Below, in pieces: positions 1 to 64,000 of a stretch of DNA of 64,000 nucleotides. The stretch is taken from the NCBI RefSeq assembly GCF_003416765.1, contig NZ_QSNG01000001.1, forward strand, positions 2,010,742 to 2,074,741, in the 5' to 3' direction. The DNA comes from Paratractidigestivibacter faecalis (GTDB lineage: Bacteria > Actinomycetota > Coriobacteriia > Coriobacteriales > Atopobiaceae). The translations under genes and the position numbers were made by a program. The notes below the pieces were generated by a model. That model was not told where the DNA came from. It ran no database searches and was given only the letters and a program-made list of their open reading frames with translations. The number at the start of each line of letters is the position of its first letter. Within the stretch, counting starts at the first letter, position 1.

Positions 1-2538
1 CTCCTGTCCAACGCGCGGAAGTACTCCGACACGGCGCTGGTGGTCATCTCGCGCACGGCGGGCGAGAGCATCGACTGCCCGCGCGCCCAGTACAAGGTGG
101 ACGCCCGCGGCGGCGTGGTGGACATCGACGTCACCCGCAGCTACCTGGAGCTCTCCCAGGAGGAAGAGGACCTGCTGCGCTACGTGGGCAAGAACTACGA
201 GCACGTGGTGGTCCTGGTCAACTCGACAAACGCCATGGAGCTGGGCGAGCTCGAGACCACGCCCGGCGTTGACGCCGCGCTCCTGGTGGGCTGCACGGGT
301 GGCGAGGGCACGCGGGCCGTGGTGGACGCGCTCTGGGGGCGCACCAATCCCTCCGGTCGCACGACCGACACGTACGCATACGACCTCTCCACGGCCGCGA
401 GCTGGGCAAACTCCGGCGCCATGGGCGAGGGCATCTACACCAACGGCCAGGGCCTCTACCCCGCCGACGGCACCATGAACGCCAACGTGGGCGTCTCGGA
501 GCCCTATGACGCCGTGCGCTTCTGCGACTACGCCGAGGGCATCTACGTGGGCTACCGCTGGTACGAGACAGCCGACGCCGAGGGATTCTGGGATGGTGTG
601 AGCAACCAGTACGGCCAGGGCTACGACGGCGTGGTCCAGTACCCGTTTGGCTACGGCCTGAGCTACACCAGCTTCAAGTGGGAGGTCACGGGCCGCTCCC
701 CTGGGCAGGGAACCACCGTCGGCCGCAAGACCGACTTCAGCATCCGCGTGAAGGTCACCAACACCGGTGACGCGGCCGGTCGCGACGTGGTCCAGCTCTA
801 CTGCACCCCTCCCTACAGCAAGGGCGGCATCGAGAAGAGCGCGGCGGTCCTGGTGGCCTACGAGAAGACCCGCCTGCTCAAGCCCGGCGAGACCCAGGAG
901 ATCTCGCTCTCGTTCTCCATGGACGACGTGGCCTCCTATGACTTCGACGACGCCGATGGGGACGGCTTCACCGGCTACGAGCTGGAGCGCGGCGAGTACA
1001 TGGTGGAGCTTCGCAGGGACGCGCACACGGTTGCCGACTGCGAGTTTGCCAGCACCATGCTGTGGATTCCGCGCACCATCCAGTGCCCCGACGACATCAA
1101 GACCGGCGCCGCGGTGCAGAACCGCTTCACGGGAGACTCCGCCTGGGACGGCGTCTCCATCGACGGCTCCAACTCCGGCGCGGGCATCACGTGGCTCAGC
1201 CGCACGGACTTTGCGGGCACCTTCCCGCGCCGTGGTGACGCGGACCGCGAGATGGCGGGCAACGTCGCGGCGCTCAACCTCTACGCGGACGGCCAGGCCC
1301 TTGTCGAGGCGCTCTCCGCGGAGCCGGACGCCTCGGTCAAGACCGAGTACCCGCTGACCACCACGTCCAGCGAGAGCCACCTGCTCTCCGACGACGGCGA
1401 GCTCACGGAGCTTGGCCGCCAGCTGGGCCTGAGCTACTCCGACGAGGCTTGGGACGACCTTCTCGACCAGGTCTCCATTGCCGACATGGAGCGCATCGTG
1501 CTCCACGGCTACATCTCCACGGGAAAGATCGACGGCATTGGCAAGCCGCGCACCAAGGAGGTGGACGGTCCCTCGCAGGTGGGCTCGTTCAACCAGCTGA
1601 GCACCGGCGTGGCCTACCCGGGCGCCACTGTTCTGGCGCAGACCTGGAGCAAGGAGCTGGCGCGCGAGTACGGCCGCCAGGTGGGCCTTGAGTGCGCGAC
1701 CATCGGCGTGGACGGCTGGTACGCGCCGAGCGTGAACGTCCACCGCACGCCGCTGGGCGGCCGCAACTACGAGTATTACTCCGAGGACCCGCTGGTCTCC
1801 GGCGCCATGGCGTCGCAGGTGGTGGCGGGCTCTAAGGAGGCCGGCACCTATTGCTTCGTCAAGCACCTCGTGGCAAACAGCCAGGACACCTACCGTGACT
1901 CCCTCTACGAGTGGATGACCGAGCAGACCCTGCGCGAGGTCTACCTGCCTGCCTTCCGCATGCTGGCCCGCAGCGGGGCCACGGGCATCATGACCTCGTA
2001 CAACCGTCTGGGGGCAACCTGGGCGGGCGGAAACGCCGGCCTCATCACCGACGTGCTGCGCGGCGAGTGGGGCTTTGCCGGAACCGTCATCACCGACTAC
2101 GCCGACCACCACGCCTACATGAACGCAGACCAGATGCTGCGTGCGGGCGGAGACCTCTTCATGGACGGTGTCTTCCGCAACGGCGCCTTTGAGTTTGGCT
2201 ACACGCAGAGCGAACTCTCGTCTGCCGCGGCGGCGGGCGGGGAGGAGGCCACGGACGCCATGACGTTTGCGGCCAACCTGCGGCGGGCCACCAAGGACGT
2301 GCTCTACACGTGGCTGAACGCGCGCGCCACCAACCTGACCTACAACCAGGAGGCCGCGCTGGACGGCTCTGCTCAGCTCACACGCCCCGTCAAGATCCCG
2401 GGCGTGCAGTACGTGAGCGTTGCCCTTGCCTGGGCCGACCTCGTCTGCGCCGTCGCCGTCATCAGGTGGGCCCACCGAACCTGGCTCCGCCACCGCAGCC
2501 GCCAGGCCGGAGCTGGCGAGAAGAACCCGGAGCGGTAG
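1..2538 (+). CDS. Glycoside hydrolase family 3 beta-glucosidase, permuted domains, C-terminal membrane anchor (5' partial)
   Basis: The reading frame is open from base 1, so the true start lies upstream; an internal GTG at 40 is not the start. The visible part begins inside the GH3 C-terminal domain (ALVVISRTAGES), continues through a fibronectin-III-like segment (about residues 220-350), and only then reaches the GH3 (beta/alpha)8 domain. That domain shows KHLVANSQDTYR and a nucleophile region ending VITDYADHH, where the Asp is the likely nucleophile. This C-domain-first order is the reverse of most GH3 enzymes, but is known in some rumen bacterial beta-glucosidases. The last 45 residues hold a hydrophobic stretch (VSVALAWADLVCAVAVI) followed by Arg-rich residues, suggesting membrane anchoring with a cytoplasmic tail. 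Substrate not predictable. The gene converges on tadA with only 3 bp between the stops. Confidence 0.85.
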   Translation, partial: LLSNARKYSDTALVVISRTAGESIDCPRAQYKVDARGGVVDIDVTRSYLELSQEEEDLLRYVGKNYEHVVVLVNSTNAMELGELETTPGVDAALLVGCTGGEGTRAVVDALWGRTNPSGRTTDTYAYDLSTAASWANSGAMGEGIYTNGQGLYPADGTMNANVGVSEPYDAVRFCDYAEGIYVGYRWYETADAEGFWDGVSNQYGQGYDGVVQYPFGYGLSYTSFKWEVTGRSPGQGTTVGRKTDFSIRVKVTNTGDAAGRDVVQLYCTPPYSKGGIEKSAAVLVAYEKTRLLKPGETQEISLSFSMDDVASYDFDDADGDGFTGYELERGEYMVELRRDAHTVADCEFASTMLWIPRTIQCPDDIKTGAAVQNRFTGDSAWDGVSIDGSNSGAGITWLSRTDFAGTFPRRGDADREMAGNVAALNLYADGQALVEALSAEPDASVKTEYPLTTTSSESHLLSDDGELTELGRQLGLSYSDEAWDDLLDQVSIADMERIVLHGYISTGKIDGIGKPRTKEVDGPSQVGSFNQLSTGVAYPGATVLAQTWSKELAREYGRQVGLECATIGVDGWYAPSVNVHRTPLGGRNYEYYSEDPLVSGAMASQVVAGSKEAGTYCFVKHLVANSQDTYRDSLYEWMTEQTLREVYLPAFRMLARSGATGIMTSYNRLGATWAGGNAGLITDVLRGEWGFAGTVITDYADHHAYMNADQMLRAGGDLFMDGVFRNGAFEFGYTQSELSSAAAAGGEEATDAMTFAANLRRATKDVLYTWLNARATNLTYNQEAALDGSAQLTRPVKIPGVQYVSVALAWADLVCAVAVIRWAHRTWLRHRSRQAGAGEKNPER

Positions 2539-2541
2539 GCG

Positions 2542-3063
2542 CTAGGAGGCCGGCTGCTCCGTCGGGTCTGTGATGGCCTCCGCGCCGGCTTGGGCCTTTG
2601 CGGCCTTGCGGGCTTCTCGGCGCGCACGGAAGAAGGCGCGGAGCTGGCTTGCGGCCTCGTCGGCAAGGATGCCGGGCGTGACCTCAAACTCGTGGTTGAG
2701 CCGCGGGTCATGGCTGACGTCGTAGAGGGTGCCCAGGGCGCCGCCCTTGGGGTCTGCGGCGCCAAAGACGCAGCGGTCTATGCGGGCGTTGACCATGAGG
2801 CCGGCGCACATGAGGCAGGGCTCCAGCGTGACGTAGACGGTGCAGCCGGAGAGCCGCCAGCGGCCAAGGACGCGCGAGGCCTCCACCATTGCGCTGAACT
2901 CCGCGTGGGCCGAAGGGTCAAGGTCCAGCTCACGGCGGTTGTGGGCGCGCGCGACCACCTGGCCGTCGCAGACCACCACGGCGCCGATGGGCACCTCGCC
3001 CTCGGCCGCGGCGGCGTCCGCCTCGGCGAGCGCCAGGCGCATGTACTTCTCGTCGTCGGACAT
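2542..3063 (-). CDS. tadA: tRNA-specific adenosine deaminase TadA
   Basis: Converts the wobble adenosine of tRNA-Arg(ACG) to inosine. About 173 residues, normal for the family. The zinc-dependent deaminase signature is complete: HAE (SAHAEFSAM) supplies the zinc His and the proton-shuttle Glu, and PCLMC supplies the two Cys ligands. The C-terminal tail is rich in Ala, Arg and Lys. The start MSDDEKYM at 3063 is chosen because GAGGAG lies about 8 bases upstream; the longer frame to 3129 has no homology. It is divergent from tRNA-Ser, with about 70 bp between them. Confidence 0.93.
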   Translation of the reverse strand: MSDDEKYMRLALAEADAAAAEGEVPIGAVVVCDGQVVARAHNRRELDLDPSAHAEFSAMVEASRVLGRWRLSGCTVYVTLEPCLMCAGLMVNARIDRCVFGAADPKGGALGTLYDVSHDPRLNHEFEVTPGILADEAASQLRAFFRARREARKAAKAQAGAEAITDPTEQPAS

Positions 3064-3111
3064 GTGTTGGGCTCCTCGGGTCTCTTGGGGTTCAAACGCG
3101 CTTCCATGGGG

Positions 3112-3117
3112 TACGAT
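3112..3117 (+). promoter_or_regulatory. Probable -10 box for tRNA-Ser
   Basis: TACGAT ends 17 bases before the mature 5' end of tRNA-Ser. The position suits a -10 element giving a short 5' leader. No convincing -35 is seen. Confidence 0.35.
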
Positions 3118-3134
3118 AGTACCGCTCAAACCAC

Positions 3135-3225
3135 GGAGGAGTGGCAGAGTGGTTGAATGCAGCGGTCTTGAAAACCGTCGAGCGGTAACCCCGTTCCGAG
3201 GGTTCGAATCCCTCCTCCTCCGCCA
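3135..3225 (+). tRNA. tRNA-Ser (anticodon UGA)
   Basis: The acceptor stem GGAGGAG pairs with CTCCTCC, followed by discriminator G and an encoded CCA (3223-3225). The anticodon stem 3162-3166/3174-3178 frames a 7-base loop with TGA at 3169-3171. A variable arm and a GAGGG/CCCTC T-stem with a TTCGAAT loop follow. The 91-nt length fits a class II (serine) tRNA. It decodes UCA and other UCN codons. Confidence 0.97.
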
Positions 3226-3287
3226 TAGAGCCCCTGTTGCCGGGCCATTGGGCTCACGGGCCGTGGCCGCCCCTAAGGAGGACCACC

Positions 3288-3839
3288 ATGATTGTCGGAA
3301 TCGTTATTGTCGCCCTGGTCGTAGTCCTGTTCTTCATCTGGGTGAGCATCAACAACGGCATCGTCCAGAAGAACAACAAGTGCGACGCCGCCTGGCAGAC
3401 CATTGACGCGCAGCTCCAGCGCAGGAACGACCTCATCCCCAACCTGGTCGAGACTGTCAAGGGCTATGCCGCCCACGAGTCTGGCACCCTCGAGGCCGTG
3501 ACCGCCGCCCGCAACGCCGTGGCTACCGCCACCACGCCCGAGGCCAAGATGGAGGCCTCCGGTCAGCTGACTCAGGCGCTGCGCGGGCTTCTGGCCGTCT
3601 CCGAGGCCTACCCTGACCTCAAGGCCAACGCCAACTTCTCTCAGCTGCAGGCCGACCTCACCGACACCGAGAACAAGATCAGCTACGCCCGCATGAGCTA
3701 CAACGACATGGTCCTTGACTACAACGACGCCATCCAGACCTTCCCGGGCACGCTCGTGGCCGGCAGCAAGTACAAGCCGCGCACCGGCTTCACCGTGGAG
3801 GACCCGGCCGTCCGCCAGGCCCCGCAGGTCAAGTTCTAG
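3288..3839 (+). CDS. LemA family membrane protein
   Basis: 183 residues with one N-terminal transmembrane helix (IVIVALVVVLFFIWVSI), followed by a helical domain with the LemA hallmarks: a short polar stretch, then RRNDLIPNLVETVKGYA and a C-terminal YND/FPG region. Function in bacteria is not established; LemA proteins are thought to sit in the membrane with the helical domain mostly on one face. ATG 3288 has TAAGGAGGA 8 bases upstream. A strong terminator follows at 3886, so this is probably a single-gene transcript. Confidence 0.92.
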   Translation: MIVGIVIVALVVVLFFIWVSINNGIVQKNNKCDAAWQTIDAQLQRRNDLIPNLVETVKGYAAHESGTLEAVTAARNAVATATTPEAKMEASGQLTQALRGLLAVSEAYPDLKANANFSQLQADLTDTENKISYARMSYNDMVLDYNDAIQTFPGTLVAGSKYKPRTGFTVEDPAVRQAPQVKF

Positions 3840-3885
3840 GGGCTTTTGGCCGGGCCGGTTGCCTGGGCTTATCGCCTTAAACGAG

Positions 3886-3921
3886 GGGCGCGTCGGTCAC
3901 TGCGACCGGCGCGCCCTTTTT
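3886..3921 (+). terminator. Rho-independent terminator after the LemA gene
   Basis: A 13-bp stem (GGGCGCGTCGGTC with a GACCG...GCGCCC partner, one G-T pair) and a 5-base loop are followed by TTTTT at 3917. Confidence 0.88.
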
Positions 3922-3953
3922 GCTGCCGGCCGTGAATGCCTGGCGTAGCAAAA

Positions 3954-4004
3954 CAGCCGTTCAGTGAACGCCTCAATTGAAGACAGGCGTTCACTGAACG
4001 GCTG
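3954..4004 (-). terminator. 20-bp perfect inverted repeat, likely terminator of the lactate permease gene
   Basis: The arms CAGCCGTTCAGTGAACGCCT (3954-3973) and its exact complement (3985-4004) flank an 11-base loop. On the minus strand the stem is followed by GTTTTGC, consistent with a terminator for the gene ending at 4078. Each arm also contains the partial palindrome GTTCAGTGAAC, so a protein-binding role is possible. Confidence 0.5.
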
Positions 4005-4050
4005 AACTGAAGCCTCAGGCGTTCACGCCCGCGGCAATCTGCATCACCGC

Positions 4051-4070
4051 GGCGAGAAGCCCTTCTCGCC
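4051..4070. repeat. Palindromic pair of the 9-mer GGCGAGAAG
   Basis: GGCGAGAAG-CC-CTTCTCGCC lies 8 bases past the permease stop on the minus strand. It is one of several intergenic inverted pairs of this 9-mer in the window (see findings). Confidence 0.7.
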
Positions 4071-4077
4071 GGCGCCC

Positions 4078-5631
4078 TTACGCCAGGACGAGGGAGCCCA
4101 CAAAGACCAGCGCGGCCATGGCGATGGCGAAGCCGAAGGCGTACTTGGCGATCTTGCCCAGGATCTCTCCGTCCTTGCCCACCAGGCCGCAGGCGGCGCA
4201 GCCGATGGCGATGTTCTGCGGGCTCAGCATCTTGCCGGCGCTGATTCCCAGGGAGTTTGCGGCCACGAGCCAGGTGCTGTCGGCGCCGATGGAGCTGGCG
4301 GCCTGAAGTTGCACGTTGCCAAAGAGCACCTCGCTGGAGGTGCCGGAGCCGGTGACGAAGGTGCCCAGGGCGCCCAACAGCGGGGCCACCACGGGGTAGG
4401 CCGCGCCGAGCGTGCCCACGAAGAACGCGGCTATGCTGACGATCATTCCGGAGTAGCCCATGATCTTTGCGCAGGCCAGGACGCCAAGCATAGTGACGAC
4501 GGTCTTGCTCATCTGCTTGCAGGTGTCGCGGAAGACCTGGAGCATCTCGGGCGCGGGGCACTTCTGGATGACGCCGCCCACAATGCCGCAGAGCATGATG
4601 AGCACGCCCGGGGTGTTGATCCAGGTGAAGGTCAGCGTGGCCGTGGGGTCGCCGGCATAGATGTTGACCGTGCTGGCAATGCTGGAGAGCGGCCCGTTGA
4701 TGAACGGGAAGAGCTTGCTGGTCAGGAGCAGCACCACAAAGATGAGGATAAACGGGCTCCAGGCGCGCACGTCCTCAGTCACGGTCTCGTTGATGCCGTC
4801 GTCGGAGAGGCTGGCGCGCAGGCAGTACTCCTCGGGCGCCTGGGCGCCCTTCTGGAAGAGCGCGAAGGCAAAGGTGATGACCAGGGAGCACACGGCGGCC
4901 ACCACGTCGGTGAGGGCGGGGCCGATGAAGTGCGCGGCCGCGATCTCGGGCAGCGCGAAGGAGAGGCCGGCCACCAGCGTGACGGGCCAGGCGCCCTTGA
5001 GGGCGCGGGTGCCGCCGCCCACCAGCATCACGATGAGGATGGGGCAGGCGATGACGAACGGGAAGACCTGCAGCGCCTGGGTGGTGGAGAGCTGGATGGC
5101 GTCGATGCCCGTGATGGAGGCCAGGGTGGTGGTGGGGATGCCGATGGAGCCGAACATGGTGGGCACGCCGTTGGCGATGAGGCAGGCCAGGATGGCCGTC
5201 ACCGGCTGGATGCCCAGCGCCACCAGCATGCTGGCCGGAATGGCCACGGCGGTGCCGAAGCCCGCCATGCCCTCCAGGAAGGCGCCAAAGCACCAGGCAA
5301 TGAGTAGCGTGAGGACGCGCTTGTCGCTTGAGACGGAGCACAGCATGTGCTTGATGGTCTCCATGGCGCCGGTGTGCACCGTGAGGTTGTAGGTAAAGAC
5401 CGCGGCGATGATGACGATGACGATGGGCCAGATGGCCATGGCAAAGCCCTCGAGCGCGGCGGTGGCCACGTTGACGGCGCTCATCTGCCAGCCGAGCAGG
5501 GCGCAGGCAACGGCCACCACCAGGGCGCCGACGCTGGCCTTGTAGGCCTCCATGTGCAGGCCGCACAGGGCAACGACGAGCCAGATGATGGGCAGAAGGG
5601 CAAGGACGAACATTCCCAGCAGTTCGAGCAT
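4078..5631 (-). CDS. lctP: L-lactate permease, LctP/LldP family
   Basis: 517 residues, highly hydrophobic with about a dozen predicted membrane helices, typical for the family. Conserved blocks include the GAFLEGMAGFGTAVAIPA region and GTFVTGSGTSSEVLFGNVQ near the C-terminus, both characteristic of lactate/glycolate:H+ permeases. ATG 5631 has CGGGAG upstream. There is no adjacent lactate dehydrogenase or FadR-type regulator, so use for uptake or export cannot be told from context. Glycolate is an alternative substrate. Confidence 0.92.
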   Translation of the reverse strand: MLELLGMFVLALLPIIWLVVALCGLHMEAYKASVGALVVAVACALLGWQMSAVNVATAALEGFAMAIWPIVIVIIAAVFTYNLTVHTGAMETIKHMLCSVSSDKRVLTLLIAWCFGAFLEGMAGFGTAVAIPASMLVALGIQPVTAILACLIANGVPTMFGSIGIPTTTLASITGIDAIQLSTTQALQVFPFVIACPILIVMLVGGGTRALKGAWPVTLVAGLSFALPEIAAAHFIGPALTDVVAAVCSLVITFAFALFQKGAQAPEEYCLRASLSDDGINETVTEDVRAWSPFILIFVVLLLTSKLFPFINGPLSSIASTVNIYAGDPTATLTFTWINTPGVLIMLCGIVGGVIQKCPAPEMLQVFRDTCKQMSKTVVTMLGVLACAKIMGYSGMIVSIAAFFVGTLGAAYPVVAPLLGALGTFVTGSGTSSEVLFGNVQLQAASSIGADSTWLVAANSLGISAGKMLSPQNIAIGCAACGLVGKDGEILGKIAKYAFGFAIAMAALVFVGSLVLA

Positions 5632-5788
5632 GGCGACTCCCGAGGGCGTTGGAGTGTGCAGAAGGGGTGACGCTTGGCGAGAAACCCGCCGTTCACCGAT
5701 GGTATCACGCCGTCTGTCGCTTATCCGTCTTGTGTCGCGTATAAGAAACAGGCGAGAAGGGCCGGCCTTCTCGCCTGACGTTGTGCCG
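5632..5788. other. Intergenic region with a GGCGAGAAG inverted pair
   Basis: A hairpin GGCGAGAAGG-GCCGG-CCTTCTCGCC at 5751-5775 lies just past the stop of the methyltransferase gene on the minus strand and probably acts as its terminator. The rest should carry the promoter of the lactate permease, but I see no clear boxes. Confidence 0.5.
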
Positions 5789-7075
5789 CTAGACCACCTG
5801 GAAGGTGAGGAAGTCCAGATAGTGGGTCTCGGGTGCGCCCCAGAGGATGGGGTGGTCCGGCGCCTGCTGACGCTCCTCGATCTGCTTGAGCTGCACGTTT
5901 GCCTGGTGGGCGGCGTCGGCGATTGCGCGCTTGAGCAGCTCGGTGGTCATGAAGTGGCTGCAGCTGCACGTGGCTAGGTAGCCGCCGCGCGGGAGCAGCC
6001 TCATGGCCGCGTAGTTAATCTCGCGGTAGCCCTTGCTGGCGTGCTCCACGGTGCCGCGGCTCTTGGTGAAGGCCGGCGGGTCGAGCACGATGAGGTCGAA
6101 GGGGCCGCCCTCCTCGCGCAGGCGCTTGCGGTCGCGCGCCAGCTCGGGCAGGTACTCAAGAACGTTTGCGCAGGTGAAGTCCATGGTTGCCTCAAGGCCG
6201 TTCAGACGGGCGTTGGCGGCGGCCAGGTCTATGGCCGTCTGGCTCACGTCCACGCAGCGGACGAACTCCGCCCCGCCCGCAGCCGCGTTGAGGCCGAAGG
6301 GTCCCACGTGGCAGAAGCAGTCCAGCATGCGACGGCCGCCGGCCAGCTCGCGCACGGCACGGCGGTTGTACTTCTGGTCAAGGAAGAAGCCGGTCTTCTG
6401 GCTGTTCTCTATGTCCAGGCCAAACTTGAGGCCGTTCTCAACCACCATGATGCGCGGGGTCTCGGGCACCTCGGCGCCCTGGCCCTCCCACCAGCCCTTG
6501 TACTGGTCGAGGCCCTCCTTGGCGCGGGACGGGGAGTCGTTGCGCTCGTAGATGGCGCGGACGTCCTGGCCGTCCTCCCGCAGCGTCTTGAGCAGCAGCG
6601 GGTAGATGACGGGGCGCAGCAGCTCCATGCCGACGGTGCCCACCTGTGTGACCAGTACGTGCTCGTAGCGGTCCACGATGAGGCCGGGCATGCCGTCCGC
6701 CTCGGAGAAGAGCACACGGCAGCAGTTGGTGTCCGGCTCGCAGCCGGGCAGCGCGCGACCGCCCATGGCCACGCGGCGGTGCTGCCAGGCCCAGGCCACG
6801 CGACGCGCCCAGAAGGCCTCGTCAATGCGGTCGTTTGCGTTTCTCGTCACCATGCGCACGCGGATCTTGCTGTTCTGCGAGATGAGGCCCGCGCCCTGCC
6901 AGGTGCCGTTCTCCTCAAAGACGTCCACCACGCCGCCGTTAGCGAGGGGCGTGCCGTCCGCGGCCGGCTTCGCGCGCACGACCTCGCCCTCAAAGACCCA
7001 CGGGTGGCCGGCCTTGAGCGAGCGGGCCGCCTTTCTGCTGATGACGACCTGGGGATACGGACGCGCCTGCTTCAC
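5789..7075 (-). CDS. Class I SAM-dependent rRNA methyltransferase with PUA domain (RlmI-like)
   Basis: Predicted to methylate a cytosine in 23S rRNA. About 428 residues: an N-terminal PUA domain (VVISRKAARSLKAGHPWVFEGEV), a central linker domain, and a C-terminal Rossmann methyltransferase with LDCFCHVGPFGLNAA as SAM-binding motif I and LIVLDPPAF as the catalytic DPPxF motif. The GTG at 7075 is selected because AAAGGAGAG lies 7 bases upstream and the PUA domain begins directly after it. The exact target base is inferred from E. coli RlmI (m5C1962). It lies just downstream of the helicase gene, separated by 23 bp, so the two are probably co-transcribed. Confidence 0.88.
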   Translation of the reverse strand: MKQARPYPQVVISRKAARSLKAGHPWVFEGEVVRAKPAADGTPLANGGVVDVFEENGTWQGAGLISQNSKIRVRMVTRNANDRIDEAFWARRVAWAWQHRRVAMGGRALPGCEPDTNCCRVLFSEADGMPGLIVDRYEHVLVTQVGTVGMELLRPVIYPLLLKTLREDGQDVRAIYERNDSPSRAKEGLDQYKGWWEGQGAEVPETPRIMVVENGLKFGLDIENSQKTGFFLDQKYNRRAVRELAGGRRMLDCFCHVGPFGLNAAAGGAEFVRCVDVSQTAIDLAAANARLNGLEATMDFTCANVLEYLPELARDRKRLREEGGPFDLIVLDPPAFTKSRGTVEHASKGYREINYAAMRLLPRGGYLATCSCSHFMTTELLKRAIADAAHQANVQLKQIEERQQAPDHPILWGAPETHYLDFLTFQVV

Positions 7076-7098
7076 GATGTGACTCTCCTTTGGGCTCT

Positions 7099-8361
7099 TT
7101 AGTAGTGCCTGCCGTAGCGGCCGCCGCTGATGCCGCGTCCACGGGCGCGCGACCCGCTGAACATGGTGCGGCTGGGCTTCTTGGTTGAGCGGCCCTCCTG
7201 CGGCACGATGCGCCCGGCGTCGTAGGAGAACCCAGGCAGGTCCCACACGGGGACGAGCTTCTTGGTGAAGTACTCGATCTCCCTCAGCGGGCTGATCTCG
7301 TCGGGAGCCACGAAGGTGTAGGCGTGGCCGGTGGCGCCGGCGCGGCCCGTGCGGCCGATGCGGTGCACGTAGTCCTCCGGGTCCATGGGCACGTCGAAGT
7401 TGACGACCGCGTCCACGCCCGCCACGTCGATGCCGCGACTCATGACGTCGGTGGCCACGAGCACCTGGACCTTGCCCTCGCGGAAGCGCTCCAATGCGCG
7501 GGCGCGGGCCTGCTGTGGGCGGTCTGCATGCATGACATCGACCTTGACCTGGGCGTTCTTGAGCATGGCGCTCACATCGTCCACGCGGTGCTTGGTGCGG
7601 CAGAAGACCAGCACGCGCTCGGGTCGCTGGCCGGAGGCGCCGCCGGTGTCCAGCAGCGCGCGCAGCAGCTCGGGCTTCTGCGCCTGGGTCACGGGGCAGA
7701 GGTGCTCCTCCACGGTGTCGGCCGTCTCGCCCACGCGGGAAATCTCCACCACGGCAGGCTCGTGCAGCATGGCATCGATGGTGCTCTTGATGGAGGGCGG
7801 AATGGTTGCCGAGAAGAGCAGCGTCTGGTGCTGCTCCGGCAGCGCGTGCATGATGCGGCGCACGGAGGGCCAGAAGCCCATGTCCAGCATGCGGTCGGCC
7901 TCGTCCAGGACGAGGACCTCCACGCCGGCCAGGCTCACGTGGTTGTGCTCCATGAGGTCAAGCAGACGGCCGGGGGTGGCGACCAGCAGGTCGCAGCCCT
8001 TCTCCAGCGCGGCGATCTGCTTGTCGAACTTGGCGCCGCCCATGACGATGACGGCGCGCTGCCCGGTCTTCTGGCAGACGACCTTCACTACGTCGTCAAT
8101 CTGCGCGGCAAGCTCGCGCGTGGGGGTCACCACCAGCGCGTGGGGGCCGCGGCCGGACTTGTCGGCAATGCGCTGTAGCGTGGGCAGGGCAAATGCGGCG
8201 GTCTTGCCCGTTCCGGTCTGGGCGGAGGCAACGACGTCCCTGCCCGCCAGGATCTCGGGGATGGCGCCGGCCTGCACCGGCGTCGGCATGGAGAAGCCAA
8301 GGGCGTCGACCCCGGCCAGAATCTGCTCGTTTAGCCCGAGCTCGGCAAATGAAGTAGTCAT
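7099..8361 (-). CDS. DEAD-box ATP-dependent RNA helicase
   Basis: About 420 residues with all core motifs: Q motif region (FAELGLNEQILAGVDALGF), Walker A AQTGTGKT, DEAD (VLDEADRML), SAT (LLFSATIPP), and HRIGRTGR. The short basic, glycine-rich tail (RARGRGISGGRYGRHY) resembles the RNA-binding tails of RhlE/CsdA-type helicases. The likely role is ribosome assembly or RNA turnover, consistent with the rRNA methyltransferase directly downstream. The start MTTSFAEL at 8361 lacks a good ribosome site; a longer frame to 8397 exists but is unsupported. Confidence 0.92.
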   Translation of the reverse strand: MTTSFAELGLNEQILAGVDALGFSMPTPVQAGAIPEILAGRDVVASAQTGTGKTAAFALPTLQRIADKSGRGPHALVVTPTRELAAQIDDVVKVVCQKTGQRAVIVMGGAKFDKQIAALEKGCDLLVATPGRLLDLMEHNHVSLAGVEVLVLDEADRMLDMGFWPSVRRIMHALPEQHQTLLFSATIPPSIKSTIDAMLHEPAVVEISRVGETADTVEEHLCPVTQAQKPELLRALLDTGGASGQRPERVLVFCRTKHRVDDVSAMLKNAQVKVDVMHADRPQQARARALERFREGKVQVLVATDVMSRGIDVAGVDAVVNFDVPMDPEDYVHRIGRTGRAGATGHAYTFVAPDEISPLREIEYFTKKLVPVWDLPGFSYDAGRIVPQEGRSTKKPSRTMFSGSRARGRGISGGRYGRHY

Positions 8362-8424
8362 AGCTGCAAGTATCCAACAAATCCGCAGCTCCTGCACGCG
8401 AGAAGGGCTTCTCGTCGTGCGAAA

Positions 8425-8451
8425 GAGAAAAAGGGACAGTCCCTATTTCTC
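8425..8451. repeat. REP-like palindrome upstream of metA
   Basis: GAGAAAAAGGGAC-A-GTCCCTATTTCTC is a 13-bp inverted repeat with one mismatch. Its GGGACA core resembles units at 12155, 13611 and 53729-53852. The inverted repeat CGAGAAGGGCTTCTCG lies directly before it, at 8399-8414. Confidence 0.6.
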
Positions 8452-8486
8452 ATTCGCGGTCCGACAGCACGCCCGGGCGGCTCGCT

Positions 8487-8492
8487 ATACTA
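8487..8492 (+). promoter_or_regulatory. -10 box of the metA promoter
   Basis: TATACT is a near-consensus -10 about 100 bases before the metA start. A weak -35 (CCGACA) lies 19-20 bases upstream. The resulting leader of about 95 nt is GC-rich and can form at least two stems (GCCGG/CCGGC near 8512; CGGGCG/CGCCCG around 8537-8573). Confidence 0.5.
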
Positions 8493-8593
8493 GGAAGGCT
8501 GTAACTCGAAGCCGGCGGAGGACCGACCGGCGCATCGGGCGGCGGCGTGGTCCCATTTGCCTCGCCCGCGGCCCCGGAAAGGTACCCCGCACC

Positions 8594-9559
8594 ATGCCCA
8601 TCAACATCCCCGACGGACTCCCCGCCAAGCAGATCCTGCACCAGGAGCGCATCTTTGCCCTGGAGGAGGAGGTCGCCGAGACCCAGCAGATCCGCCCGCT
8701 TCGCGTCGCCATCCTGAACCTCATGCCCAAGAAGGTGGAGACCGAGACCCAGATCCTGCGCCTCATCTCAAAGTCCCCGCTGCAGGTGAGCTGCGACTTC
8801 ATGCGCGTCTCCAGCCACGAGTCCACGCACGTCTCGGCCGACCACCTGGTGAAGTTCTACGACACCTTCGAGTCCTTCCAGGACAAGTATTACGACGGCC
8901 TCATCATCACCGGCGCCCCCGTGGAGCACATGGCCTTTGAGGACGTGGACTACTGGGACGAGTTCTGCAAGATCGTGGACTGGAGCCAGACGCACGTCTT
9001 CTCCACCATGTACCTGTGCTGGGGCGCGCTCGGCGCCCTGTGGCACCTGTACCAGATTCCCAAGCGCCCGCTGGGTGCCAAGCTCTTTGGAGTCTTCCAG
9101 CAGAAGCTCTGCGACGAGTACAACTTCCTCACCAACGGCTTTGACGAGGTGCACTACATGCCGCACTCCCGTCATGCCGCCATCGACACCACCGAGCTGG
9201 CCAAGCACCCCGAGCTGCACGTGCTTTCCGAGGGCTTCACCAGTGGCCCGGCCATCCTGGCCACGCGCGACTTCCACGAGGTCTACGTGACCGGCCACTT
9301 TGAGTACGGCCGCGACACCCTGGCCGACGAGTTCTGGCGCGACTTCCACAAGGGTCTGCCCATCCGCGTGCCCGAGAACTACTTCCCCGAGGACGACCCC
9401 GAGAAGCAGCCGCTCTTCACCTGGCGCGCGCACGCCAACCTGCTCTACCGCAACTGGCTCAACTGGATCTACCAGATGACGCCCTATGAGGTGGAGAAGA
9501 TCCCGGAGGCCATCGCCGACCTGCGCGGCCGCGCCAACGGCCTCGTGGACAAGTTCTAG
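8594..9559 (+). CDS. metA: Homoserine O-acyltransferase MetA (probably acetyl-CoA-dependent)
   Basis: First committed step of methionine synthesis: acylation of the homoserine hydroxyl. 321 residues, normal length. It starts MPINIPDGLPAK and contains the nucleophile motif TMYLCWGALGALWH with the catalytic Cys. A later TGHFEYG segment supplies the His/Glu of the active site. The specificity loop reads GAPVE; in characterised MetA proteins a Glu here selects acetyl-CoA and a Gly selects succinyl-CoA, so acetyltransferase activity is inferred despite the HTS family name. The ATG at 8594 is chosen because homology starts there; the upstream AAAGGT is a weak ribosome site. Confidence 0.93.
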   Translation: MPINIPDGLPAKQILHQERIFALEEEVAETQQIRPLRVAILNLMPKKVETETQILRLISKSPLQVSCDFMRVSSHESTHVSADHLVKFYDTFESFQDKYYDGLIITGAPVEHMAFEDVDYWDEFCKIVDWSQTHVFSTMYLCWGALGALWHLYQIPKRPLGAKLFGVFQQKLCDEYNFLTNGFDEVHYMPHSRHAAIDTTELAKHPELHVLSEGFTSGPAILATRDFHEVYVTGHFEYGRDTLADEFWRDFHKGLPIRVPENYFPEDDPEKQPLFTWRAHANLLYRNWLNWIYQMTPYEVEKIPEAIADLRGRANGLVDKF

Positions 9560-9560
9560 G

Positions 9561-9839
9561 GACTCAGGCATCAACTCCACCGTGGTCTACGACATCTTTG
9601 CTGGCAAGAGCCGCCCGCGCGGGAACCACGCCATCATGCTGGCGTTTGGCCTGCGCTGCGACCTGCGCCAGACCCAGCGGCTGCTCCGCCTGGCCGACGT
9701 CGCGGAGCTGTGGTGCAAGCAGCGCCGCGACGCGATTCTGATCTGGTGCATAGAGAACGGCCTCACCCGTGCGGAGGCCGATGACGAGCTCTTCCGCCTT
9801 GGCGAGAAGACCCTGCTGGGCACTGACCAGCTGGGCTAG
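9561..9839 (+). pseudogene. 5'-truncated helix-turn-helix regulator fragment
   Basis: The frame begins one base after the metA stop and encodes INSTVVYDIFAGKSRP... to LLGTDQLG. It looks like the C-terminal two thirds of a small XRE-like protein: recognition helix, then QRLLRLADVAEL and a charged tail. The first HTH helices are missing and no ribosome site precedes the only late GTG (9582). In my recollection this small HTH family often sits next to a serine/threonine kinase gene in Coriobacteriia, and a kinase fragment follows here. I read it as a remnant left by a deletion joining metA to the interior of the gene. Confidence 0.5.
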
Positions 9840-9884
9840 CCCTCTTGCCTATTCAGCTGCCAACTGAGGAATCCCGCTGGTAAG

Positions 9885-10178
9885 GTGACTACGATTCAGG
9901 ATTGGCCGCACGGCGGCCCGGAGTCACGCTGGATGGGGGAGAGCTTGAACGACGCTCAGGTCATGCATGCCATGGCGCTTGACGGCATGTACCACGTCCA
10001 GCGCGTGCTGGCCCGGGGTGCAGGAGAGCTCACCGAGCTGGTGACCATCGAGGACGCCGGGCCCTTCGTGCGCAAGAAGATCCCGGGCGAGATGGCCCGT
10101 CGCGGCGTCTGGTCCGCGCTGGGCCAGTGCTGCTCTCCGCTGGTGGCTCCAGTTTGCAAAATACGCCTTTCTCTCTAA
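9885..10178 (+). pseudogene. 3'-truncated serine/threonine protein kinase fragment
   Basis: About 90 residues resembling the N-lobe of a Hanks-type kinase: YHVQRVLARGAGELTELV looks like a degenerate glycine loop, and PFVRKKIP supplies a possible ATP-binding Lys. The frame runs into the repeat array of the following ATPase cassette and stops, and no kinase C-lobe is found downstream. Start could be GTG 9885 or ATG 9933. With the HTH fragment before it, this looks like a two-gene locus destroyed by insertion of the ATPase cassette. Kinase identity is inferred, not certain. Confidence 0.45.
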
Positions 10179-10263
10179 ATTTCGGTTTGCAAAACACAAG
10201 AATCAGGGCAAAATTAGGTTTGCAAAATACAGTTTCAAAGCCGTTTTTTGGTTTGCAAAATAC
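10153..10263 (+). repeat. Four TTTGCAAAAYAC boxes at exact 33-bp period
   Basis: TTTGCAAAATAC occurs at 10153, 10219 and 10252, and TTTGCAAAACAC at 10186. The start-to-start distance is exactly 33 bp in all three intervals; the 21-bp spacers are unrelated. The core TTTGCAAA is self-complementary. The last box ends 17 bp before the ATG of the ATPase and overlaps the place where its promoter must be. This is consistent with an operator array read from one face of the helix. Confidence 0.9.
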
Positions 10264-10280
10264 AGTTTTGCGAGGTAGAT

Positions 10281-11582
10281 ATGCTTAAGCGTAAAGCCTG
10301 GGACAAAATGCTCTCGTGGAAGCAGAACCACACTGCACAGGCGCTTCTCGTCGCGGGTGCTCGACAGGTTGGCAAGACGTATCTCATTAGGCAATTTGCG
10401 GAGCAGAACTACCGTCATGTTGTTCACTTTGATCTTATTGACCAGAGCGATCTGCGAGATGCGCTCAACCTGGCAAGAAGCTCGCGCGAGTTGTTCCTGA
10501 CGCTCTCCGCCTATGCGGGCGAGCAAATGGTTCCTGGGGAGACCGTGATATTTATTGACGAGGTTCAAGAGTGCTCGGAAGCTCTGACCCTTGTGAAGTA
10601 CCTCGTTCAGCGTGAGGGGTTCGACTATATCCTCTCTGGCTCTCTTTTGGGTGTCGAGCTGAGAGACGTCCGCTCGCTGCCGGTCGGCTATCTGCAGATC
10701 GTTGATATGTACCCCTTGGATTTTGAGGAATTTTGCTGGGCGAATGGCCTAGGAAAAGAGGCGTGGGAAGAGGCTCGCGCGGCATTCCTGGAGGTGCGTC
10801 CCGTCTTCAATGCCGTTCATGAAAGGCTGGTATCCCTATTCCATTGGTATCTTCTGGTGGGGGGGATGCCTCAAGCGGTGTCGGCGTTTGTCGAAGACGA
10901 AAACATCGCTCAAGTCCGGGAGCTTCAAAACTCTGTGCTTCGTCTCTATAGATATGACATTTCAAAGCATGCGCCTGAGTCTCGTAGGCTGGCGATAAAG
11001 GAGATTTACGACCAAGTGCCGGCGCAGCTCGACTCGCAGTCAAAGAGGTTTAACTTTTCGGCCCTCGCGCCAAGGGGAACATACGAGCGGTATTCTGAGG
11101 GCTTCCTTTGGCTTGTCGACGCGGGCGTGACCATTCCGGTGAGGAACGTGTCTGAGCCGAAGCCGCCCCTGCGTCTTTCTGAAGATAGAAGCTTCTTTAA
11201 GCTCTTTATGAATGACGTGGGTCTTCTGTCGGCCGCCTGCGGCATGGAGGCGGCAAGAAGCATTCTTGCCGACGACGTGAACATCAATTACGGGTCCATA
11301 TACGAAAACGCGGTTGCCCAGGAGCTGGTGGCCCATGGACGGGGGGCGCGGTTCTTTAGAAATCGCAAGCAGGGGGAGCTCGACTTTGTGACCGAGGTCT
11401 CTGGCAAGGTGGTTCCCGTTGAGGTCAAATCCGGAAAGAGCTACAAGCGGCACAGCGCTCTGACAAATGTCCTTGCAACGGAGAACTATGGAATCGAGAG
11501 GGCCATCGTTTTGTGCGAAGACAACGTGAGCAGTGAAGGAAGAATTACGTACTATCCAATCTATATGGTTGCGTTCATTTAG
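10281..11582 (+). CDS. AAA+ ATPase with C-terminal DUF4143 nuclease-like domain
   Basis: 433 residues. The N-terminal AAA_14-type domain shows Walker A (VAGARQVGKTYL, residues 25-36), Walker B (VIFIDEVQE) and sensor (YILSGSLLG). The C-terminal half has a PD-(D/E)xK-like arrangement: GELDFV followed by VEVKSG. The molecular role of this widespread family is unknown; defence, toxin-like or mobile roles have been guessed. ATG 10281 has GAGGTAG at -10. Base composition is clearly less GC-rich than the neighbours and codon use is mixed (many A/T-ending codons), so it was probably acquired horizontally. It interrupts a kinase remnant and is preceded by the phased repeat array. Confidence 0.85.
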   Translation: MLKRKAWDKMLSWKQNHTAQALLVAGARQVGKTYLIRQFAEQNYRHVVHFDLIDQSDLRDALNLARSSRELFLTLSAYAGEQMVPGETVIFIDEVQECSEALTLVKYLVQREGFDYILSGSLLGVELRDVRSLPVGYLQIVDMYPLDFEEFCWANGLGKEAWEEARAAFLEVRPVFNAVHERLVSLFHWYLLVGGMPQAVSAFVEDENIAQVRELQNSVLRLYRYDISKHAPESRRLAIKEIYDQVPAQLDSQSKRFNFSALAPRGTYERYSEGFLWLVDAGVTIPVRNVSEPKPPLRLSEDRSFFKLFMNDVGLLSAACGMEAARSILADDVNINYGSIYENAVAQELVAHGRGARFFRNRKQGELDFVTEVSGKVVPVEVKSGKSYKRHSALTNVLATENYGIERAIVLCEDNVSSEGRITYYPIYMVAFI

Positions 11583-11598
11583 CCGGAAGGACACCCAC

Positions 11599-12150
11599 AT
11601 GAAGCTCGTCATTGCGTCTGACATCCACGGTGCCGCGGAGTGGTGCGAGCGGCTGATGGCCCAGGTCGAGGAGCTGAACCCCGACCGCGTGGTCCTGCTG
11701 GGAGACCTTCTCTACCACGGCCCGCGAAACGACCTGCCGTCCGACTACGCGCCCAAGCGTGTCATCGAGATGCTCAACTCCATTGCCGACCAGGTCATCG
11801 CCGTGCGCGGCAACTGCGAGGCCGAGGTCGACCAGATGGTCCTCTCCTTTCCCTGCATGGCTGACCACAACGCGCTGATTGACCCCGCCGCCGGCAGCAA
11901 GACCCTTTTCTTCACGCACGGTCACGTCTACGGGCCGGGCCTTCACAACAGCGTGGACAAGTGGCCCGCGCTGCCTGCTGGCTCCGCGCTGGTCTATGGC
12001 CACACGCACAAGAAGGTCCTGCAGGAGGTCGAGGGGCACCCGGGCATCACCGTCTTCAACCCCGGCTCGGTGGGCATTCCCAAGGACGGCACCCACAGCT
12101 TTGGCGTCTACGAGAACGGCGTCTTCTCCCACCGCATCCTCGGCGAGTAG
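11599..12150 (+). CDS. yfcE: Metallophosphoesterase, YfcE/MJ0936 family phosphodiesterase
   Basis: 183 residues of the calcineurin-like fold. Metal-binding motifs in order: SDIHG (residues 7-11), GDLLYHG, GNCEAE, THGHVYG, and GHTHKK near residue 140. NPGSVGIPKDG is typical of YfcE enzymes, which hydrolyse small phosphodiesters in vitro; the physiological substrate is unknown. ATG 11599 follows GGAAGG. The gene is intact and in normal high-GC style, unlike the ATPase before it. Confidence 0.9.
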   Translation: MKLVIASDIHGAAEWCERLMAQVEELNPDRVVLLGDLLYHGPRNDLPSDYAPKRVIEMLNSIADQVIAVRGNCEAEVDQMVLSFPCMADHNALIDPAAGSKTLFFTHGHVYGPGLHNSVDKWPALPAGSALVYGHTHKKVLQEVEGHPGITVFNPGSVGIPKDGTHSFGVYENGVFSHRILGE

Positions 12151-12154
12151 CTCA

Positions 12155-12171
12155 CAAATTGGGGACGTGTT
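12155..12171. repeat. Left arm of a REP-like palindrome split by the IS element
   Basis: CAAATTGGGGACGTGTT abuts the IS left end. Its exact reverse complement abuts the right end at 13611-13627. The same 17-mer and its complement are the outer arms of the repeat at 53729-53852. Confidence 0.85.
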
Positions 12172-13610
12172 GGGGGTGCGGACAATTTCTTAGACACTAC
12201 GGAGAGAGTACCCCAGGTCCCTGCGGTACTGCTCCGGGCTCCTCCACCCCAGGCTCCGCTTGATCCTGCCCGAGTTGTAGTAGGCGAGGTAGCCCGCCAG
12301 GCGCCGCCGGAACTCCTCGAAGCCCACCCCGGACCAGTCCCTGCCGTGGTAGAACTCCTGCTTGAGCCGGCCGAAGAAGCCCTCGGCCGCGGCGTTGTCG
12401 GGGCTGCGGCCCTTCCTCGACATGCTGCGCACCAGGCCGTGGCGCTCGCATATCGCCGCCCAGCCCGGCCACCTGTAGTGGCAGCCGCGGTCGGTGTGGA
12501 CCACGGGCCGCTCGCCGGCCGCGAGCGTCGAGGCCGCCGCCTCCAGCATCGAGTCGGCCATGCGGGCGTCGGGGGACTCCGACAGGGTCCACGCCACGAC
12601 CGCCCCGTCGAAGCAGTCGACCACCGGCGACAGCCAGCAGCGCCCCGACCCTATCGTGAACATGGTGACGTCGGTGACCCACAGCTCGTTGGGGCGCGAG
12701 GCGGAGAAGTCGTGGGTGCCGTCGGGGCGCAGCGGCAGGTTGGGAGGGGCCTCGGAGACCTCGCCGGCATAGCTGCTCCAGCGCCTGCGGCGCCTCAGGT
12801 AGCGCACCTCGAGCCCCTCCTCGCGCATGACGCGCCTCACGACCTTCTCGGAGACCGCCAGGGGCTCGTCGGGGTCCAGGCGCAGCCTCGCCCATATCGT
12901 GCGGTAGCCCCAGGCCCCGCCCCCGGCCTCGAACAGGGCGCGCACCCGCGCCCTCAGGGCGGCCAGGCGGTCGGGGGCGCCCCTGCGGGCGCGGTGGTAG
13001 TAGTAGGTGCTGCGCGCCACGCCGGCCGCGCGCAGGGCGTCCTCCAGGCCGAACCCGGGCCTAAGGGCGTCGGCGACCAGCGCCCTCTCCGCCGCCGTCA
13101 GCGAGTCCGGGCCCCGCCCCGGGCCGCCTCCTTTTAGGACGTCCAACACCGCCTCGGCCCTGGCGAGCTCCAGCCTCAGGGCCCGGTTCTCGGCCCTGAG
13201 GGCCTCCAGGTCCCCGGGGTCGGCCGGCGGCGGCACGCGCGGGGCGCCCCGTCCGTTCGCGAGCGACACCTCGCCCTCCCTCCCCGCGGCGCGGGCCCAG
13301 CCGCGCACGGTCTCCGGGTGGCAGCCGATCGACGCGGCGACCTCGGCGGGGTCCTCCCCGGCGAGCGCCCTGCGCGCGGCGTCGGCCCTCTGGGCAAGAG
13401 TATAGGGGGCGTGCCAGCCGACGCCCAGGTCGCCGGACGCCCAGCGCCTGATCGACTCGGCGGAGGCGAGCCCCGACTCCCTGGCGAACCTGTGGGCCGG
13501 CCGGCCGGACTCGCGCCAGAGCCCCAGGATGGCGTCCCTCTCGTCGCTCGAGTACATTGCGGGCTCCAATCCGGACGCCTGTCGGCGTCCAACTTTTCGT
13601 CCGCACCCCC
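12172..13610 (-). mobile_element. IS3-family insertion sequence, copy 1 (1439 bp)
   Basis: The ends are defined by comparison with the second copy at 21702-23140. The terminal inverted repeats start GGGGGTGCGGAC at one end and GGGGGTGCGGACGAAAAGT on the opposite strand at the other. It encodes a single long transposase on the minus strand. No direct target duplication is visible (GTGTT on the left, AACAC on the right). Instead the two flanks are exact inverted complements, so the element sits at the centre of a palindrome. Confidence 0.93.
12190..13557 (-). CDS. IS3-family transposase, single ORF (copy 1)
   Basis: 455 residues combining what most IS3 elements encode as orfA and orfB. The N-terminal part has two helix-turn-helix segments (ERDAILGLWRESGRPA; PAEVAASIGCHPETVRGWA) and a leucine-rich coiled segment (ALRAENRALRLELARAEAVL). 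The C-terminal rve integrase core contains D in VTDVTMF, D in HTDRGCHY and E in AEGFFGRLKQE, giving DD(35)E. The start MYSSDERD has a GGAG upstream. There is no frameshift window, so it seems to be translated directly. The product is identical to copy 2. Confidence 0.93.
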   Translation of the reverse strand: MYSSDERDAILGLWRESGRPAHRFARESGLASAESIRRWASGDLGVGWHAPYTLAQRADAARRALAGEDPAEVAASIGCHPETVRGWARAAGREGEVSLANGRGAPRVPPPADPGDLEALRAENRALRLELARAEAVLDVLKGGGPGRGPDSLTAAERALVADALRPGFGLEDALRAAGVARSTYYYHRARRGAPDRLAALRARVRALFEAGGGAWGYRTIWARLRLDPDEPLAVSEKVVRRVMREEGLEVRYLRRRRRWSSYAGEVSEAPPNLPLRPDGTHDFSASRPNELWVTDVTMFTIGSGRCWLSPVVDCFDGAVVAWTLSESPDARMADSMLEAAASTLAAGERPVVHTDRGCHYRWPGWAAICERHGLVRSMSRKGRSPDNAAAEGFFGRLKQEFYHGRDWSGVGFEEFRRRLAGYLAYYNSGRIKRSLGWRSPEQYRRDLGYSLRSV

Positions 13611-13627
13611 AACACGTCCCCAATTTG
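13611..13627. repeat. Right arm of the REP-like palindrome split by the IS element
   Basis: AACACGTCCCCAATTTG is the exact complement of 12155-12171. Confidence 0.85.
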
Positions 13628-13634
13628 TGCGTCG

Positions 13635-13943
13635 CTACGGGCGGGAGGTTGAAGGCGAGGGTTGCAATGGCTCAGGCGGATGCGCTCCTTCTCGCTCAGT
13701 GAGGGGGGCGTTGATCTCCTGGTCAGAAAGATCATCGGAGAGACGTTGAGTGGGGTCGCCGGTCACGAGATCGTCAAGCGTGCAGGCAAAGAGCTGGGAG
13801 ATTTTGATGAGCTTGTCCATCTCTGGGCAGCTCATCTCGGCCTCCCATTTTGTGACCGACTGGCGTGAAACGCCTAGCAGCATGGCGAGCTGCTCTTGGG
13901 CCATGTTACGCGTGGCGCGCAGGTGAGGGGTGAATTGCGACAT
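13635..13943 (-). pseudogene. Truncated XRE-family transcriptional regulator
   Basis: 102 residues. Residues 1-62 form a clear Cro/C1 HTH (QEQLAMLLGVSRQSVTKWEAE...MDKLIKISQLFACTLDDLVTGD). The tail from about residue 66 is low-complexity (HPPEPLQPSPSTSRP) and ends 8 bp from the REP arm beside the IS. Related regulators usually continue into a membrane-spanning C-terminal region, which is absent. I think the gene was cut by rearrangement around the REP/IS site; the HTH part could still be expressed as a short protein. No strong ribosome site precedes 13943. Confidence 0.5.
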
Positions 13944-14010
13944 TTGGAGGCCATGGGCATAACGTGCAGGCCGTTGGGGCGTCCGTCGGGCGGATGGGTG
14001 TCCAGGAGCT

Positions 14011-14262
14011 GCGCAGAAGTGGCCTTGGTGTGAGTCTGCGGCGCAACTTTGCGCGGAAGTGGCCTTCGTGTGAGCCCCTCTCCGGCGTCTCCGGAGCGGA
14101 CCGGAGCAGTTTATGCAGCCGGACCTTCGCCGACCTGCTGTTTCAGCCTAATGTTATTCATTGATATTTTGATAATTGCGGCAGAATCAAATAACGGGCT
14201 CACACGAAGGCCACTTCTGCACGCTGCCGCTGAAAATGCTCACACCAAGGGGACTTCTGCGC
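14011..14262. repeat. 252-bp element of four 24-27-nt units arranged head to head (BIME/MITE-like)
   Basis: Units with core GAAGTGGCCTTSGTGTGAG lie at 14011-14034 and 14051-14077. Their inverted partners lie at 14196-14222 and 14239-14262, in mirror order and with near-equal 40-43-bp spacing, around an AT-rich centre (14140-14195). There is no ORF. It could fold into one long hairpin or two nested ones. I saw no second copy in the window. Confidence 0.8.
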
Positions 14263-14317
14263 AAGGCTAGGGTCCAATTCCGGCGCCGTCCCCGCCCCTA
14301 AAATCACGCCCTCAAAA

Positions 14318-14351
14318 AACCTCATGTGAAGAGACTTAGATTATGTATAGA
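14318..14351 (+). promoter_or_regulatory. dnaK promoter with HspR-type operator
   Basis: AACCTCA-N11-TTAGATT (14318-14342) matches the AATCTAA-N11-TTAGATT operator found before clpB and hsp20, with two changes in the left arm. The right half reads GACTTAGATT, close to the ACTCAAG arm of the known HAIR motif. A -10-like TATAGA lies at 14346. The 98-nt leader to the dnaK start follows. Confidence 0.65.
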
Positions 14352-14449
14352 ATCAGAACGCAGGGGGCATAACCTCAAGCGTTAAGAGATTAAAAGCGCG
14401 CAAGGAGCGACCTCGGCCGCCCGCAAGCGCAGAAGGAAAGGACCACATC

Positions 14450-16348
<1,899 letters not shown>

Positions 16349-16442
16349 GACCAGCTGCCGCGAGGCCGGCCCCGCGCCGGCCTGCGACTGAACTTCTTGG
16401 GGCGGCCGCAGGGCCGCCCCTCACTTCTACGAGGAGGGTGAC

Positions 16443-17219
16443 GTGAAGGTGCCCATCGAGGTTGAGGGCGAGGAGCCCATGGACAAGGACGAGCAGGCCA
16501 CGCAGGCCGCGGCCGAGCAGGACGTCGCCGAGGAGCCCGTCGCTCAGGACGTTGACCCCAACGACGAGCAGGCACTTATCGACGCGGCAAAGCGCGCGGG
16601 CGAGGAGGCTGCCGAGAAGGAGCTCGCCGCCGACGCGAGCAAGATCCGTGCCGAGCGCGACGAGCTGCAGAAGAAGCTCGCCGACGTCGAGGACCAGATC
16701 GAGGCGGCAAAGAAGCAGGCCACGGACGCCTCCGAGCGCTTGGTCCGCCTGCAGGCCGACTGGGACAACTACCGCCGCCGCACGGCGACGGAGCGCCTGG
16801 CCGAGAAGGAGCGCGCGGCAGAGAAGCTGGTCTGCGCGCTTCTCCCCGTGCTTGACGACATGGAGCGCGCGCTGGACCACGCCGGCAACGCCGACGGCGA
16901 CGACCAGATGCAGAGCTTCGTCGACGGCGTCTCCGCCGTGCACGACAAGATGCTCGACATCCTGGCAAAGGAGGGCGTCGAGCCCATCGACCCCGCCGGT
17001 CAGGCCTTCGAGCCCCTCTCGCACCAGGCCGTCGGCCGCGTCGAGGACAAGGACGCCTACGACGAGACGGTGGCCCAGGTCTACCAGAAGGGCTACAAGA
17101 TGGGCGAGAAGGTCATTCGCACCGCAATGGTGACCGTGACCTTCGGCGGCCCCAAGCGCCCCGCCGAGGAGCCTGCGGCCGAGGGCGACGCCGCGGACGC
17201 CGATGCCAGCAATCAGTAA
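16443..17219 (+). CDS. grpE: Nucleotide exchange factor GrpE
   Basis: 258 residues. The acidic N-terminus leads into a long coiled coil (residues about 60-115), then the GrpE beta domain with the conserved end HQAVGRVEDKDAYDETVAQVYQKGY and KVIRTAMVTV. It releases ADP from DnaK. GTG 16443 is chosen because GAGGAGGGTGAC precedes it; an internal ATG at 16479 is possible but has a weaker site. The acidic extension before the coiled coil is longer than in E. coli (197 residues). Confidence 0.95.
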   Translation: MKVPIEVEGEEPMDKDEQATQAAAEQDVAEEPVAQDVDPNDEQALIDAAKRAGEEAAEKELAADASKIRAERDELQKKLADVEDQIEAAKKQATDASERLVRLQADWDNYRRRTATERLAEKERAAEKLVCALLPVLDDMERALDHAGNADGDDQMQSFVDGVSAVHDKMLDILAKEGVEPIDPAGQAFEPLSHQAVGRVEDKDAYDETVAQVYQKGYKMGEKVIRTAMVTVTFGGPKRPAEEPAAEGDAADADASNQ

Positions 17220-17229
17220 CGTTTAATCG

Positions 17230-17257
17230 GCGCCCGGGCCACGTGACCTGGGCGCCA
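17230..17257 (+). other. Hairpin in the grpE-dnaJ gap
   Basis: GGCGCCCGGG / CCTGGGCGCC form a stem directly after grpE, followed by ATCTTT. It resembles a weak terminator or an mRNA-stability element inside the operon. Confidence 0.45.
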
Positions 17258-17285
17258 TCTTTGAGAGGGGGCTCGTGCAGAGACC

Positions 17286-18242
17286 ATGGCAGGCAAGAGG
17301 AACTACTACGACGTTCTGGGCGTGAAGCGCGACGCCACCGATGATGAGATCAAGAAGGCCTTCCGCAAGCTGGCGGCCAAGAACCACCCGGACGCCGGCG
17401 GCGACGAGAAGAAGTTTGCCGAGATCAGCGAGGCCTACACCACGCTGTCCGACCCAAAGAAGCGTCGCGAGTACGACCAGCTGCTGATGTTCGGTGGCAT
17501 TCCGGGCGCCGACTTTGGCGGCTCGGGCGGGCGCAACCGCGGCGGCTACACCTACACCACCAACATGGGCGGCGACTGGTCGGACATCTTCGGCGGCTTT
17601 GGTGGCGGGCAGGGAGGCTTTGACTTCTCGTCCATCTTTGGCGGGGCGGCCGGCGCCCGCGCGCAGAGCAGGCCCACCAAGGGCAGCGACCTCACCATGT
17701 CCATCGACGTGACGTTTGACGAGGCCTTCCACGGCGCCCAGCGCAAGGTGAGCTACCGCGTGCCCTCAACGGGAGAAGAGCACAACATCACGGTCAAGAT
17801 TCCCGCGGGCGCCGTCTCTGGCGGCAAGCTGCGCTATCGCGGCCGCGGCGAGGTGGGCGCCAACGGTGGCCCGCGCGGAGACCTGGTCATCACCACCAAT
17901 GTGGCCAACCACCCCGTCTTCAAGCGTGACGGCGCCGATGTGCGCATGGACTTCCCCGTGAGCATGTACGAGGCTGCGCTGGGCACCAAGGCCAGCGTCC
18001 CCATGCCGGACGGCAGCGAGGTCAGGCTCTCCATTCCGGCGGGCACCCAGCCCGGACGCACCTTCCGCATTCCCGAGAAGGGCGCGCCGGACATCAAGAA
18101 CAAGGGCAAGATCGGCTCCGTGTACGTGACGGTGCAGGTCAAGGTGCCCACGATGCTCTCCAAGAAGGAGCGCGAGGCGCTTGAGTCGCTCCAGGCGGCG
18201 GACGGGCGCAACTACAGAGAGGAAGGCCACAATGGCGCGTAG
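17286..18242 (+). CDS. dnaJ: DnaJ-type co-chaperone lacking the zinc finger (CbpA/class B-like)
   Basis: 318 residues: J domain ([22 protein letters not shown]... with HPD at residues 37-39), a Gly/Phe-rich linker (about 75-120), then two C-terminal beta domains. The four CxxCxGxG zinc repeats of classical DnaJ are absent, so this is the CbpA/DnaJ2 type. It stimulates DnaK ATPase and delivers substrates. It overlaps hspR by 11 bp, indicating translational coupling. Confidence 0.95.
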
Positions 18243-18654
18243 CGACGGCGAGGGGCGAGACAAGCCGCTCTACATGATCAGCGTGGCCGCCGAGCTCACG
18301 GGCATGCACCCGCAGACCCTGCGCGTCTACGAGCAGAAGGGCCTGGTCACGCCCGGTCGCTCGCGCGGCAACACGCGCCTGTACTCCCAGAGCGACATCG
18401 ACCGCCTGAACCTCATCTCTAAGCTCACGGACGAGGGCATCAACCTGGCCGGCGTCATCCGCATCCTGGACATGCGCGAGCGCGAACTGGAGCTTGAGCA
18501 CGAGCTCGAGACTCTGCGCGCCCGCGTGCGCTCCCTCGAGGAGGAGGTTCGCGAGTACCACGTCCAGGAGAAGATCACGGCCCTCGCGCGCTACGAGGGC
18601 AACCCCGAGCAGGTCATGCACCGCTTGCTGCTCAATGGGAGCAGTAGGGAGTAG
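18232..18654 (+). CDS. hspR: Heat-shock repressor HspR, MerR family
   Basis: 140 residues. The MerR HTH is [46 protein letters not shown], followed by a coiled-coil dimerisation helix ([25 protein letters not shown]). HspR represses heat-shock genes with DnaK as co-repressor in Streptomyces and relatives; the same feedback is expected here because hspR is the last gene of the dnaK operon. Its likely operator (AATCTAA-N11-TTAGATT) lies before dnaK, clpB and hsp20 in this window. Start ATG 18232 follows AGAGAGGAAGG. Confidence 0.95.
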
Positions 18655-18710
18655 AGACGCAGGCACTTCTCGCCGCGCAGTGTACATTTACATGACCCGG
18701 TACCCTTCAG

Positions 18711-18751
18711 GCCCCGCATCGCCCCAGTTGGCGATGCGGGGCTTTGTGTTT
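18711..18751 (+). terminator. Terminator of the dnaK operon
   Basis: GCCCCGCATCGCC and GGCGATGCGGGGC form a perfect 13-bp stem with a 6-base loop, followed by TTTGTGTTT. Confidence 0.9.
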
Positions 18752-18793
18752 ATGTGCGCCGGCCACCGTCCGCACCCCTCCCACCCCTCCCAA

Positions 18794-18818
18794 AATCTAA
18801 TATGAACAGACTTAGATT
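18794..18818 (+). promoter_or_regulatory. HspR-type operator before clpB
   Basis: AATCTAA (18794-18800), 11 bp, TTAGATT (18812-18818): a perfect 7-bp inverted repeat, 73 bp before the clpB start. It is the cleanest of the three copies. Confidence 0.75.
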
Positions 18819-18890
18819 TGCGTTTATCGCCACACGTGCCTGGGAACAATAGGTCTTGATAAACAAGAAGACCCAAAAGGGGTGACCAGT

Positions 18891-21551
<2,661 letters not shown>

Positions 21552-21623
21552 GCGGCTCGCTTTGACGATTTGGGTTCGCGGTTTTGGGGCACGCCGCGAG
21601 CCTGTGTGATAAAAGCCCAGGTA

Positions 21624-21656
21624 GGGGAGTCGCGAGTTTCTCGCGGCTCCCCTTTT
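21624..21656 (+). terminator. Terminator after clpB
   Basis: GGGGAGTCGCGAG and CTCGCGGCTCCCC pair around a TTT loop (one mismatch), followed by TTTT. Confidence 0.85.
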
Positions 21657-21668
21657 GCTGCTGGGGCA

Positions 21669-21695
21669 AACCCAAATCGAGTTGCGATTTGGGTT
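21669..21695. repeat. Inverted repeat AACCCAAATCG next to IS copy 2
   Basis: An 11-bp perfect inverted repeat with a 5-base loop. Related GATTTGGGTTCG / CGAACCCAAATC copies lie near 21565 and at 23228-23239, so the second IS also sits inside a small repeat cluster. Confidence 0.6.
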
Positions 21696-21701
21696 CGGGC
21701 G

Positions 21702-23140
21702 GGGGGTGCGGACAATTTCTTAGACACTACGGAGAGAGTACCCCAGGTCCCTGCGGTACTGCTCCGGGCTCCTCCACCCCAGGCTCCGCTTGATCCTGCC
21801 CGAGTTGTAGTAGGCGAGGTAGCCCGCCAGGCGCCGCCGGAACTCCTCGAAGCCCACCCCGGACCAGTCCCTGCCGTGGTAGAACTCCTGCTTGAGCCGG
21901 CCGAAGAAGCCCTCGGCCGCGGCGTTGTCGGGGCTGCGGCCCTTCCTCGACATGCTGCGCACCAGGCCGTGGCGCTCGCATATCGCCGCCCAGCCCGGCC
22001 ACCTGTAGTGGCAGCCGCGGTCGGTGTGGACCACGGGCCGCTCGCCGGCCGCGAGCGTCGAGGCCGCCGCCTCCAGCATCGAGTCGGCCATGCGGGCGTC
22101 GGGGGACTCCGACAGGGTCCACGCCACGACCGCCCCGTCGAAGCAGTCGACCACCGGCGACAGCCAGCAGCGCCCCGACCCTATCGTGAACATGGTGACG
22201 TCGGTGACCCACAGCTCGTTGGGGCGCGAGGCGGAGAAGTCGTGGGTGCCGTCGGGGCGCAGCGGCAGGTTGGGAGGGGCCTCGGAGACCTCGCCGGCAT
22301 AGCTGCTCCAGCGCCTGCGGCGCCTCAGGTAGCGCACCTCGAGCCCCTCCTCGCGCATGACGCGCCTCACGACCTTCTCGGAGACCGCCAGGGGCTCGTC
22401 GGGGTCCAGGCGCAGCCTCGCCCATATCGTGCGGTAGCCCCAGGCCCCGCCCCCGGCCTCGAACAGGGCGCGCACCCGCGCCCTCAGGGCGGCCAGGCGG
22501 TCGGGGGCGCCCCTGCGGGCGCGGTGGTAGTAGTAGGTGCTGCGCGCCACGCCGGCCGCGCGCAGGGCGTCCTCCAGGCCGAACCCGGGCCTAAGGGCGT
22601 CGGCGACCAGCGCCCTCTCCGCCGCCGTCAGCGAGTCCGGGCCCCGCCCCGGGCCGCCTCCTTTTAGGACGTCCAACACCGCCTCGGCCCTGGCGAGCTC
22701 CAGCCTCAGGGCCCGGTTCTCGGCCCTGAGGGCCTCCAGGTCCCCGGGGTCGGCCGGCGGCGGCACGCGCGGGGCGCCCCGTCCGTTCGCGAGCGACACC
22801 TCGCCCTCCCTCCCCGCGGCGCGGGCCCAGCCGCGCACGGTCTCCGGGTGGCAGCCGATCGACGCGGCGACCTCGGCGGGGTCCTCCCCGGCGAGCGCCC
22901 TGCGCGCGGCGTCGGCCCTCTGGGCAAGAGTATAGGGGGCGTGCCAGCCGACGCCCAGGTCGCCGGACGCCCAGCGCCTGATCGACTCGGCGGAGGCGAG
23001 CCCCGACTCCCTGGCGAACCTGTGGGCCGGCCGGCCGGACTCGCGCCAGAGCCCCAGGATGGCGTCCCTCTCGTCGCTCGAGTACATTGCGGGCTCCAAT
23101 CCGGACGCCTGTCGGCGTCCAACTTTTCGTCCGCACCCCC
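21702..23140 (-). mobile_element. IS3-family insertion sequence, copy 2 (1439 bp)
   Basis: Same length, ends and orientation as copy 1, offset by 9530 bp. Here a 3-bp direct repeat GCG flanks the element (left ...GGGCG, right GCGGTA...), as expected for IS3-family target duplication. The two copies bracket the dnaK operon and clpB. Confidence 0.93.
21720..23087 (-). CDS. IS3-family transposase, single ORF (copy 2)
   Basis: 455 residues, identical over its whole length to the transposase of copy 1 (HTH region, coiled segment, DDE integrase core). The complete identity implies recent transposition or gene conversion. An upstream in-frame extension exists but reads through the IS end and is not likely to be real. 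Confidence 0.93.
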   Translation of the reverse strand: MYSSDERDAILGLWRESGRPAHRFARESGLASAESIRRWASGDLGVGWHAPYTLAQRADAARRALAGEDPAEVAASIGCHPETVRGWARAAGREGEVSLANGRGAPRVPPPADPGDLEALRAENRALRLELARAEAVLDVLKGGGPGRGPDSLTAAERALVADALRPGFGLEDALRAAGVARSTYYYHRARRGAPDRLAALRARVRALFEAGGGAWGYRTIWARLRLDPDEPLAVSEKVVRRVMREEGLEVRYLRRRRRWSSYAGEVSEAPPNLPLRPDGTHDFSASRPNELWVTDVTMFTIGSGRCWLSPVVDCFDGAVVAWTLSESPDARMADSMLEAAASTLAAGERPVVHTDRGCHYRWPGWAAICERHGLVRSMSRKGRSPDNAAAEGFFGRLKQEFYHGRDWSGVGFEEFRRRLAGYLAYYNSGRIKRSLGWRSPEQYRRDLGYSLRSV

Positions 23141-23310
23141 GCGGTATGGGGTTTGGGCTGCCCTCTCTTGGGGGTAAGCCTCTGACCTGGGATTTTGCTG
23201 TGGTGGCATTCTCGTGGTCCCCGGTCGGCGAACCCAAATCAGTTTTGGGCGCCCGCCGCGCTAGGATTAGGGGCGACAAGAGACGCCTTCTAGCGACCCT
23301 GGAGGCCGCC

Positions 23311-24990
23311 ATGAGTTCCGAAGACCTGGACAAGACCGTTCTGGTCAGCCCCGACGCCAGCCCCGATGGCGCTGATGCCGATCCAGACGCCACCGTGCTC
23401 GCCGAGCCGCCGGCCGCCGCCGACCCAGACGCTACCGTGCTGGCTGACGCCCCCGCAGAAGTCGCCGATCCGGACCCGGACCCGGACCCGGACGCCACGC
23501 AGCTCGCCGACGCTGCCGCCACGCGCCTCAACCTCGCGCCCGGCACGCATAAGCTGGAGTCCCTGCCCACCATCGTGCTGCCGGAGATAGACCCCGCCGA
23601 CCCGGATGACGTCATCGCCTCGGACGGCATTGACGCCCTGGATGACCCGTACTTCTCGCCGGCGGTGCCGGAGGACCTGACGGAGGCGCACGCCCCCGTG
23701 CAGATAGAGTCCCCGGTGCAGAGCCTGCCGGAGCGCAAGAAGCGCATGCCCAAGTGGGCCGTGGCGCTCTTGGTGCTGGCCCTGCTGGGCGCGGCCGGCG
23801 GAGCCGCCTGGTACACCTATCAGCAGGAATACTGGGGCGGCAGAACCGTCCCACAGGTGGTCGGCCTCTCCGAGGAGGACGCGCGCACGGCGCTCGAGGC
23901 GGCCGGCTTCAACGTGGAGGCCTCCTATCAGCTGGCGGACGACGGCTTTGGCAACGTGATTGCCTGCAGCCTCACCGCCGGAGAGCGCGTTGACCCCTCC
24001 GCGGGCGCGACCATAACCGTCGCCGCCCAGCGCATGGTTCCGCAGGTCGTGGGGCAAGACAGGGACGCCGCCCGCCAGGCGCTCCTGGACGCCGGCGCCC
24101 AGAACGTGGTCTTTGCCTACGTCAACTCCGACGCTCCCGACGGTACCGTCGTGGCCGTTGACCCCGCCGAGGGCTCGCCCTTTGTCTCCGCGGACACCAT
24201 CACCCTCTCCGTGGCCGAGCCCTATGTGGTTCCAGAAGTGATGGGCCTCTCGGCTGACGCCGCCAAGGCCGCCGTGGAGAAGGCCGGCCTCACCGCAAAG
24301 ATCACCTACGTGGAGTCCGACCAGCCGCACAACACCGTGGTAGCCGTGAGCCCCGAGGCCGGCACCCAGACCAGCGAGGGCGCCGAGGTCGAGCTCTCCG
24401 TCTCCAGCCCGTACCCGTCCGACCCCTTCCACCTGCTGCAGTACTTTGACTGCACCTCTCGCGAGGCGGCAACGTTCCTGGGGCAGGAGAGCTACGCGCT
24501 GGCCTTTGGCGGTACCCACTCAAACGGCGACGCCAACGCCTCCTACACCAGCCCCGCCGGTGACGTCTTGACCTTCACGGACAAGCCCGAGGCCCCCGCG
24601 GCCGGCTCCGGCGCAGACGACGTCCTCGCCAACGGCGCCACCATCGGCGGCGTGCGCCTGGCCTTCTCGGCGTCGTCGGTGCCTGCGGGCGGCACGGCGG
24701 AGACCGAGGCAGGCGTCCGCGCGGTCATGGAGGCCTGCGGATTCTCTACGCTCAAGACGCTCACCACGCAGGACGACCTCATTGCCCCCGAGCCCGCCGA
24801 CGGCAAGCACTTCATCTGTGGCTACGGTGAGGACGGCGACTGGTCCTGGGCCGTCATCATCGGCGGAACAGATGAGGCCTCGCAGGTCATAGCCCTGGCC
24901 TGCCCCAAGAATCGCTTCAACGGCGGCGTCAACCTGTCGTCCTTTGGCGGCTACGCCGCGGACTACATTGCCTACACCAGTCTGTTCTAG
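23311..24990 (+). CDS. PASTA-domain membrane protein
   Basis: 559 residues. The cytoplasmic N-terminal 150 residues are acidic and hold four short repeats around D-x-(D)-T/AT-V/Q-L (DLDKTVLVSP, DPDATVLAEPP, DPDATVLADAP, DPDATQLADAA). A single transmembrane helix (WAVALLVLALLGAAGGAAWYTY) follows, then three PASTA domains starting VPQVVGLSEEDA, VPQVVGQDRDAA and VPEVMGLSADAA, and a C-terminal domain of about 190 residues that I do not recognise. PASTA domains bind peptidoglycan fragments or lipid II in kinases and PBPs; here no kinase domain is attached. ATG 23311 has GGAGG at -10. Confidence 0.85.
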   Translation: MSSEDLDKTVLVSPDASPDGADADPDATVLAEPPAAADPDATVLADAPAEVADPDPDPDPDATQLADAAATRLNLAPGTHKLESLPTIVLPEIDPADPDDVIASDGIDALDDPYFSPAVPEDLTEAHAPVQIESPVQSLPERKKRMPKWAVALLVLALLGAAGGAAWYTYQQEYWGGRTVPQVVGLSEEDARTALEAAGFNVEASYQLADDGFGNVIACSLTAGERVDPSAGATITVAAQRMVPQVVGQDRDAARQALLDAGAQNVVFAYVNSDAPDGTVVAVDPAEGSPFVSADTITLSVAEPYVVPEVMGLSADAAKAAVEKAGLTAKITYVESDQPHNTVVAVSPEAGTQTSEGAEVELSVSSPYPSDPFHLLQYFDCTSREAATFLGQESYALAFGGTHSNGDANASYTSPAGDVLTFTDKPEAPAAGSGADDVLANGATIGGVRLAFSASSVPAGGTAETEAGVRAVMEACGFSTLKTLTTQDDLIAPEPADGKHFICGYGEDGDWSWAVIIGGTDEASQVIALACPKNRFNGGVNLSSFGGYAADYIAYTSLF

Positions 24991-25004
24991 GAGGCCGCAC
25001 AAAC

Positions 25005-25199
25005 ATGAATGGCGCAACCAACTCCGTCCCGTCCCCAGGCGAGAAGCCCAACCTCCCCAAGCCCGCTGCCAAGGCCGATTCCACGCCCGAGGAGCGCGAG
25101 TTCATCCGCGCGGAGAACGAGGACGACGACGGCTACGATCCCTACTCCGACCGCCGTCCCGTCTCGGAGCCGCTCTTCGAGCGCGATCCCTGGGCGTAG
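25005..25199 (+). CDS. Small acidic hypothetical protein
   Basis: 64 residues, Pro- and Glu/Asp-rich (EDDDGYDPYSDRRPVSEPLFERDPWA), with no membrane segment. It starts 14 bp after the PASTA gene stop with GAGG in between, so the two are likely co-transcribed. Not recognised; probably disordered. Confidence 0.6.
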   Translation: MNGATNSVPSPGEKPNLPKPAAKADSTPEEREFIRAENEDDDGYDPYSDRRPVSEPLFERDPWA

Positions 25200-25231
25200 G
25201 GGCCACCCAACCAGCTCCGGTCCAAAACAAA

Positions 25232-25265
25232 GCCGCCCGGCCACAACCAAATGCGACCGGGCGGC
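25232..25265 (-). terminator. Terminator between convergent genes
   Basis: GCCGCCCGG and CCGGGCGGC form a 9-bp stem. On the minus strand the stem is followed by TTTGTTTTGG, serving the gene ending at 25291. Confidence 0.7.
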
Positions 25266-25290
25266 GTCTTGATGTAGCGATAAAATCGCC

Positions 25291-25746
25291 CTACCTGACG
25301 GACCCCCACGTGTTGGACATGAACTCCCAGAGGAAGAAGACCACCACCGCGAGAATGGCCAGCACCACGATGCAGGCAATGAGCGAGCGGCGGCGGCTCT
25401 TGCGCTCGCGCGAGACAAAGATGTCGCGCCTGCCCTTGGGAATCTCCAGGTACTGGCCGTAGTGCAGGTCTCGGCGCAGCTGCTCTCCCTGCTCGCGGGA
25501 GCGACGGTAGGAGCGGCCGCCCATGCCGCGGCTGCCTACGTAGTCGGAGTCGTGCGTGGTGGCCTCGGGGGCAATGTCTCCGGCGGCAAAGTCATCTATG
25601 GGGTCAACGGAGCGGTGCTGGGCGCGCTGGCGCACGTAGGGCGCGGGCTCTGCGGCGGGCACGGCAGGCGCGGGTGCCGGCTGCGGGGCCTGTGCCTGCG
25701 GGTTTGGCGTCTGCGCCGCGTCCTGGAAGTTGTTCTCGTCGTTCAC
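25291..25746 (-). CDS. Hypothetical protein with C-terminal membrane anchor
   Basis: 151 residues. A Pro/Ala/Gln-rich N-terminal 50 residues (PNPQAQAPQPAPAPAVPAAEP), a basic middle (RSYRRSREQGEQLRRD, RRDIFVSRERKSRRR), then one transmembrane helix (LIACIVVLAILAVVVFFLWEF) and a short tail. GTG 25746 is chosen because GGGAGG precedes it. Not recognised. Confidence 0.6.
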   Translation of the reverse strand: MNDENNFQDAAQTPNPQAQAPQPAPAPAVPAAEPAPYVRQRAQHRSVDPIDDFAAGDIAPEATTHDSDYVGSRGMGGRSYRRSREQGEQLRRDLHYGQYLEIPKGRRDIFVSRERKSRRRSLIACIVVLAILAVVVFFLWEFMSNTWGSVR

Positions 25747-25859
25747 TGGTGCCTCCCGTGGGTGGGCAGTTGAATCGCGTGTACCTGCGTAATGATAGTT
25801 GAGCCGGCACGCGAGCGCACTCCTGACCTGCGTAAACCCGCAAGGGTCGCACGTATCCA

Positions 25860-25888
25860 AATCTAATACGTACACACTTAGATATGAT
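25860..25888 (+). promoter_or_regulatory. hsp20 promoter with HspR-type operator
   Basis: AATCTAA (25860-25866), 11 bp, TTAGATA (25878-25884), immediately overlapping TATGAT (25883-25888), a good -10. The operator would directly block polymerase. The leader to the hsp20 start is about 135 nt. Confidence 0.75.
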
Positions 25889-26029
25889 GAGTATGTGACG
25901 CTAAGAAAACCTTTGTTTTGAGGTATAAACCCCGCGAGCCGGGGAACATACAACAGTGTTCAAAGAGAGTGTCGGAGCAAGCAAAAGCCAAGCTCAAGGC
26001 ACCCACAAGTCCGCTAAGGAGTGATCGTT

Positions 26030-26458
26030 ATGGCTAGCATGATTCCGTATGACCGTTACGCAAGGGGTCTTCGCACGTGGCCGTTCGACGCTATCGATAA
26101 CTTCTTCGACGCGCCGCTCGCGTCTCTTGCCACCGACGCCGGCTTCAAGATGAACGTCGAGGACGCGGGAGAGAAGTACGTTGTCACCGCCGAGCTTCCC
26201 GGCGTCACGCGCGACCAGATTGACGTCGAGCTCAACGAGGGCCGCCTCTCCGTCAGCGTGGACAAGAAGGAGTCCGACGAGGAGAAGGGCAAGAACTATC
26301 TGCACAAGGAGAGCTGCGAGTGGAGCGCCACGCGTGGCGTCTACCTGAAGGACGCCGCCACCGCCGGCCTGTCCGCCAAGCTCGAGGGCGGCATCCTGAC
26401 CGTCAACGTCCCCAAGCAGGACGAGAAGGCCAACGTCACCAAGATCTCCATCGACTAG
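26030..26458 (+). CDS. hsp20: Small heat-shock protein, Hsp20/alpha-crystallin family
   Basis: 142 residues: a short N-terminal arm (MASMIPYDRYARGLRTWPFDAIDNFFDAPL), then the alpha-crystallin domain (about residues 40-135) with KYVVTAELPGVTRDQIDVELNEGRLSV and the ending GGILTVNVPKQ (an A-x-x-x-G-x-L-like motif). It holds unfolding proteins for DnaK/ClpB. AAGGAG lies 8 bases before ATG 26030. HspR control is inferred from the shared operator. Confidence 0.95.
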   Translation: MASMIPYDRYARGLRTWPFDAIDNFFDAPLASLATDAGFKMNVEDAGEKYVVTAELPGVTRDQIDVELNEGRLSVSVDKKESDEEKGKNYLHKESCEWSATRGVYLKDAATAGLSAKLEGGILTVNVPKQDEKANVTKISID

Positions 26459-26520
26459 CTCGGCTGACGTGGCGCAGCGCGTCGGCCTTCTCCCTGGCAG
26501 ACCGCATGTCGAGAAACGCA

Positions 26521-26560
26521 ACGGGCCCGAAGGCAAGCCGCCTTCGGGCCCGTTTCTCTT
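26521..26560 (+). terminator. Terminator after hsp20
   Basis: ACGGGCCCGAAGGC and its complement form a long stem around AAGC, followed by TTTCTCTT. It probably also serves the convergent kinase gene. Confidence 0.88.
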
Positions 26561-26577
26561 CTGGGCGAGAGCCGTCC

Positions 26578-27513
26578 CTAGAGCTTGGACACCTGGACCG
26601 AGCCAAAGACCTCGTCCCAGCGCTCCATGGGCAGGTGGCCGGTCTTGGGGTCCATGGCGTTCAGGGTGCCGCAGGCGTTGCCGCAGCGCAGGACCTCGGC
26701 AGGCTCGGCTTCCGCGGCGATCGCGTGCGCGAAGCCGGCAACCGTGGAGTCGCCTGACCCCGTGGCGTTCACGCAGTCGATGCGCGGGGGCACGGCGCGG
26801 AAGATCTCTCCGTCGTGGAAGGCGGCGGACCCGGCGGCGCCCATGGACACGATGACCCAGGCCACCCCGTCAAACCGCCCATCGGACTCGATCGCGTCCC
26901 TGATGCCAAGCACGTCGTCGCTCGAGAGCTCGCGGCCGAGCAGCGCGCTCAGCTCGCTCAGGTTGGGCTTCACCAGGTAGGGCTTCACCGTGCCGACGAG
27001 GGCGGCGTCGAGCGAGGCGCCGGAGGTGTCGAGAAGCACCTTTGCCCCTAGCTCTCCCGCGATTTCCGTGAGACGGGCATAGCAGCCGGCGTCGACGCCG
27101 CGCGGGAGGCTGCCGGACATCGTGACGACGTCGGCCTTCGCCGCGAGGGCGCGGAACTTCTCGGTAAAGGCCTCAAGCTCCTTCTCGCTCACGACCGGGC
27201 CGCTCTCCAGGAACTCGGTCTGGCATCCCTCGTGAAGTACAGCGATGCAGATGCGAGACTCGCCGGTGATGGGAGCGAAGTCGTGCGTCACGCCGTCGGC
27301 GTCCATGAGGTCGGCGAGAAACTCGCCCATGTGGCCGCCCAGAAGGCCAGTCGCCACGACGTCGTCGCCCAGCTGCCCGAGAACGCGCGTGACGTTTAGC
27401 CCCTTGCCGCCGGCGGTCTTGACCGGCTCGACGCGGTTCACGTCGTCCACGGCGAGCTTCTCGAGGTGGTAGGCCGTGTCGATGGAGGGGTTCATGGTTA
27501 CGGTGAGGATCAT
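26578..27513 (-). CDS. lacC: Tagatose-6-phosphate / 1-phosphofructokinase, PfkB family (LacC-like)
   Basis: 311 residues. PfkB signatures: the KTAGGKGLNVTRVLGQLG block near residue 33 and the anion-hole motif CVNATGSGDSTVAGF with the catalytic Asp. It starts MILTVTMNPSIDTAY like LacC/FruK. Within this locus the best reading is phosphorylation of tagatose-6-phosphate to tagatose-1,6-bisphosphate; fructose-1-phosphate is the alternative. It is 79 bp downstream of the aldolase gene on the same strand, so they probably form one operon. Confidence 0.88.
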   Translation of the reverse strand: MILTVTMNPSIDTAYHLEKLAVDDVNRVEPVKTAGGKGLNVTRVLGQLGDDVVATGLLGGHMGEFLADLMDADGVTHDFAPITGESRICIAVLHEGCQTEFLESGPVVSEKELEAFTEKFRALAAKADVVTMSGSLPRGVDAGCYARLTEIAGELGAKVLLDTSGASLDAALVGTVKPYLVKPNLSELSALLGRELSSDDVLGIRDAIESDGRFDGVAWVIVSMGAAGSAAFHDGEIFRAVPPRIDCVNATGSGDSTVAGFAHAIAAEAEPAEVLRCGNACGTLNAMDPKTGHLPMERWDEVFGSVQVSKL

Positions 27514-27592
27514 CTTTGCTCCTTAAGAAGACGGGCGGCCTCGCTCGACACAAGACCGCCCGCTTGGTATTTCTGGCTCGAGGGCCGGGCCG

Positions 27593-28444
27593 CTACGCCT
27601 TGTTGCTGGAGCCCAGGTTGTCCATGTGGGAGGCCACGACGGCGTAGATCTCGTCCATGCCGGGGCGGTTGGGCTTCTTGGGGTCGAAGCAGTCGGGGTT
27701 CTGATCCATGTAGCCCATGAACCCGCGGGTGAAGGCCTGACGGAGCTCGGTGGCGTAGTTCACCTTGCAGATGCCGTTGGCGATGGCCTCAGCGACCTGG
27801 TCATCGGGCACGCCGGAGGTACCGTGCAGCACCAGCGGGATGTCGAGGCGGGAGCGGATCTCCTTGAGGACGCCCTGCTCGATGTGCGGGGTCCCCTTGT
27901 AGACGCCGTGGGCGGTGCCCACGCCGACGGCGAGGGAGGTGCAGTGAGTGCGGGCAACGAACTCCTCGGCCTCGTCGGGGTCGGTGTAGGGGTTCTCGCC
28001 CTCGACGGCGGGGCCGTCGTCCTCCTTGCCGCCGACCTTTCCGAGCTCGGCCTCGACGGGAATGCCGATGGGGCCTGCGACCTTGGTCACGGAAGCGGTG
28101 AGGGCGATGTTCTCCTCAAAGGGGACGTGCGAGCCGTCAATCATGACGGAGGTGTAGCCGGCGTGCATCGCCTGGATGCAGCGGTCGAAGCCGTCTCCGT
28201 GGTCGAGGTGGATGGCCACCGGGACGCTCGCCTGCTCGGCGGCCACCTTGCACATGGCGGCGAAGTAGTCGAGGTTCGCGTACTTGACGGTGCCGGGAGT
28301 GGTCTGCATGATGACCGGGGACTTGCGGTCCTCGGCGGCCTTGATGACGGCCATCACGAACTCGAGGCTCTCGACGTTGAAAGCGCCCACGGCATAGTGG
28401 CCGGCCTGGGCATCGAGCAGCATTTCCTTGGTGGTTACGAGCAT
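27593..28444 (-). CDS. Class II tagatose/fructose-bisphosphate aldolase (GatY/KbaY family)
   Basis: 283 residues. Zinc-aldolase motifs: HLDHGDGFDRC (catalytic Asp and zinc His), VEAELGKVGG, GTAHGVYKG with a zinc His, and LHGTSGVPD. Splits tagatose-1,6-bisphosphate into glyceraldehyde-3-phosphate and dihydroxyacetone phosphate, completing the galactosamine pathway. The start MLVTTKEML at 28444 has AAGGGAG at -9. It is divergent from the DeoR-type regulator. Confidence 0.88.
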   Translation of the reverse strand: MLVTTKEMLLDAQAGHYAVGAFNVESLEFVMAVIKAAEDRKSPVIMQTTPGTVKYANLDYFAAMCKVAAEQASVPVAIHLDHGDGFDRCIQAMHAGYTSVMIDGSHVPFEENIALTASVTKVAGPIGIPVEAELGKVGGKEDDGPAVEGENPYTDPDEAEEFVARTHCTSLAVGVGTAHGVYKGTPHIEQGVLKEIRSRLDIPLVLHGTSGVPDDQVAEAIANGICKVNYATELRQAFTRGFMGYMDQNPDCFDPKKPNRPGMDEIYAVVASHMDNLGSSNKA

Positions 28445-28755
28445 CTGAACTCCCTTCGTCTGCCGTTGTTTCGGCATCGGGTATCCCTGGCCGCAATTGT
28501 ATGTGCGCGAGGGTCCCCCGGCTTGGCGCACTTGGCGCGGGTGTCACCAAATGCCTGCTAAACGGCACGCCAAAAGCAAAGAGAAGCACAGTGCCGCCGT
28601 TGGGCGAGAAGATTGAATCTTGGCCTTATTCGAGTCCGCCCGCGTGGTATTTTTCCAAGAGCAAGAAAAGGAAAAGCGCTGATTTACCTCTAGCGTAAGC
28701 AAACGAAAACACATTTCCATCACATTTGTGAGTCCGGCGACCAAGGGAGAAGAGC
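28445..28755. promoter_or_regulatory. Divergent control region between aldolase and DeoR-type regulator
   Basis: 311 bp, less GC-rich than the flanks. It contains several purine-rich tracts (around 28569-28586, 28661-28680 and 28697-28712) that on the minus strand read as C-TTT-C runs, similar to the CTTTC direct repeats bound by AgaR/DeoR proteins. One GGCGAGAAG occurs at 28603. No certain -10/-35 pair. Confidence 0.4.
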
Positions 28756-29526
28756 ATGACCGCGTTGTCACCCGAAGAGCGTCGCATTGCCATTCTCCAG
28801 ATGCTCGAGAGGGACGCCTCGGTGCAGGTGACCCAGATCGCCGATGCGTTCGGTGTCTCCCGGGTGACTGCGCGCACCGACCTCGACGCGCTCGCGCGCG
28901 ATGGAAAGCTGCGACGCACCCATGGCGGCGCCACGTCCCTCTCCCGTACCCTCACCGTCTCGGTGCAGGACAGGCGCATCAATCTCAACGTTGACGCCAA
29001 GCGCAGGATTGCCCGGCGTGCGGCGTCCCTCGTGGAGGAGGGGGACTCCATCCTCGTCGACTCCGGGACCACCTCCCTCGAGTTTGTGAGGGCGCTTTCC
29101 GGGCTTGCCGGCATCACCGTGGTCACGGACGACTTCACCATCGCCGACTTCGTGGACCGGTCCATGCCGGCAACCGACGTCATCATGCTCGGCGGAGTCC
29201 TTAGGAAGGGGCACCGCTACACGGACGGCCCCTTGGCGCTGGCCTCCCTCGCGCGTCTCCACCCTGACAAAGCCTTCGTCACGCCGACGGCATACGCGCC
29301 TGGCCGGGGGCTTCTGACCAATAACCAGGCCATGGCGGAGCTCAAGCGGGCGTTTCTGTCCTGCGCCGAGAAGACCTACATACTCATGGACGCCAGCAAA
29401 GTGGGCGCTCGCGGCCTCATGTGGTTCGGCACGCTGGCGGAGTGCGACGCCGTTGTCATGGACGCGGACCCCGAGGGCAGGGTTGCCGCGGAGCTGGAGG
29501 AGATGAGCACGGAGCTGCTGCTCTAA
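28756..29526 (+). CDS. DeoR-family transcriptional regulator (AgaR-like)
   Basis: 256 residues. N-terminal DeoR HTH (RRIAILQMLERDASVQVTQIADAFGVSRVTARTDL) and a sugar-phosphate sensor domain with DSGTTSLEFVRAL, typical for recognising phosphosugars. It lies between the aldolase/kinase operon and the PTS operon. By analogy with E. coli AgaR, it probably represses both until a GalN-6-P or tagatose phosphate intermediate appears. GGGAGAAGAGC precedes ATG 28756. Confidence 0.87.
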   Translation: MTALSPEERRIAILQMLERDASVQVTQIADAFGVSRVTARTDLDALARDGKLRRTHGGATSLSRTLTVSVQDRRINLNVDAKRRIARRAASLVEEGDSILVDSGTTSLEFVRALSGLAGITVVTDDFTIADFVDRSMPATDVIMLGGVLRKGHRYTDGPLALASLARLHPDKAFVTPTAYAPGRGLLTNNQAMAELKRAFLSCAEKTYILMDASKVGARGLMWFGTLAECDAVVMDADPEGRVAAELEEMSTELLL

Positions 29527-30031
29527 CTGGCCGTTTGCGTTTCTTTGTCTTTTGCTTCTCGCATTGTCCAAAAAGCAAAGCTAGGGCCGACATGGTTCTT
29601 TTCAGGTTGCCCTGGGCGGGCAACAAACGCCAGTCCATGAGCGTGCAGTCAATCATTTTGCAGGTGAGAAAAGATACCAGTTAGTGTCAACCTCTTCATA
29701 AAATGCAAAGAATAGGCAAGCTCACTTACTTGTCTTTTCTAATAAAAATCAAATCAAGACAAAACGTATCTAAGTAAAAGTACCAGTTAAATAAGCCAGT
29801 CCACCTGAACGGTATGAATTTAGCCGCAAGCGGTCAAAACGCAGAAATTTGCAGTTCCCGTGAAGATGGGGGCTCTGGTTCGGGCCATAATGGCACCACT
29901 GAGCATGACGTTATAACCAGTTAACAGCCACTCAACACAGGGAAACGTTCGGGGTACTTGCTTGAAACCAGGGTCCCGTAGGTTCTTCTCGTACAGCAGC
30001 TACGCGCTATCGGCGTTGAAGGAGACAAAGA
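29527..30031 (+). promoter_or_regulatory. 505-bp AT-rich control region of the PTS operon
   Basis: There is no ORF of note. Near the regulator stop, GTTTCTTTGTCTTTTGCTT (29538-29556) resembles a DeoR/AgaR operator, and AAAAAGCAAAG (29569-29579) partly pairs with it to give a terminator-like fold. Three identical ACCAGTTA boxes occur at 29676, 29782 and 29916; on the other strand each reads ACTGGT, the half-site of NagR/DasR-type GntR regulators. GAAGGAGA precedes the PTS IIA start. I cannot fix the transcription start. Confidence 0.5.
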
Positions 30032-30472
30032 ATGATCGGATGCATTCTCACGGGACATGGTTCGTTTGCAGATGGCCTGGGTGGCGCCCTCGAGATGGTG
30101 GGCGGCCCCCAGCAGTGCTTTGAGACCGTGACCTTCTACGAGGACGAGGCCGCCGAGTTCCCCCAGAAGATCGCCGACGCCATTGCGAGCCAGGCTGCCG
30201 CCTGCGACGGCGTTCTGGTCTTCTGCGACCTGATGGGCGGCACCCCCTTCAACCAGGCAATGATGAACGCGGCAACCACTCCCGGCGTCGAGGTCGTCAC
30301 CGGCGCGAACCTGCCCATGCTGCTGGAGACCCTCTCCTGCCGCATGCCCGAGAGCACCCTCGAGGAGCTCGTCGACTGCGCCGTGCAGGCCGGCAGGATG
30401 GGCGTCGACCATCGCAAGCTCGAGGCCGAGGATGACTCTGAGGACGACTTCAGCGAGGAGGATGGTCTCTAA
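30032..30472 (+). CDS. PTS mannose-family IIA component
   Basis: 146 residues: the EIIA-Man domain, starting MIGCILTGHGSFADGL with the phosphorylated His in GHG (residue 9) and the conserved FCDLMGGTPFNQA. It passes phosphate from HPr to IIB. A short acidic tail (EDDSEDDFSEED) follows the domain. Stop and next start overlap (TAATG), so it is translationally coupled to the YajC-like gene. Confidence 0.9.
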   Translation: MIGCILTGHGSFADGLGGALEMVGGPQQCFETVTFYEDEAAEFPQKIADAIASQAAACDGVLVFCDLMGGTPFNQAMMNAATTPGVEVVTGANLPMLLETLSCRMPESTLEELVDCAVQAGRMGVDHRKLEAEDDSEDDFSEEDGL

Positions 30473-30759
30473 TGCCCGAGAACTTCATGGAGAACATCCT
30501 GGCCTCCTCCATCGTCTTCCTGGTCTTTCTCGCCGTCATCGGCGTCATCTTCACGGTTCTGAACTACCGCCGCATGAGCAAGCAGAAGGACTACTACAAG
30601 GACGTCCACACCGAGCTTGAGGTGGGCAAGAGGGTGGCCTTCTCCAATGGCCTCATCGGCAAGCTCGTCCGCGTGGGCAAGGAGACCTGCGACATCGAGG
30701 TCAAGTCCGGCGCGGTCATCGAGGTCTCCCGCTACGCCATCCAAGAGGTCATCAAGTAG
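30472..30759 (+). CDS. YajC-like membrane protein within the PTS operon
   Basis: 95 residues: one N-terminal transmembrane helix (IVFLVFLAVIGVIFTVLNYRR), then a small beta domain (ELEVGKRVAFSNGLIGKLVRVGKETCDIEVKSGAVIEVSRYAI) as in the Sec accessory protein YajC. YajC-like genes occur in other mannose-type PTS operons, for example those of streptococci. Their job there is unclear; assisting insertion of IIC/IID is a reasonable guess. It overlaps the IIA stop by one base. Confidence 0.8.
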   Translation: MPENFMENILASSIVFLVFLAVIGVIFTVLNYRRMSKQKDYYKDVHTELEVGKRVAFSNGLIGKLVRVGKETCDIEVKSGAVIEVSRYAIQEVIK

Positions 30760-30833
30760 CTCGCAGGCCCTACGCAGGGCAGAGCACGTCAGATACCGCC
30801 CCAAAAGGGTGCAAGGAGAGAGAGGAACACATT

Positions 30834-31316
30834 ATGGCAGAGCCCAACATCGTTCTCGTGCGCATCGACAACCGCCTCATTCACGGCCAGGTCGCCACTC
30901 AGTGGACCAGCACCGTGGGCGCCAACCTCATCCTGGTGGCCAACGACGAGGTCTCCGGCAACAAGATGCGCCAGAACCTCATGAACATGGCCGCCCCCCA
31001 GGGTGTCGCCACGCGTTACTTCTCCATCCAGAAGACCATCGACGTCATCCACAAGGCCGCTGCCCGTCAGCACATCTTCATCGTGGTGGAGAACCCCGAG
31101 GACGCCCTGCGCCTCGTCGAGGGTGGCGTGCCCATCAAGAAGCTCAACATCGGCAACATGCACATGTCCGAGGGCAAGCGTCAGGTGGCTACCTCCGTGG
31201 CCGTCGATGACGCCGACGTTGCCGCGTTCAAGAAGCTCCAGGAGCTGGGCGTTGAGCTTTCCATCCAGCGCGTCCCGTCCACTCCCGTTGAGGCGACCGA
31301 CAAGCTCTTCTCGTAG
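30834..31316 (+). CDS. PTS mannose/fructose/sorbose-family IIB component
   Basis: 160 residues, EIIB-Man type. The phospho-accepting His lies in VRIDNRLIHGQVATQW (about residue 18). Takes phosphate from IIA and gives it to the incoming sugar at IIC/IID. GCAAGGAGAGAGAGG precedes the ATG. Confidence 0.92.
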   Translation: MAEPNIVLVRIDNRLIHGQVATQWTSTVGANLILVANDEVSGNKMRQNLMNMAAPQGVATRYFSIQKTIDVIHKAAARQHIFIVVENPEDALRLVEGGVPIKKLNIGNMHMSEGKRQVATSVAVDDADVAAFKKLQELGVELSIQRVPSTPVEATDKLFS

Positions 31317-31473
31317 CCGCCTACCAGCGTAAATAGCTCCAAGAAGGAGGGGATAAACACCCCACCTGCGCGGTAGCTTACGCTTTTTACTTTAGGTTTT
31401 GATTCGCGAGAGCGGTCAAACATAGCACACTGGTTTCCCGGAAGGGAAAGACAAAAGGAAAGGAGGAGCAAAG
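31317..31473 (+). other. 157-nt gap with hairpins between IIB and IIC genes
   Basis: AGCGTAA (31326) pairs with TTACGCT (31378), followed by a TTTTTAC tract. A small GGGG/CCCC hairpin lies inside. It resembles a partial internal terminator that could set the IIAB:IICD ratio. AGGAGGAGC precedes the IIC start. Confidence 0.4.
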
Positions 31474-32274
31474 ATGGAATACTCAGTCATCCAGGTCGCA
31501 CTGGTCTTCGTGGTCACGTTCATCGCGGCTATCGATCAGTTCAGCTTCCTCGAGTCTCTGTATCAGCCGATCGTCACTGGCATGGTGGTCGGCCTCATCC
31601 TGGGCGATGTCACCACCGGCCTCATCGTTGGCGGCACCTACCAGCTGATGACCATCGGTAACATGCCGATTGGAGGTGCCCAGCCCCCCAACGCCGTCGT
31701 CGGCGGCATCATGGCTGCGGTGCTCGCGATCTCCCTGGACCTCGACCCGAACGCGGCCGTTGCGATGGCCATTCCGTTCTCGCTCCTGGGCCAGTACGGC
31801 GTGACCCTGATCTTCACCATCATGTCCCCCCTGATGTCCAAGGCCGATCAGTACGCTGCTGAGGCCAACCCCAAGGGCATTGAGCACATCAACTACCTCG
31901 CCATGTGCCTCCTCGGCCTCATCTTCGGCGTCGTCGTCACCCTGTTCTTCATCGGTGGCGCCACCATGGGCCAGGCCGTCGTCAACGCCATCCCCAAATG
32001 GCTCTCCGCTGGCCTCTCCGCCGCCGGTGGCATGATGCGCTTTGTGGGCTTCGGCATCCTGCTCAAGTTTATGATGAGCCGCGATATGTGGGGCTTCTAC
32101 TTCATGGGCTTCGGCCTCGCCCTCGTCGTGGCCAACATCCCGGCCCTTGCCACCCCTGCTCTGCTCATCCTGGCCTTCATCGGCTTCGGCATCGCTTTCT
32201 GGGACTTCCAGCAGCAGACCGAGCTGAAGGGTGCCGTTGCTCTTGAGGACGGAGGTGAGGAGGATGGCATCTAA
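31474..32274 (+). CDS. PTS mannose-family IIC component
   Basis: 266 residues, strongly hydrophobic, EII-Sor type: FIAAIDQFSFLESLYQPIVTG near the N-terminus, GDVTTGLIVGGTYQLMTIG, then several membrane helices. Forms the sugar channel with IID. The stop overlaps the IID start by 11 bp. Confidence 0.92.
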   Translation: MEYSVIQVALVFVVTFIAAIDQFSFLESLYQPIVTGMVVGLILGDVTTGLIVGGTYQLMTIGNMPIGGAQPPNAVVGGIMAAVLAISLDLDPNAAVAMAIPFSLLGQYGVTLIFTIMSPLMSKADQYAAEANPKGIEHINYLAMCLLGLIFGVVVTLFFIGGATMGQAVVNAIPKWLSAGLSAAGGMMRFVGFGILLKFMMSRDMWGFYFMGFGLALVVANIPALATPALLILAFIGFGIAFWDFQQQTELKGAVALEDGGEEDGI

Positions 32275-33313
32275 CGCCACGACCTATAAGAACCTCACGC
32301 CGGCTCCTGATCTCGATCAGAAGACCCTGAACAAGATGGCCTGGCGCTCCTGCTTCCTGCAGGCGTCCTTCAACTACGAGCGCATGCAGGCCGCTGGCTG
32401 GCTGTACTCCATCCTCCCGGGCCTGGAGAAGATCCACACCGACAAGGATGACCTTGCCACCTCCATGACCCACAACATGGAGTTCTTCAACATCCACCCG
32501 TTCCTGGTCACGTTCGCCATGGGCATCTGCCTGTCCCTTGAGCAGAACAAGGCCGACATCCCGACCATCCGCGCCGTCCGCGTCTCCCTCATGGGCCCGC
32601 TTGGCGGCATCGGCGACGCCCTCTTCTGGATGACCCTCGTGCCCATCCTGGCCGGCATTACCTCCCAGATGGCCATCGCTGGCAACATCGCCGGCCCAAT
32701 CATCTTCCTGCTCATCTTCAACATCATCCAGTTCGCCATCCGCTTTGGCCTGATGAACTGGTCCTACAAGATGGGCACCCAGGCGATCGACGCCCTCATG
32801 GACAACATGAAGGCGTTCACCCGTGCGGCCTCCATCCTCGGCGTCTTCGTCGTTGGCTGCCTGACCGTCACCATGGGCGGCACCCAGATCGCCCTGACCA
32901 TCCCCAACGGCTCTTCTGAGTCCTACGTGGCGCACACCGCCGTCGTCTCCAACGACGAGGTCTCCGACTTCGAGGTCATCTCGAAGAACGATGAGGGCGT
33001 CACCACGTCCGGCATGGTCGACGCCGAGGGCAACGCCCTCAAGACTGTCGATGCCGAGGGCAACAAGGTCGTCGCCGGCGCTACCGACCTGGGCAACGGC
33101 ATGAGCGAGATCACCTACATGGAGATGGTGGAGACCCCGGTCACCGTTGACTTCGCCTCCATCCTCGACAGCATCTGCCCGAAGCTCATCCCGCTCGCGC
33201 TCGTCATGCTGCTCTACTACCTCTTCGCCAAGCACAACTTCACGCCTATGAAGGGCATCGTCCTCATGCTCGTCCTGGGCATCGTTGGCGGGTTCTTCGG
33301 AATCTGGGCTTAG
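32264..33313 (+). CDS. PTS mannose-family IID component with extra loop
   Basis: 349 residues. EIID-AGA signatures: WRSCFLQASFNYERMQAAGW, GPLGGIGDALFW, and a hydrophobic C-terminus. Typical IID proteins are about 270-300 residues. The excess is an insertion of about 85 residues (roughly 215-300), polar and acidic (HTAVVSNDEVSDFEVI...NGMSEITYME), placed after a membrane helix (SILGVFVVGCLTVTMGG), probably outside the membrane. GGAGGTGAGG precedes ATG 32264. Confidence 0.9.
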   Translation: MASNATTYKNLTPAPDLDQKTLNKMAWRSCFLQASFNYERMQAAGWLYSILPGLEKIHTDKDDLATSMTHNMEFFNIHPFLVTFAMGICLSLEQNKADIPTIRAVRVSLMGPLGGIGDALFWMTLVPILAGITSQMAIAGNIAGPIIFLLIFNIIQFAIRFGLMNWSYKMGTQAIDALMDNMKAFTRAASILGVFVVGCLTVTMGGTQIALTIPNGSSESYVAHTAVVSNDEVSDFEVISKNDEGVTTSGMVDAEGNALKTVDAEGNKVVAGATDLGNGMSEITYMEMVETPVTVDFASILDSICPKLIPLALVMLLYYLFAKHNFTPMKGIVLMLVLGIVGGFFGIWA

Positions 33314-33335
33314 CGACTAGGCTTTGCACCAATGG

Positions 33336-33372
33336 GAGGCGCGTGGGTTTCTCCCCACGCGCCTCTATTTTT
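33336..33372 (+). terminator. Terminator of the PTS operon
   Basis: GAGGCGCGTGGG and CCCACGCGCCTC pair around a 6-base loop, followed by TATTTTT. Confidence 0.9.
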
Positions 33373-33506
33373 CCTAATCGGCATTGGCCGCGCGGTATAT
33401 TCAGACAGCACGCGTCGTAGCTCTCGGCACAAGACGAGAAGCCCGCGTACGGGGCGTGCTCTGCATATATGCGTGCAGAGGAAGAGAGTGGCTGGAAGGA
33501 GGTTCC

Positions 33507-34235
33507 GTGGGTACGGGGGCAAGGAAGCAGCCGCTGTACGACCAGCTCGTTGACGTCTTGACCGACAAGATCGAGAACGAGCTCGAGCTGGGAGACATGC
33601 TGCCCTCTGAGCGCGAGCTCACCATTCGCTATGGGGTCTCTCGCACTACGGTGCGCCTGGCGCTGCGCGAGCTCGAGGACATGGGACTTGTGGTGCGCAG
33701 GCATGGCAAGGGGACGTTCGTCGCTAGCAACTCGAGGAAGCCGGCCGACCTTGCCGGCACCTACAGCTTCACGGAGCAAATGAGAAGCATGGGCCGAGAG
33801 CCCAGAAGCCAGGTGCTCGAGTTCGAGGTGCGCGAGGCCACCAAGTTCCTGGCCGCCCAGATGGGCGTGAGCCTGGGTCAGCGCGTTTATCGCATGCGCC
33901 GCCTGCGCCTGGCGGACGACGTGCCCATCATGGTTGAGCGTACCTATCTGCCGGCGGCGCAGTTCATCGGCCTCACGCGCGAGCGCCTTTCCAGCAAACC
34001 GCTTTACGACGTGGTGGAGCAGGAGTACAACCAGAAAATCAAGGTCGCCGAGGAGGCCTTCAGCGCCCGCGCCGCCAACGCGGACGAGGCGAGGCTCCTG
34101 GAGATAGGGGAGGGCGACCCGGTCCTGCACCTGGTTCGCACCACCTACAACGACAAGAACGAGATCATCGAGTACACCCGCAGCGTCGCGCGGGCTGACC
34201 AGTTTGAGTACACCATCAAACACGTGCGCGGATAG
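33507..34235 (+). CDS. GntR-family regulator with UTRA domain (NagR/AgaR2-like)
   Basis: 242 residues. GntR winged helix (LTDKIENELELGDMLPSERELTIRYGVSRTTVRLALRELEDMGLVVRRHGKGTFV), then a UTRA ligand domain ending VRTTYNDKNEIIEYTRSVARADQFEY. UTRA members such as NagR/DasR bind amino-sugar phosphates. The three ACTGGT half-sites before the PTS operon are candidate targets. GTG 33507 is selected on AAGGAGG 4 bases upstream; the frame is open further upstream but has no homology. Confidence 0.87.
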   Translation: MGTGARKQPLYDQLVDVLTDKIENELELGDMLPSERELTIRYGVSRTTVRLALRELEDMGLVVRRHGKGTFVASNSRKPADLAGTYSFTEQMRSMGREPRSQVLEFEVREATKFLAAQMGVSLGQRVYRMRRLRLADDVPIMVERTYLPAAQFIGLTRERLSSKPLYDVVEQEYNQKIKVAEEAFSARAANADEARLLEIGEGDPVLHLVRTTYNDKNEIIEYTRSVARADQFEYTIKHVRG

Positions 34236-34316
34236 CCTGCTCAAGCACGCCGCGCCGCGTAGATAGGCCATAGTTTCCGGATCCGGGCCCCGCCCGGCCA
34301 GGAGGAGGGAGTTTCA

Positions 34317-35489
34317 ATGTTCGAGATCGATGCGGAGACCCTGAAGACCATGGGTGCCGAGATTACCACCCGCGAGATCAGGCAGCAGCCCGAGCTCTGG
34401 GAGGACACTCTCAAGATCTATGACGACAACGCCGAGGCCATCGCCGCCTTCCTGCAGCGGGCGGAGGCCCTGGGCGGCGCCGAGCGCACCCACGTCGTCT
34501 TCACCGGCGCGGGTACCTCTGCCTATGTCGGCGACACCTGCACCCCCTACCTGCGTCACCACGGGGACAACTCCAAGTTCCGCTTCAGCGCCATCGCCAC
34601 GACCGACATCGTGTGCGCCCCTCTCGACTACCTGCGTCCCGAGGATCCCACCGTGCTGGTCTCCTTTGCCCGCAGCGGCAACAGCCCCGAGTCCCTTGCG
34701 GCGGTCGAGCGCGCGGGGCAGGTCGTGAACAACATCCTGTTCCTCAACATTACCTGCGCCCCCGAGGGCAAGCTCGCCCAGCAGTTCAAGGACGACGACC
34801 AGAACCTCACCATCCTCATCCCCGGCGCCAACGACCAGGGCTTTGCCATGACCGGCAGCTACTCCTGCATGGAGCTCATGGCCACCATGATCTTTGACAC
34901 CGCCCCCCACGACGAGAAGGCCGCTTGGGTGGCCCAGATTGCCGCCATGGGCCGCGACGTCGTCAAGCGCGAGCCCGAGATCCAGAAGTGGGTCAGCTCC
35001 GACTTCAACCGCATCACGTACCTGGGTTCCGGCTCCTTCGCCGGCGAGGCCCGCGAGTGCCAGCTCAAGATCCTCGAGCTCACCCACGGCCTCATCGCAA
35101 CCTCCTTCGACTCCTCCATGGGCTATCGTCACGGGCCGAAGTCCTTCGTCGACGACAAGACCCTCGTCTTTGATCTCGTCCACAACGACCCCTACACCCG
35201 CCAGTACGACCTGGACATCCTGAACGAGATTGCTGGCGACGAGATCGCCCTGCACACCGTTGCCATCCAGCAGGACGGCGCCACCAAGTTCGAGGGCGAG
35301 TCCTTCACCTTTGGTGCCGAGTACGCGGCGCTTCCCGAGGCCTACCTCGCCCTCCCGTACGTCATGGTCGCCCAGACCGTGTCCCTGCTGACCTCCGTCA
35401 AGGTCGGCAACACCCCGGACACCCCGAGCCCCAGCGGCACCGTCAACCGCGTGGTCAAGGGCGTTACCATTCACCCCTTTGAGGCTTAG
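34317..35489 (+). CDS. agaS: Galactosamine-6-phosphate isomerase/deaminase AgaS
   Basis: 390 residues with two SIS sugar-isomerase domains: HVVFTGAGTSAYVGDTC and SFARSGNSPESLAAVE in the first, GSGSFAGEARECQLKILELTHG in the second, plus SSMGYRHGPKSFV. AgaS converts galactosamine-6-phosphate to tagatose-6-phosphate and ammonia. This decides that the locus is for galactosamine rather than glucosamine. Excellent ribosome site (GGAGGAGGGAG). It is followed after 12 bp by the deacetylase. Confidence 0.9.
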   Translation: MFEIDAETLKTMGAEITTREIRQQPELWEDTLKIYDDNAEAIAAFLQRAEALGGAERTHVVFTGAGTSAYVGDTCTPYLRHHGDNSKFRFSAIATTDIVCAPLDYLRPEDPTVLVSFARSGNSPESLAAVERAGQVVNNILFLNITCAPEGKLAQQFKDDDQNLTILIPGANDQGFAMTGSYSCMELMATMIFDTAPHDEKAAWVAQIAAMGRDVVKREPEIQKWVSSDFNRITYLGSGSFAGEARECQLKILELTHGLIATSFDSSMGYRHGPKSFVDDKTLVFDLVHNDPYTRQYDLDILNEIAGDEIALHTVAIQQDGATKFEGESFTFGAEYAALPEAYLALPYVMVAQTVSLLTSVKVGNTPDTPSPSGTVNRVVKGVTIHPFEA

Positions 35490-35501
35490 GGAGGCAAGAG
35501 C

Positions 35502-36659
35502 ATGAGCGCGTTTGCCGTCAAGGCGGACAAGTTCGTCCTCCCGGGATGCCTTAAGGGGCCGGGCTACCTGACCGTGGCCGATGGCGTCTTTGGCACGTAC
35601 GCCGAGGAGGCTCCCGAGGGCGTCGAGGTCGTTGACCTCTCCGGGAAGTGGGTGGCCCCCGGCTTTGTAGACACGCACATCCACGGCTTCTTCAACCACG
35701 CGACCACGGACTGCGACCCCGAGGGCATCAACATCTCGAGCCGCGAGCTCGCCCGCCGCGGAACTACGAGCTGGCTGCCCACGACCTTCACCGAGTCAGT
35801 TGAGAGCATCGGCCGCGCCTGCAGGGCCATCGCGGAGGCCGACGAGTCTCGCGGAGACGACTTCGTGGGTGCCCACATCCAGGGCGTCTACCTTGAGGGC
35901 CCCTTCTTCACCAGCAAGCACGTTGGCGCGCAGAACCCCGCGTACCTCATCGACCCCAGCTATGAGGCCTTCTCCGAGTGGCAGCGCCTCTCGGGTGGTC
36001 GCATCAAGAAGAGCGCCCTGGCGCCCGAGCACGACGGGTCCATCGAGTATATCTCCGCGCTTGCCGCGGAGGGGGTCGTCACCTGCATCGGCCACTCGGA
36101 CGCAACGTATGCCGAGTCCCTGGCGGCCGTCAACGCCGGCGCGTCCTGCTTTGTGCACACCTACAACGGTATGCGCGGCCTTCACCACCGCGAGCCGGGC
36201 ATCGTCGGATGCGCAATGACGACTCCGGAGACGTTCGCCGAGGTCATCGCCGATGGTCACCACGTCATGCCCGCCGCCGTCAATGCGCTCGTGCGCGCCA
36301 AGGGCTGGGACCACGTCGTGCTCATCACCGACTGCCTGGGCTGCGGCGGCATGCCCGAGGGCGAGTACATGAGCGGCGGGCTGCCCGTCGTCATGCGCGA
36401 CGGTGCCTGCTACCTCGCAAACGGCAGCAGCCTCGCCGGTTCCATCGCTACGCTTGACAGCGTAGTCAAGAACGTCTTTGACTGGGGCATCGTCACCGCC
36501 GAGCAGGCCATCCGCATGGCAACCGAGGTCCCGGCTCGCTCCGCCCACATCGACGACGTCTGCGGTGCCATCGCGCCGGGTCGCACTGCCGACTTCGTGG
36601 CGCTCGATTCCGACCTCACGCTCTCCGCGACGTATATGGCGGGCAAGCTCGTGGAGTAG
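35502..36659 (+). CDS. nagA: N-acetylgalactosamine/glucosamine-6-phosphate deacetylase
   Basis: 385 residues of the amidohydrolase fold. Metal site: VDTHIHGFF (HxH), a metal-binding Glu in YLEGPFFTS, CIGHSDATYAESLAAV, and the catalytic Asp in VVLITDCLGCGG. Removes the acetyl group from GalNAc-6-P (AgaA role) or GlcNAc-6-P. Its operon with agaS favours GalNAc. GGGAGGCAAGAGC precedes ATG 35502. Confidence 0.9.
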   Translation: MSAFAVKADKFVLPGCLKGPGYLTVADGVFGTYAEEAPEGVEVVDLSGKWVAPGFVDTHIHGFFNHATTDCDPEGINISSRELARRGTTSWLPTTFTESVESIGRACRAIAEADESRGDDFVGAHIQGVYLEGPFFTSKHVGAQNPAYLIDPSYEAFSEWQRLSGGRIKKSALAPEHDGSIEYISALAAEGVVTCIGHSDATYAESLAAVNAGASCFVHTYNGMRGLHHREPGIVGCAMTTPETFAEVIADGHHVMPAAVNALVRAKGWDHVVLITDCLGCGGMPEGEYMSGGLPVVMRDGACYLANGSSLAGSIATLDSVVKNVFDWGIVTAEQAIRMATEVPARSAHIDDVCGAIAPGRTADFVALDSDLTLSATYMAGKLVE

Positions 36660-36692
36660 CCCCACGCAGGTCAAAGTAGGCCCTGCAGAGAA

Positions 36693-36730
36693 GAGCGCCT
36701 CCCCGTGTCCTTGGGCACGGGGAGGCGCTC
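36693..36730. terminator. Bidirectional terminator between nagA and the hydrolase gene
   Basis: GAGCGCCTCCCCGTG and CACGGGGAGGCGCTC form a perfect 15-bp stem. A second short stem CCGGGGCC-AGT-GGCCCCGG follows at 36752-36770. Confidence 0.85.
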
Positions 36731-36779
36731 ATTCACTCTTCTTCGTAGGCGCCGGGGCCAGTGGCCCCGGGCGTGTTTG

Positions 36780-37997
36780 TTAATGGCGGTCGATGAAGCC
36801 GAAGATGGTTCCGTAGTAGAGCTCGGGGTCGGCCATGGCGGCGCAGCAGTGGCCGGCGGAGGGGACCTGCAGGAGCTCGTGGTCTATGCCGGCGGCCGTC
36901 GCGGCCTCGTCAAGACGCACGGCGTTGTAGGGAGCGACCAGCTGGTCGTCCGCACCGTGGATGATGAGGACGGGAGCCTGCGCGTGCGCGATGGCTGCGA
37001 CGGCGCTGGGCTCGGCGATGTCGTAGCCGCCCTTGCGAGAGCGCAAGATGAGCCGGACCACGTCCAGGAGCGGGTGCGCCGGAAGCGCCTTGCCGTTTGC
37101 CCCGAGAGTACCCATGGCGTGGATGGCCTCATTCCAGAAGTCGGCGAAGGCCGAGTCGCTGACAACGGCCTTGACCTGCTGCGGAAGGTCCTTCTCGCCA
37201 GCTGCTTCGAGGGCCGCGGCGCCGCCCAGGGAGCTGCCCATAAGAACGATGCCGGAGCCCTCGTCGGATCGCTCGGCGAGCCAACGGCACCACTGGACGA
37301 GGTCGCGGCGCTCGAGGTGGCCGCCACCGATGACGGTCCCGCCGGAGTCGCCTTGCGCGCGCATGTCGATGAAGAGCAGGTTGTAGCCCCTCTCGGCAAA
37401 GTGGCGAGCAATCCCGAGGCCGTTCTTCCAGCCGCCGCCAAAGCCGTGGGCGTAGATGAGCCAGTTCGCGGATCTGGGGTTCGACTCGAGGAGGTGCCCC
37501 ACGAGGCGAAGGCCGTCCTCGGAGGTGATGCTCACCTCATCGAAGCTCGTGCGGACGTCGTCGAACCAGGCCTTCGTTGCCGCGGACTCGGTCTTGCGGT
37601 TGGCCTCGGCCACCGCGAGCTCGGGCTTGCTCAGAGCTTTGTTCGCGATGGCGAACGCCTTCTCGGCCTCGGGCCCAAAGCTCTCTGCGGAGGCCTGGGG
37701 AAAGAAGGCGCCCCTCGTGCCGTCCATGAACTGGGTCACGACGTTGTTTGCCATGGCAATGATGGCCAGGCAGGGGACGATGCCAAAGACGATGAGGCCG
37801 ATGCCTACCGCGACCTGGCCCGAGGATATGCAGAACGCGCCGGCGGCAACGAGGCACGCCGTGAAGCCGGCGAGGCTTGCTACGCTCGACCAGCTCGCTT
37901 TTTCGACGGGCGTCTTCCCGGCGTTCTTTATGCGGTCCTCGTAGAGCCTGGAGCTCTTCTCCACGGGTTTCCTGCCAAATGGCCTCCCGATGGGCAT
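36780..37997 (-). CDS. Membrane-anchored alpha/beta hydrolase
   Basis: 405 residues. Two predicted membrane helices at about residues 37-57 and 62-85, then a linker and an alpha/beta-hydrolase domain. Motifs: HGFGGGWKNG (oxyanion region), nucleophile elbow GSSLGG, Asp in HGADDQLVAPY, and His in PSAGHCCAAM. The catalytic triad is complete. Substrate unknown; the family includes peptidases and esterases. GAGAGGA precedes the ATG. Probably a single-gene transcript. Confidence 0.8.
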   Translation of the reverse strand: MPIGRPFGRKPVEKSSRLYEDRIKNAGKTPVEKASWSSVASLAGFTACLVAAGAFCISSGQVAVGIGLIVFGIVPCLAIIAMANNVVTQFMDGTRGAFFPQASAESFGPEAEKAFAIANKALSKPELAVAEANRKTESAATKAWFDDVRTSFDEVSITSEDGLRLVGHLLESNPRSANWLIYAHGFGGGWKNGLGIARHFAERGYNLLFIDMRAQGDSGGTVIGGGHLERRDLVQWCRWLAERSDEGSGIVLMGSSLGGAAALEAAGEKDLPQQVKAVVSDSAFADFWNEAIHAMGTLGANGKALPAHPLLDVVRLILRSRKGGYDIAEPSAVAAIAHAQAPVLIIHGADDQLVAPYNAVRLDEAATAAGIDHELLQVPSAGHCCAAMADPELYYGTIFGFIDRH

Positions 37998-38104
37998 GGT
38001 GGGTCCTCTCGTCGGGGATTAATAAGCAAACTATTAGTATACCCTCGGGCCGCGGCGGTCGAGGGGTGGTCGCGGTCACCGGGCGTCCTTGGCTGGCTAG
38101 CGAA

Positions 38105-38174
38105 CAAAATAACGGACGCCCTTCTCGCCAGCTGCGCAAACGCAGGCGAGAAGGGCGTCCTGGTCGTTATTTTG
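38105..38174. terminator. Long hairpin built around a GGCGAGAAG pair
   Basis: CAAAATAAC + GGACGCCCTTCTCGCC pair with GGCGAGAAGGGCGTCC + GTTATTTTG, interrupted by 5 unpaired bases on one side. A/T ends on both sides fit a bidirectional terminator for the MBL gene ending at 38229. Confidence 0.75.
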
Positions 38175-38228
38175 TACGCTAATGCAAGTGCTGGCTCCAA
38201 TGGCAGGCTGCCGTCCGCGTGGCCGCTC

Positions 38229-39035
38229 CTACCACACCGTCATGGGCCAGTCCTGGGCGGCGGCGCAGATGGTGAGGTGGCCGTCGGGCGTGCGGGCCTC
38301 GGTGAAGGCGTCATTTGCGGCGGCAGCCCCCACGGCCTCGGCCAGCGTGCGCACGCAGGTGCTCGGGCGGTTGTTCTCTTGCGAGAGGTGCATGGCAACC
38401 ACGGTCTCCGTGTCCTCGCCCACGAGCTGCGTCAGCGCCTGGGCCGCCTGCGCGTTGGAGAGGTGGCCGCAAGCGCCGCCTACGCGCGCCTTGAGGTAGG
38501 CGGGGTAGGGGCCGCTTGCCAGCATGCGCTCGTCGTGGTTGGATTCCAGCGCCAGGATGCGCACGCCGTGGAGCGCCTCCAGGGCCTCTTTGCCCAGGTG
38601 GCCGGTGTCGGTGCAGTAGCCCAGGGCGTCGTCTTCAGTCTCAAAGCGGAAGCCCATGGGGTCGGGCACGTCGTGGTAGGTGGGAAAGGCCTGCACGCGC
38701 ATGCCGGCCACCTCAAAGGCGTCCGAGTGCCCCACCAGCTCAAACGGAAGCTCGGCGAGGTACTTGCGGGCGCCCACGGTGCCCGCCGTGGCAATGAGCC
38801 GCCCGTCAAAGTGGTTGCAGAAGACGGAGAGGCCCGCCACGTGGTCGGAGTGGTCGTGCGTGAGCACCACCGCCTGGACGCGGCCCATGTCGACGCCCAG
38901 CTCCGCCGCCCGCTGCATGAGGGCGCGGCGAGAAATGCCGCAGTCCACCAGGACCGAACCCTCGGGCCCCTCCACCACGGCGGCGTTTCCCTTGGAGCCG
39001 CTGGCAAGGACGTGCAGGTGAATCTGTGGGGTCAT
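38229..39035 (-). CDS. MBL-fold metallo-hydrolase, WalJ/YycJ family
   Basis: 268 residues. LASGSKGNAAVVEG at the N-terminus and the zinc motif LTHDHSDHVAGL are typical of YycJ/WalJ proteins, which act as 5'-3' DNA exonucleases or in cell-wall/DNA-replication coordination. Later histidines in YHDVPDP and ALESNHDERML complete the site. The usual partners walK/walR are not nearby. The start MTPQIHL at 39035 has a weak GGAAG site; the longer frame to 39146 lacks homology. Divergent from tilS. Confidence 0.87.
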   Translation of the reverse strand: MTPQIHLHVLASGSKGNAAVVEGPEGSVLVDCGISRRALMQRAAELGVDMGRVQAVVLTHDHSDHVAGLSVFCNHFDGRLIATAGTVGARKYLAELPFELVGHSDAFEVAGMRVQAFPTYHDVPDPMGFRFETEDDALGYCTDTGHLGKEALEALHGVRILALESNHDERMLASGPYPAYLKARVGGACGHLSNAQAAQALTQLVGEDTETVVAMHLSQENNRPSTCVRTLAEAVGAAAANDAFTEARTPDGHLTICAAAQDWPMTVW

Positions 39036-39172
39036 GGGGGACTTCCGACCTTTCTGCCCGGCGGGCGCGGTTGCCGTACACTCAAGAGGTGCCCCTTGGG
39101 CGGGGCGCGGCCGCGGGGCTGCGCACTTCCTGCCAGGGGCACGCAAACAGGTTACACGTAGGGGAGGACAAG

Positions 39173-40675
39173 ATGCCGAGCGTTTCTAGGCGCTACCCGG
39201 CGGGGGGCAGCCGCTTTGAGCGACCGAGCGCCCGCGTTGACCAGGGGCTGCGCGCCCCCGTGGTGCTCATGGTCTCCGGTGGCGCGGACTCCACGGCGCT
39301 GCTGGTGCTGGCCGCCACCTCCTCCCTGGACATTGACGACGGCCGTGGCTCCGCCCGCATTGCCCGCGAGCGCCTGCACGTCCTGCACGTCAACCACCAG
39401 CTGCGCGGCATTGACGCCGAGGAGGACGAGGAGTTTGTCCGCGGGCTGGCGGACCGCTACGGCATTCCCTGCACCGTCTGCCGCGCGGACGTGGCGGCGC
39501 TTGCCGCCCAGACGGACGGCAACGTCGAGAACGCCGGCCGCGAGCTGCGCTACCGCGAGGCAAACCGCCTGGCAAACGCCCTCTCCGCGGAGTTTGGCAC
39601 GCCCCGCTCCGCCGCGCGCATCCTGACCGCCCACACGGCCGACGACCGCGCGGAGACCTTCTTCATGAATGCCATCCGCGGCACGGGCGCCTCCGGCCTC
39701 TCGTCCATTCCGCGGCGGCGCAACCGCATCGTGCGGCCGCTGCTGGACCGCACCCACGAGGACCTCTGCGACCTCCTGCGCATGCGCGGCATCATCTGGC
39801 GAGAAGACCAGACCAACTCCGACACCCGCTACCTGCGCTCCTTTGTGCGCCATGAGGTCATGCCCCGTGTGAGGGCCAGGAACCCCCGCGTCACGGCGAG
39901 CCTGGCCAACACCTGCGACATCCTCTCGGAGGAGGACGCCTACCTCACCGCGGTCTCTTCCCGCACGCTGCGCGAGCTAACGCGCCGCAGCTCGGAGGGG
40001 GTGCTCACGCTAGACGCGGCCCGTCTGGCGGCATGCGAGGTGGCCATTGCCCGTCGTGCGGTGCGCCAGGCCATCCTGCTGGTGTGCCCGGACGCGCGCC
40101 TTGAGGCTCGCCACGTGGCCGGGGTCCTCGAGGTGGTCTCTGCGGGGACGGGGTCGCTCACCATCCCCATGGGCGTGGACGCCCGTGTGGAGCACGGCCT
40201 GCTCACGCTGAGGGCCCGCGGGGCCGCGCCGGTGCCGGAGTCCGGCTGGCTGGACGTCCCCGGCCGCATGGCGCTGCCGGACGGCCGCGTGGTTGCGGCG
40301 CGCCTGCTGCCTGCGCCCGAGGCCACGGACGTCCCCGCGCTGGCCCGAAGCCACGGGCTTGAGTGGGAGGGCCAGTCGGTCCTGCTGGACGCGCAGGCCG
40401 CGGGCGTGGACGCCTCCCTGGGCGGCCGCCTCTGGGTGGACGTGCCGCACCCCGGCGACGTCATGTGCCCCCTGGGCATGCACGGGCAGAGCAAGAAGCT
40501 CTCGGACCTCATGGGCGAGGCGCACGTCCCGGTGGCGGAGCGGGCGGCCCAGCCCGTGGTGCACACCTCTCCCACCGGCTCGGTGGTGTGGGTGGCGGGC
40601 CTTCGCGCGGACGAGCGTATGCGCTGTACCCCGGCAACCAAACAGCTGCTAGAATTAAGAATCCTGCCCGCCTAG
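39173..40675 (+). CDS. tilS: tRNA(Ile)-lysidine synthetase TilS
   Basis: 500 residues. PP-loop ATPase motif VLMVSGGADSTALLVL, HVNHQLRGIDAEEDEEFV, and TAHTADDRAETFFMNAIRGTG are diagnostic. The C-terminal part has the TilS substrate-binding region (GDVMCPLGMHGQSKKLSDLM). It modifies C34 of tRNA-Ile(CAU) so that it reads AUA. GGGGAGGA precedes ATG 39173; a TACACT -10 lies at 39077. Followed by hpt, as in many bacteria (tilS-hpt-ftsH order). Confidence 0.95.
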   Translation: MPSVSRRYPAGGSRFERPSARVDQGLRAPVVLMVSGGADSTALLVLAATSSLDIDDGRGSARIARERLHVLHVNHQLRGIDAEEDEEFVRGLADRYGIPCTVCRADVAALAAQTDGNVENAGRELRYREANRLANALSAEFGTPRSAARILTAHTADDRAETFFMNAIRGTGASGLSSIPRRRNRIVRPLLDRTHEDLCDLLRMRGIIWREDQTNSDTRYLRSFVRHEVMPRVRARNPRVTASLANTCDILSEEDAYLTAVSSRTLRELTRRSSEGVLTLDAARLAACEVAIARRAVRQAILLVCPDARLEARHVAGVLEVVSAGTGSLTIPMGVDARVEHGLLTLRARGAAPVPESGWLDVPGRMALPDGRVVAARLLPAPEATDVPALARSHGLEWEGQSVLLDAQAAGVDASLGGRLWVDVPHPGDVMCPLGMHGQSKKLSDLMGEAHVPVAERAAQPVVHTSPTGSVVWVAGLRADERMRCTPATKQLLELRILPA

Positions 40676-40766
40676 CGGACCGGTGTCCGACAGGCGCGGT
40701 ATCCTAGGCACGCACGGCCGCCCAGGCGGCACGCAGAAACGCAGACCATCCCAGGAAGGGGACCTC

Positions 40767-41315
40767 ATGGAGGCACTGCACCCGGACGTTTCCGAAGTCA
40801 TTCTGAGCGAGGAGGACATCAAGTCCATCGTCAGCCGCATGGGTGCTGAGATCACGCGTGACTACAAGGACAAGAACCCCCTGCTGGTCACCGTCCTCAA
40901 GGGTGCCGTCATCTTCACGGCAGACATCATGCGCGCAATCGACTGCCCGGTGGCCGTGGACTTCATGGCCGTCTCCAGCTACGGCGACGGCGTGAAGAGC
41001 TCCGGCGTGGTTCGCATCCTCAAGGACCTGGACGCCAAGATCGAGGGGCGCGACGTCCTCATCGTGGAGGACATCCTCGACTCTGGCATTACGCTGTCCT
41101 ATCTCATCAAGATGCTCGAGTCCCGCAATCCCAAGTCCGTCAAGGTGGCCGCCTTCCTGGTGAAGGACGTCGAGGGCAAGAAGCCCGCCGTCCACCCGGA
41201 GTACGTGGGTACCCACGTGCCCGACGCCTTCATCGTTGGCTATGGCCTGGACTACGCGGAGCGCTACCGCAACCTTCCCTACATCGGAGTGCTCAAGCCT
41301 GAGGTCTACAGCTAA
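40767..41315 (+). CDS. hpt: Hypoxanthine phosphoribosyltransferase
   Basis: 182 residues. The PRPP-binding motif [17 protein letters not shown] and the N-terminal [15 protein letters not shown] loop are classic for Hpt, which salvages hypoxanthine/guanine to IMP/GMP. CCAGGAAGGGGA precedes the ATG. Lies between tilS and ftsH, the widely conserved order. Confidence 0.95.
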
Positions 41316-41323
41316 CAGACACC

Positions 41324-41350
41324 ACGACCCGCTCCGGCGGGTCGTTTGCT
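41324..41350 (+). terminator. Terminator after hpt
   Basis: ACGACCCGC and GCGGGTCGT form a 9-bp stem with a TCCG loop, followed by TTTGCTT. A GGCGAGAGGCACTTCTCGCC inverted repeat follows at 41365-41384. Confidence 0.7.
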
Positions 41351-41425
41351 TACCTGGGCCTTCCGGCGAGAGGCACTTCTCGCCTGGCGGGCCGTCGCAA
41401 TCACGTGCAGCAAGGAGCTCCACCA

Positions 41426-43429
<2,004 letters not shown>

Positions 43430-43478
43430 ACGGGGACGTTGTTGGTTACCAGGTAAAAGGGACACCCCTTGCATTCCA

Positions 43479-43516
43479 GAGGCCCCGCGGGTACGCCGCC
43501 CGTGGGGCTCTTTGTT
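43479..43516 (+). terminator. Terminator after ftsH
   Basis: The GAGGCCCCGCGGG and CCCGTGGGGCTC arms pair with one bulge and one wobble, followed by TTTGTT. Confidence 0.7.
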
Positions 43517-43531
43517 GCCCGTGCTGGTGGC

Positions 43532-43616
43532 ATTTGGGTCTTGGTTTCTACAACATTCGGATTTTGGTATCTGAGCGATTCGGATTCTGGTATATATTTG
43601 ATTCGGGTTTTGGTAT
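43532..43616 (+). repeat. Four 16-bp boxes at exact 23-bp period
   Basis: ATTCGGATTTTGGTAT at 43555, ATTCGGATTCTGGTAT at 43578, ATTCGGGTTTTGGTAT at 43601, and a degenerate copy ATTTGGGTCTTGGTTT at 43532 (13 of 16). Start-to-start distance is 23 bp in all three intervals. The last box includes the -10-like TATAAC at 43614. This is the same architecture as the array before the other DUF4143 ATPase, with an unrelated sequence. Confidence 0.9.
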
Positions 43617-43652
43617 AACCAAGGGTGAAGAACCGTGCGATGGGGGGTAAGC

Positions 43653-44966
43653 GTGTCGAACGGGAAGACCATTGGGGTGCCCAGACCGGCTGCATATACG
43701 CCAAGAATCGTCGACAGACAAATAGAGAAGTACCTCGGTCTGTTTGGTGCCGTTGAGGTGTCGGGCGCCAAGTGGTGTGGCAAGACCTGGTCTTCCCTTG
43801 CGCACGCGGCGTCCGTGACCTACGTCGATAGGGGCGCTAACCTGCAGATTATTCAGGCGGACCCTGCCTATGCCCTTGCGGGCGACCGTCCACATGTCAT
43901 CGACGAGTGGCAGCGCGTCCCGGCCATTTGGGACACGGTGAGACACGCCTCAGACGAGCTGGGGGAAGCGAAAGGGGCTTGGATACTGACGGGCTCCTCG
44001 ACTCCAAATAAAGACAAGACGGCTCACAGCGGCGCCGGGCGCATTGGACGAGTCAGGATGCATCCCATGACGCTTGCCGAGACTGGGGAGTCGAGCGGCC
44101 GAGTCAGTCTTGCGGGCCTCTTCCGCGGCGAGTTTGAGCCATGCCAGTGCGATAACGGCATTGAGTCCTTGGCAAGGCTTGCTGTCCGCGGCGGTTGGCC
44201 TGCAGAGCGCACAGCTCAGCCAGGGGATGCGCAGATTGTCCTCAGGGACTACATGGAGTCCATCTTTATCCAGAGCATTCCACGCCTGGGCGGAAACGAG
44301 AGCACGGCGCGGCGGCTTGCGCTGTCGCTAGCCCGTAATCTCGGCCAGTCCACCAAGGCAGATACGCTCATCCGGGATACCTACGCGTTGGGTTCAGCCG
44401 AAACGACTTCGGAGAGCCAGCGCAAGGAGGTGGCCGGTCTCCTGGATATATTCACGCGCCTCTTCCTTGTTGATGAGGTGCCGGGCTGGGTCCCGGCATC
44501 TCGTTCGCCCAAGCGCATGCGGGTCAAGCCAAAGCGATACTTTGCTGATCCGTCCCTTCCGGTTGCACTTCTCGGTTTGTCCTGTGAGGCACTTCTGCAG
44601 GATTGGCAGAGCTTCGGCCTTGTATTTGAGAACCTTGTTATGCGTGACCTCGACGTCTATTCCCGTGCACTGGACTTTGGCATGTCCTCTCCGCTGCGCT
44701 ACTACCGTGATGATTCCGACCTTGAAGCCGACGCAATCATTGAGAGGCCCGATGGAAACTGGGCTGCCATCGAGATCAAGGTGAGCCTCGATAAGGTCGA
44801 CGAGGCCGCGTCGCAGCTTTTGAGGATTCGGAAAAAGGTCTGTGGAAGCGCCGTCGCGCGAGTGAGGGAACCGGCGTTCCTGGCTGTGGTAACTGGCATG
44901 GGCGAGGTGGCATATCGCCGCTCCGACGGCGTATATGTGATTCCGATTCGCGCGTTGGGGGCATAG
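43653..44966 (+). CDS. AAA+ ATPase with DUF4143 domain (second copy, divergent)
   Basis: About 437 residues. Walker A-like VSGAKWCGKTWSSL, Walker B HVIDEWQRV, sensor WILTGSS, HTH-like middle, and C-terminal nuclease-like motif DLEADAIIERPDGNWAAIEIKVS. Its similarity to the ATPase at 10281 is only at family level. The segment 43640-44960 is less GC-rich and uses A/T-ending codons more than ftsH or the aminotransferase, suggesting acquisition. GTG 43653 is chosen on a GGGGGG run 4-5 bases before it; GTG 43635 is an equally possible start. Function unknown. Confidence 0.82.
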   Translation: MSNGKTIGVPRPAAYTPRIVDRQIEKYLGLFGAVEVSGAKWCGKTWSSLAHAASVTYVDRGANLQIIQADPAYALAGDRPHVIDEWQRVPAIWDTVRHASDELGEAKGAWILTGSSTPNKDKTAHSGAGRIGRVRMHPMTLAETGESSGRVSLAGLFRGEFEPCQCDNGIESLARLAVRGGWPAERTAQPGDAQIVLRDYMESIFIQSIPRLGGNESTARRLALSLARNLGQSTKADTLIRDTYALGSAETTSESQRKEVAGLLDIFTRLFLVDEVPGWVPASRSPKRMRVKPKRYFADPSLPVALLGLSCEALLQDWQSFGLVFENLVMRDLDVYSRALDFGMSSPLRYYRDDSDLEADAIIERPDGNWAAIEIKVSLDKVDEAASQLLRIRKKVCGSAVARVREPAFLAVVTGMGEVAYRRSDGVYVIPIRALGA

Positions 44967-45061
44967 CGCGCCCGTCTGGTCGGAGGCTCTCCTTGCCAGG
45001 CAACTTGTGTCGGGTGGGTTGCGCGCCCGCTGGCGTGGGCGCCTGCTGCGCGACGCACGCC

Positions 45062-45067
45062 TACAAT
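45062..45067 (+). promoter_or_regulatory. -10 box of the aminotransferase promoter
   Basis: TACAAT 32 bases before the start. The same hexamer occurs in comparable positions at 46419 and 50079. Confidence 0.45.
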
Positions 45068-45098
45068 TGGCCCATCAGGCCATCAGAACGGAGCACCC

Positions 45099-46280
45099 AT
45101 GACCATCAACGAGAAGAGCTACGCCTACGGCGCGCAGAAGTCCTCCATCCGCGAGATCGCCGCCTACGGCAGCGCCCGCAAGGCCCAGATCGGCGCGGAG
45201 AACGTCTTTGACTTCGGCCTGGGCAACCCCTCCATCCCGGCGCCGGAGTCCGTGCGCTCCTCCATCGCCCGCGCGCTGGAGCTGCCGCCCACGCAGCTGC
45301 ACGGCTACACGCCGGCCCCCGGCCTGCCCGCCGCTCGCGAGGCCGTGGCCGCGAGCCTCAACCGCCGCTTTGGCACCAGCTACGCCGCCGGTGACGTCTA
45401 CCTCACCTGCGGTGCCGCCGCCTCGCTCTCCATCAGCTTCCACACGACGGTGAACGTGGGCGACGAGGTCATTGTGATCGCGCCGTACTTCCCCGAGTAC
45501 CGCGTGTGGATCGAGACCGCCGGCGCGACCTGCGTCGAGGTCATGGCAGACCCCGAAACGTTCCAGATTGACGTTGCCGCCGTTGCGGCCGCCATCACGG
45601 CCAAGACCAAGGCCATCGTCATTAACTCGCCGAACAACCCCGTCGGCTCCGTTTACGCCGAGCAGAACCTCCGCGACCTCGCCGCTGCGCTCGCCGCCGC
45701 CGAGGAGCGCCTGGGCACGCAGATCTACCTCGTGGCCGACGAACCCTACCGCGAGATTACCTACGGCGCCGAGGTGCCCTGGGTGCCCGCCATCTACGAC
45801 CGCACCATCGTCTGCTACTCCTACTCAAAGAGCCTCAGCCTGCCGGGCGAGCGCATCGGCTGGGTGCTCGTGCCCAACACGAACCCTGACCACGACAAGC
45901 TTGTGCTCGCGGTCGCCGGTGCTGGCCGCAAGCTGGGCTTCGTCTGCGCCCCGGCCATTTTCCAGCGCGTGGTGATCGACTGCGTGGATGAGCCCACTGA
46001 CGTGGAGGCCTACGCCGAGAACCGCCGCGCCCTCACCGAGGGGCTCTCGGCGCTCGGCTACGAGTTCGTCGAGCCGCAGGGGGCGTTCTACCTGTGGGTT
46101 AAGGCGCTCGAGCCTGACGCCAACGCGTTCTTCGAGCGTGCCAAGGCCCTTGAGCTGCTGCCCGTCCCGTCCGACAGCTTTGGCTGCCCCGGCTGGGTCC
46201 GCGTTGGCTACTGCGTGAGCAAGGAGACCATCGTCAACTCCATGTCCGCCTGGAAGAAGCTCGCTGAGAGTTACGAGTAG
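45099..46280 (+). CDS. Pyridoxal-phosphate-dependent class I/II aminotransferase
   Basis: 393 residues, fold type I. FGLGNPSIPAPESV at the N-terminus, VINSPNNPVGSVYAE (PLP-pocket Asn), VADEPYREITYG (Asp and Tyr), and SYSKSLSLPGERIGW with the Schiff-base Lys. The sequence alone does not fix the amino acid; aspartate/aromatic or alanine-type activity is possible. GGAG lies 7 bases upstream. The terminator at 46310 makes it monocistronic. Confidence 0.88.
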   Translation: MTINEKSYAYGAQKSSIREIAAYGSARKAQIGAENVFDFGLGNPSIPAPESVRSSIARALELPPTQLHGYTPAPGLPAAREAVAASLNRRFGTSYAAGDVYLTCGAAASLSISFHTTVNVGDEVIVIAPYFPEYRVWIETAGATCVEVMADPETFQIDVAAVAAAITAKTKAIVINSPNNPVGSVYAEQNLRDLAAALAAAEERLGTQIYLVADEPYREITYGAEVPWVPAIYDRTIVCYSYSKSLSLPGERIGWVLVPNTNPDHDKLVLAVAGAGRKLGFVCAPAIFQRVVIDCVDEPTDVEAYAENRRALTEGLSALGYEFVEPQGAFYLWVKALEPDANAFFERAKALELLPVPSDSFGCPGWVRVGYCVSKETIVNSMSAWKKLAESYE

Positions 46281-46309
46281 ACGAGAAGCGCCACAAGGCC
46301 GAACGTTTG

Positions 46310-46353
46310 GCGCCCCAGGTGCGAGGCCATGCCTTCGCACCTGGGGTGCTTTT
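46310..46353 (+). terminator. Terminator after the aminotransferase gene
   Basis: GCGCCCCAGGTGCGAGG pairs with CCTTCGCACCTGGGGTGC (one bulge), followed by TTTT. Confidence 0.85.
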
Positions 46354-46462
46354 CTCGCCGGCGCTCGTGCCTGGTGGACGTTTCTCGCAGGTGCGATAGC
46401 GCCTGCCGCCCGCGGCTACAATGAAGTCGAGAAGCAACGAGCCCCCAGGAGGCGCACCACCC

Positions 46463-47272
46463 ATGATTCGCATCAGCTGCGACGTCCACACGCACACGCT
46501 GGCCTCTCGCCATGCGTACTCCACCATCGAGGAGAACGTCCGAGCGGCGGCAGACCAGAACTTCGAGCTTCTGGGTTCCACTGACCACTTCTCGGACATG
46601 CTCTATCCCGACCAGGACGTCAGGAACTTCCAGTTCTTCCTCAACGTGAAGGCCTGGCCGCGCCAGTGGCACGGCGTCATGGTTCTGCATGGCTGCGAGG
46701 CGGACATCGTGGACGGCCAGGGCAACCTCTTCGGGCATAACATCACCGTTGACCACGAGATCAACGGCCAGGCGCTCCATGGCGCAACCACGCTAAAGAA
46801 ACGCGTCTTCCGCAACTGCGACTACGTCATCGCGAGCATCCACCGCAAGGACTTTACCAACGACCAGACCCCCGCGCAGAACGCCCAGATGTACATCAAC
46901 GCGCTGCAGGACAAGAAGGTGCTCATCCTCGGGCACCTCGGCCGTTCCGGCGTGGACTTCGAGCTTGACCCGGTACTCAAGGCAGCGCGCGACCTCGGCA
47001 AGCTCGTGGAGCTCAACGAGGCCAGCCTCACGAGCTCCGAGAAGCGCGACAAGTCCCTCCTGCCCTGCCACCACATTGCCGAGCGCTGTGCCGAGCTGGG
47101 TGTCCAGGTCTCCTTTGGCAGCGACTCCCATGTCAGCGCTGGAATCGCGCGCTGCGAGGGCGTCGGCTCCCTTCTGGAGGAGCTCGACTTCCCCGAGGAG
47201 CTCGTGGCCTGCCGCAGCAAGGAGGCCTTCCTGGCCGCGGCCCGCGCCGCGCTGCCGGAATTCTCGCTCTAG
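46463..47272 (+). CDS. PHP-domain phosphatase, YcdX-like
   Basis: 269 residues. PHP motifs: CDVHTHTLASRHAYSTI (first HxH), GSTDHFSDM, VLHGCEADIVDGQG, VIASIHRKDF, and FGSDSHVS. This trinuclear-metal pattern is that of the E. coli YcdX family, whose members hydrolyse phosphate esters. CCCAGGAGG precedes ATG 46463 and a TACAAT -10 lies at 46419. Specific substrate unknown. Confidence 0.85.
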   Translation: MIRISCDVHTHTLASRHAYSTIEENVRAAADQNFELLGSTDHFSDMLYPDQDVRNFQFFLNVKAWPRQWHGVMVLHGCEADIVDGQGNLFGHNITVDHEINGQALHGATTLKKRVFRNCDYVIASIHRKDFTNDQTPAQNAQMYINALQDKKVLILGHLGRSGVDFELDPVLKAARDLGKLVELNEASLTSSEKRDKSLLPCHHIAERCAELGVQVSFGSDSHVSAGIARCEGVGSLLEELDFPEELVACRSKEAFLAAARAALPEFSL

Positions 47273-47310
47273 GGTCGTTGCCACGCCTGCCGTCGCCGGA
47301 CGCCCGCGCC

Positions 47311-48090
47311 CTACAGCTCTATGGTCAGCTCCACGGGGCAGTGGTCGCTGCCAAAGACCTCCGGCAGGATGCTCGCGCCGGTCACGCGGTCCGCGATGCC
47401 ATCGCTCACCAGGAAGTAGTCAATGCGCCAGCCCGCGTTCTTCTCGCGGGCGTGGAAGCGGTAGCTCCACCAGCTGTATGCGCCGGCCAGGTCCGGATGG
47501 CGAGCGCGGAACGTGTCGGTGAACCCGGCGTCAAGAAGCGCCGAGAAGCTCGCGCGCTCCTCGTCGGAGAATCCGGCGTTGCCGCGGTTGGGGCCGGGGT
47601 TCTTGAGGTCTATCTCCTCGTGGGCGACGTTGAAGTCTCCGCAGGTCACAACCGGCTTCTGCCCTGCCAGCTCGCAAAGGAACTCCCGGTAGCGCGCGTC
47701 CCACTCAAGACGCTCGTCAATGCGGGCCAGGCCGTTCTTGGCGTTGGGCGTGTAGACGTTCACAAACCAGTACCGGTCAAACTCCAGCGCGCAGACGCGC
47801 CCCTCGTCATCAGCCACCGGGCAGCTTATCTGCCGCACCACCCGCAGCGGCTCCTGGCGAGAGAAGACCGCCGTCCCGGAGTAGCCCTTGCGCTCTGCGT
47901 AGTTCCACGTTTGATAATAACCCGGCAGGTCGAGCTCCAGCTGGCCCTCCTGGAGCTTGGTCTCCTGCAGGGCAAAGACATCGGCGTCCAGCTGGCCAAA
48001 GATCTGCTCGAAGCCGGGGTCCTTCTTCATCACGGCGCGCAGTCCGTTGACGTTCCAAGAAACAAGTCGCAGCTCGCGGGCGGTAGACAT
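47311..48090 (-). CDS. exoA: Exodeoxyribonuclease III (AP endonuclease)
   Basis: 259 residues, EEP superfamily. SWNVNGLRAV, ALQETKLQEGQ (metal Glu), GDFNVAHEEIDL, and the terminal GSDHCPVELTI (catalytic His) are all present. Repairs abasic sites. The start MSTARELRL at 48090 has GAGGAG 7 bases upstream; the longer frame to 48306 is not homologous. Confidence 0.94.
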   Translation of the reverse strand: MSTARELRLVSWNVNGLRAVMKKDPGFEQIFGQLDADVFALQETKLQEGQLELDLPGYYQTWNYAERKGYSGTAVFSRQEPLRVVRQISCPVADDEGRVCALEFDRYWFVNVYTPNAKNGLARIDERLEWDARYREFLCELAGQKPVVTCGDFNVAHEEIDLKNPGPNRGNAGFSDEERASFSALLDAGFTDTFRARHPDLAGAYSWWSYRFHAREKNAGWRIDYFLVSDGIADRVTGASILPEVFGSDHCPVELTIEL

Positions 48091-48140
48091 GGGGCTCCTC
48101 ACACGCGTGGGTCCAACGGGGCAATGGCCCCCAGTGTAGC

Positions 48141-48176
48141 GCGCCCGGCGAGAAGCGCGTTCTTCTCGCCGGGCGC
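48141..48176 (-). terminator. Hairpin with GGCGAGAAG pair after the patatin gene
   Basis: GCGCCCGGCGAGAAG and CTTCTCGCCGGGCGC form a perfect 15-bp stem with a CGCGTT loop, 9 bases past the patatin stop on the minus strand. No long T-tract. Confidence 0.6.
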
Positions 48177-48184
48177 AGCCGGGC

Positions 48185-49132
48185 CTATGCGATGGTGATG
48201 TAGCCGTCCCAGCCGTCGGGAGGCTGCGGCCCGCCGTCGGCGGAGCCAAACAGGAACTCGCGCCACCTCGGAAGCTCACGGATGCCCTGCGCGCGCCCGG
48301 CCTCAAACTGGGCGTTGAGCAGCGTCGCGTTGGTGGTGCCGGAAGAGACCATCATCTGCTCGGGCCACACCACGTAGACGCTACCCTCGTCGGCCAGCCG
48401 CTCGATGCGCTCCAGCTCCTCGTTGTACCGCTCCCACCTGGTCAGAAGCGCGTTCAGCAGGTAGGGGTAGTCTCCGGCCATGCGCTCGTAGGCGCGCTGC
48501 TCGGTGGCGGTTGGGGCCTGCTTGCGGTAGCCGCGCGGGCGCGTGGCCACAAAGAAGGTCCTCTTGTAGCCGTCCTTCTCGGCCATGCAGACGGGAAGGC
48601 CCGCGCCCTCGCCCAGGCCCCCGTCGTACAGCACGTGTCCGTCCACGGGGCGCGGGCGCATGGCGCCCGGCAGCGTGGAGCTGGCGCGCACGATGTCCAT
48701 GAGGCGAACGCGGTCCGTCATGCCCTCCTTGCCAAACCGCAGCGTGCAGCCGGTGTCTCGCTGGAAGGCCTGGATGCGCACGTCGGCAGGGTTTGCCATG
48801 AAGGTCTCGTAGTCAAACGGCAGCGTGCCCAGGGTGACGGCGTCCTCGTAGAGCGCGTCCGCGTCAAAGTAGCCGTGCCCGCGCGCAAGGGAGCGCAGGC
48901 CCGTGGCCTCGCGGGCGGCCTCGTGCATCATGAAGGCCTCGCGCACGCGGAACTTGTCGTCAGACACGTAGTCCACGGTGTTGGAGGACCCTGCGGAGAC
49001 GCCGCAGACGTAGCCAAAGCGAATGCCCACGTCCATGAGGACGGTGGCGATTCCCGCCGAGAAGGTCTCCCTGTACCCGCCGCCCTCAAAGGCGAGGGCG
49101 CAGTCGCAGACGTTGGGCGTGAGGTCTCTCAT
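48185..49132 (-). CDS. Patatin-like phospholipase
   Basis: 315 residues. LAFEGGGYRETFSAG (glycine-rich oxyanion loop), nucleophile GVSAGS (GxSxG), and LYDGGLGEG with the catalytic Asp of the Ser/Asp dyad. It resembles YjjU-type patatins. Probably a cytoplasmic acyl-hydrolase; no signal peptide. CGGGAGA precedes the ATG. Confidence 0.88.
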   Translation of the reverse strand: MRDLTPNVCDCALAFEGGGYRETFSAGIATVLMDVGIRFGYVCGVSAGSSNTVDYVSDDKFRVREAFMMHEAAREATGLRSLARGHGYFDADALYEDAVTLGTLPFDYETFMANPADVRIQAFQRDTGCTLRFGKEGMTDRVRLMDIVRASSTLPGAMRPRPVDGHVLYDGGLGEGAGLPVCMAEKDGYKRTFFVATRPRGYRKQAPTATEQRAYERMAGDYPYLLNALLTRWERYNEELERIERLADEGSVYVVWPEQMMVSSGTTNATLLNAQFEAGRAQGIRELPRWREFLFGSADGGPQPPDGWDGYITIA

Positions 49133-49279
49133 GTGGTCTCCCGTGTTTGGGCGCCCAGGGGGGCGCGGTTCAACGCAAGAGTTATTACCCCTTTTTCTGA
49201 CGCTGATTCAAATGCCCTGTCTGCCGCCTCGCCCCGCACGACCTATACTTCCGGCAGCAGCCTAAGAGGGGAGAAGCGC

Positions 49280-50017
49280 ATGGCAAAGGTGATTTCGGAC
49301 GCCGCGCAGGCCGCGGCCGAGCTTTCCGCGGCGGTGGGCCAGGCAAAGTCGATGGTCTTCTTCGGCGGGGCGGGGGTCTCCACGGCCTCGGGCATCCCGG
49401 ACTTCCGCAGCGAGGACGGCCTCTACTACCAGCACTTCAAGTACCCGCCCGAGGAGATGCTCTCCCACGACTTCTATGTCACGCACACCGAGGAGTTCTT
49501 TGACTTCTACCGCACGCGCATGATTGCCCTTGGCGCCAAGCCCAACCAGGCCCACCTCAAGCTGGCCGAGCTGGAGCGCGCGGGCAAGCTCGCGGCCGTG
49601 GTGACGCAGAACATCGACGGGCTCCACCAGGCCGCCGGCTCCAAGAACGTGCTGGAGCTCCACGGCTCGGTGCACCGCAATGTCTGCCAGCGCTGCGGCC
49701 GCGTCTACTCTGCCGAGTGGATCATGGGTACGGAGGGCGTGCCGCGCTGCCCGGAGTGCGGCGGAGCCATCAAGCCGGATGTGGTCCTGTACGGGGAGAG
49801 CCTGGACGAGCGCGCGCTTCTCGCCTCCGTGAAGGCAATCGAGTCGGCCGACCTGCTGATCATCGGCGGGACGTCCCTGGTGGTGTACCCGGCGGCCGGG
49901 CTGGTCAACTACTTCAATGGCTCCAGGCTGGTCATTGTCAACAGGCAGCCCACGCCCCAGGACGCCAGCGCTGACCTCGTGTGCGCCTGCGACATTGCCA
50001 AGGCGTTTGACTTCTAG
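49280..50017 (+). CDS. cobB: NAD-dependent protein deacylase, sirtuin family
   Basis: 245 residues. FGGAGVSTASGIPDFRSEDGLY (NAD loop), VTQNIDGLHQAAGS (catalytic His follows in LELHGSVHR), zinc ribbon CQRCG...CPECGG, and IIGGTSLVVYPAA. Removes acetyl or acyl groups from lysine using NAD. It lacks the Tyr/Arg pair typical of desuccinylases as far as I can see, so deacetylase is favoured. AGGGGAGAAGCGC precedes ATG 49280. Confidence 0.93.
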   Translation: MAKVISDAAQAAAELSAAVGQAKSMVFFGGAGVSTASGIPDFRSEDGLYYQHFKYPPEEMLSHDFYVTHTEEFFDFYRTRMIALGAKPNQAHLKLAELERAGKLAAVVTQNIDGLHQAAGSKNVLELHGSVHRNVCQRCGRVYSAEWIMGTEGVPRCPECGGAIKPDVVLYGESLDERALLASVKAIESADLLIIGGTSLVVYPAAGLVNYFNGSRLVIVNRQPTPQDASADLVCACDIAKAFDF

Positions 50018-50119
50018 GCAGCCCGGGCCGACTTCTAGTGTCTGTCTGACGTTTGCGGGGTGCCTGTCCGTGCCGGGTACAATGGTGGTTTGAATCACCC
50101 GGCCTGGAAAGGTTTGACC

Positions 50120-51574
50120 ATGCTCAGAGAGAACTACGGCACCTGGCGCTGCGGCAGGCACGAGATCGGCCTGGCCCGCCCGCGCATCATGGGAATCCTC
50201 AACGTCACGCCTGACTCGTTCTCTGACGGCGGCAAGAACCTTGACCCGGAGGCGGCCATCCAGCGGGGCCTCCAGATGCTGGACGAGGGCGCCGACATCA
50301 TCGACGTCGGCGGCGAGTCCACGCGTCCGGGCCACCGGCCCGTCTCGCCCAAGGAGGAGGCCGAGCGCATTATCCCCGTGGTGAGGGGGCTTGTGGCCGA
50401 GGGCGCCGTGGTCTCCGTCGACACGCGCCACGCCGAGGTGGCGCAGCTCTGCGCCCGCCTGGGCGCCTCCATCATCAACGACGTGACCGGCTTCACCGAC
50501 CCGGCCATGGTGCAGGTTGCCGCCGAGACGGACTGCGGCCTCGTGGTCATGCACTGGGACCAGGGCGGCCTGGGCACGCACGCCCCTCGCCGCCAGGTGG
50601 TGCTGGACGAGAGCCGCCCTGCGCGCCCGGAGCAGCCCCGTCCAACCGTGAGCTCGCACCGCTTCACCCTGCCTGACGAGGCGCCCATCATGCGCCAGGT
50701 CATGGGCTTTTTGGGCGACCAGGCCCGTACCCTCATGCGGGCGGGTGTCCAGCGCGAGCGCATCTGCATTGACCCTGGCCCCGGCTTCGATAAGTTCGCC
50801 GACGAGGACGTGGTCATCCAACGAGCCACTCGCTCAATGGTCTCTATGGGCTATCCCGTGCTCACGGCCGTGAGCCGCAAGAGGTTTGTGGGCGCGGTCT
50901 CCGGCGTCGAGGACGCGGCCGCGCGTGATGCCGCCACCCAGGGCATCTGCATCTCCGCCGTGGCAAACGGGGCCCGCATCCTGCGCGTGCACGACGTGGC
51001 GGGCGCCGCCCAGGCCATCAACGCCTACTGGGCGGTGAGCCACAAGGACTCCCGCCAGGGCTTTGTGAGCCTGGGCTCCAACGTGGGCGACCGCCTGGGC
51101 AACCTCGCCCGGGCCACGCAGCTCATCGACGAGATTCCCCTTACCTGCGTCGCCGCCGTCAGCCACGCCTACGACACGGAGCCCGCCTACGGCATAGCCA
51201 CCTCCGTGGCCAACTGCGTGGTGGAGATCCGCACGGAGCTCCACCCGCTGGTGCTCATCGACAAGCTGCTTGAGGTGGAGAAGAGCCTGGGCCGTCGTCG
51301 CGCCGATGCCAAGACGCGCGACCCCAAGAAGCCCGGCACGGCCGCCCGCACCATCGACTGCGACCTCATGTGGGTCGAGGGGGAGTCCCACCAGGGCGTC
51401 AAGCTGACGCTGCCGCACCCCCGCCTGGGCGAGCGCGACTACGTCATCGTGCCCATGGAGGACCTCATGCACGACCCGGTGCGCTTCCTCACCCATGGGG
51501 GCGTCACCGTCCTTCCGCGCGAGCAGCGCGTCGGCGCCGTCACGTCCGACCTTGGCCCCATTGTCTGGGAGTAA
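50120..51574 (+). CDS. folP: Bifunctional dihydropteroate synthase / HPPK (FolP-FolK fusion)
   Basis: 484 residues. FolP part (1-310): ILNVTPDSFSDGGKN, DVGGESTRPGH, IDPGPGFDK, and SRKRFVG, all normal for DHPS. FolK part (about 325-470): GFVSLGSNVGDRLGNLARAT and ARTIDCDLMWVEGES with the HPPK metal Asp residues, ending HPRLGERDYVIVPMEDL. The two activities are consecutive in folate synthesis but in reversed protein order. There is an insertion of about 30 residues (RRQVVLDESRPARPEQPRP) inside FolP. ATG 50120 has AAAGG at -12, and a TACAAT -10 lies at 50079. Confidence 0.93.
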   Translation: MLRENYGTWRCGRHEIGLARPRIMGILNVTPDSFSDGGKNLDPEAAIQRGLQMLDEGADIIDVGGESTRPGHRPVSPKEEAERIIPVVRGLVAEGAVVSVDTRHAEVAQLCARLGASIINDVTGFTDPAMVQVAAETDCGLVVMHWDQGGLGTHAPRRQVVLDESRPARPEQPRPTVSSHRFTLPDEAPIMRQVMGFLGDQARTLMRAGVQRERICIDPGPGFDKFADEDVVIQRATRSMVSMGYPVLTAVSRKRFVGAVSGVEDAAARDAATQGICISAVANGARILRVHDVAGAAQAINAYWAVSHKDSRQGFVSLGSNVGDRLGNLARATQLIDEIPLTCVAAVSHAYDTEPAYGIATSVANCVVEIRTELHPLVLIDKLLEVEKSLGRRRADAKTRDPKKPGTAARTIDCDLMWVEGESHQGVKLTLPHPRLGERDYVIVPMEDLMHDPVRFLTHGGVTVLPREQRVGAVTSDLGPIVWE

Positions 51575-51588
51575 GAGGAGTTACTTGC

Positions 51589-52218
51589 ATGTCTGATTTT
51601 ATCGACATCGTTGAGCAGGCCCGCGCCGGGGCCCCTGCCGGCCAGAGGAACGTTCAGCTTGACGCAGACACGCTGCTGGTGGAGCTGGTCGTGCGGCCCG
51701 CGGTGGGCATGGCCTTCCTGACGGGCGCGCCCTATGCGGCGGCGCTTGGCGTGGCGGACGCCCTGGCTGGCCTGGGGGCCACCGGGATCGGCGTCGCCTG
51801 GCCGCACGACGTCTGCGGTCCCGATGGCGTCATGGCGACGGTCCGCACCACGGCTGGCTACGGCGAGGGCATGTTCGTCGTCTGCCACGTGGCCCTTGCC
51901 GGCGTGACGCCGCAGACGGCCGACGCCCTGGCGGGCGCCGTGGCCGAGGGCGTGCTTGCCCGCGTTGACCAGTGGGCGGAGGGCATCTCCCAGGCCGGAC
52001 GCGCGGCAACGCCCCTCGGTCCCATCCTCAACGAGCTCTTTGACCGCATGCCGCTCATGGGCAAGCCGGCCGAGGTGGTCTATCCCAACGGCAAGGTGGC
52101 CATGAGGGGCACCCTGGTGGGCATGGACGTCTGGGGCCGCGCCACCATCAGAAACGAGTTCGGCCGAGACCTGGACATTGCCCCGGAGCACGCGAGCATT
52201 CGCGCCGCCGCCGAGTAG
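51589..52218 (+). CDS. Biotin-protein-ligase-like protein (divergent BirA-related)
   Basis: 209 residues. VELVVRPAVGMAFLTGAPYAAALGVADALAGLGATGIGVAWPHDV resembles the BirA catalytic core around KWPND. GKVAMRGTLVGMDVWGRATIRNEF looks like the BPL C-terminal domain. The biotin-binding GRGRxGR loop, which should precede this, is missing, so ligase activity is doubtful. Its position just before (convergent with) coaX recalls the common birA-coaX pairing. It starts 14 bp after folPK with AAGAGGAG, so it is co-transcribed with it. Family assignment is moderate. Confidence 0.55.
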   Translation: MSDFIDIVEQARAGAPAGQRNVQLDADTLLVELVVRPAVGMAFLTGAPYAAALGVADALAGLGATGIGVAWPHDVCGPDGVMATVRTTAGYGEGMFVVCHVALAGVTPQTADALAGAVAEGVLARVDQWAEGISQAGRAATPLGPILNELFDRMPLMGKPAEVVYPNGKVAMRGTLVGMDVWGRATIRNEFGRDLDIAPEHASIRAAAE

Positions 52219-52229
52219 GGGAGGGCGCC

Positions 52230-53009
52230 CTACGCGCCGCCGTGCTGCTGAAGCCAGATCTCACGGATGCCGCGCAGGGTCAGCGTGGGGTCCACGGCGT
52301 CAAAGAGGTCCGTCGCGCGGCTGACGGTGCGGGCCAGGCCGCCGGTGCCAATGACCTTTGCCTGCTCGATGCCCAGCTCCGCCTTCATGCGCGAGACGAG
52401 GCCCTCGGCCTGGGCCGCGGCGCCAATCACCAGGCCGGACTGCATGGCGGTCTCCGTGGTGTCCCCCAGCGCGTGCTCGGGCGCCTCCACGGGGATGCTG
52501 GCCAGCTTTGCGGCCTTGCTGAACAGCGCGTTTGCAGAGAGCATCAGGCCGGGCGAGATGGCTCCGCCGCGGTAGGCGCCGCGGCCGTCCACCACGTCGA
52601 TGTTGGTGGCCGTGCCAAAGTCCACCACGATGACGGGCGAGCCGTAGGCGTTCCTGGCGGCTATGGCGTTGGCGATGCGGTCCGCGCCCACGGTGCGGGG
52701 GTTGGGCATGTCGATGGGCATGCCGTAGTCGTGCGTCGCGTTGACCAGCAGCGGGCTTCTGCCCAGCAGGTCTCCCAGGCAGCGCCACCAGGCGCGCGTC
52801 AGCGCGGGCACCACGCTGGCCACGGCCGCGGCAGAGACGTCTGCCAGCTCGTAGCCGTCCTTGAGGAAGTACGAGAACAGGCGCGCGTGCAGCATGTCGG
52901 AGGTGTCGCTGGCGTTGCTCGTCATGCGCCAGCCCTTGGCCAGCTGCCCCTCGTCGTCAAAGAGGCCGAGCGTGGACTGCGTGTTGCCGACGTCGATGGC
53001 AAGGAACAT
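52230..53009 (-). CDS. coaX: Type III pantothenate kinase CoaX
   Basis: 259 residues. LAIDVGNTQSTLGLF (phosphate loop), GADRIANAIAARNAYGSPVIVVDFGTATNIDVVDGRG, and GGAISPGLMLSANALF are diagnostic. Phosphorylates pantothenate in CoA synthesis; type III enzymes need a monovalent cation and resist CoA feedback. The start MFLAID at 53009 has GGAGGGT upstream. It converges on the BPL-like gene with 11 bp between the stops. Confidence 0.94.
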   Translation of the reverse strand: MFLAIDVGNTQSTLGLFDDEGQLAKGWRMTSNASDTSDMLHARLFSYFLKDGYELADVSAAAVASVVPALTRAWWRCLGDLLGRSPLLVNATHDYGMPIDMPNPRTVGADRIANAIAARNAYGSPVIVVDFGTATNIDVVDGRGAYRGGAISPGLMLSANALFSKAAKLASIPVEAPEHALGDTTETAMQSGLVIGAAAQAEGLVSRMKAELGIEQAKVIGTGGLARTVSRATDLFDAVDPTLTLRGIREIWLQQHGGA

Positions 53010-53124
53010 GGTGACCCTCCGTAGGTTGCTGGCGATGTGACCAGTATGGTGCAAGGCCGCACCCGCCCGCCCTGGCATTTTCAGACGAGACACGCGCGTT
53101 TCTCCACACTCGGACCACATGCTT

Positions 53125-53215
53125 TCTGATACACTCAGACAGCTTGACCGTCCTGGTCGGAACCAGGACACAAACCCCCGCTCTGGTCGGAACCAGGGCA
53201 CGAGAAGAGGAGTCC
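53125..53215 (+). promoter_or_regulatory. rpmE promoter and twin-hairpin leader (L31-Coriobacteria-type ribosomal protein leader)
   Basis: TACACT at 53130 is a fair -10. Two near-identical hairpins follow 30 bp apart: GTCCTGGTCGGAACCAGGAC (53150-53169) and GCTCTGGTCGGAACCAGGGC (53180-53199), each an 8-bp stem (G-T/T-G pairs included) with a 4-base loop. Autoregulatory leaders before L31 genes have been described in Coriobacteria and other phyla, and I assign this by position and form; a covariance-model search would settle it. Confidence 0.6.
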
Positions 53216-53219
53216 TGCA

Positions 53220-53651
53220 ATGAAGCAAGGTATCCACCCTAACTACGTGGAGTGCACCGTTCGCTGCACCTGCGGCAACACCTGGGTTACCCGCTCCACC
53301 AAGAGCGAGATGACCCTAGACCTGTGCGACAAGTGCCACCCGTTCTACACCGGCCAGCAGAAGCTCGTCGACACCGGCGGCCGCGTCCAGCGCTTTGCCG
53401 ACAAGTTCGGTGGCGCCGCTGCCGCCCAGCTCAAGAAGGCCGAGGAGGCCAAGGCCGCCAAGGCCGCCAAGGCTGCTGAGGCCGAGGCCGCCCGCAAGGC
53501 CGCCGCTGAGGCCAAGGCTGCCGCCAAGGCCAAGCGTGCCGCCGAGTACGCCGCCAAGGCTGAGGCCGAGGCTGCCAAGGCTGCCGCCGCTGCCGAGGCT
53601 GAGGCTCCCGCCGAGGAGGCCCCTGCCGCCGAGGAGAACGCCGCCGAGTAG
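53220..53651 (+). CDS. rpmE: 50S ribosomal protein bL31 with long Ala/Lys/Glu extension
   Basis: 143 residues. Residues 1-66 are a complete zinc-type bL31 ([22 protein letters not shown], then [24 protein letters not shown]) with Cys at CxC and CxxC positions. The next 75 residues contain almost only A, K, E and R and would form a long, charged helix ending in an acidic [14 protein letters not shown]. Normal bL31 is about 70-85 residues. AGAGGAG precedes ATG 53220. There is no stop or frameshift between the parts. Confidence 0.95.
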
Positions 53652-53681
53652 CGCGCGTCCCAACGCAACCAAGCGCAACGC

Positions 53682-53722
53682 AAAGGAGCCCCGCACCCAT
53701 CCCGGTGCGGGGCTCCTTTTTT
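53682..53722 (+). terminator. Terminator after rpmE
   Basis: AAAGGAGCCCCGCAC and GTGCGGGGCTCCTTT pair around an 8-base loop, followed by TTT. Confidence 0.92.
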
Positions 53723-53728
53723 CTCCCT

Positions 53729-53852
53729 CAAATTGGGGACGTGTTCAAATTTGCGCAAAAAGGGGACAGGTTCGTCTCGTCGCACCATTACGTCGGCGCA
53801 GTCGGGCGAACCTGTCCCAACTTTGCGCAAAAAGGAACACGTCCCCAATTTG
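53729..53852. repeat. BIME-like cluster of nested inverted repeats
   Basis: Outer arms CAAATTGGGGACGTGTTC (53729-53746) and its complement (53835-53852), 18 bp perfect. Inner arms GGGACAGGTTCG (53763-53774) and its complement (53807-53818), 12 bp perfect. A direct repeat TTTGCGCAAAAAGG lies at 53750 and 53822. The outer 17-mer is identical to the flanks of IS copy 1. Confidence 0.88.
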
Positions 53853-53856
53853 CGGG

Positions 53857-55284
53857 CTAGCTGACCTTGCGGAGAAGGTAGACGTCCGTGTAGGTGATGG
53901 TCTGGTCGTAGGGGATGAAGAGGAACGTCCCTTTGTGCGGGTAGGTGGTCTGGACGCGGGCCACGGCCTGCGTGGGGTCGCCGCCGGCGCCAAAGCCAAA
54001 CGTCACGGTGACGGTACCGCCCACCTCCTCGGGAAGGGCCGCCACAAAGGCGAGGTCGGAGTCTACGTCGTCGTTGTGGCCCCCGTAGTAGTTGGCCACG
54101 AGCCTGACGTCGGCAAGGGCCTCATCGCCGTCGCACGCGGCGCTGTCGGCGGAGGGGTGCTCGTGGAAGTGCGCCAGGGCGGAGATGCTGCCGGTCAGAC
54201 GCGCGCCCGCGTCCCCGTCGGCCGTCTCGGCCGCCTCGAAGGTGACGGAAAGCGGGCTCGCCCCGGCGCCCAGGCACTTGGCGCCATCGGTCTCCTGGCT
54301 CTGGAAGGTGCCCTCCCAGGTGCCCACCAGGGGCTGGAAGGTGCGCGTCTTGGCGTCGTCGTTGACCTCGACGGACTCCACCTCCCAGACGCCGTTGACC
54401 GGCCTGAAGGCAAAGTGCGCGGTGAGCCTGCAGGTGTAGGACTCAAAGCTGCTTGCCTTCACGCAGGTCAGAGACACCGTCTCGGTCTGGGCCTCCCCGT
54501 CAAAGTCCTCGGACTCCACGCTCACCTTGGCCCCGTCAAAGATCTGCGCCAGCGTGAGCTCGGTGCCGCCCGTGGAGCCGCCCGCGGTCTTTGCCGCCGC
54601 CTTGAGCGAGCGCTCGCCCTCGGCCAGAAGGTCGTCCAGGTTGGCCAGGACCTGCGTCCTCGGCACCCCGGCCACCGCCTCGTAGGAGACGCTGACGTCC
54701 GCCTCCCCGCCAATGCCCTGCCAGGTGGAACCTACCTTCGCGTAGGAGAGGATGGCCGTCTTGGTCGCCACCACGGAGCCGTTGCCAAACTTGGCGGTCA
54801 CGTGCGCCTCGGCGTAGCCGGAGGCGCCAAACTGGGCCTGCGAGCTGTCGTTGGTCCGCACCACCCGGCGCTGGCTGTCAACCTTGACCTCGCTCATATA
54901 TAGGTTGTCCTGGCTCCCAAAGACGCCCGGGGCGTACTCGGGCGCGCTCAGGCGGGCCCACGCGTCCTTCTCCACAAAGTCCGCCCCGGGGACGTTTCTG
55001 GCGTGGAGGGCGGCGGAGGCCAGTATGAAGACGCAGGCCACGAGGATGGCCCCAAAGGCCAGACATCCCCCCTTGTGGCGCTTGCACGCGGCGAGAAGAT
55101 CGTCAAAGCTTGCGCGCAGGTAGCTGCCCGTGATGCCCGTTACGTCGCTCAGGTGCGGCCGCACGTGGGCGGCGGCGTCGTCGCGCGTGGCCTGCCCCTG
55201 TGCACGGCCAAGCTCCTCGGTCGGCGGCTCTGCGGGCAGCGGCCGCTCCAGGGTCTTCTCGTCTTCCTCGTGGCTCTTATCCAT
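53857..55284 (-). CDS. Hypothetical membrane protein with large extracytoplasmic domain
   Basis: 475 residues. Cytoplasmic acidic N-terminus (about 70 residues), one transmembrane helix (GCLAFGAILVACVFILASAAL), then about 380 residues outside, with many Thr/Val-rich beta strands and a few Cys (LTCVKASSFESYTC; AKCLGAG; AACDGDE) that may form disulfides. Not recognised; may belong to a family of Coriobacteriia-specific envelope proteins. The start at 55284 has GAGGA upstream. It is divergent from prfA. Confidence 0.7.
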   Translation of the reverse strand: MDKSHEEDEKTLERPLPAEPPTEELGRAQGQATRDDAAAHVRPHLSDVTGITGSYLRASFDDLLAACKRHKGGCLAFGAILVACVFILASAALHARNVPGADFVEKDAWARLSAPEYAPGVFGSQDNLYMSEVKVDSQRRVVRTNDSSQAQFGASGYAEAHVTAKFGNGSVVATKTAILSYAKVGSTWQGIGGEADVSVSYEAVAGVPRTQVLANLDDLLAEGERSLKAAAKTAGGSTGGTELTLAQIFDGAKVSVESEDFDGEAQTETVSLTCVKASSFESYTCRLTAHFAFRPVNGVWEVESVEVNDDAKTRTFQPLVGTWEGTFQSQETDGAKCLGAGASPLSVTFEAAETADGDAGARLTGSISALAHFHEHPSADSAACDGDEALADVRLVANYYGGHNDDVDSDLAFVAALPEEVGGTVTVTFGFGAGGDPTQAVARVQTTYPHKGTFLFIPYDQTITYTDVYLLRKVS

Positions 55285-55389
55285 GTGGTTCCTCGCAAGA
55301 TATGGACTGATGCCAATAGTTTGGCATAGCCCGGGGGCTTTGGGCGGGTATCATGGAACCCGTATGACACTATGAGCACAGGAGTCACC

Positions 55390-56457
55390 ATGCGCGAGAG
55401 GCTAGAGAAGATCATCGCGGCCTACCAGGAGCTTGAGCAGAAGCTCATGGACCCGGCCGTCGTTTCAAACCCCAAGGAGTACGCCCGCCTTGCCAAGGAG
55501 CACGCCAGCCAGGGCGAGCTCGTGACCAAGGCCCGCGAGTACCTGCAGGCCCTCGATGACATCGAGGCCGCCAAGGAGATGCTGCACGAGGCCGCTGACG
55601 CGGACGAGAAGGCAATGCTCCAGGAGGACATCTCCGCCAACGAGGAGAAGCTCCCCGCCCTGGAGGAGGACATCAAGTTCCTTCTCATCCCGGCAGACCC
55701 CAATGACGAGAAGGACACCATCGTCGAGATTCGCGCCGGCGTCGGCGGCGACGAGGCGGGCATCTTCGCGGGAGACCTGTATAAGATGTACGAGCGCTTC
55801 GCGGCCTCCAAGGGCTGGAAGATCGAGGTGCTCTCCAGCTCCCCGTCCGACGCGGGCGGCTTCAAGACCATCGAGTTCAAGGTCACTGGCGAGCGCGTCT
55901 ACTCCGTCATGAAGTACGAGTCCGGCGTCCACCGCGTCCAGCGCATCCCCAAGACCGAGGCCCAGGGCCGCATCCAGACCTCCACGGCAACCGTGGCCGT
56001 GCTGCCCGAGGCGGATGAGATCGACATCCACATCGAGCAGTCCGACCTGCGCATTGACACCTACTGCGCCTCCGGCCCCGGCGGTCAGTGCGTCAACACC
56101 ACCTACTCCGCCGTGCGCATCACGCACCTGCCCACCAACACCGTGGTGCAGTCCCAGGACCAGCGCTCCCAGATCCAGAACCGCGAAGTCTGCATGCAGA
56201 TGCTGCGTGCCCGCCTGTACGAGATGGAGCTCGAGAAGCAGCAGGCCGAGCAGGGCGCCGAGCGCCTCTCCCAGATCGGCCACGGCAACCGCTCCGAGAA
56301 GATCCGCACGTACAACCAGCCGCAGGACCGCGTGACCGACCACCGCATCGGCTTCAACAGCACCTACAACGGCGTACTTCTGGGCTCCAACCTCGCCGAC
56401 GTCATCGACGCCCTCGCGGCCGCCGAGCGCGCCGAGAAGCTCGCCCAGGCCGTGTAG
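55390..56457 (+). CDS. prfA: Peptide chain release factor 1
   Basis: 355 residues. Catalytic GGQ in DTYCASGPGGQCVNTTYSAV, and stop-codon loop IPKTEAQGRIQTS, where P-x-T marks an RF1 (UAA/UAG) rather than RF2. GGAG lies 6 bases before ATG 55390; ATG 55372 in the same frame is an alternative. It is followed after 102 bp by the gene for the enzyme that methylates its GGQ glutamine. Confidence 0.96.
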   Translation: MRERLEKIIAAYQELEQKLMDPAVVSNPKEYARLAKEHASQGELVTKAREYLQALDDIEAAKEMLHEAADADEKAMLQEDISANEEKLPALEEDIKFLLIPADPNDEKDTIVEIRAGVGGDEAGIFAGDLYKMYERFAASKGWKIEVLSSSPSDAGGFKTIEFKVTGERVYSVMKYESGVHRVQRIPKTEAQGRIQTSTATVAVLPEADEIDIHIEQSDLRIDTYCASGPGGQCVNTTYSAVRITHLPTNTVVQSQDQRSQIQNREVCMQMLRARLYEMELEKQQAEQGAERLSQIGHGNRSEKIRTYNQPQDRVTDHRIGFNSTYNGVLLGSNLADVIDALAAAERAEKLAQAV

Positions 56458-56559
56458 CCCTCGGCTCCAGAGATCTGTCCCCGCGCCCGTCGGCACCAGC
56501 CGGCGGGCGTCATGCCATCCGGGCCCGCCTGCCGGGCCGTCCCGTCAGAAAGGCCAGCC

Positions 56560-58134
56560 ATGACGCAGCAAGAGCCCTGGACCGTCAAGCGAATCCTCGA
56601 GTGGACCTGTGGCTATCTGGGGCGTCGCGGCGACGAGCACCCGCGTCACTCGGCCGAGTGGCTGCTGTGCGACGCGACGGGCCTTTCTCGCGTGGAGCTC
56701 TACGTCAACTTCGACCGCCCCCTGGCGCCCGAGGAGCTCGACCGCATGCATGCCGGCATCGAGCGTCGCGCCGCTGGCGAGCCCCTCCAGTACGTCACGG
56801 GCGAGATGCCCTTCCGCCACATTGTCCTGCGCTGCGAGAAGGGCGTGCTCATCCCGCGCCCAGAGACCGAGGTCCTGGTGGACGCCGCGCTCGAGGGCGT
56901 CGACGCCGCCGCGCACGCCGCCGGCGGGCCCACGCGCGTGCTGGAGATTGGCACCGGCACCGGTTGCATCTCGCTCTCCGTTGCCTCCGAGCGCCCGGGC
57001 ACCCGCGTCGTCGCCACGGACCTCTCGCCCGTCGCCGTCGACCTGGCAACCCGCAACCGCGAGGCCCTGGGGCTCGCGGACGCCGTGGACATCGTCCAGA
57101 CCGACCTCGCGGCCGACGTGGACCCCGCCCTCATGGGCACGTTCTCCGTCTTGGTCTCCAATCCGCCCTACATTCCCACGGCCGTCCTGGCAAATGAGGT
57201 CCCGACCGAGGTCAAGGACAACGAGCCGGAGCTGGCGCTTGACGGCGGCGCAGATGGCCTCGATGTCTTCCGCCGCATCCTGGAGCTGGCGCCTCGCGCG
57301 CTCTGCCCCGGCGGCATGATGGCGCTCGAGCTCTTTGAGGGCCACCTCGACAAGGCGGCCGAGCTCACCCGCGCCGCAGGCGGCTGGGCCAGCGTGGAGG
57401 TCCGCGAGGACCTCACCCACCGCCCGCGCGTGCTTGTCGCCGTGAGGGAGGGGGAGCTGCCCGCCGCCTCCCCGGTCATCGCCCAGAAGGTGGTCAAGGT
57501 CAATCCAGCCGCCCCCGAGCCCGAGGTCGTCTCCCGCGCGGTGGAGGTTTTGCGCCGTGGCGGCGTCCTTGCGGTGCCCACCGACTCCGTCTACGGCCTG
57601 GCCTGCGCTGCCACCGCAGACAACCCCGCCCACCGCAAGATCTTCTCCATCAAGAGGCGCGAGCTCGCCCAGACCCTCCCGTGGTTCGTGAGCGGTGAGG
57701 ACGGCCTTGGCTGCTGGGGCTCCGACGTACCCGACTACGCCCGTGACCTGGCCCGACGCTTCTGGCCGGGCGCCCTCACCCTCGTGGTCACGGCAGGCGA
57801 GAAGTGCCCGCCGGAGTACGTGCAGCCCGGCAGCCTCGGCCCCGACGGCCTGCGCGGGCCCGCGACCATCGCCCTGCGCGACCCGGCCTCCAAGGTAGTC
57901 GAGGCAATTCTCGCCGAGCTGGGCGAGCCCCTGGCGCAGACGAGTGCCAACCTCCACGGCTGCCCCGCGGCCACCTGCGCGGCCGAGCTCGCCCCTCAGA
58001 TCCTTGCCGAGGCGGACCTCGTGCTTGACGCGGGCGCCGCGCCGCTGGCCGTGTCCTCGACCATCGTGGACTGCGCGGGGGCCTCGCCCCGCGTCCTGCG
58101 CGAGGGCGCCATTCCAGCGGCAGACGTCCTGTAA
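56560..58134 (+). CDS. prmC: Fusion of release-factor glutamine methyltransferase PrmC and tRNA t6A threonylcarbamoyl-AMP synthase TsaC/Sua5
   Basis: 524 residues. PrmC part (1-300): EPLQYVTGEMPFRH, VLEIGTGTGCISLSVA (SAM motif), and SVLVSNPPYIPTAVL with the catalytic NPPY. Sua5/YrdC part (about 325-524): EVLRRGGVLAVPTDSVYGLACAATA, IFSIKRRELAQTLPWFV, RRFWPGALTLVV, and GEPLAQTSANLHG. Separate prfA-prmC-tsaC neighbours are common; here prmC and tsaC share one frame without a stop. ATG 56560 has AGAAAGG at -10. Confidence 0.93.
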   Translation: MTQQEPWTVKRILEWTCGYLGRRGDEHPRHSAEWLLCDATGLSRVELYVNFDRPLAPEELDRMHAGIERRAAGEPLQYVTGEMPFRHIVLRCEKGVLIPRPETEVLVDAALEGVDAAAHAAGGPTRVLEIGTGTGCISLSVASERPGTRVVATDLSPVAVDLATRNREALGLADAVDIVQTDLAADVDPALMGTFSVLVSNPPYIPTAVLANEVPTEVKDNEPELALDGGADGLDVFRRILELAPRALCPGGMMALELFEGHLDKAAELTRAAGGWASVEVREDLTHRPRVLVAVREGELPAASPVIAQKVVKVNPAAPEPEVVSRAVEVLRRGGVLAVPTDSVYGLACAATADNPAHRKIFSIKRRELAQTLPWFVSGEDGLGCWGSDVPDYARDLARRFWPGALTLVVTAGEKCPPEYVQPGSLGPDGLRGPATIALRDPASKVVEAILAELGEPLAQTSANLHGCPAATCAAELAPQILAEADLVLDAGAAPLAVSSTIVDCAGASPRVLREGAIPAADVL

Positions 58135-58270
58135 CCCGAGGCCCCGTCCCCCGGGGTCCTGGGTCTTTATCGCTGCTTTATGCAGAGGCTGACTCGGGTT
58201 GCAGCGTGCTAACCTAAGTGCGACTGTGAACAAGCGCGAGCTAATTGCCGCACGAAGGGAAGGAACTCAC

Positions 58271-58750
58271 ATGCGCATTGCCGTTGCCTCCGACCACGCG
58301 GGCTTCATCCAGAAGGCCCCCATCATCGAGCACATCCGCTCCCTGGGCCACGAGGTCATCGACCTTGGCCCCGCCACGGACGACCGCGTCGACTACCCCG
58401 ACTTTGGCGACAAGGTGGGCCGCATGGTGGCTCGCGGCGACGCCGACCGCGGCGTCGTCATCTGCGGCACTGGCCTGGGCATTGCCATGACCGCCGACAA
58501 GGTCCCCGGCATTCGCGCCACGGCAATCCAGACCGTGCAGTTTGCCGAGCTCTGCCGCGAGCACAACGACTGCAACGTCATCGGCCTCTCCGGCCGCTTC
58601 GTGCCGCTGGAGCTCAACGAGCAGATCGTCGACACCTTCCTCACCACCGAGTTCGGCGGTGGTCGCCACACCGGCCGCGTCCAGAAGATCATGCGCGAGG
58701 ACGACCCCTCCTTCGAGGGCGTTCCCGTCGACTTTACCGGTCAGGAGTAG
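58271..58750 (+). CDS. rpiB: Ribose-5-phosphate isomerase B
   Basis: 159 residues. [16 protein letters not shown] with the active-site region, and [23 protein letters not shown] with the catalytic Cys. Interconverts ribose-5-P and ribulose-5-P. In this family allose- and galactose-6-P isomerases are close relatives, but length and motifs favour RpiB. GAAGGGAAGG precedes the ATG; 2 bp separate it from upp, so they are coupled. Confidence 0.92.
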
Positions 58751-58752
58751 GC

Positions 58753-59409
58753 ATGGACGCCCAGAGCGCCGCGTTTGACCCCAAGCGCTTTACGGTGGTT
58801 GACCACCCGCTGGTCCAGCACAAGCTCCACATCCTGCGAGACGAGCAGACCGGTACCAACCAGTTCCGCCAGCTCGTGACCGAGCTCGCCATCTTTGAGG
58901 GCTACGAGGCCATGAGGGACTTCCCCCTGGAGGACGTCGAGGTCAAGACCCCGCTCGAGACCGCCAGCTGCAAGCGCCTGGCCGGCAAGAAGGTCGCCGT
59001 CGTGCCCATCCTGCGCGCCGGCCTGGGCATGGTTGACGGCATCCTGCAGCTCGTCCCCTCCGCGCGCGTAGGCCACGTGGGTATGTTCCGCGACCCCGAG
59101 ACCCACGAGCCGCACCCGTACTACTGCAAGCTCCCGTCCGACGTGGGGGAGCGCACCTGCCTGGTGGTCGACCCCATGCTGGCCACCGGCGGCTCGCTCG
59201 TCGCGGCCCTCAAGTACCTCCGAGAGGCCGGCGCCAAGGACATCCGCTGCCTCACGCTGGTCTCGGCGCCCGAGGGCGTCGCCACGGTGCTCGAGACAGA
59301 CCCCGACGTCCGCCTCTACACCTGCTCGCTCGACCGCTGCCTCGACCAGAACGCCTACATCAGACCTGGCCTCGGCGATGCGGGCGACCGCATCTTCGGA
59401 ACGTTCTAG
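58753..59409 (+). CDS. upp: Uracil phosphoribosyltransferase
   Basis: 218 residues. PRPP motif [17 protein letters not shown] and the Upp N-terminus [20 protein letters not shown]. Makes UMP from uracil and PRPP. The ending [15 protein letters not shown] is typical. The ATG follows the rpiB stop with GGAG. Confidence 0.95.
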
Positions 59410-59440
59410 GGCAGCGAGAAGCGCGCGCTTCTCGCTGCCC
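59409..59440. repeat. Perfect 32-bp palindrome at the end of upp
   Basis: GGGCAGCGAGAAGCGC followed directly by its complement, no loop. It contains the related GCGAGAAG core in both orientations. It begins at the last base of the upp stop. Confidence 0.8.
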
Positions 59441-59441
59441 A

Positions 59442-59474
59442 GCCTCCTCAGGTCTCCGCTGAGGGGGCTTTTTG
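59442..59474 (+). terminator. Terminator of the rpiB-upp operon
   Basis: GCCTCCTCAG and CTGAGGGGGC pair around a 7-base loop, followed by TTTTT. Confidence 0.9.
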
Positions 59475-59616
59475 GAACCGTTTGGAGCACCAAGGATTGA
59501 CAGCGTCCCGAATTGTGACGAAACGGAGCCATGGAGAAGGTTCTTGTTGATTTTTGACCCGCGTTCAATTACTGTACATGCGGTCAAAAGAGACACGCCC
59601 GGACGGGAGGTGCCCG

Positions 59617-59907
59617 GTGGACATAGCGCCCGAGGTCATGGCCGGAGTTCTGTGCGGTCTGGTCGGTTGCGCCGCCCCCGGATTTCTGTTTGAGCGTGCC
59701 TTGAAAAAGGGTACAAGGGTGAGCGTCGGCCTTGGGGTGGCCAGCATCCTGGCGTCGTTTCTGATGCTCTCCCTGGCCCTGCTCGCGGTGAGGGTCCTTG
59801 CCGCCGAGAAGGTCCTGCCCTTTGGCTGTGCGATGGTTGCGGCCTTCCTGCTCTTCTGGGCTGTGGAGGCCGTGAGGGGTTGGATGGCTGCCAACGGCAG
59901 GCTCTAG
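59617..59907 (+). CDS. atpI: AtpI-like membrane protein heading the ATP synthase operon
   Basis: 96 residues with three hydrophobic segments (GVLCGLVGCAAPGFLF; GLGVASILASFLMLSLALLAV; GCAMVAAFLLFWAVEAV). Weak sequence match; identified as AtpI by size, hydrophobicity and place before atpB. GTG 59617 is chosen because GGGAGGT lies 6 bases upstream. Helps c-ring assembly in other bacteria. Confidence 0.6.
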   Translation: MDIAPEVMAGVLCGLVGCAAPGFLFERALKKGTRVSVGLGVASILASFLMLSLALLAVRVLAAEKVLPFGCAMVAAFLLFWAVEAVRGWMAANGRL

Positions 59908-59934
59908 CCCGCCTGATAAGGAAAGGAAGCGCAA

Positions 59935-60741
59935 GTGAATCCTCTTGACGCCCTGAGCGGTGAGGTCGACGAGCTCGTCTCGAGCTTTACGTCTACGCCC
60001 ATCGTGGGCAACCTGGACACCATTGGCTTCACCCAGTACTCGTTCTGGTTTGCCGTGGCCGTGGTGCTCATGCTCGTGCTGCTCTTTGCCTTCAAGAAGA
60101 AGCAGTCCGCGAGCCTCGTGCCGCAGGGCCGCTTCGTGAACGCCATGGAGTACCTGGTCGAGTTCGTGCGTGACGACATGTGCAAGGGCCTTCTGGGAGA
60201 CACCTGGCGCAAGCACTTCCCGTTCATCGCCTCGCTCTTCCTGGTGGTGCTTGCCAACAACATCGTCGGCATCATCCCGGGCTGCAAGCCGGGCACGGGC
60301 ACCATCTCCACCACCGGCGCCCTGGCCATCGTGTCCTTCGTGTACTTCATCGTCTGCGGCATCAAGAAGCACGGCGCCCTGGGCTACGCCAAGAGCCTCG
60401 CCCCCGCCGGCGTCGCCTTCCCGCTCAACGCCGTGGTCTGGCTCATTGAGGTCTTCTCCACCATCCTGCGCCTGATCACGCTTGCCGTTCGTCTGTTCTG
60501 CAACCTCTTCGCCGGCCACGTCGTCATGGGCACCTTCGCCATCCTGGCCTCGCTCTTCTTCCAGCCGGTGCTGACGGCCTTCTCCGCCGCCGCCGTGGCT
60601 CAGGCGGGCGCCTCGGTCATGTGGGTGCTCATCCTGCTCGTCATCTACGTGGTCGAGATCATGGTCGCGGCCATCCAGGCCTACGTCTTTGCCCTTCTCT
60701 CCGCGGTCTACATCCAGATCGCCGAGTCCGACGAGGAGTAA
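59935..60741 (+). CDS. atpB: ATP synthase F0 subunit a
   Basis: 268 residues, about six membrane helices. The conserved Arg of the proton half-channels lies in ITLAVRLFCNLFAGHVVMG, and the C-terminus has AAIQAYVFALLSAVYIQ. GTG start at 59935 with AAAGGAAGCGCAA upstream. Confidence 0.94.
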   Translation: MNPLDALSGEVDELVSSFTSTPIVGNLDTIGFTQYSFWFAVAVVLMLVLLFAFKKKQSASLVPQGRFVNAMEYLVEFVRDDMCKGLLGDTWRKHFPFIASLFLVVLANNIVGIIPGCKPGTGTISTTGALAIVSFVYFIVCGIKKHGALGYAKSLAPAGVAFPLNAVVWLIEVFSTILRLITLAVRLFCNLFAGHVVMGTFAILASLFFQPVLTAFSAAAVAQAGASVMWVLILLVIYVVEIMVAAIQAYVFALLSAVYIQIAESDEE

Positions 60742-60860
60742 GGCCCAAGCAAGGCAACTCGCGGGCGCACGTCCGCAGTTCATAGCACGTCGCAAGTTTG
60801 TTTTTGGAACTCGCCCCCACAAAACAAGAAAGCAATGGGGCGAATGACAAAGGAGGAACA

Positions 60861-61064
60861 GTGGGAGCTCTCGGTGTCGTTGGTTATGGTCTTGGCGTTA
60901 TCGGCGCTGGCATCGGCATTGGCCTGGCGGCCAGTGGTGTCGCACAGGGTATGGCTCGCCAGCCTGAGGTCCAGGGCCGTCTGTTCACGGTCTTCATCCT
61001 CGGCTCTGCATTCGTCGAGGCACTCGCCCTCATCGGCTTCGTCGTCAGCCTTATCGTTAAGTAA
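60861..61064 (+). CDS. atpE: ATP synthase F0 subunit c
   Basis: 67 residues, two membrane helices joined by the polar loop ARQPE. The ion-binding Glu lies in SAFVEALALIG. The residue aligning with Gln32 of the Na+-type c subunit of Ilyobacter appears to be Ile here, so H+ is the likely coupling ion. GTG 60861 directly follows AAAGGAGGAACA; a longer frame upstream lacks homology. Confidence 0.93.
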   Translation: MGALGVVGYGLGVIGAGIGIGLAASGVAQGMARQPEVQGRLFTVFILGSAFVEALALIGFVVSLIVK

Positions 61065-61091
61065 CTGACGCGGAACCCTTTGGAGGCACTT

Positions 61092-61691
61092 ATGAACAGC
61101 AATACGAGAGGTCTTCTCGCCCGTGCGGGCGCAGCAGCTGCCGCGGCCGTCCTGGCGACGCCGACCTTCGCCTTGGCTGAGGGGGTCGGAGCAGACATCC
61201 TCATCCCCAAGCCCGCGGAGTTCATCCCGGCGCTGATTGCCTTCCTCATCATCTGGATCGTCCTGGCCAAGCTCGTGTGGCCGCAGGTCCTGCAGATGAT
61301 GGACAAGCGTCAGCAGAAGATCCAGGACGACCTTGACGCTGCTGCCAAGTCCAAGCAGGAGGCGGCGGAGCAGGCCAAGGGCTACGAGGACAAGCTCGTC
61401 GAGGCCCACCGCGAGGCCGAGGCCATCATCGCCAAGGCCAAGAAGGAGGCCGAGGAGGAGCGCTCCCACGTGCTCGCCAAGGCCCAGCGCGAGGCCGCCG
61501 ACATCATCGCCAAGGCCCACGGCGCCGTCGACTCGGAGCGCCACAAGGCCATGATCGAGCTGTCCGGCTCCGTGGTCGATCTCTCCGTCGAGATCGCCAC
61601 CAAGATCATCGGCAACGACCTGAGCGAGGCCGAGCAGCGCAAGCTCGCCGAGAAGTACCTCGCGGAAGTGGGCGCCCCCGATGACAAGTAA
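61092..61691 (+). CDS. atpF: ATP synthase F0 subunit b with N-terminal signal-like extension
   Basis: 199 residues. The first 30 (MNSNTRGLLARAGAAAAAAVLATPTFALAEG) look like a signal peptide with an AxA-type end. The usual b-subunit membrane helix (FIPALIAFLIIWIVLAKLVWP) follows at residues 43-63, then the long charged dimerisation helix. Normal b subunits are about 160 residues with one N-terminal helix. TTTGGAGG precedes ATG 61092. Confidence 0.92.
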   Translation: MNSNTRGLLARAGAAAAAAVLATPTFALAEGVGADILIPKPAEFIPALIAFLIIWIVLAKLVWPQVLQMMDKRQQKIQDDLDAAAKSKQEAAEQAKGYEDKLVEAHREAEAIIAKAKKEAEEERSHVLAKAQREAADIIAKAHGAVDSERHKAMIELSGSVVDLSVEIATKIIGNDLSEAEQRKLAEKYLAEVGAPDDK

Positions 61692-62150
61692 GCGTGCGGA
61701 GGCCGAGAAGGTCGAGGCATACACCAGGGCGCTCATGGAGGCCGCCCGCTCCGAGGGACGCGCCAACGCCGACCTCGTGCAGTGGCAGCACGCCCGCAAG
61801 TTCTCCCCGGAGGTCCTGGAGACCCTCGCCGCCATGCAGCGCGAGGACGACCTCGATCTCGTGTCCCAGGTCGCCAAGCAGTACAAGGAGTACCTGGACG
61901 CCGAGGACAAGACGGTCTCCGTGACGGTCACCACCGCCGTCCCCCTGGACGACGACCTTCGCGAGAAGGTCCGAGCCAAGGCCGAGGCCGACCTCAAGGC
62001 TCCCGTGTACCTCGTGGAGCGCGTCGACCCCAGCATCATTGGCGGCATCATGCTCGAGGCGCGCGGCAAGCGCTATGACGCTTCCGTCCGCGCCCAGCTC
62101 GCAAACATCCGTAAGACGCTCTCCTCTTCTTTCATCGGAGGTGAGGAATA

Positions 62151-62151
<1 letters not shown>
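61681..62151 (+). CDS. atpH: ATP synthase F1 subunit delta
   Basis: 156 residues, on the short side for delta (about 180). C-terminal signature [29 protein letters not shown] is typical. Overlaps atpF by 11 bp and atpA by one base, so translation is tightly coupled. Confidence 0.88.
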
Positions 62152-63806
<1,655 letters not shown>

Positions 63807-63812
63807 CAAGAC

Positions 63813-64000
63813 ATGGCGAACCTTCGCGAGATACAGAGGCGCATGAGCTCCATCAAGAGCACCATGCAGATCACTCGCACGATGGAGATGATTTCCACCG
63901 CGAGGATCCGCCGTGCCCTCGAGAAGGCGGAGCAGGCCGAGCCCTACAAGGACGCCGTCACCCGCATGCTGGCCAACGTGGCCAGCGCGGGCTTCGACGC
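63813..64000 (+). CDS. atpG: ATP synthase F1 subunit gamma (3' partial)
   Basis: The visible 62 residues read MANLREIQRRMSSIKSTMQI..., the coiled N-terminal helix of gamma (IKSTMQITRTMEMISTARI). It follows atpA by 6 bp and runs off the window. atpD and atpC are expected next. Confidence 0.93.
   Translation, partial: MANLREIQRRMSSIKSTMQITRTMEMISTARIRRALEKAEQAEPYKDAVTRMLANVASAGFD

Follow-up and report, generated by a model that had tools for sequence, protein, structure and literature searches.

A subfamily-specific period and co-varying boxes mark the repeat array before a DUF4143 ATPase gene as its probable private operator

What reads an array of direct repeats that stands immediately before a single ATPase gene, and what is it for? 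In the 64,000-nt stretch of DNA analysed here (the window), four 16-bp boxes start at 43532 (ATTTGGGTCTTGGTTT), 43555 (ATTCGGATTTTGGTAT), 43578 (ATTCGGATTCTGGTAT), and 43601 (ATTCGGGTTTTGGTAT), the first of which, farthest from the gene, is a degenerate copy. These positions and their exact spacing (23, 23, and 23 bp) had been proposed in a sequence-only reading of the window and were borne out by the sequence, by a TRF row covering 43555–43617, and by shuffling of the upstream region, in which 0 of 40 shuffles reached the score of the array. The three 7-bp spacers are all unlike each other. Three exact matches to the box exist in the whole host genome, all inside the array (43555–43616). The gene, described earlier as low in GC, is lower than the window, but only moderately so (60% vs 66%); the array itself stands at 38%. 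CRISPR arrays have long identical repeats, unique spacers of about 30 nt, and cas genes, a description not met by 16-bp boxes with 7-bp spacers and no cas gene in the unit.

The array is located between the ftsH terminator and the solitary ATPase gene (Table 1). Its last box merges into TATAAC (43614–43619), as the sequence-only reading had noted for a -10-like box, and a TG precedes this hexamer, making it an extended -10 element. A search for a sigma-70 -35/-10 pair at the window array found none. The promoter overlap recurs in homologues: across 208 arrays, -10-like hexamers occur at the array 3′ end in 104 loci vs 62.6 expected by composition, with no excess just upstream of the array (30 vs 39.7 expected). 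The median distance from the array end to the chosen start codon is 43 bases. For the window gene the likelier start is GTG 43653, after GGGGGG; residue numbers below count from the alternative start, GTG 43635.

Table 1. Coordinates of the two arrays of the window, their ATPase genes, and associated elements.
Feature	Coordinates	Strand	Basis
Intrinsic terminator of ftsH, located before the array start	43481..43509	+	
Operator-like array: four 16-bp boxes, period 23	43532..43616	+	sequence, repeat finding
Extended -10 element TGGTATAAC, made by the end of the last box	43611..43619	+	sequence
AAA_14/DUF4143 ATPase, putative winged helix and PD-(D/E)XK-like C-terminus, PADLOC PDC-S01 submodel PDLC04790	43653..44966	+	
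Codons of the predicted winged-helix recognition helix, residues 260-275	44412..44459	+	AF2 model; co-varies with box
Codons of hairpin 346-376, nuclease-like domain; co-varies with box (D360/S361)	44670..44762	+	
Other array: four boxes GTTTGCAAAAYAC, period 33, before sister-subfamily ATPase	10152..10264	+	
AAA_14/DUF4143 ATPase, 33-bp subfamily, PADLOC PDC-S01 submodel PDLC04792	10284..11582	+	

The protein next to the array is indeed a DUF4143 ATPase, with AAA_14 and DUF4143 domains, and residues 20–441 meet the PDC-S01 profile (PDLC04790, E 6.1e-52). In its AF2 model (mean pLDDT 95, pTM 0.93) an AAA+ core is followed by three helices in winged-helix order and then by a PD-(D/E)XK-like sheet; the winged-helix assignment is an inference from this order of secondary structure. 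Membership of the AAA+ class is met by the Walker A and B, sensor, and arginine residues G44, G49, K50, D90, E91, T119, S121, and R136, conserved at 97–100% in 259 proteins. That of the PD-(D/E)XK class is met by E364, D366, E380, and K382, present in 98–100% of the 259 homologues, and strands lie in the model at places matching the core sheet; nuclease activity is untested. Searching by sequence found no related solved structure. The nearest solved folds in Foldseek include those of DNA-bound Orc1/Cdc6 (2qby, 2v1u), the archaeal ATPases 2qen and 2fna, and RuvB, with low TM-scores of 0.4–0.5 at best.

To ask how general the array is, we gathered homologues from the order, the phylum, viral contigs, and all GTDB species; they range over Coriobacteria, Bacteroidetes, Spirochaetes, cyanobacteria, and archaea. 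Upstream sequence of every gene was scanned for direct repeats with periods of 14–45, and an array was called significant when at most 1 of 200 dinucleotide shuffles reached it. The window subfamily supplied 173 non-redundant homologues whose upstream region was complete; 142 of them carry a significant array there, 130 of these at a period of exactly 23, and 31 lack one. Segments of the same genes, used as a coding control, yielded 2 significant arrays in 179, and the region upstream of the neighbouring aminotransferase in relatives yielded 4 in 29, none of the 4 at 23. The period-23 rule holds in Bifidobacterium, Clostridia, Bacteroidetes, Akkermansia, spirochaetes, Synechococcus, and several archaea. 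A rare departure is seen in a same-order relative (L423), which has the window box core letter for letter, yet at period 22. Among IMG/VR contigs, too, some encode such ATPases behind 23-bp arrays of their own, including loci L120–L126 (about eight boxes in L122), which may be phage or misassigned host DNA; the two-box window pattern has no exact match in IMG/VR.

Sister subfamilies keep other periods. The window's other array (GTTTGCAAAA at 10152, 10185, 10218, and 10251; spacing 33) belongs to a subfamily in which 43 of 60 loci are significant, 37 of them at 32–33; in a third subfamily the counts are 14 of 24 and 13. A fourth (L007-type, PDLC04787) is weak: 6 of 26 are significant, all at 38–41 (about 40), and the boxes look palindromic. 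Weak repeats about 40 bp apart with such boxes are found in L007-type loci L308, L324, L325, and L330, and the boxes of the other subfamilies are unlike these. All four subfamilies match submodels of PDC-S01 (PDLC04790, PDLC04792, 04786, and 04787), and one matching PDLC04789 was left unjudged as too rare in the order. Elsewhere in the window, 53448–53646 is dense in short tandem repeats and appears to be an Ala/Lys/Glu-rich coding stretch.

Computationally, then, the period is set by the ATPase subfamily while the box letters diverge. The sequence-only reading had seen a shared design in the two arrays of the window, four boxes at integer-turn spacing. The second array is real; neither the number nor the whole turns are invariant. 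Arrays contain 2 to 7 boxes, and 23 bp is 2.19 turns, which places successive boxes about 69–70 degrees apart (10.5 bp/turn); what stays constant is the period of each subfamily, 23 or 32–33. On the same helical repeat the rotation per step, about 69 degrees for 23 bp and about 51 degrees for 33 bp, is small and positive in both cases, and the two periods differ by about one DNA turn. That this shared positive rotation reflects the pitch of an oligomer is our inference.

Eight DUF4143 matches are present in the 2.1-Mb host genome, which its named relatives place in the Coriobacteriales. One paralogue (L002) has a different 23-bp array, TGGCGTAAAA. In a third same-subfamily paralogue (L005, G000:C1:1876208-1877461) the ExK motif is replaced by INVEIG (E380N, K382E) and a significant 23-bp array is lacking, the nuclease motif and the array apparently having decayed jointly. 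Two further matches (L006, L008) are broken or fused remnants. In another genome, two tandem ATPase genes (L040 and L051, G006:C4:49837-52556) each have their own, different 23-bp array.

Array and gene behave as a unit. A same-genus genome has 33 bp between ftsH and the aminotransferase, with neither array nor ATPase, and about 20 relatives agree; at another site, the same-genus genome carries a 75% identical ATPase together with this box. The empty site and the occurrence of the same pair elsewhere indicate that array and gene move or are lost together. They also raise the possibility that the arrays are the trace of a transposon-like cassette end, with regulation secondary, which we regard as improbable: boxes are absent from the far end of the gene and from the rest of the window, the empty sites examined contain none, and the unit has no transposase. 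Across 396 genomes the exact box 15-mer matches 12 times, and 10 of the matches immediately precede such ATPases. Lone exact copies without an adjoining DUF4143 ATPase occur in L482 and L485, near 1501 in each, and the one in L485 precedes, in the same strand orientation, a gene for a different AAA ATPase.

The overlap of the arrays with promoters could also reflect binding of a general host regulator, and proof of such binding would have refuted the proposal that array and ATPase form a system. The data contradict it, and we give it almost no weight. Outside its array the window box is absent from the host genome, and it recurs in front of related ATPases from other families, with examples in Bifidobacterium, Collinsella-type, and Eggerthellaceae-type genomes. 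Furthermore, boxes differ within 51 paralogue pairs, each pair from one genome (32 genomes in all), with a mean similarity of 0.34. These paralogue boxes are no more different than protein distance predicts (0.343 vs 0.362 expected), and so we see no avoidance within genomes and no evidence of selected orthogonality.

If the ATPase reads its own array, box and protein should change together. In arrays with at least three copies, identity is 90% over a 14-column block and 61% over the remainder, which argues that boxes are held by selection while spacers drift; diverged spacers next to undiverged boxes rule out a recent simple tandem duplication. Between loci, boxes diverge to unrelated sequences. 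Box similarity nevertheless follows protein identity (Mantel rho 0.235, permutation SD 0.019, n=208 arrays) and climbs steeply beyond about 50% identity, as expected if each ATPase clade has its own box; label permutations model shared ancestry incompletely. This link and the residue-level covariation described below support the earlier suggestion that array and ATPase co-evolve as a system.

A covariation analysis had been proposed as a way to map the DNA-reading residues. A first scan with 149 arrays was too weak and was redone with 208. A partial regression of box similarity against the identities of separate domains gave an effect of 0.15–0.20 (p 0.005) for the 13-residue recognition helix (258–270) and of 0.12–0.17 (p 0.005) for hairpin 346–376, and only 0.05–0.07 (p about 0.1) for the much larger AAA core in pairs of >50% identity, so that the signal maps to the putative reading elements and not to the core. 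The helix and hairpin effects are independent and present at every identity threshold; the recognition-helix window ranks 3rd, 20th, and 2nd of about 400 at three thresholds. D360 and K264 are among the top columns of a column scan. Of 19 proteins with a [TA]GG/TG-type 3′ half box, 18 have Lys or Arg at 264, vs 4 of the 23 without one; within the window's clade, boxes end in TTTTGG or TTTAGG in 18 of 22 proteins with K/R264 vs 1 of 20 lacking it. The rule extends to Bifidobacterium and Eggerthellaceae-type proteins that are 52–55% identical to the window ATPase. Q264 pairs with TCTAG boxes, D360 with TTCGG-type and A/S360 with CTCGA-type 5′ half boxes. The window ATPase has QRK in this helix and a box ending in TTTTGG; the relative L384 has Q264 and a box ending in CTAGG. 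Parsimony places about five changes at residue 264 and eight in the box, with one shared branch; with so few changes, ancestry accounts for part of the 264 and 360 associations. Specification of the repeats by the predicted recognition helix is thus supported by covariation, with few independent changes and no binding data behind it.

Related loci can carry the box in reversed orientation (about 11% of similar pairs at 55–70% identity; for example, L013), as expected for a site in double-stranded DNA and not for RNA. This bears on the idea that the array is transcribed and acts as an RNA antitoxin for the nuclease, as in type III toxin-antitoxin systems (ToxIN), which tandem repeats directly before a single nuclease-like gene would otherwise suggest. 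In addition to the reverse-complemented boxes in relatives, the predicted RNA fold is unremarkable (z -0.76), an Rfam search gave no match, the spacers vary while the boxes do not (0.61 vs 0.90 identity), and the promoter signal is at the end of the array, not before it. The description of a type III system is therefore not met, and we consider an RNA role highly implausible.

A period fixed by subfamily, together with box letters that change with the reading helix, makes it very probable that the ATPase binds and controls its own gene. We favour, as a reasonably likely whole, an account in which the array is the private operator of the adjoining ATPase. Each box would be read by the winged-helix recognition helix, probably aided by the hairpin of the PD-(D/E)XK-like domain. 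An oligomer would assemble along the array, winged helices on consecutive boxes and AAA+ cores in contact at a fixed pitch, and its geometry would set the period, 23 bp here and 32–33 bp in the sister subfamilies. Covering the promoter at the gene-proximal array end, the complex may repress its own gene cooperatively and so keep an ATP-driven nuclease low until repression is lifted, the trigger probably being phage or plasmid DNA. Direct binding of the ATPase to its own array is inferred with high confidence in the absence of binding data; autorepression, inferred without expression data, is probable and the likeliest use of the array. The conserved ATPase and nuclease residues imply that the protein does more than repress. 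A defence role is likewise inferred. In a Thermus thermophilus transcriptome, the AAA_14/DUF4143 gene TT_P0211 appears in the table of genes responding to plasmid DNA (PMC4406477), a single case, consistent with inducible defence.

The same pattern would result if the ATPase were an activator, or if the array were a loading site without regulatory function. The latter would make the array an iteron- or origin-box-like site at which the ATPase loads or is licensed, as initiator or self-marker, rather than an operator. Iteron-like direct repeats adjoining the binder's own gene, a strict period, the Orc1/Cdc6 and RuvB fold neighbours, and conserved ATPase and nuclease residues are all compatible with it. 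We nonetheless judge it unlikely: the array sits at the gene's 5′ end, overlapping -10-like sequences, downstream arrays are rare (within 240 bp, 7 of 76 significant, 4 of these at 22–23, vs 65 of 77 upstream), and the window locus is chromosomal. A more speculative extension, to which we assign a low probability, is that the array serves as the self-address of an immune ATPase-nuclease. The parked oligomer would be the sensing form, competing or disturbing DNA would trigger derepression and nuclease attack, and box and helix would diversify fast, keeping systems separate.

PDC-S01, an ATPase fused to a PD-(D/E)XK domain, is described as very common in prokaryotes and as their fourth most common defence system or candidate; the defence function of most such candidates awaits validation, and the parts of the description available to us mention no repeat array (PMC12988326). 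Our literature searches, whose scope excluded subscription papers and preprints, found no description of such arrays, and a prior one cannot be excluded. Since the window ATPase and all four subfamilies match PDC-S01 submodels, a private array offers a handle on a system of unknown mechanism: for each member it supplies a presumptive binding site, for which there are no binding data, a promoter, and named candidate reading residues. Winged-helix specificity could also be decoded from the hundreds of protein-DNA pairs that have diversified in nature, and the fixed pitches of 23 and 33 bp constrain the oligomer ahead of any structure. As a gene with its own operator the system is ordinary in kind; a pitch locked to the subfamily with free letters, across one of the commonest defence candidates, is unusual.

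Several known systems share parts of this design. AbiE and type III toxin-antitoxin loci are defence loci with repeats before the gene; the AbiE repeats are inverted and bound by the antitoxin, and those of type III systems are RNA, whereas the window system consists of one gene and DNA boxes of reversible orientation. Orc1/Cdc6 proteins and origin recognition boxes likewise combine an AAA+ core and a winged helix that reads repeated boxes near its own gene, and these proteins are structural neighbours of the window ATPase, at low TM-scores; the window ATPase differs in its extra PD-(D/E)XK domain, in an array placed at the gene promoter, and in having many paralogues per genome. In plasmid Rep/iteron autoregulation, tandem direct repeats about two turns apart precede the gene of their own winged-helix binder, and the window array resembles these in both spacing and position upstream of its presumed binder's gene. 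It does not meet the description of a plasmid system, lying on a 2.09-Mb contig between ftsH and the aminotransferase with no replicon, and its presumed binder is an AAA+ nuclease; here, moreover, the boxes diversify greatly while the period remains fixed per subfamily.
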